In this document: piece after piece, positions 1 through 28,018 of the stretch | Numbering within the stretch: the stretch's first letter is position 1 | How the letters are laid out: every line of letters starts with the position of its first letter | IMG/VR virus record: IMGVR_UViG_3300044994_000178 | Location: 1 to 28,018 of that record | DNA length: 28,018 bases | Reading direction: 5' to 3' (one strand) | Origin: a virus | The notes under the pieces: model-generated | What the model was told of the DNA's origin: nothing | Seen by the model: the letters and a program-made list of their open reading frames with translations, nothing else | Database searches by the model: none | Position numbers and translations under genes: made by a program

Positions 1-893
1 TCCATAGTTACGGCTGAAGGGGCGTTACGAGTAGAGGACCCACGTGGACGAGTAGAAGGCCCACGTGCCGGTAACGCTTCATTGTCAGACGCCAGGGCAG
101 GATCTTGTTGAAGCGCTTTACGCTGTTTATCGCGATACGGAAGGCTGTAGTTGCCTAGCGTAAGCGCACGCACCGCGTTGTTACCGAGGTCCGATGCAGC
201 GCCGAGAGCACGTACGCCAATGTCGCCCATCAGAGATGGGTCGTTGGTCTGTAGACCAAAGCGTTCGCGATAGTCCTCAGTCGGAGTGTCGGCGACGTCC
301 ATAGCTGTAGCGCCAAGTGCACCAGCTGCGCCAGCACCTTTTAGCGCGCGCACAAACTTACCGCCTTCGCCTATTCCGCCAACACCTTTGTACTTCGCAG
401 CCTCGCGAACACGCTCGACGCCAGAGTCTGCTAGGGCTTTTGTCTTGTCTACCGCCTTTGCGATTTTTGCGTCGAGAGGCAGCTCGCGACTGAAATTCTT
501 CATGTCACGATTGACCCATTTAGTGTCGACACGCCCGCCGTCAGCAAACTCAGGCATCGCGTATTCGTCGACCGTGATCGACTCCATCTGCGGTTCCATC
601 GGCGTCATGTCTGCGCTCAAAGGCAGGCTGCGAGACAGCGCGCGCCTTGGCCTACCACGAGATTTTTTCCACTTCGCCAACCGCGCCCAGATCGGGTCCG
701 GCGTCTCGTAGTCGCTCATCAGGCTTTCAGGGTCGTAGCCAAGCCTTTTGAAGCCGCGAGCGGTATCCGTCTCGTTGTTCTCCAACTGGCGGATGCCGGC
801 GTCACGGATCTTCTCGAGCTGACGGCTAGCGCGCATCTGCTGTCCCGCCTCAAGCCCGCTCGTAAGCCCACCAAAGAAACTACCCAAGCTCAT
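1..893 (-). CDS. Putative virion-associated protein, 3' end beyond window
   Basis: An open reading frame of at least 297 codons runs from an ATG at 893 off the left edge, so the C-terminus is missing. The start follows a strong AGGAGG ribosome site placed inside the end of the upstream gene, one base after that gene's TGA. The protein begins MSLGSFFGGLTSGLEAGQ. It has a charged N-terminal half, an FADGGRVDTKW segment, and an Ala/Gly-rich hydrophobic stretch (AGAAGALGATAMDV). ADGG-type segments recur in the next gene and in a small gene beside the portal. Its position after the lysis and acetyltransferase genes, coupled to another virion-like protein, suggests an internal virion or DNA-ejection protein. 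I do not recognise a named family. The reading frame is certain; the function is inference. Confidence 0.75.
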   Translation of the reverse strand, partial: MSLGSFFGGLTSGLEAGQQMRASRQLEKIRDAGIRQLENNETDTARGFKRLGYDPESLMSDYETPDPIWARLAKWKKSRGRPRRALSRSLPLSADMTPMEPQMESITVDEYAMPEFADGGRVDTKWVNRDMKNFSRELPLDAKIAKAVDKTKALADSGVERVREAAKYKGVGGIGEGGKFVRALKGAGAAGALGATAMDVADTPTEDYRERFGLQTNDPSLMGDIGVRALGAASDLGNNAVRALTLGNYSLPYRDKQRKALQQDPALASDNEALPARGPSTRPRGSSTRNAPSAVTM

Positions 894-894
894 A

Positions 895-1929
895 TCAGCC
901 TCCTACCGGCAGGGCGCGACGGACCTGCTGCTCCTGCTGGGCTGCGGGGGTGTGATACTTCTGCAGCAGTTTGTCGAAAAACTCGCGGCCTTTTGCAGCC
1001 ACCACATCAGCGGGAATTACGTACTCCCCGACCGACAGCTTCGCGTGCACCTGATCGTCGATACCAGAGCCGTCCGTAGGGCCTTGAGTGACAGGTCCAA
1101 CTGGGTCGAGCGGCATGCCGCCGTCTGCAAGGTTAAGACCAAGTCCTACAAGGCCGCCAAGCCCGCTAGCAAGATTTGAATTGACCCTTTGTTGCGCGCC
1201 GAACCCGGCCAGTTGGTTCTGGTACCCCTGCGAGGCAATGTTTGCGGCCTGACCGACCCCCTGCAGAGCCTGACCGGAGAAACCGAGACTCGACGAGAGC
1301 GCACCAGTGCTGGTTCCCGTGGTCGCGTTCGCTCCGCCCACACCCGCCTGACCGGCCGCAATCGACTGCCCATAACTCTGGGCAACCTGCGACGGAAGAC
1401 CGCGACCGATATTGAGTGCATCAGCACGAAGTGCGCGCGCCGTGTTGTCAACGCGCTGGTCGGCGGCGTTGGCTGCGGCAGCTTGCGCCTGCGCCTGCTG
1501 AGTACGCATGCTAAGGTCGAGCGCCCTATTCCGAGTCTGAGACGGGTCGATGCCGTAGCTTTCTAGACGCTGCAGAGCGTTACGGCGGGCTGCGTCGAAC
1601 GACGTAGAGATGTCGGCGATCGCGCGTCCGCGCTCTTGTTGTCGCCGCTCAGGAGAGTCATAGCTTTGGAACTCGCCAATCAGGTTGTCTTCGAGCGGAC
1701 GGTATACATCTACGTACCGCTGTCGATCTTCGCGCGCGTTGCGGAACTGATCTTCCATCGCCGGCAGCTGGACGTCGAGTACACGGTTCAACGTCTCACG
1801 ATTCATCCGATCCTGCTCGCGTGCCCAGTCAAACTGCTCACGAGAAAGTCCGAGCTGCTCGCGGGCAATCTCTTCGGAGACTCGCGTCAGTTCAGATAGA
1901 TCAGGCGGCTTCGGTGCTTTACAACACAT
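895..1929 (-). CDS. Putative internal virion / tail-associated protein with GEYVIPADVV motif
   Basis: This 344-residue protein starts MCCKAPKPPDLSEL. Residues about 15-120 are charged and helical, probably coiled coil, with many Arg, Glu and Gln. An Ala/Gln/Gly-rich middle follows. The C-terminus (about 267-320) carries LADGG and then KLSVGEYVIPADVVAAKG. The combination of DGG, a short linker and LSxGEYVIPADVV is familiar from many phage internal-virion and tape-measure-like proteins, where its role is not well defined. The start overlaps the end of the acetyltransferase gene by 11 bases, so translation is probably coupled. The Cys-Cys after Met is not a clear lipobox, because no hydrophobic signal precedes it. 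A particle component acting in DNA ejection is likely but inferred. Confidence 0.7.
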   Translation of the reverse strand: MCCKAPKPPDLSELTRVSEEIAREQLGLSREQFDWAREQDRMNRETLNRVLDVQLPAMEDQFRNAREDRQRYVDVYRPLEDNLIGEFQSYDSPERRQQERGRAIADISTSFDAARRNALQRLESYGIDPSQTRNRALDLSMRTQQAQAQAAAANAADQRVDNTARALRADALNIGRGLPSQVAQSYGQSIAAGQAGVGGANATTGTSTGALSSSLGFSGQALQGVGQAANIASQGYQNQLAGFGAQQRVNSNLASGLGGLVGLGLNLADGGMPLDPVGPVTQGPTDGSGIDDQVHAKLSVGEYVIPADVVAAKGREFFDKLLQKYHTPAAQQEQQVRRALPVGG

Positions 1930-2440
1930 CGCGCAGCTCCTTCATCATCACGACCGCAGAAGGGGCGTAGCCCCTTTTAGTCAGCCACGGGACCAAATCT
2001 GTGCCACCTGTCGGGTGACGACTAGACAACGCAAAGATCTTACACCCGAGTTTTTTCAAACTTGACTCGACGTAATCCAAAAACACGCTGGCCGCACCCT
2101 TGCCACGACACTCTGGGGAGAGGAAAAAGGCGTCTTCCCGCCCAATGTACTCGCGTTTTGCATGACCGGACTGGTAGACGTAGCACGCCAAATACCCGAC
2201 TAGTTTCCCGTCAGTGCGCGCCGTGAACATTGCAAACTGCCCATTCTTTTCAGACACAAAATAACTGGCGTAGTCAACGTCCATTTCGAGAGGCGTACCT
2301 TTTTCAACCTCGTTCCAGTGCAAAGCAAAAAGCGGAGCGATTTCGTCTTTAATGTCGGAGAGTTTCTCGACACCAAACGTGAACGTCGTCTCTTGCAAGG
2401 TCACTGTCTTTGTCGGAAAAGCGTAGTACTGCACTGTCAT
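1919..2440 (-). CDS. GNAT-family N-acetyltransferase
   Basis: This 173-residue protein has GNAT architecture: a mixed N-terminal half, a central strand GKLVGYLACYVY, and an acetyl-CoA motif A, FLSPECRGKGAASVFLDYVE (about residues 107-126), containing the R-G-K-G-A pyrophosphate loop. It ends with a typical TKRGYAPSAVVMMKEL strand. GNAT enzymes transfer an acyl group from acyl-CoA to an amine. The substrate here cannot be read from sequence. The ATG overlaps the stop of the one-TM protein gene as ATGA (2437-2440), so it belongs to the lysis/virion transcription unit. GNAT genes placed between lysis and internal-virion genes are found in other podoviruses. They may modify a virion or host protein late in infection, but that is speculation. 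Confidence 0.8.
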   Translation of the reverse strand: MTVQYYAFPTKTVTLQETTFTFGVEKLSDIKDEIAPLFALHWNEVEKGTPLEMDVDYASYFVSEKNGQFAMFTARTDGKLVGYLACYVYQSGHAKREYIGREDAFFLSPECRGKGAASVFLDYVESSLKKLGCKIFALSSRHPTGGTDLVPWLTKRGYAPSAVVMMKELRDVL

Positions 2441-2832
2441 GTAAGGTCACTGCATGACGGAAGCGGGTATTGTCGGCCAGAAATTTTGTGATATTGAATC
2501 AGCAGTTTTTGCAGCGAATCGCTGTACAGATGTTTGACAGTAGTGTTCGCAGTACACTGCTTGGTGCGCGTGTCTAGTATCCGGCTCTCGAGGTCAGTCT
2601 CGCGCGCTTCTCGCCACTCACTTTTCAGTTGAGCGAGGTCGCTAGCGCTTGCAAAACCGGAATACACGGCACTTACATATCCAGACGAGAGCGCTATGTA
2701 AATTACAAGAGCTATGGCGGTGCTGAGCGACACAATAGTTACGCTCCACCTCCACCGATGATGTTCATCTGGATGCGCGGAATCGAGAGGCGGAAACAGC
2801 ATCGCCGCCATAATTTTTACGAATGACTTCAT
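2437..2832 (-). CDS. Single-pass membrane protein in lysis cassette (spanin candidate)
   Basis: This 131-residue protein has a short N-terminal cytoplasmic segment, one clear membrane helix at about residues 30-50 (VTIVSLSTAIALVIYIAL), and then about 80 residues with a charged, probably coiled-coil segment (DLAQLKSEWREARETDLESR). Two cysteines lie in the C-terminal part (KQCTAN and PSCSDLT). An N-in, C-out single-TM protein directly after endolysin and holin has the layout of an inner-membrane spanin (Rz-like). No partner outer-membrane lipoprotein ORF is evident inside or overlapping it, so the assignment is tentative. The ATG overlaps the holin stop as ATGA. It could instead be an antiholin or accessory lysis factor. 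Confidence 0.7.
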   Translation of the reverse strand: MKSFVKIMAAMLFPPLDSAHPDEHHRWRWSVTIVSLSTAIALVIYIALSSGYVSAVYSGFASASDLAQLKSEWREARETDLESRILDTRTKQCTANTTVKHLYSDSLQKLLIQYHKISGRQYPLPSCSDLT

Positions 2833-3356
2833 TTTTCACGATCCATCTTGGAGATGATCTGGTTCTTCTCCCTAGAACCAGCCGAAGACCCGAAGTAGTA
2901 GCCGAGCACCATGCCTACGGCAAGATCGAGCGTGCCAAGCCCACGCATGACGATCTCGCGGTTCTCCTGCGGCACAAGATACTGTAAGAGATACCACTGC
3001 ACAGTAAACCATCCAACAATCACGATTGCGGCAATGATCCGCGGAGTCCAGTTGTCGCCGGTTTTGATCTCGCGCTCACGCGCACTTGCGCGATCTCCAT
3101 AGGCGAGGCGGTCGCGCTCAACTTCAAGCTCTTCCATTGCCTTTCTGAAGTCGTACTCAGCCTGCTTGAGCTTCATGAGCGTTTCAGGATCTGCGCCAGA
3201 GATCACGGCAGCGACTTCCGACTCGTCTGCTTGCGCGTTACCAAGCACCTTATCGGCAATCGTCTTGACCGCAACACCGGCCAACGGGCCGCCCAGAGCC
3301 GTAGCCAAAGTCGGGGCAACGGTACCGACAATCTTTTTCCAGTCTGGCTTTGGCAT
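2829..3356 (-). CDS. Holin, three-TM GTA-type (PF11351-like)
   Basis: This 175-residue protein matches my knowledge of the 3TM holin family first named in gene-transfer agents. It has an N-terminal amphipathic/hydrophobic region (IVGTVAPTLATALGGPLAGV, about 10-29), a charged middle with the hallmark RLAYGDRASAREREIKTGD (83-101), then WTPRIIAAIVIVGWFTVQWY (103-122) and GTLDLAVGMVLGYYFGSSAG (141-160) as membrane helices, and a basic tail. The family forms lesions in the inner membrane that let the endolysin reach peptidoglycan. It follows the endolysin gene with a TAATG overlap, completing an endolysin-holin order. The family call is strong; timing or regulation cannot be read. Confidence 0.88.
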   Translation of the reverse strand: MPKPDWKKIVGTVAPTLATALGGPLAGVAVKTIADKVLGNAQADESEVAAVISGADPETLMKLKQAEYDFRKAMEELEVERDRLAYGDRASAREREIKTGDNWTPRIIAAIVIVGWFTVQWYLLQYLVPQENREIVMRGLGTLDLAVGMVLGYYFGSSAGSREKNQIISKMDREK

Positions 3357-3904
3357 TAGATCACCACACGTGTACGGAACCAGCCATAGATGAAATCTTC
3401 GTCTTTCTCGCGGCGCTCAGCGAGTTCGACGTAGAACGCTCCCTGAAGAGAATTCAGCATCCGAAGGAGGACAGTTTCCCCTTCGCTCTTGCGCTTCGTC
3501 AGGTACGCCCGAAGTGCGGCGAGCGTGACCCGCCCAACACGCCCGTCCACAACGACGTCGCCAAAGTCCACCTGCTGCCGGTTGAGCACGTTCAGGCTGC
3601 GTTGCAGCCAGCGGCTTGCAGTAGGTACGCCGACGTTCACCGCAGAGTCGAACAGCTCCATCGCAAGCGGCAAAGAAAGCGACGAAACTTCGTCAAGCAG
3701 TAGCGAGTCCCAGTACTGCTCCTTGTAGATCCGTGCCGCCAGATCGAACGGCAACTCGGTCATTAGACCGTCGTAACCGAACGCGCGGGCCACCTTTTCG
3801 GTGATGCCGTATCGGGTCTGTCCACCGCTGTCGGAAGGATGATTCGAATACCCCCCTTCGAGGCCGGTGGTGTGCGCAAGAGCGCGCTCGAACGCAGTTG
3901 GCAT
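3356..3904 (-). CDS. Endolysin, GH108 N-acetylmuramidase with C-terminal peptidoglycan-binding domain
   Basis: This 182-residue protein carries the GH108 signature near its N-terminus: LEGGYSNHPSDSGGQTRYGI (about 15-34), with Glu16 of EGGY as the expected catalytic acid. The downstream pattern YKEQYWDSL and LFDSAVNVG fits the same fold. The C-terminal part (about 95-182), with VDGRVGRVTLAAL, matches the PG_binding_3 domain usually fused to GH108. Length is normal for the family. GH108 enzymes cleave the glycan backbone of peptidoglycan at lysis. No signal peptide or signal-anchor is visible, so release should depend on the holin encoded immediately downstream. The ATG is preceded by a GGGGG-type ribosome site. 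Confidence 0.92.
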   Translation of the reverse strand: MPTAFERALAHTTGLEGGYSNHPSDSGGQTRYGITEKVARAFGYDGLMTELPFDLAARIYKEQYWDSLLLDEVSSLSLPLAMELFDSAVNVGVPTASRWLQRSLNVLNRQQVDFGDVVVDGRVGRVTLAALRAYLTKRKSEGETVLLRMLNSLQGAFYVELAERREKDEDFIYGWFRTRVVI

Positions 3905-3973
3905 TGCTGCCCCCTAATTGGCTGGTGCTTCTATACCATTTCCAACAGATGTGAGCAACCTAACTGATAAGCC

Positions 3974-4204
3974 CTACGAGCCGTACCCCTGCGTACCGCC
4001 TCCTCCCCCCGTGGCGGATGGCCACGGTTTTTTAAGTATGAGGGTCGGCATGATCTGCGGCGTATTCAAATCCCTACCTCCTACAAGCCGAGAAACCACT
4101 TGCACAGGGCGCCTTAACGTCAGCGTCGGCATCAACTGTGGCGTGTTTAGGTACGCACCATTTGTGTGTTTCGCCGGTTTAGCGATACCTAAAAGAACGG
4201 CCAC
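3974..4204 (-). CDS. Small Pro/Gly-rich protein with internal LNTPQxMPTL repeat
   Basis: This 76-residue ORF starts at GTG (4204) four bases after the stop of the upstream virion gene, with GGAG at good spacing. It contains two copies of a short repeat: YLNTPQLMPTLTLRRPV (about 18-34) and DLNTPQIMPTLILKKPW (45-61), followed by a Gly run (GGGGGTQGYGS) at the C-terminus. I recognise no family. The duplicated unit, spacing and ribosome site argue that it is real and probably a minor virion or tail component. The 3' part of the gene overlaps a hairpin plus T-tract that reads as a terminator only on the opposite strand. Confidence 0.6.
   Translation of the reverse strand: MAVLLGIAKPAKHTNGAYLNTPQLMPTLTLRRPVQVVSRLVGGRDLNTPQIMPTLILKKPWPSATGGGGGTQGYGS
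4009..4033 (+). terminator. Terminator-like hairpin on the non-coding strand
   Basis: A perfect 7-bp stem, CCGTGGC / GCCACGG (4009-4015 and 4021-4027), with a 5-base loop is followed directly by six T on the plus strand. No plus-strand gene lies upstream, and the site is inside a minus-strand gene. It could stop antisense transcription or be a coding coincidence (codons for KKPWPSATG). Confidence 0.3.
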
Positions 4205-4207
4205 GGC

Positions 4208-5149
4208 TTACTCCCAAAGCATGAAGAGACCAACGTTAGAAGTTGCGCCGCCCGCTACGGGCATGGCAACGGACGTAGCACCGGGATGACCGATACTGAT
4301 GAACGTACGGGCCGTAGACCCCTTCGTCGCTAGTGAGAACGTATTACCCACAGGTACTTCGTTCCGTAGCACCAGTCCGCAGTGTAGATGCGTATCGATC
4401 GCGGGCGTTGCGTAGAAGAACGGCACAACGTACGTGTCTGAGCCGACCTGCGTGCTCGTTAAGTTGTGCGGCCAAAATCCAAAGTGCGGCGCATTGTTTG
4501 CGAAACTAGTATTAACAGGATATCGTGTTGCTGAGCTGACGTCCCACACCTGCTGATATAGCGCTCCGTTGCCTCCACCACCACCAGTGGCAGAGATCGT
4601 ACCTCCCATAGATATGTTATATACGCCTGCGTCAGTAGGCGCACCACTAGAATTAGTGGTGCGACCGATGAATAGCACGCCGTTATTAGCGTCAGTGCCC
4701 TGCGCACCCGTCTTCCACGCTACACCAAGAAAACCTAGATTTGCGTTGTAGCAGAACCGCGAAACGTAAGACGTAGACGTCGAGTTCGGAGAACTACTAT
4801 GAGTCATCGCCCGCTGGCCGAGCATCGCCCCGGTAATTACGCCTGCACCGTCAGTCCCAGAGCCAATTGCTACCTGAATTCGCGGAATTGTTGCGCTGGC
4901 GTCGGTGCCAAAGTCGAAACGGATGAAGATCGGCGTCGTGTTGTGCAGTGTGTCGTTGAAACGGAAAATCGCATATCCGGCATTGGTGCTAACACCAGGC
5001 CGCGTCACCGTTGTAGTGTCGATCTGCCCCGTATCCGAAGTCTGTGTCAAGCCAACCGCATTAAGCTGAGCAATGAACTCCGCGACCCACGCACGGAAAC
5101 CAGTGGTACTGCTGTGGTCTAATACGGTAGTAGTCGATGCAGTAGCCAT
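4208..5149 (-). CDS. Virion structural / tail protein
   Basis: This 313-residue protein starts MATASTTTVLDHSSTTGF after a GAGGT ribosome site. It is rich in Thr, Ser, Gly and Asn with many short beta-prone segments, as in tail and appendage proteins. The segment FRAWVAEFIAQLNAVGLTQT, followed by DTGQID, GYAIFRFND and a PIFIRFDFGT strand, resembles a virion family I have seen in proteobacterial phages. It lies between other tail proteins and the lysis cassette. Function beyond a probable beta-rich structural role is not assignable; a tail-tip or decoration role is possible. Confidence 0.7.
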   Translation of the reverse strand: MATASTTTVLDHSSTTGFRAWVAEFIAQLNAVGLTQTSDTGQIDTTTVTRPGVSTNAGYAIFRFNDTLHNTTPIFIRFDFGTDASATIPRIQVAIGSGTDGAGVITGAMLGQRAMTHSSSPNSTSTSYVSRFCYNANLGFLGVAWKTGAQGTDANNGVLFIGRTTNSSGAPTDAGVYNISMGGTISATGGGGGNGALYQQVWDVSSATRYPVNTSFANNAPHFGFWPHNLTSTQVGSDTYVVPFFYATPAIDTHLHCGLVLRNEVPVGNTFSLATKGSTARTFISIGHPGATSVAMPVAGGATSNVGLFMLWE

Positions 5150-5152
5150 GCT

Positions 5153-5986
5153 TTACCTCAATGTTAGCGACACATGAATGTAATTAAAATTCGAAGTCGA
5201 AACAAGCTCAAACAGCAATACATCGTCAGCGGCGAGTGAGGTCGTCCAGCCTGTAAGCGTCGTGTCGTTCGTTGCACTTTGCGACGAGAGCCCTAGGTTG
5301 TTACTGATAAGCGTGCCCGCACCATACGCTCCAAGCGTCGTGCGACGAACCTCTACTACGCAGTTTCCCGGACCACCGCGCGTGACAATCACTGCTTGGT
5401 GTATCGTACACGCTACAGGAACGTGAACAGCCACGACCGGAGCATCGCCTGCAACGATGGGGTTTACGCCATTGACCCACGTTGCAGTCTTTTGAACCGT
5501 CTGTTCTTTGTACGTAGCCCACTGTCCGTCACCGCGTAGATACTTCGTCGTGTCTGGAACGCCTGAACCGAGACGCGTAGCCGCGATAATGCCTGATGTA
5601 ATTTGCGACGCCGCGATAACAAGTAGCGCTTGATGCTGAGTAACAAACGTTGACGGGATGTCCGTCGGGTAAAGGGTATCGTTGTTCCAGTTACCCGACC
5701 GTAAACGCAGAAAATCACCTTCAGCTGCGTCAGTAAGATCGGCGACATTTGAGATCTGCGAAAGGTCAGCACCGACAAACGAATTGGAGTTACCCTCCAG
5801 TGTGATCAGCCCAAGATCGATTAGTTCTTTTACACGAACAAACGAATTTAAAAGATCGTTTGTACGGCGCTGACCGATCTCCAATGCTTCTTTTATCGCT
5901 TGAAGTACCCGAGTATGGTTATCCACATCCCCGGTAATAGCGGGGATGCTTGGGTAATTGCGGTTAGCGGTAAACTTGACGGCCAT
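5153..5986 (-). CDS. Putative tail/virion protein
   Basis: This 277-residue protein's ATG at 5986 shares its A with the preceding TGA (TGATG), which favours it over an in-frame TTG one codon upstream. Residues about 1-70 are mixed and helical with a neck-like NHTRVLQAIKEALEIGQRRT segment. The middle has a fibre-like stretch (LSQISNVADLTDAAEGDFLR, TKYLRGDGQWATY), and the C-terminal 100 residues are beta-rich (TIHQAVIVTRGGPGNCVVEV). The GDGQW motif is common in phage tail-fibre proteins just before receptor-binding or trimer regions. A tail-fibre-like or appendage role is plausible. No enzymatic motif is visible. Confidence 0.68.
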   Translation of the reverse strand: MAVKFTANRNYPSIPAITGDVDNHTRVLQAIKEALEIGQRRTNDLLNSFVRVKELIDLGLITLEGNSNSFVGADLSQISNVADLTDAAEGDFLRLRSGNWNNDTLYPTDIPSTFVTQHQALLVIAASQITSGIIAATRLGSGVPDTTKYLRGDGQWATYKEQTVQKTATWVNGVNPIVAGDAPVVAVHVPVACTIHQAVIVTRGGPGNCVVEVRRTTLGAYGAGTLISNNLGLSSQSATNDTTLTGWTTSLAADDVLLFELVSTSNFNYIHVSLTLR

Positions 5987-7821
5987 CAAATAGCCCCAAG
6001 TTCTTTACCAGTACCTGCAATGCTTACTGAGTACACGTTCGTGTTTGAAACCATCTCAAACTGGTAGACGTCACGTTTGAACCCAGTAGGCAGCCTGACC
6101 ATATCCTGAGTCGTCACAATGGTATCGAACACAATCTCGTCGTTCGCATACATGGTGAACCGAACTGCTGAAGTTTGCAGCAACATGAAATTTATCGGGT
6201 AAAGCGGCGACCCACCGAGCGGCATGCGGTTTTCAGGCTCAGTCCAGCTCGGTACAAGCCCTTTTTTCTCTACACCATGCAGCACATGCCCATTCAACGT
6301 ATTCAACCGAGCCGCGTTAAATCGCGCTTGGTTGTACGGCAAGTAGTAATCCAAAATGTCGTCTTCGACATTGTCCGGAGCGTCATCGAATTTGATCTTC
6401 AGCGCGCCAAAATTCACAGGCGACGGTAAATGGAACTGCTTAGACTTCCATCGCCAGTACAAACGCTCAGAACTTTTTGGGTCCCATTCCCACACACGGT
6501 CGTTGTAGATCAGATAGACGTCTCCGTTGTACCGGTCGGTCTCAATACCTTCGACGTCGTTAAACCGATCAATCTCAACAAGACGCGCAGTAGGTTCAGT
6601 CGGATCAAAAATGAACCCAAACGACGGGCCGGTAAACGCAATGTACTGCATACCATAAGTAGCAGCAAAAATAGTGTCTGGCGAATACCTATTGAGCCAC
6701 TCTTCTTTTGTCATGAGTGGCTGAGTGACGATTTGTGGTGTACCGCCATTTGTAAACGCAAGTCCGTTGACCGTCGGGTAATACACCCCATTTGGGGTCG
6801 AGACAATACCGCGCCTCGAAAGGCAGGGCATGATCGCATCGAGCTTTTGCACAGTGAACGAAGATGGCGTTACGCCAGCTCCGATGTAAGGGTTCGACTC
6901 CGTGCCTATGATCAACGTCGAGCCGACTACGGCAAGCCCGACAATCTCAAACTCGGTAGACAGCTCGTACTCTACAGGCCATGCGTGCGGACGGTACGGC
7001 TCAGAAAACAACAGTCGCCTACCAACCCACCCGACGAGAAAGCCATTGGGCATCACCACGAAGCCTTCCATATCTGCGGGGGGAGGCTGCCACGTCGTCG
7101 ACTCGAGCAGCGAGTTAAGCGCTGCGTCGTCGTCTGACAAGGTGTCGTTGTACGTAGTGGTCGCAATAGGTACTTCGGCGACGAAAAAGAATGACGAGCT
7201 GCTATTACCCGGCACAGTCCGATAGATGCGCTTTTTAGTGATCAGACGGTGCGACGCGTCTGGCACAGACGTTGGCAGATTGCTAATTACCCACGTGCCT
7301 GTTGCGGCTGTTTGTACGGGAGTAGGTTCGCTGTTAGGCCCTTCTTCGCCAAAATCACTGACGAAGGTCACAACGTACGAACGAGTAGTGGCAGTACCGG
7401 CATCGGGTGGGGTTACTGTAGGCTGCGTAGCGGGTGCAGGCACGCCAAGATAAAGCTCCGGAACGTTGCTTACAATCCGCTGTAGCGTGTTGTATTTGGG
7501 CCGGCCATCTCCCGCCCAATAGTACCGGTTATGAAGGTCGTTGATGATTGGCGATCGAATAATGTCGACTTCACGACGGTCAAAAGCAAGCCACTCGTCG
7601 CTGCCGTAGTAGTAGTCGTTCGCTTTAGGGATTCGAAACGCCCGCCGCACCGTAAAATTGTTATCTGACAAATCTACAACTTCACGAGGTGCGCGAAATC
7701 CACGAGCTTCACCAGACAAAAGTTTTGTGTTACTGGCTGTTGTTGCCGCCGAGTTAGGCAGCAATCGCGCAGATACACGAGGAATCATCCCCATGAAATT
7801 CTCTAGCTTGATTGCTGGCAT
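5986..7821 (-). CDS. Large tail protein (tubular/nozzle- or stabilisation-like)
   Basis: This 611-residue protein is the largest of the tail block. It begins MPAIKLENFMGMIPRVSARL, followed by LPNSAATTASNTKLLSGEAR. That opening (small-domain start, inventory of parameters, then WTGDG/YYWAGDGRPKYN) is typical of a podovirus virion family placed next to tail-fibre genes. An Ig-like or fibronectin-like segment lies at about 128-225 (TRSYVVTFVSDFGEEGPNSE), and the rest is repeated beta sheet consistent with a propeller (VGLAVVGSTLIIGTESN, GVYYPTVNGLAFT, MQYIAFTGPSFGFIFDP). By position and fold pattern it may be the tail nozzle or hub equivalent. That assignment is inferred, not motif-proven. It has a GAGGT ribosome site. 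Confidence 0.72.
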   Translation of the reverse strand: MPAIKLENFMGMIPRVSARLLPNSAATTASNTKLLSGEARGFRAPREVVDLSDNNFTVRRAFRIPKANDYYYGSDEWLAFDRREVDIIRSPIINDLHNRYYWAGDGRPKYNTLQRIVSNVPELYLGVPAPATQPTVTPPDAGTATTRSYVVTFVSDFGEEGPNSEPTPVQTAATGTWVISNLPTSVPDASHRLITKKRIYRTVPGNSSSSFFFVAEVPIATTTYNDTLSDDDAALNSLLESTTWQPPPADMEGFVVMPNGFLVGWVGRRLLFSEPYRPHAWPVEYELSTEFEIVGLAVVGSTLIIGTESNPYIGAGVTPSSFTVQKLDAIMPCLSRRGIVSTPNGVYYPTVNGLAFTNGGTPQIVTQPLMTKEEWLNRYSPDTIFAATYGMQYIAFTGPSFGFIFDPTEPTARLVEIDRFNDVEGIETDRYNGDVYLIYNDRVWEWDPKSSERLYWRWKSKQFHLPSPVNFGALKIKFDDAPDNVEDDILDYYLPYNQARFNAARLNTLNGHVLHGVEKKGLVPSWTEPENRMPLGGSPLYPINFMLLQTSAVRFTMYANDEIVFDTIVTTQDMVRLPTGFKRDVYQFEMVSNTNVYSVSIAGTGKELGAI

Positions 7822-7832
7822 AAAACTACCTC

Positions 7833-8414
7833 TTACGGCTTGTACTTGAACTGAAACCGATACCCACGGTTCATGCCAATTCGGTCAAGTTTCTTTGTGC
7901 CGATTCCAGACTCCAACAACCGCTCAGTCTCGAAACGATCGCGCTGCTGAACGTAATACAACGCGCTATTGCGTACATACGCCAAAATGATGTCGCTGGC
8001 AGACGACTGCGACGCACGTTTATCGTCAAGTGAAGCGCGAGGTGTAATTGACCCGCTCGGCAACGTTGAGATCACGTAATTTGAAACAAGCGTGTCATAC
8101 CACCGGTACTTCGCTACTCCGTTTGTTTGATACCACGTAACGAACGGCCGCATGGACTGGTCAAACGTAAACGATACCTCTTGCACCATCGGCTGAGTGA
8201 ATACGAGCGTCGGAGAAACGCCCGGAGCTTCAAGGTAAAAGCCGTCTCCGTCCATATAGCCATGCCAAACTTTTGCCATTAGTCCGCCTGACGTATCAGA
8301 CAACGCAACACCACCCATCTCATAGTCCTCGAGATCCACTTTGTAAATATCACGTGGAGCCAAGAACTCGATGTAAACTTGGGAGGTAGACAGTGTGTTA
8401 CCTGGCAGTGCCAT
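7833..8414 (-). CDS. Virion structural protein
   Basis: This 193-residue protein starts at an ATG one base after the upstream TAA. It is beta-rich with many aromatics (VYIEFLAPRDIYKVDLEDYE, VSFTFDQSMRPFVTWYQTNG) and ends in a helical segment with the pattern SASDIILAYVRNSALYYVQQ, then RDRFETE. I have seen this C-terminal pattern in tail-complex proteins of other proteobacterial podoviruses, always adjacent to the large tail protein. No catalytic motif is evident. A tail-hub or tail-accessory protein is the most reasonable call. Confidence 0.68.
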   Translation of the reverse strand: MALPGNTLSTSQVYIEFLAPRDIYKVDLEDYEMGGVALSDTSGGLMAKVWHGYMDGDGFYLEAPGVSPTLVFTQPMVQEVSFTFDQSMRPFVTWYQTNGVAKYRWYDTLVSNYVISTLPSGSITPRASLDDKRASQSSASDIILAYVRNSALYYVQQRDRFETERLLESGIGTKKLDRIGMNRGYRFQFKYKP

Positions 8415-8415
8415 A

Positions 8416-9363
8416 TTACGGTTTGCGAGCCCACGAATACCTGAACGTCATCGACAGCGTTTGAGAGTTAGTTTTCATGATGTTCGGTGACATGCCGATT
8501 TGTAACTTGCCGCCTGCAAATTCGACATAAAACGCACCAATGCCGCCACCGAAATTTGCATTGCTAAGCCCCCACTCTGCCGTACGATCGCGATACAAAC
8601 TTGACTGCGAATACGAAAGAGCTGAAGTCGTTGGAGCAGATGAAGCAGTACCAGTCGGAGAAGATGTAATTGCACCTAAAGTACCAGAATATGCAGTGAC
8701 ATTTCCGCCAGTGCGTAGCGCAGCAGCAGTAAACCCCCATGTATCCGAATAAACTACTGAGTTTGCTTGCCCTGCACGTACAGTGTACGTGTGTGTAACA
8801 CCGTTAATAACCACTGTACCAGTCGTATCTGACGGCGGCGCGTAGTTCCTGATTCGATACGTAACATCAAGAAATTCGTCAGACAGGACAGTAATGGTCG
8901 TAGGATTATCTGAACTGTCTAAGATGCGTGCACGACTGAACAGGTTGGAACCAGAACCACTGCTCCATCCAACGCCAACTTCTGAAAGGTTGCCTGCAGC
9001 AACACCAGCAGCAAATCGGTACGTACGCGTATTCTGAGTATAGTACGGAGCGTTTGCTTGAGCAGTCGTTGCAGAGCTGACCGACAAAGTAGTCGTACCT
9101 GCAAGATAAGTCTGCAATCCAGTGTCATTTACAGTAGCTGCATTAGTACCAGTACCGACTTGACACGCATTAAGCCAGTCGCTGTTCGTACCAATACGGT
9201 TAAGCCCTGAATCAAGAATCAGGTTGTCAAAATCGGCCAGCTTGCGGCGGCGGCCGTCAGGGCGTACTGCTTCCATAGTGAAATGCCCGCAAATGCGGGG
9301 CTTCGCAACAAGCAGTTCGCTTTTAGGCTCAACGATTTTAAACTTCGGCACCCAAATGTTCAT
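8416..9363 (-). CDS. Virion structural / tail-appendage protein
   Basis: This 315-residue protein starts with an ATGA overlap onto the preceding gene. It opens with a globular segment (FTMEAVRPDGRRRKLADFDN, LILDSGLNRIG), followed by a Thr/Ser/Gly-rich beta-strand region through the C-terminus (SEVGVGWSSGSGSNLFSRAR). The pattern of a gh-type opening, then NLILDSGLNRIG, then VGWSS occurs in phage tail or baseplate-peripheral proteins that I know only as hypothetical structural proteins. It is embedded in the tail block. A receptor-interacting or structural role is plausible, with no specific evidence. Confidence 0.68.
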   Translation of the reverse strand: MNIWVPKFKIVEPKSELLVAKPRICGHFTMEAVRPDGRRRKLADFDNLILDSGLNRIGTNSDWLNACQVGTGTNAATVNDTGLQTYLAGTTTLSVSSATTAQANAPYYTQNTRTYRFAAGVAAGNLSEVGVGWSSGSGSNLFSRARILDSSDNPTTITVLSDEFLDVTYRIRNYAPPSDTTGTVVINGVTHTYTVRAGQANSVVYSDTWGFTAAALRTGGNVTAYSGTLGAITSSPTGTASSAPTTSALSYSQSSLYRDRTAEWGLSNANFGGGIGAFYVEFAGGKLQIGMSPNIMKTNSQTLSMTFRYSWARKP

Positions 9364-10085
9364 TCTAGTTCCCCAGACACGAGAGATCCGCTCGAGTCAA
9401 TTGCTTCTGTCTGATACCTAGTGTAGTCAATCAAAGCGTCGTCAAGGACACCTGAAATTACACTACCGGACGCTTCAATGGCCTCCTTATTAGCGTCAGT
9501 CAATCCCCAATTCGAGTACGTCTTATACGAAGCAGTCGTAGTCAACGATCCTTCGACAAGAATGCCGCTAGAATCGATTGCTTCAGCAGCGTATCTGGTG
9601 TAACTGACCAGCAATGTAGGAAGCTGGCCTGCAATCACAGAGCCGCTGACGTCGAGCGCGTCGCCAAGAAATGCGTAATTTGGGAAAGACGGCGCTACAT
9701 CGCCACTTGAATCGATACTCTCCTGAAGATCGTATGGATAAAGCTTTGACGTACGAAACAGCAGTATGCTTCCGATCGCAAGCTTAGTGAAAAACTCTGC
9801 TGTAGCAGCATTTCTGACTTTTACTCCGTTAGTCCACGAAAACGCAGTCGTGTTTTCCGCACCACGTTCGACTGTTAAAGTGTTTCCAGATCGCGCAGTG
9901 ACATTCATGATCTCCAATTTGTTCTGCGCATCATCGCGCAGCACAATTGTTGCAATCTCACCAGTACCCGGCGAAGGCAAAACTGCGCCATTTTCTACAG
10001 TAATGGTAGTAGCCGAAGCCGAAATGTCTCCCACCAGCGTTGTGACGCCGAAGTTTTTAAACACGAATGTACGTGTTTCAGGCAT
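9360..10085 (-). CDS. Tail-fibre-like protein with repeated DSSG units (paralogous N-terminal module, copy 3)
   Basis: This 241-residue protein's residues about 5-100 form the same module as the next two genes upstream: a TTLVGDISASATTITVENGA opening, LPSPGTGEIATIVLRDDA, NVTARSGNTLTVERGAENTT and W-x-x-G. The C-terminal half is built from short repeats: SIDSSGDVAPS, ALDVSGSVIAG, AIDSSGILVEG, AIEASGSVISG and AIDSSGSLVSG, two of them preceded by YTRYxxE. These five related units suggest a fibrous or propeller-like stalk. The start shares one base with the upstream stop (TGATG). It is probably a fibre component attached through the shared N-terminal module. Confidence 0.72.
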   Translation of the reverse strand: MPETRTFVFKNFGVTTLVGDISASATTITVENGAVLPSPGTGEIATIVLRDDAQNKLEIMNVTARSGNTLTVERGAENTTAFSWTNGVKVRNAATAEFFTKLAIGSILLFRTSKLYPYDLQESIDSSGDVAPSFPNYAFLGDALDVSGSVIAGQLPTLLVSYTRYAAEAIDSSGILVEGSLTTTASYKTYSNWGLTDANKEAIEASGSVISGVLDDALIDYTRYQTEAIDSSGSLVSGELE

Positions 10086-10426
10086 CAGCTACCCAACAAG
10101 TATTGCAAATAGTGAAGTGTTCCAGACGTCATCCTAAGCTGCACAGACGCGCCTGCTGGAAATGCTTGCGCCGTAGTATCTTCACGGCCACGTTCAACTG
10201 TTAACACGTCTCCTGTACGAGCAGTACAGTGCATGATCTCCCGTATGCCCTGCGCGTAGTCAACAACCGTAATTTTAAAAATCTCGTTAATGCCCGGACT
10301 CGGAAACGCCGCACCACCACCAGCCGAAACAGTGATTTGAGTTTGTGAAACACCGATATTAGTCGCAAGCGTCGTCGACGCATTGTTTGCAAACAGGTGT
10401 TTCCTAGAATCAATATACTCAGGCAT
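10085..10426 (-). CDS. Stand-alone tail-fibre attachment-like module (copy 2)
   Basis: This 113-residue protein consists almost entirely of the module shared with its two neighbours: LFANNASTTLATNIGVSQTQ, then AAFPSPGINEIFKITV, then CTARTGDVLTVERGREDTTA and AGASVQLRMTSG. Sharing a complete module without a fibre domain suggests a capping, adaptor or decoy subunit, or a remnant of tandem duplication. It is intact, with a sensible start and a coupled neighbour, so it is unlikely to be a pseudogene. Function is inferred from the neighbours. Confidence 0.7.
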   Translation of the reverse strand: MPEYIDSRKHLFANNASTTLATNIGVSQTQITVSAGGGAAFPSPGINEIFKITVVDYAQGIREIMHCTARTGDVLTVERGREDTTAQAFPAGASVQLRMTSGTLHYLQYLLGS

Positions 10427-10435
10427 GTCGAGTTC

Positions 10436-11509
10436 TTACCCTGTGTACATGATGTAGTACAGCGCGCGGTACGGCGGCACAGTGGCGATATTAGACAACG
10501 TGTGAGTATGCGCGCCATCCGACGAGATCGAGTGCGTGTGCGCGTTAGAGCCAGTACCGGCATTCTGTACAAGCTGCTGACCCGAGGCGCCGGTGTTGAT
10601 GTAGCTGTAACCAGTGCCTTCCTCATTACCTGCAATACCTTTAGCGCCGCCAGCGCCAAAATTCTCAGCGTTGCCTTGCGACCCGCTAGTCCAGCAATAC
10701 AGCTGGTGATTGTGTGCTGGGAGATCGTTAATAGTAAGCGTCGTACCACCAGTGCTGCCGGTATGTGTGTGCGCGCCGTTTGAGCTTGTCGTACCGCTAG
10801 CCGTAGCAGAGCCGCCAGTGGAGTTATAGGCATAGTCGTTACTGACGCCAATCACGAAACGACCACGAAGATCTGGCGTACCGTTAGTACCATCGCAAAT
10901 TGACCAGCCAGCGGGGACGTTATTGATAGAGCCGTACCATAGCGTGATCATACCGACCACATACGCAATGCTACGAATCGTAGTAGTGTCGGCCTGAGTC
11001 AAAATCGGCGACCCAGAAGCAGTAGCACGGGTACCGTTAGTCGGCACAACAATCTGATTCGACGTATCGTTAGCTACTCCGCGTATCGGTACGTTGACTA
11101 TCTGCCCGCCGTTGATCCTTGTAGACGAGCCAGTAAGAACGGCATCTATGATGTCGTTACCGTCCATGTCCAGATCGCCAGACATGGTGTCGCCACTACG
11201 TTGGACAAACTGTTCCATCGAGCCTTTTGTAAGCCTAAGCTCGACACGCGTCTGACCGGCCGTCCACGACTGCGCTGTTGTGCCTTCCTGCCCGCGCTGA
11301 ACGGTCAAAAGATCGCTAGTACGGGACGTGCACTTTACAACCTCGATATCGCCAGATGAGTTTTCCAGCGTGGCCATAAACCAATCGCCACCACTCGGTG
11401 ACGGAAACAACGCACCGTACCCAGCACTCACCTGAATAGTTGTAGATGCATTAGTTATGCTTGCAGCAAGAAGCGCACTGGCGTTGTTTGAAAAAATTTG
11501 TTTAGCCAT
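10436..11509 (-). CDS. Tail fibre with phage tail-collar domain (paralogous module, copy 1)
   Basis: This 357-residue protein uses the ATG at 11509, because GAGG lies 7 bases upstream; the TTG two codons earlier would be too close to it. Residues 5-97 are the shared module (FSNNASALLAASITNASTTI, LFPSPSGGDWFMATLEN, LLTVQRGQEGTTAQSW). RSGDTMSGDLDM at about 104-115 is a classic fibre repeat. Residues about 186-222 form a tail-collar domain (PF07484-like) with VPAGWSICDG and TPDLRGRFVIGVSND. The C-terminus has the histidine pairs AHTHT, PAHNH, AHTHS and AHTHT, which in short tail fibres bind metal, and ends PPYRALYYIMYTG. It should act in host-surface adsorption. Confidence 0.85.
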   Translation of the reverse strand: MAKQIFSNNASALLAASITNASTTIQVSAGYGALFPSPSGGDWFMATLENSSGDIEVVKCTSRTSDLLTVQRGQEGTTAQSWTAGQTRVELRLTKGSMEQFVQRSGDTMSGDLDMDGNDIIDAVLTGSSTRINGGQIVNVPIRGVANDTSNQIVVPTNGTRATASGSPILTQADTTTIRSIAYVVGMITLWYGSINNVPAGWSICDGTNGTPDLRGRFVIGVSNDYAYNSTGGSATASGTTSSNGAHTHTGSTGGTTLTINDLPAHNHQLYCWTSGSQGNAENFGAGGAKGIAGNEEGTGYSYINTGASGQQLVQNAGTGSNAHTHSISSDGAHTHTLSNIATVPPYRALYYIMYTG

Positions 11510-11511
11510 TG

Positions 11512-11802
11512 TCAATCCTCAACTGAAAACTCGATGACATCTTTTTTCCTCTGAGTATTGTTAGTAGTCACAGTGAACGTGACTTTATACTCAGTATCAG
11601 CGAGTCCGTTTTCAGCGAAAAACGCAAATTTCTTCTTCGCCGCGTCAATGACGATGCCGTTTATCAGAAAGGCTGGTGTCGTAGTCGGGGTAACCACAGC
11701 GGTAACTGTAGAAATCTCTTCGCCTACTTCGAGAAAACGGGTGTAGTCAACACCGCGCTTGCGTTTTTCACCTGGGCGTTGCTTGTAGCGACCTAAAATC
11801 AT
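11512..11802 (-). CDS. Small fibre-tail adaptor-like structural protein
   Basis: This 96-residue protein starts with an ATGA overlap on the preceding gene. It begins MILGRYKQRPGEKRKRGVDY, followed by a beta-sandwich-like pattern (ISTVTAVVTPTTTPAFLING, FFAENGLADTEYKVTFTVTT). The layout of a proline/basic start, then a GLADTEYKVTFTVTTN-type strand, resembles small phage fibre-tail adaptor or Ig-like proteins. It sits directly before the collar-domain fibre, which supports that role. The family call is from memory and moderate. Confidence 0.65.
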   Translation of the reverse strand: MILGRYKQRPGEKRKRGVDYTRFLEVGEEISTVTAVVTPTTTPAFLINGIVIDAAKKKFAFFAENGLADTEYKVTFTVTTNNTQRKKDVIEFSVED

Positions 11803-12053
11803 GGCTTTATCCGTGTTGAAATAGCCGGCAAACGTACGCCGGGCGGCACCTTCGGGTAATTTGTACGAACCTCAGCACACAACTGATCTTTCGTATTCAA
11901 CTTTCCACTAACAGTCAGCGAAAACACGGTACTGTCCGGTTCAGCGTCGATATAAAGCGCTGCCTCACCATCACCGCTGTTGACCATCAACAGGTTTACT
12001 TCCGATCCGGCAAGGATGTCTCCAGACAGAGTAAGAAGAACTGGGCCGCTCAT
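11799..12053 (-). CDS. Small virion protein, unknown
   Basis: This 84-residue protein has ATGA overlaps at both ends, which supports translation. It is beta-rich (VLLTLSGDILAGSEVNLLMV, STVFSLTVSGKLNT) and ends in a proline-rich segment KVPPGVRLPAISTRIKP. I recognise no family. Its place between a structural protein and the fibre adaptor implies a tail component. Confidence 0.6.
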   Translation of the reverse strand: MSGPVLLTLSGDILAGSEVNLLMVNSGDGEAALYIDAEPDSTVFSLTVSGKLNTKDQLCAEVRTNYPKVPPGVRLPAISTRIKP

Positions 12054-12457
12054 ATGCGGAAAAACCCCCCTTCTTCCGTGTTTGGGTAAATGTAGTACTT
12101 AATCCCCACCGGTTTAAACGGAGTGGTCACCAACGTATCCCTATCTATGTACGCAACAAGTATCGACGTAGCTTCAACGGTTGTGTGCTTGTAAATGATC
12201 GCTTGCGACACAAATCGATCGTCAGCCAGCAACGGAAACTCGATAGGATTGCCTCCGCAAATACCGTTTGTCGCCGTACGGCCAGTAATATCAAACGACG
12301 TTGCAACGCGCGTACCCAAAGGGATGCTGATCAAATACTGATTCGTAAAATCTGGGAGATACGCATCTGGAAGAAGTATTGCGCGGTACACCCCTGCCAG
12401 CCACGAGAGCTGTCCAGTCGCAAAAAGCTCACGTGCGTATGGGTATAACTGGCTCAC
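12050..12457 (-). CDS. Conserved phage structural protein
   Basis: This 135-residue protein uses a GTG start at 12457, just downstream of the preceding gene's TGA. The pattern LYPYARELFATGQLSWLAGV, followed by YRAILLPDAY, QYLISIPLGTRVATSFDITG and IIYKHTT, matches a virion family common in podoviruses and some siphoviruses near head-tail genes (LYPKARELFLTGQLxW-type opening). Members are annotated only as structural or hypothetical. There is no enzymatic signature. Confidence 0.72.
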   Translation of the reverse strand: MSQLYPYARELFATGQLSWLAGVYRAILLPDAYLPDFTNQYLISIPLGTRVATSFDITGRTATNGICGGNPIEFPLLADDRFVSQAIIYKHTTVEATSILVAYIDRDTLVTTPFKPVGIKYYIYPNTEEGGFFRI

Positions 12458-12460
12458 GGC

Positions 12461-13117
12461 TCATTTCCCAAACCGCGGATAAGACCATGACTGCGCACCT
12501 GCCATGCCTTGTTTTGCAAGCCCAGCGTATTTCCCTATTGCTGAGCGGAAACGCTTGAGGTGGTACTGCGCACGAATTAAATCAGAGTACGCCTTTGCTG
12601 GATGACTGTAGAGCCTTCCAAGCGTTCCATCGAGCAACGCGTCATAGTGATGACTCGCCGCAATTTGGGGTAGTGTGGTTACGGTCTGCTTTGGCGTTAG
12701 CGCCACGTAAAATGTAAGAGCATCCTCGACCGTCGTTTTCGGCACCGGCCATAGGCATACATGATCAGCACCATCAAGCCAGTAACCGAGTACAGAAGTT
12801 GAGTCGTCTTTTGGCGGCTTACGATAAATCGCAGGAAGCGGGTTTCCGCTAAGCTCTACACCAAGAACTCGTACGATATTTGCGTACGCATCGTACGGAG
12901 ACATGACGTACCGCTTTTTATCAGCCGTCAAGTCTCGTGGCCCTATCACTACGCGCCACGCAGTGCTTTGTTCGTAAAACTCACGCGCTGCGAGTATAAG
13001 TTCGCGCTTTACAACCTTCTGATTAGCGCCGGGAATCCGGGGCAATAGATCTTTCAGCCACGTCGACAGCGTGACATTACATTCATGCCCAGAAGCTTCA
13101 ACGAGGATATCTTCCAC
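12461..13117 (-). CDS. Head-tail adaptor / tail tubular-like protein
   Basis: This 218-residue protein uses a GTG start with AAGGAG upstream. It is helix-rich at both ends with a beta centre. LLPRIPGANQKVVKRELILA followed by AREFYEQSTAWR (about residues 25-56) is the pattern I associate with adaptor or tail-tubular-type proteins that sit on the portal. The C-terminus (SDLIRAQYHLKRFRSAIGKY) is helical and basic. It is the second gene after the coat-protein terminator, the expected site of head-completion genes. The assignment is by pattern and position. Confidence 0.65.
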   Translation of the reverse strand: MEDILVEASGHECNVTLSTWLKDLLPRIPGANQKVVKRELILAAREFYEQSTAWRVVIGPRDLTADKKRYVMSPYDAYANIVRVLGVELSGNPLPAIYRKPPKDDSTSVLGYWLDGADHVCLWPVPKTTVEDALTFYVALTPKQTVTTLPQIAASHHYDALLDGTLGRLYSHPAKAYSDLIRAQYHLKRFRSAIGKYAGLAKQGMAGAQSWSYPRFGK

Positions 13118-13126
13118 GTGCGCTCC

Positions 13127-13543
13127 TTACAAACCCACGAGCATGCGCCTAAACTCGCCCATCAAAGTTATGGCGCGCCCATCATTCGTAAATTCGTCCT
13201 CGACAAGCTCGCCGCTTGCAGCAACGAAATACACGAGAGGTAGATAGAACTGCATCGGCAAGTCGAACTCTGCTGAAAGAGCTACCTGCCCATCCTCGAT
13301 CTCGTCTATTTCGTCAGGATCGTCGTCTGGATCAGGATCAGTCGTGACGATTTCCGGGACAATGATCTTGTCCGTGTCGTCATCAAACCGGTCCCAAAAA
13401 GCATCGGGCCGCAAGCGCGCAAGCTCTTGCAACCCTCGATTCAACTTTGCCAGTAACGCGGTATTCGTGTACCGGTAGGGGGTGTCACTGTCTTGAAGAA
13501 GAACTCGCGCCTCATCAAGAATGTTTTGGTAAGTCTTAGCCAT
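13127..13543 (-). CDS. Phage adaptor protein (DUF6682-like)
   Basis: This 138-residue protein's start is the ATG at 13543, preceded by GGGGG; a longer in-frame start at 13588 would lie inside the terminator hairpin and is rejected. The N-terminal pattern ILDEARVLLQDSDTPYRYTN, then LLAKLNRGLQELARLRPDAF, matches phage adaptor proteins of the DUF6682 type (LQD-x-x-x-x-YRYs-x-x-xLl-x-xLn-x-gl-x-E-x-x-RlRPD). An acidic linker (DPDPDDDPDEIDEIED) follows. Members sit next to coat genes and probably form part of the head-tail joint. Confidence 0.72.
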   Translation of the reverse strand: MAKTYQNILDEARVLLQDSDTPYRYTNTALLAKLNRGLQELARLRPDAFWDRFDDDTDKIIVPEIVTTDPDPDDDPDEIDEIEDGQVALSAEFDLPMQFYLPLVYFVAASGELVEDEFTNDGRAITLMGEFRRMLVGL

Positions 13544-13553
13544 CCAGACCCCC

Positions 13554-13586
13554 AAAAGCCCCCGAGACCATACAGGTCTCGGGGGC
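13554..13586 (-). terminator. Rho-independent terminator after the coat gene
   Basis: A perfect 12-bp stem (13558-13569 with 13575-13586), with loop ATACA on the plus strand, is followed by TTTT on the minus strand (13557-13554). It lies between the coat-protein stop and the adaptor start, so it probably reduces expression of downstream tail genes relative to the coat protein. The short T run suggests partial termination. Confidence 0.75.
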
Positions 13587-13612
13587 ATCAGGCCAACTCA
13601 GAAGTCAGGCGA

Positions 13613-14602
13613 TTACTCGCCCTTCTTCACGATCGCACGGCCCATCGCAACGCCGTTCACAACCTTGCGACCATAGACCTGAAGGCCACGGAGCAGGTTC
13701 GAGAACGAGCGCTCAGAGCGCACCGTCTCCAGCTTGGTGAACTGCGACGCAAACGTCAGAGCGGCCGGTACACCGAAGAACACCGGGTACTCGTCGCTGT
13801 AGACGCCCAGCTGCGGCAGGTTGTTGGACAGGTAGAGCGTGAAGCGATCCACCATGCCCAGACGCCCGTTGCGCAGCATCGAGGTGCCGTCGCCAGCGAG
13901 CGAGGCATCGCGCAGCTCAGACTTCTTGATCATCGACGCCATCCACGCCGGGATCACGACGTAGCGGCCCGTCTCCGGCAGGTTCTGCTCGTCGAGCACC
14001 TGACCCAGATTGACGAGGAAGTCGACGACAGCCTGCGAAGTAGAGTCCGACACACCAGTACCGGCGCCCTCTTTGGCCGCAGCGATAAACTGCGGTGAGC
14101 CAACAACGCCAAGACGGATGTCGCCCGAGATCGCACCAGCGGCCAAACCGCGGTTTGCTGAGTTGATGTCGGTCGTGGACGACAGATAGGTCAGAACCTC
14201 ACTGTCGATCGCGATCTTCATCTGCTCAGTTGCGTCCTCCGCCCAGATATCCATAAGCTGGATATCCGACTGGATCTCCATCACGTCGTCGAGCGCAAGG
14301 TTAAAGTACTTCGCCCTGTCAATCTGCAGCTCGACGATGTTGCTCGACGGACGCTGAACCGCAAGGTCCATGTTCGCCTGATAATCAGCAATCGTGATCG
14401 TCGGACGCGTACGAATCTTTACCGTGTCGCCCTGATTGCGGATCTCGCCTTCGTAGTCCGTATTGGCAATGGCCGAAAAGACCGTCGCCTTGTAGAACTT
14501 CTCAATGAGTTTGCCTGACCAAATCTCAGGGATGAACGTACCAGCATAAGCCGGTGATGGGTTACTACCAGCCCACGGTGTACCTACAATAGGAAATGGC
14601 AT
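13613..14602 (-). CDS. Major capsid (coat) protein
   Basis: This 329-residue protein starts MPFPIVGTPWAGSNPSPAYA. The N-terminal arm is followed by FIPEIWSGKLIEKFYKATVF, then DTVKIRTRPTITIADYQ and an RAKYFNLALDDVMEIQSDIQ segment, which are familiar from HK97-fold coat proteins of podoviruses. The later GRYVVIPAWMASMIKKSELR and NNLPQLGVYSDEYPVFFGVP segments fit the A- and P-domains. It lies immediately downstream of the scaffold gene and upstream of a strong terminator, the canonical place and context for the most abundant virion protein. A ribosome site AGGAG precedes the ATG at 9 bases. Confidence 0.9.
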   Translation of the reverse strand: MPFPIVGTPWAGSNPSPAYAGTFIPEIWSGKLIEKFYKATVFSAIANTDYEGEIRNQGDTVKIRTRPTITIADYQANMDLAVQRPSSNIVELQIDRAKYFNLALDDVMEIQSDIQLMDIWAEDATEQMKIAIDSEVLTYLSSTTDINSANRGLAAGAISGDIRLGVVGSPQFIAAAKEGAGTGVSDSTSQAVVDFLVNLGQVLDEQNLPETGRYVVIPAWMASMIKKSELRDASLAGDGTSMLRNGRLGMVDRFTLYLSNNLPQLGVYSDEYPVFFGVPAALTFASQFTKLETVRSERSFSNLLRGLQVYGRKVVNGVAMGRAIVKKGE

Positions 14603-14634
14603 GTTTGATTACTCCTGAAAAAGTACGGTTCGCG

Positions 14635-15693
14635 TTAGCGAATACGCCCTTCGACCTGCGCTTTGAAGATGTCCTGTTCGATCTTCTTGGCATCATCTGG
14701 ACGCTTCGCGTATTTCCCCGCACTGAGATCAGAATAAAATTTCTGAATCTCGGGGCGGGTCCAAATCCGCTTACCGGCTCCTTCCTGAGCGCCTGCTGTC
14801 CCCTGCTTCGGAGCACCGGGGGCCGTCAGCGAGCTTAGCGAAACTTGTGGTGCAGACTGATCTGCAGCAAGTGGCGTGGTCGCAGACGGGGTCACAGCCG
14901 CGTTTTCCCTTAGATAGCCTTCAAAAAACGCAACAACGCGCGGTCCGTCATTGCGCTGATATGCAATGTTGAGAAGAGTGCCGCGCTTCTGTCCAGAAAA
15001 CGGATCGACTTGATCCAGCCACTCGATAAAATTCGGATCGACATCGAGCTGCTGCCAAGTCGGTACACGTTCCGTAAGAAGCCGGTGTACTTTCTCGCGC
15101 TCAGTCTCTTCGACCTTGCGCGCTGCAGTCGAGACTTGCGCCTCAACTTCCTGAACCTTTTTTGCGACCGGCGTAATTGTGTTTGCAATACGCTGGTCGA
15201 CATCTGGCACGACAGCTTCACGAGCTGCGCGCTTCACAAAATCGTAAAGGTCCGCGCCAAACTCGGCGACTTCTTCGTCGCGTACAAGCTTAGATACGGA
15301 CGGCTTTTGCTGCGGCTCCTGCTGCGGTGGCATAGTCGATAGCAAACGCTGTGTAGCCGCCAACTGATCAGCAAGCTGCCGAATCTGAAGCGACTGCTCT
15401 TTGATTTGATCTTGAAGCCGAGGAACCTCCGCGTTGTACTTGCCCTGAAGCACCCGGTACCGCTGCTCCCAATCAGTTGGTGCGGTAGGTGCGGTAGGTG
15501 CGGTAGGTGCGGTAGGTGCGGTAGGTGCGGCAGTGGGCTCAGTAGAAGCGGCAGTAGGCTCGGCAGAAGCGGTGGGTGCGGTCGTGTTTTCAGTAGACGA
15601 CTCCGCAGCAGCTTTCTGCGCTTTGGCGTATTCCTCAGCGATCTGATTTGCGCGGTCGATCTGTTTGCGAACGGAGCTTGGGAGAGCACTCAT
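14635..15693 (-). CDS. Capsid scaffolding protein with APT-repeat linker
   Basis: This 352-residue, very charged protein has an Ala/Thr/Pro/Glu-rich N-terminal region (about residues 30-75, including six near-identical A-P-T units) and a coiled-coil segment after DWEQRYRVLQGKYNAEVPRL. Further helical regions follow (VQEVEAQVSTAARKVEETER), and it has a basic C-terminus (AKRPDDAKKIEQDIFKAQVE). The composition, coiled coil, basic tail and position directly upstream of the coat gene are standard for a scaffold that shapes the procapsid and is later lost. The A-P-T stretch is encoded by a 9-base tandem repeat and may vary in length between isolates. Confidence 0.85.
   Translation of the reverse strand: MSALPSSVRKQIDRANQIAEEYAKAQKAAAESSTENTTAPTASAEPTAASTEPTAAPTAPTAPTAPTAPTAPTDWEQRYRVLQGKYNAEVPRLQDQIKEQSLQIRQLADQLAATQRLLSTMPPQQEPQQKPSVSKLVRDEEVAEFGADLYDFVKRAAREAVVPDVDQRIANTITPVAKKVQEVEAQVSTAARKVEETEREKVHRLLTERVPTWQQLDVDPNFIEWLDQVDPFSGQKRGTLLNIAYQRNDGPRVVAFFEGYLRENAAVTPSATTPLAADQSAPQVSLSSLTAPGAPKQGTAGAQEGAGKRIWTRPEIQKFYSDLSAGKYAKRPDDAKKIEQDIFKAQVEGRIR
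15479..15532. repeat. 9-bp tandem repeat in scaffold gene
   Basis: Five perfect copies of GGTGCGGTA and a sixth with one change (GGTGCGGCA) run head to tail. Read on the minus strand they encode A-P-T triplets in the linker of the scaffold protein. The unit is a multiple of three, so slippage keeps the frame. Confidence 0.95.
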
Positions 15694-15708
15694 GTGTATT
15701 CTCGCGGG

Positions 15709-15933
15709 TTACTTGAATTTGATAAGCGTGTCAGGAGCCGTACGAATCGTCTCAAGCACCGCTTCGCAGTAAAGGGCCTCGCCCTGCGCCCTATGGCACG
15801 GAGCCCCTTCTGACCGCAACGAGAGCTTGACCGCGTTCAGCATGTCTTCCTGTATCGCCTCGACGAAAACCTTGAAGTCCGAGTTACCGCGCAGGTTCGT
15901 CAGCGCCTGCGTGAGTTCCTTAGTCGGTTTCAC
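15709..15933 (-). CDS. Small phage protein, unknown
   Basis: This 74-residue protein uses a GTG start at 15933 that abuts the upstream TGA. It is predicted helical: TKELTQALTNLRGNSDFKVF followed by VEAIQEDMLNAVKLSLRSEG. It contains two Cys (PCHRAQGEALYCEAV). Small proteins of this shape are common between portal and scaffold genes of podoviruses, but I cannot name one. The gene is likely real because it fills the gap with minimal overlap. Confidence 0.65.
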   Translation of the reverse strand: MKPTKELTQALTNLRGNSDFKVFVEAIQEDMLNAVKLSLRSEGAPCHRAQGEALYCEAVLETIRTAPDTLIKFK

Positions 15934-16149
15934 TCAGCCACCGGCTTTGTGCTTACCGCCACCGTGTCCCATCGAAACGCCAGACGTCCGATCGATCGGC
16001 AGATCGCGGTTGCCCTTCGTATCGCCGATGAACTTGCTGCTGGGGCGACCGGCATGGCCTTCACCGGAACCGCCGTGGTTCATCTGGGTGAGGTTGTGAT
16101 TCATGTCACGATTGCCCTTTGTGTCGCCAATGAACTTACTGCCCTTCAT
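15934..16149 (-). CDS. Small Gly/His-rich protein with duplicated SKFIGDTKGNRD
   Basis: This 71-residue protein uses the ATG at 16149 with AGGAG upstream; a longer in-frame start at 16188 lacks this site. Residues about 3-14 and 40-51 are the same twelve-residue unit, SKFIGDTKGNRD, separated by a Gly/His/Asn-rich linker. The end, SMGHGGGKHKAGG, is Gly/His/Lys-rich. Repeated, low-complexity, basic composition fits a flexible nucleic-acid- or capsid-associated peptide. No named family is recognised. Confidence 0.68.
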   Translation of the reverse strand: MKGSKFIGDTKGNRDMNHNLTQMNHGGSGEGHAGRPSSKFIGDTKGNRDLPIDRTSGVSMGHGGGKHKAGG

Positions 16150-16227
16150 GTATGAAACTCTCCTAGCACGTGTGTGGAGGGGAACCATGTAATTCGGAGC
16201 GTACCCGAATCGGAGACTATTGACAAA

Positions 16228-16458
16228 TCAGCACTTGTGGTTCTTGACCAGCTTCGACGCCTTGCCACGGGAGACATACCCCCCGTCCTTGTAGCCGCGC
16301 ACAGCCTTACGCTCGATATCGTCGATCTGCTTCGCGCGACCCTGAATCGCCGCGCCAGCGCCACGGTTCTGGACAGCATGAACGCCCTTACCCATAAGTC
16401 CAAGCGCGCGATCCTTTACAGCCTCGAGGTACGAAGCTTTGTACTCTTTGTCCTTCAT
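16228..16458 (-). CDS. Small basic DGG-motif phage protein
   Basis: This 76-residue protein has AGGAG six bases before the ATG. It is Lys/Arg/Gly-rich and mostly helical (EYKASYLEAVKDRALGLMGK), ending YKDGGYVSRGKASKLVKNHK. The DGG(Y/R/M) tail segment is similar to the ADGG segments of the two leftmost virion proteins in this window. Its location between portal and scaffold implies a packaged or assembly protein. Function is not assignable. Confidence 0.68.
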   Translation of the reverse strand: MKDKEYKASYLEAVKDRALGLMGKGVHAVQNRGAGAAIQGRAKQIDDIERKAVRGYKDGGYVSRGKASKLVKNHKC

Positions 16459-16467
16459 ACTGCACTC

Positions 16468-16725
16468 CTATCGTTTACGTGCTGTGTTCGTTTTCGGGTT
16501 GTACCGATAGTCACTCGGACGACCACCTCGGTCCTTTGCAGCGCGATCTTTCGCACGCTCGCTGGCCGTCATACGATCCCGTGAACGTCCTTCTGGCGTC
16601 AGCTTGCCGCTGGCGTCAAGATGCCCACGTTTTTTGAGGATCGCTATAGCCATGCCTTCTGATCCGGTCTGGGCAGAGAGGCGGTCTACCAGCGAATTAC
16701 GCCCCATGTGTTTTTGTGTTGCCAC
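16468..16725 (-). CDS. Small conserved phage protein beside portal (MGRNSLVDRL-type)
   Basis: This 85-residue protein uses a GTG start at 16725, one base after the portal stop, with GGAGG placed in the portal's last codons. The longer open frame extending to 17124 overlaps portal coding and is rejected. The sequence begins MATQKHMGRNSLVDRLSAQT, then AIAILKKRGHLDASGKLTPEG, then ASERAKDRAAKDRGGRPSDY and a basic end. I have seen very similar small proteins downstream of portals in other podoviruses, with no described function. A basic, helical, Lys/Arg-rich protein might bind DNA or portal. Confidence 0.75.
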   Translation of the reverse strand: MATQKHMGRNSLVDRLSAQTGSEGMAIAILKKRGHLDASGKLTPEGRSRDRMTASERAKDRAAKDRGGRPSDYRYNPKTNTARKR

Positions 16726-16726
16726 C

Positions 16727-18826
16727 TCAACCTCCCGCCCGCATTCCGGGGCGTCCGGTTGCGTTGTTTGACATCTGCCCTTCAATCGGCTCGCGCACCG
16801 CTTCCGGGCCTGCGCGCCCTTCCTGTGGCGCAGGTTGCTGGTTGGCGTCTGGAACGCCGCCCGGGGCTCCCGGAGCCGCCTGCTGGGCCATAGCCGCCAT
16901 AGCCTGCCTGAGCGTATCCTCGTCAGGTACGACATTGCCCGGAAGTCCAAGCTCGCCCGCGACAGAACGCAGTACCGCTGCGCGACCGGGAACGCCCATA
17001 ATCTGCATGTCGATCGGATTGGCAGTGAGTTGCAAGAACTCCAGCTGCCTGAGCCGTTCCTGTTCGCGCTTCTGGGCGTACGTGACACCTTTGACAGCAA
17101 TCTGCTCATCGCCTCGCAAAACACCCGGAATTGTGAGCATGACCATTTCGTAGAGCGTTTCGATCAACGGTTGAACTACGTCCCGGTCGATTGTCGCGGC
17201 GACGTTCTGCAGCGTCTTCGACGCATTGCCCATCAGCATCGCAAGACCGGATGCGGTGCGGCCAGCGCCACCTACGCGCTCATTGCCCATCATGTACCGT
17301 GGGATTGCAGAAGCTTCATCGCCCATCTGCGAAAACTTCTCGAGCACGGTAAGAAGAACGTCCGCGTTCGACTGTGGCTGGAAAAAGTCGATAGGCCTGA
17401 ACCCGGCCGCAGAAAGCATCGGATCGATGCTCACGTGCCAACGCTTCCACGGGAAAAGGTCGTCAGTCTCACCGGGCTGCAAAACCTCGTCATTGACAAT
17501 CACTTGCGGTCCTGAAGAGATTGCAAGGTTGTTGACGAGCGCCCGAAGCGCCGCGTTCGACACCGATTGAATGTCTTCCAGCAAGTCTGGAAGCGCGTTG
17601 CCCGACATGGAGCCGGGGACCTTTTCGAAGTTGGTCAGATAATACGGCGGGCGTTGGCGCGTGGAGGGGTTGATCTGAGCTTTAATGACGAACCGGTCAA
17701 TCAACCATGCCTGAATACTGTACTCCTGCATGGGGTCTTGCACTTGCTCCGGCGACATACCCCAGTCGAGTAGAGTCTGCCCGCTAACAGACCCGTGGTA
17801 TTCCGCAGTGTCAATCAGCTGAGTGCTTGTACGCGGCCACTGCTCGCGCTCTTCCATACGCGCGCGCTCAGCATCCGTTGCGTCCCACCATTCACGAAAA
17901 CCGCTATCGCTGAAACGCGTAAGGATCTGGTCAATGGCCGCCGAATCGTAACCGGGTAGATTCTTCACTGCGATCAACTCGGCCCGAGTGAGGCGGATAC
18001 GCTCTATGAACTCCGACTCCATAACATTGCTCGAACCGGGCGACCAGTAGAGATCGAACGGCGAGACACGGTACCAGAACATCTTAGGACGCTGGACCTT
18101 AGTCGCTACACCATTCACCCACCTCAGAGTTGACTGGTTGCGGACGACCGGGCCTTTAATGCACGCAAAGGGGAATATCGGAAGGTCTATCAAAAACTCA
18201 GCAAACGCTTCGTAGAAATTACCTTCTACCAGATAGTCATCAAGACGCTCGGTAGCACGTGCTGCCTCTTTCTCGGCTTGCTTCTTTGCAGCAGTCTCGG
18301 CATTTTGCCTGAGCATCGCGACACGATCAGCGATCATCTGCGGATCGACAGGCTGCCCCGACGCTTGGATCGTAGCGACCTCGACTTTCACAAGTTCCTG
18401 TATCGCAGTCTCGATATCATCGGGGACTGTCGGTACGGGAGTGGGTTCAAGTGCCCACGGCCGCTCCGCGTTCAGGTATATGTCGCGAAGAAGTGCAGTG
18501 GCAGAGCGGCATTTGCTTGCCGTCAAGCGAGAGTAGACCGAGCTGCCGCCAAATTTCTTGATCTCCGCCTCAACTGCCGGATCGTACCGGCCTTTGTAAG
18601 TGCGCAGAGCGTTAATAAGTCGCTCGCCAATACCTTCGGTATTCCGGAAGTTCTTCATCTCAGTCATCCGTGTACGGATGTGAGACGCAAGCTGCTTCAT
18701 CTCCGGCTCTGGCTCTTGATCGCGCGCCTGTTGCGCCTGCGCATCAGCAGCATTCAACTGCGCAGGAGTAACGACCCGGATAAGGCCATTCCCTACAGAT
18801 GTGGGGGATACGGGAAGTGCGCCCAA
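16727..18826 (-). CDS. Portal protein, P22-like
   Basis: A frame of 699 residues if started at TTG 18826, which has GAGGG eight bases upstream and reads MGALPVSPTSVGNG. The open frame continues to 19138 but would run through the terminase gene on the other strand, so that extension is rejected. Length fits P22-type portals (about 700). Features include a helical stem-like region and wing segments (PPYYLTNFEKVPGSMSGNAL, LPDLLEDIQSVSNAALRALV), and the strong signature GGAGRTASGLAMLMGNASKT followed by AATIDRDVVQPLIETLYEMV. The C-terminus is Gln/Pro/Gly-rich. The portal is the DNA gate and docking site for terminase. The exact start is uncertain. Confidence 0.88.
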   Translation of the reverse strand: MGALPVSPTSVGNGLIRVVTPAQLNAADAQAQQARDQEPEPEMKQLASHIRTRMTEMKNFRNTEGIGERLINALRTYKGRYDPAVEAEIKKFGGSSVYSRLTASKCRSATALLRDIYLNAERPWALEPTPVPTVPDDIETAIQELVKVEVATIQASGQPVDPQMIADRVAMLRQNAETAAKKQAEKEAARATERLDDYLVEGNFYEAFAEFLIDLPIFPFACIKGPVVRNQSTLRWVNGVATKVQRPKMFWYRVSPFDLYWSPGSSNVMESEFIERIRLTRAELIAVKNLPGYDSAAIDQILTRFSDSGFREWWDATDAERARMEEREQWPRTSTQLIDTAEYHGSVSGQTLLDWGMSPEQVQDPMQEYSIQAWLIDRFVIKAQINPSTRQRPPYYLTNFEKVPGSMSGNALPDLLEDIQSVSNAALRALVNNLAISSGPQVIVNDEVLQPGETDDLFPWKRWHVSIDPMLSAAGFRPIDFFQPQSNADVLLTVLEKFSQMGDEASAIPRYMMGNERVGGAGRTASGLAMLMGNASKTLQNVAATIDRDVVQPLIETLYEMVMLTIPGVLRGDEQIAVKGVTYAQKREQERLRQLEFLQLTANPIDMQIMGVPGRAAVLRSVAGELGLPGNVVPDEDTLRQAMAAMAQQAAPGAPGGVPDANQQPAPQEGRAGPEAVREPIEGQMSNNATGRPGMRAGG

Positions 18827-18906
18827 AAGACGGCCCTCAGTTGATCTGATACAAGTTTGGTGGTACAGAGCACCTGCTGTCAACTGTCTACACAGGAACG
18901 CCAAAA
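18827..18906. promoter_or_regulatory. Divergent control region between portal and terminase
   Basis: Eighty bases separate the divergent portal and small terminase starts. On the plus strand, TTGATC (18841) and TACAGA (18864) are 17 bases apart, a weak sigma70-like pair. On the minus strand, a perfect TTGACA (18883-18878) has no well-spaced -10. AGGAA lies 8 bases before the terminase ATG. The region must hold the start signals for at least one unit, but the promoter calls are weak. Confidence 0.35.
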
Positions 18907-19419
18907 ATGCCTGCCAAGAAAGCTGGCGCACTCGTCGACGCCAAGACTTCCACGCAGGTCGAGGTTCCGGGCACAGAAGTGCCGCTCGACCTTCTATCAC
19001 TGCAGGGGCAGCTCGTCGCTGAGCTGGCTGCCGGCCTATCGGACGCCGCAACGATCCGTAAGCGGTACAACATCTCCGCAAAGCAGTGGGAAATGCTGCG
19101 GGAGAACCAGCTGTTCCGATCGATGCTTGCCGACGCACTTCGGAAGTGGCGCGGCGATACGAACGCGTCTCAGCGCATTACGCTCAAAGCCGAGATGGTG
19201 CTCGAAGACGCCATCCCTGCGTACGACAAAATCATCCACGACCCTGAGTCCGGCCCTGCAGCAAAAATCGAAGCAGGCAAGCTTCTGTCGGCACTTGCTG
19301 GACGCAATGCAAAAGAAAGTGCTCCGAGCGGGGCTGGAAGCGGATTCACGCTGAACATCAACATCGGCGACAAAAAGGGCGTCGTGATCGAAGGCAATTC
19401 GGTGTCGTCGAATGAGTAA
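18907..19419 (+). CDS. terS: Terminase small subunit
   Basis: This 170-residue protein begins MPAKKAGALVDAKTSTQVEV. The central segment LSDAATIRKRYNISAKQWEM (about residues 45-64) is helix-turn-helix-like, as in small terminase subunits that recognise the packaging site. A helical oligomerisation-type region follows (RITLKAEMVLEDAIPAYDKI, KIEAGKLLSALAGR), and a Gly/Ser-rich tail with FTLNINIGDKKGV that may contact portal or large subunit. It overlaps the large subunit gene by 8 bases (ATGAGTAA). Length is typical. No ATPase motif, as expected for TerS. Confidence 0.85.
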   Translation: MPAKKAGALVDAKTSTQVEVPGTEVPLDLLSLQGQLVAELAAGLSDAATIRKRYNISAKQWEMLRENQLFRSMLADALRKWRGDTNASQRITLKAEMVLEDAIPAYDKIIHDPESGPAAKIEAGKLLSALAGRNAKESAPSGAGSGFTLNINIGDKKGVVIEGNSVSSNE

Positions 19420-20815
19420 CGTTGTCTCCTACAATGCACCCCCGACAATCTCGCAATTCATGCTCGACGATGAGCACGAAGTTCGACTGATTCTCGGGCC
19501 GTATGGCTCTGGCAAAACAACTGGGTGCATCATGGAGCTTGCCCGTCGCATGTTGGAAGAATATCCAGATGCGAAAGGAGTTCGGCACACGCGTTTCGTA
19601 ATCGTCCGTAACACTGCACAGCAGCTTCGTCAGACCATCCTCGAAGACATCCGCAAGTGGCTGCAGCCTGTGATGCAATACAAGGTCACAGACTCGACCA
19701 TCGTGTTCGACTTCGTACACCCGACTCAAGGACGCATTCGCTCGGACTGGATGATGATCCCGCTCGACAAGCCAGAAGACCAGCAGCGCCTTCTGTCGCT
19801 GAACATCACTGGCGCATGGGTGTCGGAGTTCCGTGAAATCCCAATCTCCACAGTCGAAGCTCTGCTCGGACGCGTCGGCCGTTTCAGACCGCTTGGCGTC
19901 TCGAAAAACAAATGGTGCGGAATCATTGGCGAGTCTAACCCGCCAGACGAAGACAGCGATTGGTTCAAAAAGCTCGAGATCGAGAAACCGCGCAACTGGG
20001 CACTCTACAAACAACCCGGTGGCATGGACCCCAACGCGGAGAACCGTGAAAACCTCCGCGAGAACTACTACGAAAGCCTAATCGAAGCAAACAGTGCCGA
20101 TTGGGTCGACGTTCACGTTCACGCAAAGTACGGGAAGTCACTCTCAGGACAAGCTGTATGGCGCGCAAGTTTCCGCCAAGATTTCCATGTGACCTACAAC
20201 GACGTCAAGCCTATACCGGGACGTCCGTTGATGATTGGTCAAGACTTCGGCCGCACGCCAGCGTCACTGATCGCGCAGATCGACGCGCGTGGGCGTCTTG
20301 TAGTCTTCAGGGAGATCACGACAAAAGACTCCGGCATCGAACAGTTTGCGGTCAGCGACATCAAACCGACACTATTCGCGCACTTTCCGGGATTCTCGAA
20401 CTTCATGATCGGAGACCCATCCGGAGCGTTCAAAAGTCAAATCTCGGAAGAAAGCGCGTTTGACGTTTTGAAGCGTCTTGGGTTCAAGATTTACCCTGCT
20501 CCGACCAACGACATTGATCCACGCCTTCGTGCGGTCGAGCAGCTCTTTCTTCGCCAGATCGACGGTGGGCCAGCAATTCTGATTTGTGGGCATGGATGTC
20601 CGCAACTTGTTCAAGCGCTCAAATTCAACTATCGCTACAGGCGCAAGAAAGATGGAAACCTCGAAGAAGGCCCGGAAAAGACCCACCCATGGTCAGATCT
20701 TGCCGATTGCCTGCAGTACCTTGCGCTTGGAATGACGAACAACTACATCGGCAAGAAACTCGAGCGCGCCACGGTGCAGAGGCGGCCGAAACCATCAGTA
20801 GTCGGATGGACCTAA
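19412..20815 (+). CDS. terL: Terminase large subunit (packaging ATPase-nuclease)
   Basis: This 467-residue protein has a Walker A LGPYGSGKTT at residues 28-37 and a Walker B plus catalytic Glu in GAWVSEFREIP (about 134-144). The RuvC-like nuclease domain shows the expected acidic residues in IGQDFGRTPAS (Asp278), MIGDPSGAF (Asp335) and HPWSDLADCLQYLALG (Asp429/432). TerL pumps DNA through the portal and cuts the concatemer. Length is usual. It follows the small subunit with translational coupling and ends convergently to a glycosyltransferase gene; both stop codons lie within the same CTAA at 20812-20815. No intein or frameshift is seen. Confidence 0.95.
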   Translation: MSNVVSYNAPPTISQFMLDDEHEVRLILGPYGSGKTTGCIMELARRMLEEYPDAKGVRHTRFVIVRNTAQQLRQTILEDIRKWLQPVMQYKVTDSTIVFDFVHPTQGRIRSDWMMIPLDKPEDQQRLLSLNITGAWVSEFREIPISTVEALLGRVGRFRPLGVSKNKWCGIIGESNPPDEDSDWFKKLEIEKPRNWALYKQPGGMDPNAENRENLRENYYESLIEANSADWVDVHVHAKYGKSLSGQAVWRASFRQDFHVTYNDVKPIPGRPLMIGQDFGRTPASLIAQIDARGRLVVFREITTKDSGIEQFAVSDIKPTLFAHFPGFSNFMIGDPSGAFKSQISEESAFDVLKRLGFKIYPAPTNDIDPRLRAVEQLFLRQIDGGPAILICGHGCPQLVQALKFNYRYRRKKDGNLEEGPEKTHPWSDLADCLQYLALGMTNNYIGKKLERATVQRRPKPSVVGWT

Positions 20816-21528
20816 CGATAGTACTCTTCTATCCACGGGCATTTGCGCTTTGCAGACGGCGACCACGGGTCTGTATGCCCATTAAAAAATACGATACGCG
20901 CGTGTTTCGGTAGCATGTAATCGTACTGTCTCAAATCGCACCGATATGACAAAACGCCGTCAGCGCTCGTCCAGCGCGGTTCTCCGGGAAGGATATAACT
21001 GAGCCAAGCCTGATCAGATCCGTGATATCCAGCCCGCTGCGCAAGACGTGGCGACTCGATGGGGTCGAACTCAGTCCAGACTTTCGTGCGCGTACCTGAA
21101 CGAAGAAGCCACATCGAGCCGTTGTACGGGGTAGTCCGAGAAGCATCGCCCCAGAACACTACATCTTCTGGACGATCCCACAACGGCGCACAATCACCTG
21201 TAATGACCGTATCCAAATCAAGTGACAAAAACCGATCGTTCCCGATGATCTCTACAGCTTCAAGCGAAAACAGCTTGAGCCGACGATAGCAGCTCGGATT
21301 GTAAATGCCATGCGGACTGTCTATATGCGCTAAGTCTTTCCAAAGCGGAATTACGCGCACAGCACTGTCCAAATCTTTCCAATTATCAGTAATGCAAATG
21401 AACTCATGCTCGCCCGCGTAGTTACGCGCAACCATGCGCTGTAGCGTATTTACATGGTCTGCACTGAATTGACTGCGGTATTGATGCCGTGGAGTCCATT
21501 TCCAGCAGATCACGCTAAGCTTCGCCAC
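20812..21528 (-). CDS. Glycosyltransferase, GT-A type with DLD motif
   Basis: This 238-residue protein uses a GTG start 21528 preceded by GGAAGAA. It begins with a GT-A-like strand LSVICWKWTPRHQYRSQFSA, followed by NYAGEHEFICITDN. The metal/nucleotide-binding DxD is DLDTVITGD at about residues 99-107, with SLEAVEIIGNDRFLSLD before it. NGSMWLLRSGTRTKVWTEFD is like GT8-type or phage capsid glycosyltransferases. It is the last gene of the accessory operon, overlapping the upstream GT by 14 bases. Donor sugar and acceptor cannot be read. The protein lacks membrane helices, so it should act in the cytoplasm. Confidence 0.8.
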   Translation of the reverse strand: MAKLSVICWKWTPRHQYRSQFSADHVNTLQRMVARNYAGEHEFICITDNWKDLDSAVRVIPLWKDLAHIDSPHGIYNPSCYRRLKLFSLEAVEIIGNDRFLSLDLDTVITGDCAPLWDRPEDVVFWGDASRTTPYNGSMWLLRSGTRTKVWTEFDPIESPRLAQRAGYHGSDQAWLSYILPGEPRWTSADGVLSYRCDLRQYDYMLPKHARIVFFNGHTDPWSPSAKRKCPWIEEYYR

Positions 21529-22321
21529 TAACTTCTTCCTTTATCTTGGGAAAGAAAATCTCTTCGTACTCAACGCGAATCGGATTTACCGAGCGCATGT
21601 CGCCAAGCACGCGCTTGCGGTCAAACGCGGCACGGTATTTCTTTTGCCACTCGTCACGATCCAAGTCCCGTGTATCCGCATCCTCGATGACCGGCTCACC
21701 GTCGCGTTTCCGCCGTCCGTACCCGATAAGCACGACATCGTTCATATGCTCGACAGGCGCAACGATATTTAGCTGACGACGAAACTCGCCGTCGCCACCA
21801 TAACCACCGCCATACCCGCCTGTAAGGTCGAGGTCGTATCCGTTTACCTGCCAGTATGCCGCGTGTTTCACGAGAAACGTATTCGGATGCACCTTGCGCT
21901 CGGTGTAATCTGGAGCAAACACACGCTCGAATGTGTAATGCCGTCCGGGGTCCAGCTTTTTCTCCAGCATCGTCAGCGCCATCTCAGGTGTCATGACGAT
22001 GTCGATGTCGCTCATGAACAGCCACGGATTGTCGCCCTTTTGCCCCGCCTCGAACGCGCCAATGTTGCGACACTGATGCATGTTCCACGGCAGCCGTTTT
22101 TTAACGCGAAAAAGCTGCTTCCGAAGTTTGCAGTCTTTGAGAATGTCGAACGCAGGAGCCTTAGAGCTGCAGTCGTCAACGACGATAAGCTTGATCGCAG
22201 CGCGCAGCCGCCCCGCACACCGGTTCCAATTCTCGACCTGCAAGGCGAGCATGGTTGGGTTCTCGTAGTACGGATAAATCATGCACACCTGTGGCAGCGG
22301 TGTAAGCTCGATCTCGGTCAT
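21515..22321 (-). CDS. Glycosyltransferase family 2-like (galactosyltransferase-type C-terminus)
   Basis: This 268-residue protein starts with an ATGA overlap. It has the GT2 layout: VCMIYPYYENPTMLALQVEN, then LIVVDDCSSKAP (nucleotide-sugar site), NMHQCRNIGAFEAGQKGDNP, the LFMSDIDIVMTPEMAL DxD motif, and a C-terminal NGYDLDLTGGYGGGYGGDGE segment as in galactosyltransferase-C domains, where the D/E residue of GGDGEF is the likely base. These enzymes build polysaccharides or decorate proteins. It is coupled to flanking surface-chemistry genes. Confidence 0.88.
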   Translation of the reverse strand: MTEIELTPLPQVCMIYPYYENPTMLALQVENWNRCAGRLRAAIKLIVVDDCSSKAPAFDILKDCKLRKQLFRVKKRLPWNMHQCRNIGAFEAGQKGDNPWLFMSDIDIVMTPEMALTMLEKKLDPGRHYTFERVFAPDYTERKVHPNTFLVKHAAYWQVNGYDLDLTGGYGGGYGGDGEFRRQLNIVAPVEHMNDVVLIGYGRRKRDGEPVIEDADTRDLDRDEWQKKYRAAFDRKRVLGDMRSVNPIRVEYEEIFFPKIKEEVSGEA

Positions 22322-22929
22322 TTGGACGCCTCAGTGACGAACTGCTGGAATGTCAGGATGGGGAATGACTTGATCGCCGTGCGAGACGAGACGTTGAACA
22401 CTTTTGTCCCCACCTGCTCGAACTGCCGCGCAACAGAGTCGAACTGCGCCGCCCATTCTGCATATTTTCCCGGTTTCGTAGCACCGTCCGCCCGTGCCCA
22501 CGGATAGGGGTCGTGCCAGTACGGCTCTCCTTTAGGGCCTTTGCACATGTCGAAGCCAAACAAGAAAATCTTGTTGGGCCTGCGCTGATACGCGTAACTG
22601 AGCGCACACATGCCGCTGTTCGTACCGTTGAAAGTGACCCCTGTATCGACCATCTTGACCGACTTGTGGTTGCACTCGAACTGCAGGCGGCGAGGATGGT
22701 ACGGCAGGTTTTTGTCGGCCCCACGGCGAACCCACAGGTCTGCACCCGGATGCTTGAGAAAAAAGTCCCGCGCACGATGCTCGGCCCAGAGCCTGTCCAT
22801 CGTGATGCCGACATTGACTTGGCACAGGACAGCCGACTCGTTCACGCCCACCACCCAGCCGTATTCGCGAAAGTCGACGTCAGCGAACTCCTTGAAGCTC
22901 CAACCGCCGCCGATCACGATCACCCTCAT
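22318..22929 (-). CDS. DUF115/GT42-like protein (putative glycosyltransferase)
   Basis: This 203-residue protein with ATGA couplings at both ends begins MRVIVIGGGWSFKEFADVDF, a Rossmann-like start with a Gly-rich turn. Later segments are FNGTNSGMCALSYAYQRRPN and KIFLFGFDMCKGP, then a His/Trp-rich stretch, and KVFNVSSRTAIKSFP at the end. The order (GxGxS near the start, NSG, then a KIFLFGFD strand, then NxSxxSxI/KxFP) resembles DUF115 and GT42 sialyltransferase-like proteins found in surface-glycan loci. Similarity is by pattern only, so the substrate is unknown. Confidence 0.65.
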   Translation of the reverse strand: MRVIVIGGGWSFKEFADVDFREYGWVVGVNESAVLCQVNVGITMDRLWAEHRARDFFLKHPGADLWVRRGADKNLPYHPRRLQFECNHKSVKMVDTGVTFNGTNSGMCALSYAYQRRPNKIFLFGFDMCKGPKGEPYWHDPYPWARADGATKPGKYAEWAAQFDSVARQFEQVGTKVFNVSSRTAIKSFPILTFQQFVTEASK

Positions 22930-23477
22930 GGAGCCTCACCCGCAACAACAAGACGTCCGCGTTTCTCGAGAACGCGCCATCTCCACTCTGAAAAAGTATG
23001 CTCCAGTTTCTCGAGCCACCACATGGGCGGCTTTACCGTGATGTGCGTATTGCGCCCATCCGGAAGCGAGGACTTGCTCAAATTGCAGTCGATGTTGAAA
23101 AACGCCCCGTAAAGCGCCCGATCGCGGATGACGTGCAGAGTCTCGTCGACAAACTGTTCCTCGACATGCTCCATCACGTCGGTGCAAACGACGTAGTCGA
23201 CCTGCGCATTGAGCAACTCGTCCTTCCCGCGCACGCCGGGGTCGTACTCAAAGATCGTAATCCCCGGCACCACCTCTTCCATTTTCGTCTTGAACGTGCC
23301 ACGCCCGCAGCCGAAGTCGAGTATCGTCTTGATCTCGCAGTTCTTGCTGGCGCACAACCTCGACAACTCATCGAGCACGTACGGTACCCAAGAGTGCCCG
23401 GTGCCGCCCCACGGCCGCTTGTCATGTTTCTCCGTGAGGAGTTTCTTGTAGCCGATCGAGATCAACCTCGAGTCCAT
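22926..23477 (-). CDS. Class I SAM-dependent methyltransferase
   Basis: This 183-residue protein's start is the ATG at 23477 (MDSRLISIGYKKLL), with GTGAGG upstream; the in-frame ATG 25 codons further up lies inside the neighbouring methyltransferase frame and has no such site. Motif I is TILDFGCGRGTFKTKMEE (about residues 50-67), followed by ITIFEYDPGV (motif II acidic) and VDYVVCTDVMEHVEEQFVDE (motif IV/post-IV). This is the small Methyltransf_11/23 architecture used for small molecules, sugars and lipids rather than DNA base methylases. No target-recognition domain or DPPY/PCQ motif is visible. It overlaps the neighbour by 16 bases. Confidence 0.85.
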   Translation of the reverse strand: MDSRLISIGYKKLLTEKHDKRPWGGTGHSWVPYVLDELSRLCASKNCEIKTILDFGCGRGTFKTKMEEVVPGITIFEYDPGVRGKDELLNAQVDYVVCTDVMEHVEEQFVDETLHVIRDRALYGAFFNIDCNLSKSSLPDGRNTHITVKPPMWWLEKLEHTFSEWRWRVLEKRGRLVVAGEAP

Positions 23478-24064
23478 CTGAGCCTCACGTGTTTTTTGCC
23501 GCGCTCGAGCAAGACGGGTTTGCCAAGCAGTCCGCACAACTGCTCGAGCCACAGTGGTTTCGTCGCCCGCACGTCGAAGATGAATACCGTGCCCGGATGA
23601 CTCATCTCCGTCAAGATGTCGAAGTAAGTGGTTGGGGGGATGTGAAAGCAGTAAGCCGCAAAGCTCACGATCAAGTCGTACTGCACGGCTGGATAGGGGC
23701 GCGGATAGTACACATGCGCATTCTGCACCCCGTTTGCCGCCAAGAAGTCGAGTGTGACACTTGCGTTGTTGAACGTCGAAGCGTGCGACCTTACGACTGG
23801 TGGGTCTTCCAACCCATCAAGAATGTGCACGCTAGGAGCACTGTAAAGGCGACTAAGGAGTATATCGACACCACCAAGACCGCCACCAATATCAAGCATA
23901 GCCTGACAATGAGCCGGAAGATGTGGTCGAACATTCTCGACAATCCCCCCAATAGACTCCGCATATGCACGCTCCCACGCTTTACGGTCGTGCCTGTGAT
24001 CCGAGATCTCGCCCCTTTGGATGGAAAGATACTCGAAGTGCTCGTCGTTGATGACGAAACTCAT
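23462..24064 (-). CDS. Putative SAM-dependent (sugar-type) methyltransferase
   Basis: This 200-residue protein begins MSFVINDEHFEYLSIQRGEI; the ATGA overlap with the glycosyltransferase fixes the start. Motif I, MLDIGGGLGGVDILLSRLY (about 55-73), has the DxGGGxGG glycine loop, followed by SVHILDGLEDPPV and a YDLIVSFAAYCFHIPPTTYF segment, as in class I methyltransferases of surface-polysaccharide clusters. A C-terminal basic end (RGKKHVRLRWTRG) follows. It probably methylates a sugar or intermediate made by its neighbours. That target is inferred from context only. Confidence 0.78.
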   Translation of the reverse strand: MSFVINDEHFEYLSIQRGEISDHRHDRKAWERAYAESIGGIVENVRPHLPAHCQAMLDIGGGLGGVDILLSRLYSAPSVHILDGLEDPPVVRSHASTFNNASVTLDFLAANGVQNAHVYYPRPYPAVQYDLIVSFAAYCFHIPPTTYFDILTEMSHPGTVFIFDVRATKPLWLEQLCGLLGKPVLLERGKKHVRLRWTRG

Positions 24065-24744
24065 TTCTTGCCTTGATACAGATGGGATTTAGGGGTCGCA
24101 TACGCCCGCCAGAACATGCCGATATGCCCGAGGTCGATCGCATGTTTGCCACGGTGCCCGAGCCGCCAGGCAAGGCAAGTGGCCGTAGGCCCCGCACACA
24201 GGAGCACCCGCTCGAACGGGGAGCTCATGCAGTCTTTCTCGAGGTCGTCGATGACCCGATACGCATCACGGCGCGGGCACGGTACCCAGTTTACCGCATA
24301 GGCACCGGTCTGGTAGAGGAACTCCTTCGTCAGGGACCGCTCGCCACAGGCCACAAGGGTGACACTCTGCCCTTTCCACAACCCCTCGATCTTGTCGAAG
24401 AACTCCTTCGTGTTGATCCACGGAGCCGAGTCCGGCCGAGAGATGAACGCGGAATAGTAGGTCTTCTTGGGGTTCAACTGCCGAGGGTAGACGTTGGAAT
24501 ACCTCGCCCACTTGTTGTATTTTGGCCCCCTCGGGTCCATAGTCGGTATGGCCGTGAGGACCTTTTTGCTGTGCTGCACGAGGATGCTCGCCAGCTCCAC
24601 CGTGAGCCGGGGGTCACGTTCTTGAGAGACGCACTCGCCCCCTTTGGCAATCTTGAACTCCCCATCGCCATACCTTGCGATGGATTTCCCACCGATCACC
24701 AAGTCCAACGTGTCGTGTTCATCGACCACAGGGGGGTAGATCAC
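24061..24744 (-). CDS. GT-D fold glycosyltransferase (DUF1792)
   Basis: This 227-residue protein uses GTG 24744, with GAGGT six bases upstream and the GTG overlapping the TGA of a short upstream ORF (CAGTGATC); the longer ATG frame from 24888 overlaps other genes and is rejected. The hallmark SIARYGDGEFKIAKGG (residues 21-36) is the DUF1792 start, followed by SAFISRPDSAPWINTKEFFD, SVTLVACGERSLTKEF and C-terminal LLCAGPTATCLAWRLGHRGK followed by HAIDLGHIG. DUF1792 enzymes are the founders of the GT-D fold and transfer glucose to glycoprotein chains in streptococci. In phages they occur in surface-modification cassettes. Family assignment is strong; the acceptor is unknown. Confidence 0.9.
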   Translation of the reverse strand: MIYPPVVDEHDTLDLVIGGKSIARYGDGEFKIAKGGECVSQERDPRLTVELASILVQHSKKVLTAIPTMDPRGPKYNKWARYSNVYPRQLNPKKTYYSAFISRPDSAPWINTKEFFDKIEGLWKGQSVTLVACGERSLTKEFLYQTGAYAVNWVPCPRRDAYRVIDDLEKDCMSSPFERVLLCAGPTATCLAWRLGHRGKHAIDLGHIGMFWRAYATPKSHLYQGKK

Positions 24745-24851
24745 TGCTTTACCTCGAACGGTAATGTGGTATTCTTGCCGGGTCCGTGATCTCCTCCATG
24801 CTGACGTGACTCGGCCCCGGGACCCCTCGGGGCCTTTTTCTTTTCGGCCAT
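24741..24851 (-). CDS. 36-residue ORF coupling Tad2-like and GT-D genes
   Basis: The ORF starts at ATG 24851, sharing its A with the TGA of the upstream Tad2-like gene (TGATG), and its TGA overlaps the GTG of the GT-D gene. The product begins MAEKKKAPRGPGAESRQHGG and is basic and Gly/Lys-rich, without a recognised domain. Overlapping at both ends argues for translation, at least as a coupling or leader peptide. It contains the hairpin that reads as a terminator only on the other strand. A short coding coincidence cannot be excluded. Confidence 0.5.
   Translation of the reverse strand: MAEKKKAPRGPGAESRQHGGDHGPGKNTTLPFEVKQ
24813..24844 (+). terminator. Terminator-like hairpin on the non-coding strand
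   Basis: A perfect 7-bp stem, GGCCCCG / CGGGGCC (24813-24819 with 24828-24834), and an 8-base loop are followed by a T-rich tract TTTTTCTTTT on the plus strand. No plus-strand gene is upstream. It may block antisense transcription of the accessory operon, or be a by-product of the coding of the 36-residue ORF. Confidence 0.35.
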
Positions 24852-25060
24852 CACGCAATCTCCCAGTCATCGGCCAGCAAGTCCTCATGTCGCACCGCCC
24901 ACGGAGCCGGGGAGCCGCCCACAGGCACCTCGACGATCATCGCACTGAAGTCAGACGACTCGGCGATCAACATCAAAAACCGCGAGTTGCCCCATACCTT
25001 GCGCCGAACGCGTTTGTCGGCACGGAGCATGTTCAGCGCCTTTGCAAACTCCATTTTCAT
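24851..25060 (-). CDS. Tad2-like / DUF2829 protein (candidate Thoeris anti-defence)
   Basis: This 69-residue protein uses the ATG at 25060, which overlaps the stop of the RHH gene as ATGA and has GGAG 8 bases upstream; the frame further upstream is the RHH gene in another frame. The sequence MKMEFAKALNMLRADKRVRR, followed by KVWG, and the C-terminal WAVRHEDLLADDWEI match DUF2829 (PF11195): EAL-x-x-Lk-x-Gk-x-V-x-R-x-x-W at the start and W-x-x-x-x-x-DLLA-x-DWEi at the end. Thoeris anti-defence 2 (Tad2) is a DUF2829 protein that sequesters the Thoeris signal 1''-3' glycocyclic ADPR. It is shorter than usual (about 80-90), missing part of the middle. Binding of the signal here is not proven. Confidence 0.72.
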   Translation of the reverse strand: MKMEFAKALNMLRADKRVRRKVWGNSRFLMLIAESSDFSAMIVEVPVGGSPAPWAVRHEDLLADDWEIA

Positions 25061-25218
25061 CGCGGTTTCTCCGTACACAGGTTCAGATAGTGGTCTATGG
25101 CACGGCGCAGATGTTCGGAGACCGAGATCCCCGTCTTGCGCGCAAGCGCAACCAGCATCTGCCGCTGTGGTTTTGGAAGGATGACGTGCGTACGCACGCC
25201 GTTGATCGACGGTCGCAT
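25057..25218 (-). CDS. Ribbon-helix-helix (Arc/CopG-type) regulator
   Basis: A 53-residue ORF, too short for routine calling. The ATG at 25218 follows the preceding gene's stop, with GGAG 6-7 bases upstream. Translation gives MRPSINGVRTHVILPKPQRQ, MLVALARKTGISVSEHLRRA and IDHYLNLCTEKPR. A strand (VRTHVILP) followed by helix A (PQRQMLVALARKTG) and helix B (SVSEHLRRAIDHYL) with the S-x-S-E-x-x-R-x-A-I pattern is the RHH fold, which binds DNA as a dimer by the strand. Its stop overlaps the Tad2-like start by four bases. It probably regulates its own operon; the operator is unknown. Confidence 0.8.
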   Translation of the reverse strand: MRPSINGVRTHVILPKPQRQMLVALARKTGISVSEHLRRAIDHYLNLCTEKPR

Positions 25219-25220
25219 GA

Positions 25221-25589
25221 TTACTCCAAGATTTTAGTGGCAAGGATCGAGATCAACCCCCCGAACACGACAACCCCGAATACCAACGCCCACAGATAGT
25301 ATTTGGTGACTGCCTGCAGGCGTTTTTGCAGGGACTCGAGTTTTTTCTTTTGGTACAGCGTCGTGTTGCGCAAACAGTCCAGCTCGATCAGCACGCGGCA
25401 GTGGATGTCGAGATTGCACGCGATGGCTTGATCTTCGAGCTCTTCCAGCGCGGCTTCGTTGAGATACCAAAGCGCGGAACGCCTCGAATCTCCGTTGTAC
25501 GCGACCAGCTTTTTACGGTCTTCCTTGAGACTCAGAAGAAGCTGGCGTGCGTACTCGGAGGCGTCGTCAGAGAAGAGGTCGAGCTGCAT
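25221..25589 (-). CDS. Hypothetical protein with C-terminal membrane anchor
   Basis: This 122-residue protein begins MQLDLFSDDASEYARQLLLS. It is helical with coiled-coil potential (RKKLVAYNGDSRRSALWYLN, ALEELEDQAIACNLDIHCR, YQKKKLESLQKRLQAVTKYY) and ends with a hydrophobic helix WALVFGVVVFGGLISILATKI at about residues 98-118, leaving a two- or three-residue tail: a tail-anchored-type protein. No ribosome site is visible; a promoter-like pair places the transcription start near the ATG, so a leaderless start is possible. It is first in the accessory operon. Function is unknown. Confidence 0.7.
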   Translation of the reverse strand: MQLDLFSDDASEYARQLLLSLKEDRKKLVAYNGDSRRSALWYLNEAALEELEDQAIACNLDIHCRVLIELDCLRNTTLYQKKKLESLQKRLQAVTKYYLWALVFGVVVFGGLISILATKILE

Positions 25590-25595
25590 GTGCGT

Positions 25596-25624
25596 ATTGT
25601 GTGTTATCGGCAGGGGGATGTCAA
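25596..25624 (-). promoter_or_regulatory. Candidate sigma70 promoter for the accessory operon
   Basis: On the minus strand a perfect -35 TTGACA (25624-25619) and a -10-like CACAAT (25601-25596, 4/6 match) are 17 bases apart. The predicted start falls at about the ATG at 25589, and there is no Shine-Dalgarno sequence before that ATG. The -35 lies in one copy of a duplicated 17-mer. Confidence 0.4.
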
Positions 25625-25787
25625 TAGTGTGTGTTTCGTGTGGTGTGGGTTTTGGGGGTAGGGTTTTTGGGGGGTGTGGGTGTGAGGGTTTTGGTGGCAG
25701 GGGGTGGGGTACGAGGGTTTTGGTGGCAGGGGGGTGAGGGTGGGGGGTACGAGGGTTTTAGGGTTTCGTGTGTCAATCGTGTGTGTT
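25619..25787. repeat. Duplicated 17-mer flanking the G-rich tract
   Basis: TGTCAATAGTGTGTGTT at 25619-25635 and TGTCAATCGTGTGTGTT at 25771-25787 differ at one base and lie 152 bases apart. Each contains TGTCAA, the reverse complement of TTGACA, so both carry a -35-like element on the minus strand. Only the first has a -10-like element at good spacing. Confidence 0.85.
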
Positions 25788-25813
25788 GTAATTTTTGGGG
25801 GATGTGGGGGTGG
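25645..25813 (+). other. G-run region with G-quadruplex potential (non-coding, divergent intergene)
   Basis: Much of the 379-base gap 25590-25968 is occupied by this block, in which the plus strand is nearly all G and T, with many runs of three to six G separated by short T-rich spacers. Four-run combinations satisfying G3+N1-7 are abundant. It contains direct repeats of about 21 bases (GAGGGTTTTGGTGGCAGGGGG at 25684 and 25713, and a shorter related GAGGGTTTTAGGG at 25751). A GGGGGTGG / CCACCCCC inverted pair (25806-25813 with 25839-25846) lies at its right edge. No ORF is supportable here; the longer ORF calls are composition artefacts. Confidence 0.8.
25684..25763. repeat. Direct repeats in G-rich region
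   Basis: The 21-mer GAGGGTTTTGGTGGCAGGGG(G) occurs at 25684-25704 and 25713-25733, 29 bases apart. A third, degenerate copy, GAGGGTTTTAGGG, begins at 25751. Copies two and three share the preceding GTAC. Confidence 0.9.
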
Positions 25814-25885
25814 AAGAGATAAGCGCTACCGTCACCCCCCACCCCCGTGGTCCGGTACCCCTCCGCGCCCCTGCCCGCTTAACTC

Positions 25886-25900
25886 CCACACAGTGTGTGG
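25886..25900. promoter_or_regulatory. Operator-like palindrome, copy 1
   Basis: CCACACA-G-TGTGTGG is a perfect 7-bp inverted repeat around one central base, upstream of the first plus-strand gene of the right block. Three related copies follow at 26987, 27494 and 27523. The central base is G here and C in the others. Confidence 0.7.
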
Positions 25901-25926
25901 AATCGTTTCCTCACGTGCGTCTAGTA

Positions 25927-25949
25927 GAGCCCTGCATGGTGCGGGGCTC
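25927..25949 (+). promoter_or_regulatory. Leader hairpin
   Basis: GAGCCCTGCA and TGCGGGGCTC pair over ten positions (one T-G wobble) around a TGG loop. It lies just before the GGAG ribosome site of the gene at 25969. There is no T run, so it is not a simple terminator; a stability or translational-control element is possible. Confidence 0.5.
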
Positions 25950-25968
25950 ATCGCTGGAGCTAAACACA

Positions 25969-26379
25969 ATGGATGCGTTCGAGTCGCTGATATCTGAATT
26001 GCGCAACGCTGCGCTCGCGCGACACTTCGCAGTCGATTGCGCGCAACGCGTTGTCGGTCGACTAACTGACCGATGGGCTAAGTCATCGCTGTACATTGCG
26101 CGCGAACATGCTTGCGGTTACGCAACCGATGCGCTCTTGTCGGCCGCTGAGAATGTGGCATGGGAATCTGCGGCGCGCGAATCGCCCTATTCTACCAATG
26201 CTTACGCAGCTAAATCCGTAGCATGGGCCACGGAACCTGATCCATGGATTCTTAAGACTGTGTATCTTGCAGCGGAATGTGCGCGAATTGCAGCGTGCGA
26301 TTCCGACGCAGAGCGCGCTTGGCAGTTTGAAAGACTGCACAAGCTTTTGACCGATGGCGTATGGACGCCGATTGTTTGA
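25969..26379 (+). CDS. Ala-rich helical protein, unknown (weak Imm5-like pattern)
   Basis: This 136-residue protein's start is the ATG at 25969 (MDAFESLISELRNAALARHF), with GGAG about 11 bases upstream; an in-frame extension to 25795 would cross the G-rich region and the palindrome and is rejected. The protein is Ala-rich and all-helical, with repeated pairs AREHACGYATDALL, AAENVAWESAARE, AYAAKSVAWATE and LAAECARIAACDSDAERAW, ending WQFERLHKLL. Two-residue-spaced Ala helices with an ERxWQxxRLxxLL end occur in phage proteins and in Imm-5-type domains; the match is weak. It is the first gene of the right-hand block. Confidence 0.65.
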   Translation: MDAFESLISELRNAALARHFAVDCAQRVVGRLTDRWAKSSLYIAREHACGYATDALLSAAENVAWESAARESPYSTNAYAAKSVAWATEPDPWILKTVYLAAECARIAACDSDAERAWQFERLHKLLTDGVWTPIV

Positions 26380-26411
26380 TCCTTGTTACTCAACTATTGG
26401 AGTTAATCATC

Positions 26412-26984
26412 ATGGCGAAAAACAAAACCGTTGAAATTGAACCCGCGGTGATCGACAACGCGGGCCGAAACAAGATCGCGGCCGCGGTCGTCGACAGCAT
26501 CAAGGGCATCGGCGATTCGGGTTCGTTTCTCGCGCACGTATGCGCTGTCGCGCAGTCTGTCGCGAAAGGCAAGCCGATCGGTCAGAAAGGCATCGCCGAC
26601 ATCATGTCGTTGGTCGAAAAGTCAAACACGCTGAAAACACTTGCACCAGCGACTCGCGACAACGTCATGCGCAATTGGTCGCTCGTGCTGGAAACGTACA
26701 CTGCGATCCCGATCATGCGGGAAATTATCAAGGAAAATGCCGGTGTCTGCACGCACCATCATCTAATGACCGCAGCACGTGCCGTGCGCAAAGGCGAAAA
26801 GCCCGAAGTCGCGGCAAAATCAGTGGCTCAATACATCCGCGGTAAGCGTTCCAACGACGCTGCGAAAGTTGACTATGCAGCGAATGCGGCACGCGCATTG
26901 AAGGCATGGCTCAAGCATGCGCGTGGCGAGAAAAAAGCCGCAATTTTGGCGGCCGCCGAGTCTCTTGGGCTGAAGATCGTCTAA
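26412..26984 (+). CDS. Hypothetical helical phage protein
   Basis: This 190-residue protein starts at the ATG 26412 with TTGGAG upstream; the longer frame from 26361 overlaps the previous gene and lacks a site. It is Ala/Lys-rich and helical throughout (AAAVVDSIKGIGDSGSFLAH, RDNVMRNWSLVLETYTAIPI, DYAANAARALKAWLKHARGE). No transmembrane segment or enzymatic motif is visible. The stop codon is followed directly by palindrome copy 2 and a strong terminator, so it closes a short unit with the gene before it. I do not recognise the family. Confidence 0.72.
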   Translation: MAKNKTVEIEPAVIDNAGRNKIAAAVVDSIKGIGDSGSFLAHVCAVAQSVAKGKPIGQKGIADIMSLVEKSNTLKTLAPATRDNVMRNWSLVLETYTAIPIMREIIKENAGVCTHHHLMTAARAVRKGEKPEVAAKSVAQYIRGKRSNDAAKVDYAANAARALKAWLKHARGEKKAAILAAAESLGLKIV

Positions 26985-26986
26985 TT

Positions 26987-27001
26987 CCACACACTGTGTG
27001 G
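26987..27001. promoter_or_regulatory. Operator-like palindrome, copy 2
   Basis: CCACACA-C-TGTGTGG sits three bases after the stop codon of the 190-residue gene and just before its terminator. The symmetry extends to TTCC...GGAA (26985-27003). Confidence 0.65.
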
Positions 27002-27006
27002 AACAA

Positions 27007-27038
27007 AGCCCCGATCCGCAGGGATCGGGGCTTTTTTT
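27007..27038 (+). terminator. Strong rho-independent terminator
   Basis: An 11-bp stem, AGCCCCGATCC with GGATCGGGGCT (27007-27017 and 27022-27032), and a GCAG loop are followed by a run of seven T (27032-27038, the first also closing the stem). It ends the two-gene plus-strand unit. Confidence 0.92.
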
Positions 27039-27078
27039 AGGCCGTCATGAGCCAAAACCGCCAAAATTTTTGCCATGC

Positions 27079-27151
27079 GAAACTTTGAAAGTAAGACCTC
27101 AACTAAATCGAGTTTTGGCGCAGGAAACTTTGAAAGATTGAGTTTTCGCGC
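27079..27151. repeat. Composite tandem repeat
   Basis: GAAACTTTGAAAG at 27079-27091 and again at 27124-27136 is each followed by a related 15-mer: ATCGAGTTTTGGCGC (27107-27121) and ATTGAGTTTTCGCGC (27137-27151). The second copy has lost the 15-base spacer of the first. Confidence 0.85.
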
Positions 27152-27208
27152 GAAAAAGCGTGATAACGGCGCATAAGTGGGGGCGCAATGGTGCAGGGAT
27201 GGGGCGGT

Positions 27209-27251
27209 CATTGCCAGCGCGGCCGTAAACGGACACACCGATTGGCAATGA
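27209..27251. repeat. Inverted pair 1 of TTGGYAATGA
   Basis: TCATTGCCA (27209-27217) and TGGCAATGA (27243-27251) are perfect inverse copies, separated by 25 bases. Confidence 0.85.
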
Positions 27252-27283
27252 GGGAAGGCTTTATTACTAGTACTTTATAGATA

Positions 27284-27414
27284 TACTACATCATATCATC
27301 ATTACCAACCATATGCTCCCCCTACGCGATTTTCGCAAAAAGACCCTTCGGGACCCAAAATCCCCCAACCCTTGTATGGGGCTCTACCTTTGGCAATGAT
27401 GATATGATGCAGTA
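27284..27414. repeat. Inverted pair 2: 25-nt near-perfect inverted repeat
   Basis: Arms 27284-27308 and 27390-27414 are inverse copies over 25 bases with only two mismatches (both A/G), sharing the core CATCATATCATCATT followed by RCCAA. The 81-base spacer holds a CCC-TTC-GGG mini-hairpin. This is the longest inverted repeat seen in the window. Confidence 0.9.
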
Positions 27415-27443
27415 AGACTCGGAAACACTATGCCCGCTAGCGT

Positions 27444-27493
27444 GGATCATTACCAATCTAGGTTCCACATTTTTCCAACTTTGGCAATGATCC
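27444..27493. repeat. Inverted pair 3 of TTGGYAATGA
   Basis: GGATCATTACCAA (27444-27456) and TTGGCAATGATCC (27481-27493) are inverse copies with one mismatch. The second arm abuts operator-like palindrome copy 3. Confidence 0.85.
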
Positions 27494-27508
27494 CCACACA
27501 CTGTGTGG
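27494..27508. promoter_or_regulatory. Operator-like palindrome, copy 3
   Basis: CCACACA-C-TGTGTGG directly follows the inverted pair 3 arm, 48 bases before the ATG of the right-edge gene. Confidence 0.65.
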
Positions 27509-27522
27509 ACTGCCCAATCCGT

Positions 27523-27535
27523 CACACACTGTGTG
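27523..27535. promoter_or_regulatory. Operator-like palindrome, copy 4 (shorter core)
   Basis: CACACA-C-TGTGTG keeps six bases per arm; the outer C/G pair is lost. Its centre is 28 bases downstream of that of copy 3 and 20 bases before the GGAG of the next gene. Confidence 0.6.
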
Positions 27536-27555
27536 CCAAAAACTCGGAGACAGCC

Positions 27556-28018
27556 ATGACACACTCTCGCCTGCCGAATGTTGCCTACGGCACTGCCCAT
27601 TGCGCCGCTCCGCGCCTGCGCCTGACGCTGCGCCAGACTGCGGCCATCTACCAAGCCCTCCGTGCCTACCGTCAGGCCGTGCGCAATCAGAACTCGTTGG
27701 AACACCGCCGCGTGGCGCGCGCCCTGACGCGCATCCTCCGGCGCCTGAAGCAGACCGCACCCCTCGACCCCTGCCACCCCCCACCCCGGCACCAGCGGTT
27801 CTACCTCGACCTCGAAAACCCGGACACGGACTGGCCCCTATTGTCGCGTGCGCTGCGCCCGCTCGGCAGCAATGGGTTCCTACCAGGATCGCGCGAAGCC
27901 CGCTGGTATGCCGTATACGGGGCTTTGACGCGACGTGGCTGCCGCCGTCTGGCCACCGATGCCAGCATTGCCCGTGCCGAGGCGCGCGCCCGTGCCGCCC
28001 GACGGCGCAATCGGCAAG
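27556..28018 (+). CDS. Arg/Ala-rich protein, unknown (3' end beyond window)
   Basis: An open frame from ATG 27556 (MTHSRLPNVAYGTAHCAAPR) runs through 154 codons without a stop to the right edge. GGAG is placed six bases upstream. It is Arg- and Ala-rich, helical, and visibly more GC-rich in third positions than most genes to its left, with segments LRLTLRQTAAIYQALRAYRQ, RRVARALTRILRRLKQTA and a basic C-terminal run (RAEARARAARRRNRQ). No named domain is recognised. The repeat-dense upstream region and two palindromes suggest tight regulation. The high GC and Arg content may reflect transfer from another source. Confidence 0.7.
   Translation, partial: MTHSRLPNVAYGTAHCAAPRLRLTLRQTAAIYQALRAYRQAVRNQNSLEHRRVARALTRILRRLKQTAPLDPCHPPPRHQRFYLDLENPDTDWPLLSRALRPLGSNGFLPGSREARWYAVYGALTRRGCRRLATDASIARAEARARAARRRNRQ

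Follow-up and report, generated by a model that had tools for sequence, protein, structure and literature searches.

The window analysed here, a 28,018-base IMG/VR record whose positions serve as coordinates throughout, is a 28-kb fragment of a podovirus genome of roughly 60 kb. Its late genes lie on the minus strand and its terminase gene (19412-20815) on the plus strand; between the terminase and the control region (20812-23552) we find minus-strand genes for a glycosyltransferase, a sialyltransferase-like protein and a methyltransferase. The portal protein shares about 50% identity with its counterpart in the syntenic Rhizobium phage RHph_TM3_14A, and two overlapping or related records extend the window: G001, which is identical over the aligned region, and G002 (40.9 kb). 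Near the right end of the window, the plus-strand gene P0001 (26412-26984), encoding an orphan all-helical protein, is followed by an intrinsic terminator on the same strand (27002-27037), which insulates the downstream region from that gene. The first gene of a rightward early operon (27556-28018, plus strand) runs off the window and has an in-frame ATG at 27430 as an alternative start, while the nearest gene on the left side is convergent, not divergent. In G002 the early operon continues rightward with genes for PolA, a RecB-like nuclease, a VRR-type nuclease, an SNF2 helicase and a primase/DUF927 helicase of 964 residues. Pfam matches confirm the identities of PolA and DUF927, and PHROGs that of the primase/helicase; for the RecB-like, VRR and SNF2 proteins the names rely on a reading of the sequences and on how the syntenic RHph_TM3_14A genes are annotated. 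A homologue of the primase/DUF927 helicase (31% aligned identity) is found at 42239-45322 of MN988472.1 (L020 11239-14322) under the annotation 'putative integrase', by its sequence probably a misannotation.

The stretch between the terminator and the early operon holds six copies of the element TTGGYAATGA, here called boxes A to F, which together span 27208-27490 (283 bp). Five of them are exact, namely B (27242-27251, plus strand, TTGGCAATGA), C (27299-27308, minus, TTGGTAATGA), D (27390-27399, plus, TTGGCAATGA), E (27447-27456, minus, TTGGTAATGA) and F (27481-27490, plus, TTGGCAATGA), and box A (27208-27217, minus, CTGGCAATGA) carries a single mismatch. A preliminary description of this DNA had already listed six elements in alternating orientation, which we confirm as -,+,-,+,-,+, with the first start moved from 27209 to 27208. 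If one mismatch is allowed, the window contains ten matches against 2.58 expected, a count that none of 100 shuffles reaches; six of these ten, and all five exact copies, lie at the array locus.

The start-to-start spacings of the boxes (34-57-91-57-34) form an exact mirror. All three pairs are centred on 27349, with A and F at -136.5 and +136.5, B and E at -102.5 and +102.5 and the inner pair C and D at -45.5 and +45.5, a symmetry that goes beyond the preliminary description. Its statement that the central pair extends to 25 bases with two mismatches holds: the inner arms (27284-27308, minus, and 27390-27414, plus) are 92% complementary. Besides box C the left arm holds a reverse TATGAT (27290-27295), and besides box D the right arm holds TATGAT (27403-27408). 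The central spacer between them measures 81 bp (27309-27389); in the relative G004 the inner boxes stand 11 bp further apart. About the centre, 27 of 30 box positions pair, as do 45 of 111 other positions, and the excess among the latter is the inner-arm extension. Outside the boxes and this extension, pairing between the halves stays at chance level, so the array is not just what remains of a long inverted duplication after decay. When separated inverted segments about one centre are summed into a symmetry score, the array reaches 39; the highest value among 60 dinucleotide shuffles of the region is 19, and the next-best place in a scan of the whole window scores 20. Between boxes B and C a stretch of 80% A/T (27260-27299) stands out in the GC-rich genome, and several relatives are, by inspection, AT-rich at the matching place. 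Judged by its composition, it is a candidate DNA unwinding element and/or promoter, and as a putative unwinding element it looks the same as a promoter -10 region. An Rfam search of the window gave no match.

Several other motifs lie close by. The palindrome CACACACTGTGTG occupies 27495-27507, with further copies at 25887, 26988 and 27523; it begins 4 nt past box F, so that the third pair of boxes, described earlier as abutting it, very nearly does. Copies of this palindrome (CACACACTGTGTG or CACACCTGTGTG) recur intergenically and inside reading frames, and they are a phage-wide dispersed system separate from the boxes. The identical relative carries five tandem copies spaced 20 bp apart, G002 two at that place; copies are also recorded at L003 3547-3638 and L004 3549-3579, and the corresponding region of relatives holds different palindromes (TTCACACGTACGTGTGAA, TTACACAGCTGTGTAA, TTACAAGCCTTGTAA and TTGCTAGCCTAGCAA). 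To the left of the boxes, block U (27158-27174, plus strand, GCGTGATAACGGCGCAT) has a similar motif near GTTATCATCRGCGC at the same side of the boxes in relatives, which by eye seems to vary less than the boxes do. Further left, at 27068-27136, GAAACTTTGAAAG occurs twice in direct orientation with 45 bp between the copies; the corresponding place in G004 has different, palindromic repeats of the TTGTTT type.

For comparison we searched IMG/VR by primase alignment, which gave 79 loci, and took 18 genomes from two primase searches, whole or in part, together with the annotated phages RHph_TM3_14A and Rollin. The array has a fixed syntenic place, after the small helical-protein gene and its terminator and ahead of the early operon. 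When whole genomes are scanned for symmetric centres with no regard to gene content, the top centre falls at this very place in the window, G002, G004 (74% DNA identity), G008, G016 and RH. The centres of G008 and G016 differ in sequence from that of the window, and RH has a modest score of 26 and no recognisable repeated box. Indeed, the box word changes with the lineage: TTGGYAATGA, CATGATRGACG, GACNGTT and CTATAAA are all found, with GACNGTT in G016, CTATAAA or CTAYAAA in G015 and G019, GATRGACG in G009 and ATGATAGA in G011. Clusters of such lineage-specific words occupy the matching place in G015, G019, G009, G011 and G012, and in G015 all nine CTATAAA copies lie at the array locus. Repeated 8-mers exceed shuffled controls (0/200) in the window, G009, G011, G016, G015 and G019 and weakly so in G012 (0.04); G004, G008 and G013 show no such excess. 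At the matching place of distant relatives (about 30% primase identity), G020 and G025 are negative and RH and G026 not significant. The search of related phages proposed in the preliminary description thus recovers the arrangement among close relatives, and somewhat more remote ones carry it with a different box sequence. Every record with a confirmed array is a metagenomic assembly and none is an isolate. The phage collection holds no DNA relatives over the array region, and the only match of the longer relative sequence to that collection is an 88-base stretch of phage Lana. In a scan of IMG/VR for the convergent pair TTGGYAATGA-N32..62-TCATTRCCAA, the two relatives already known were joined by 22 records whose pairs stand isolated, with no array around them, which is consistent with chance.

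The words differ, but a similar order, A(-)B(+)C(-)|D(+)E(-)F(+), recurs in several lineages, with distances from the centre of roughly ±140, ±105 and ±50. G004 retains A, C, D and F at -143, -51, 51 and 143 (spacings 92/102/92, against 91/91/91 in the window), with B and E degenerate. In G016 the GACNGTT boxes stand in the left half at -138.5 (minus), -110.5 and -98.5 (plus) and -61.5 and -53.5 (minus), with an extra minus box at -156.5, and in the right half at 53.5 and 61.5 (plus), 98.5 and 128.5 (minus) and 137.5 (plus). G019 has boxes at -147 (minus), -107 and -79 (plus), -52 (minus), 55 (plus) and 129 (minus), and further ones at 201 and 234, beyond the range tested; in G009 they lie at -114.5 (plus), -59.5 (minus), 59.5 (plus), 94.5 (minus) and 123.5 (plus), and in G011 at -116.5 (plus), -56.5 (minus), 57.5 (plus) and 95.5 (minus). 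We compared these arrangements with the template of the window in a Monte Carlo test against randomly placed boxes, with shifts and a global strand flip permitted. The resulting P values are 0.0007 for G016, 0.006 for G019, 0.009 for G009, 0.048 for G015 and 0.057 for G011, and they are optimistic, as the motifs and centres of the relatives were picked after inspecting the regions; also, G015 and G019 are closely related. With the motifs used, G004 (P = 0.21), G008 (0.22) and G012 (0.45) are not significant. Taken together, the sequence comparison supports the shared layout well in the group of the window and in G016; G009, G011 and G015/G019 support it too, and G008 and G012 do no more than suggest it.

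Two further arguments from spacing and conservation were dropped. Helical phasing would account for the step from 91 to 102 (+11) between the window and G004 only, as other lineages reach about 127. The low divergence between the window and G002 does not indicate constraint on the array, since the neighbouring P0002 is equally similar: the two differ by 15% in P0001, 7.6% in the terminator stretch, 2.1% at the dyad and 1.8% in the next gene. The divergence falls from 8-15% to about 2% near 27225 and stays low through the next gene, a profile that suggests a recent recombination breakpoint there.

The boxes are alike within a genome and nearly confined to one locus, and their word changes between lineages. 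From this combination we infer that a single sequence-specific, trans-acting DNA-binding protein would read all boxes of a genome and change together with them, under a constrained nucleoprotein layout. The array is probably the landing platform of a fast-evolving viral DNA-binding protein, and it is unlikely that the box binder acts as a genome-wide regulator. P0001 appears to be the best candidate for this protein, because its gene is linked to the array and changes rapidly; the primase-helicase would be the alternative. A gene of the P0001 family lies directly upstream in six relatives where it can be aligned, with 45% protein identity between the window and G004 and about 20-25% to the others. 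The protein is predicted to be all-helical (pLDDT 80.8, from a three-sequence alignment). Neither Pfam, PHROGs nor fold comparison gave the family a significant match that names a function, and no DNA-binding fold is recognisable in P0001; its best Foldseek hit, a sigma factor, has an E value of 0.73 and its best VIA-align Z score is 5.3, and the weak likeness to sigma factors and TetR was not taken as evidence. The search used found no relatives of P0001 among the genome contigs, nor did a search of the phage collection with three family members. Within the family a K-G pair is conserved, and several members share TWHxxxxLAR.

What might such a protein do at this place? The preliminary description had offered iterons or a replication origin, or the dimeric operators of a second regulator. 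The array falls outside the iteron class, because strict iterons are direct repeats at regular spacing and the boxes alternate in mirror symmetry. Of the rest, the comparison supports a site for a dedicated DNA-binding protein that co-evolves with its boxes, distinct from the palindrome system, and both origin and operators survive as options. We regard the array as a multi-box nucleoprotein assembly site and probably an origin; that it is the phage's replication origin with the early promoter embedded in it is, as we read the sequence data, about an even bet. In this model, the six boxes around the spacer of about 80 bp would form a mirror-symmetric assembly site for one phage-encoded protein. 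On binding the boxes, this protein, possibly P0001, would wrap the two halves or pair them, and would melt the AT-rich stretch beside box C, whereupon the DUF927 primase-helicase and the PolA-type polymerase could be loaded, perhaps in both directions. Since the region or its immediate surroundings must contain the early promoter, binding would also couple replication to early transcription. Occupation of all boxes by one protein, its identity as P0001, the melting and the start of replication here are all putative steps.

Several features argue for an origin. Repeated boxes sit at a single locus far above chance, with initiator binding putative; the AT-rich element adjoins them; the symmetry comes with no sign of a left promoter; and the replication operon lies next door. 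The phage would need an origin of its own, since that operon encodes PolA, nucleases, an SNF2 helicase and the primase/DUF927 helicase. Against this stand the distant relatives, which show no detectable array at the matching place, and an ambiguous GC skew. The skew check suggested in the preliminary description does place the cumulative minimum near the array, -3.3 to +0.9 kb from the dyad in six near-complete relatives, but gene directions diverge at the same point. Third-codon GC skew, tried as a test free of transcription, was inconsistent across relatives for genes oriented against their arm (TerL, P0001). More tentatively, and with rather less than even confidence, we propose that the origin of this podovirus family is defined by layout and not by sequence, so that order, orientation and approximate spacing would be kept while the words are replaced, co-evolving with an adjacent initiator of the P0001 family. 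The array then directs attention to an uncharacterised protein family that probably supplies the initiator, and the persistence of order and spacing under changing words would offer natural material on how initiators and the specificity of their sites change together.

The strongest competitor to the origin is an operator array with no role in replication, in which a regulator would control the early rightward and possibly a leftward promoter through cooperative binding and looping; we consider this a serious possibility, though well short of an even chance. The terminator just upstream of the array places the promoter of the early operon in or beside the region, and promoter-like hexamers do occur in or beside the inner arms: TATACT (27282-27287) is the top promoter-like match in the window, with similar ones in G008, G012 and G013, and TATGAT is found in the inner arms of the window, G004 and G008. 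Regulators and their operators also often co-evolve as neighbours. However, no sigma-70 promoter passes a consensus scan, which leaves only weak sigma-70-like matches, and these are not found at consistent mirrored positions across lineages, so that a second promoter does not by itself explain the left half; for the same reason we discarded divergent promoters starting from TATGAT in both inner arms. Moreover, the leftward first gene is convergent, the dispersed palindromes already resemble the operator set of the phage, and the boxes, instead of recurring at several promoters (which is not required of every repressor), are nearly confined to the array. Origin and operator functions may coexist, and even a pure operator array would still pinpoint the early control switch of this phage group.

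Other readings have much less in their favour. Sites for packaging initiation (pac), partition and recombination also bear inverted, symmetric protein boxes at one locus, and the array could be a DNA-processing site of this kind (pac, centromere-like or recombinase-bound); we consider this improbable, since the terminase gene is about 6.4 kb away, no recombinase was seen among the examined genes of the window and G002 (some small genes were left out) and the conserved position heads the early operon. Least probable of all, though only slightly below the DNA-processing site, is a relic of an inverted duplication or small mobile element, or a hairpin of the early leader RNA, without box-specific protein binding: the inner arms could form a long RNA stem (ViennaRNA, -43 kcal/mol for 27284-27414) and the outer left pair has co-changed between G015 and G019 (TTTATAG/CTATAAA to TTTGTAG/CTACAAA), but the remainder of the halves pairs at chance, other lineages keep a similar layout with unrelated box letters, and wherever an early transcript is likely to start, boxes A and B are upstream of that point. 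The probability left beyond these four readings belongs to explanations we did not foresee.

In the literature searched, no origin is described for phages with PolA and a DUF927 primase-helicase. The origin of the P4 type has boxes in both orientations and a multidomain primase-helicase, alpha, that could read them, and the array resembles it in both respects. P4, however, uses two separate sites, ori and crr, whereas here there is one mirror cluster, in G002 about 20 kb from the primase-helicase gene. In the herpesvirus oriS and in SV40, inverted initiator sites flank a short spacer, with AT-rich DNA to be melted. Inverted sites around a spacer and AT-rich DNA are shared with the array; the proteins are unrelated, the array has six boxes over 283 bp, and its AT-rich stretch lies in one half and not at the centre. 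The nearest described analogues, as far as the available text of the two sources extends, may be the PLE satellite origin (PMC7145576) and oriL/oriR of phage SPP1 (PMC6316719). In the former, non-coding repeats are bound by an element-encoded RepA_N initiator and are essential for replication; the array likewise consists of repeats in a non-coding region, but PLE has semi-palindromic direct iterons, whereas the boxes here are mirrored and a Pfam search of P0001 and other early proteins gave no RepA_N-type match. As the available text has it, SPP1 differs in that its sites are direct repeats, while the boxes here alternate in mirror symmetry, and in using a DnaB-type helicase with a loader in place of a DUF927 primase-helicase (PMC6316719). 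At oriL/oriR, repeated sites for the phage initiator gp38 lie beside an AT-rich unwinding element, with the initiator gene near one of the origins, and the array would match this plan in its repeated boxes, the AT-rich stretch beside them and the adjoining gene of a candidate binding protein (PMC6316719).
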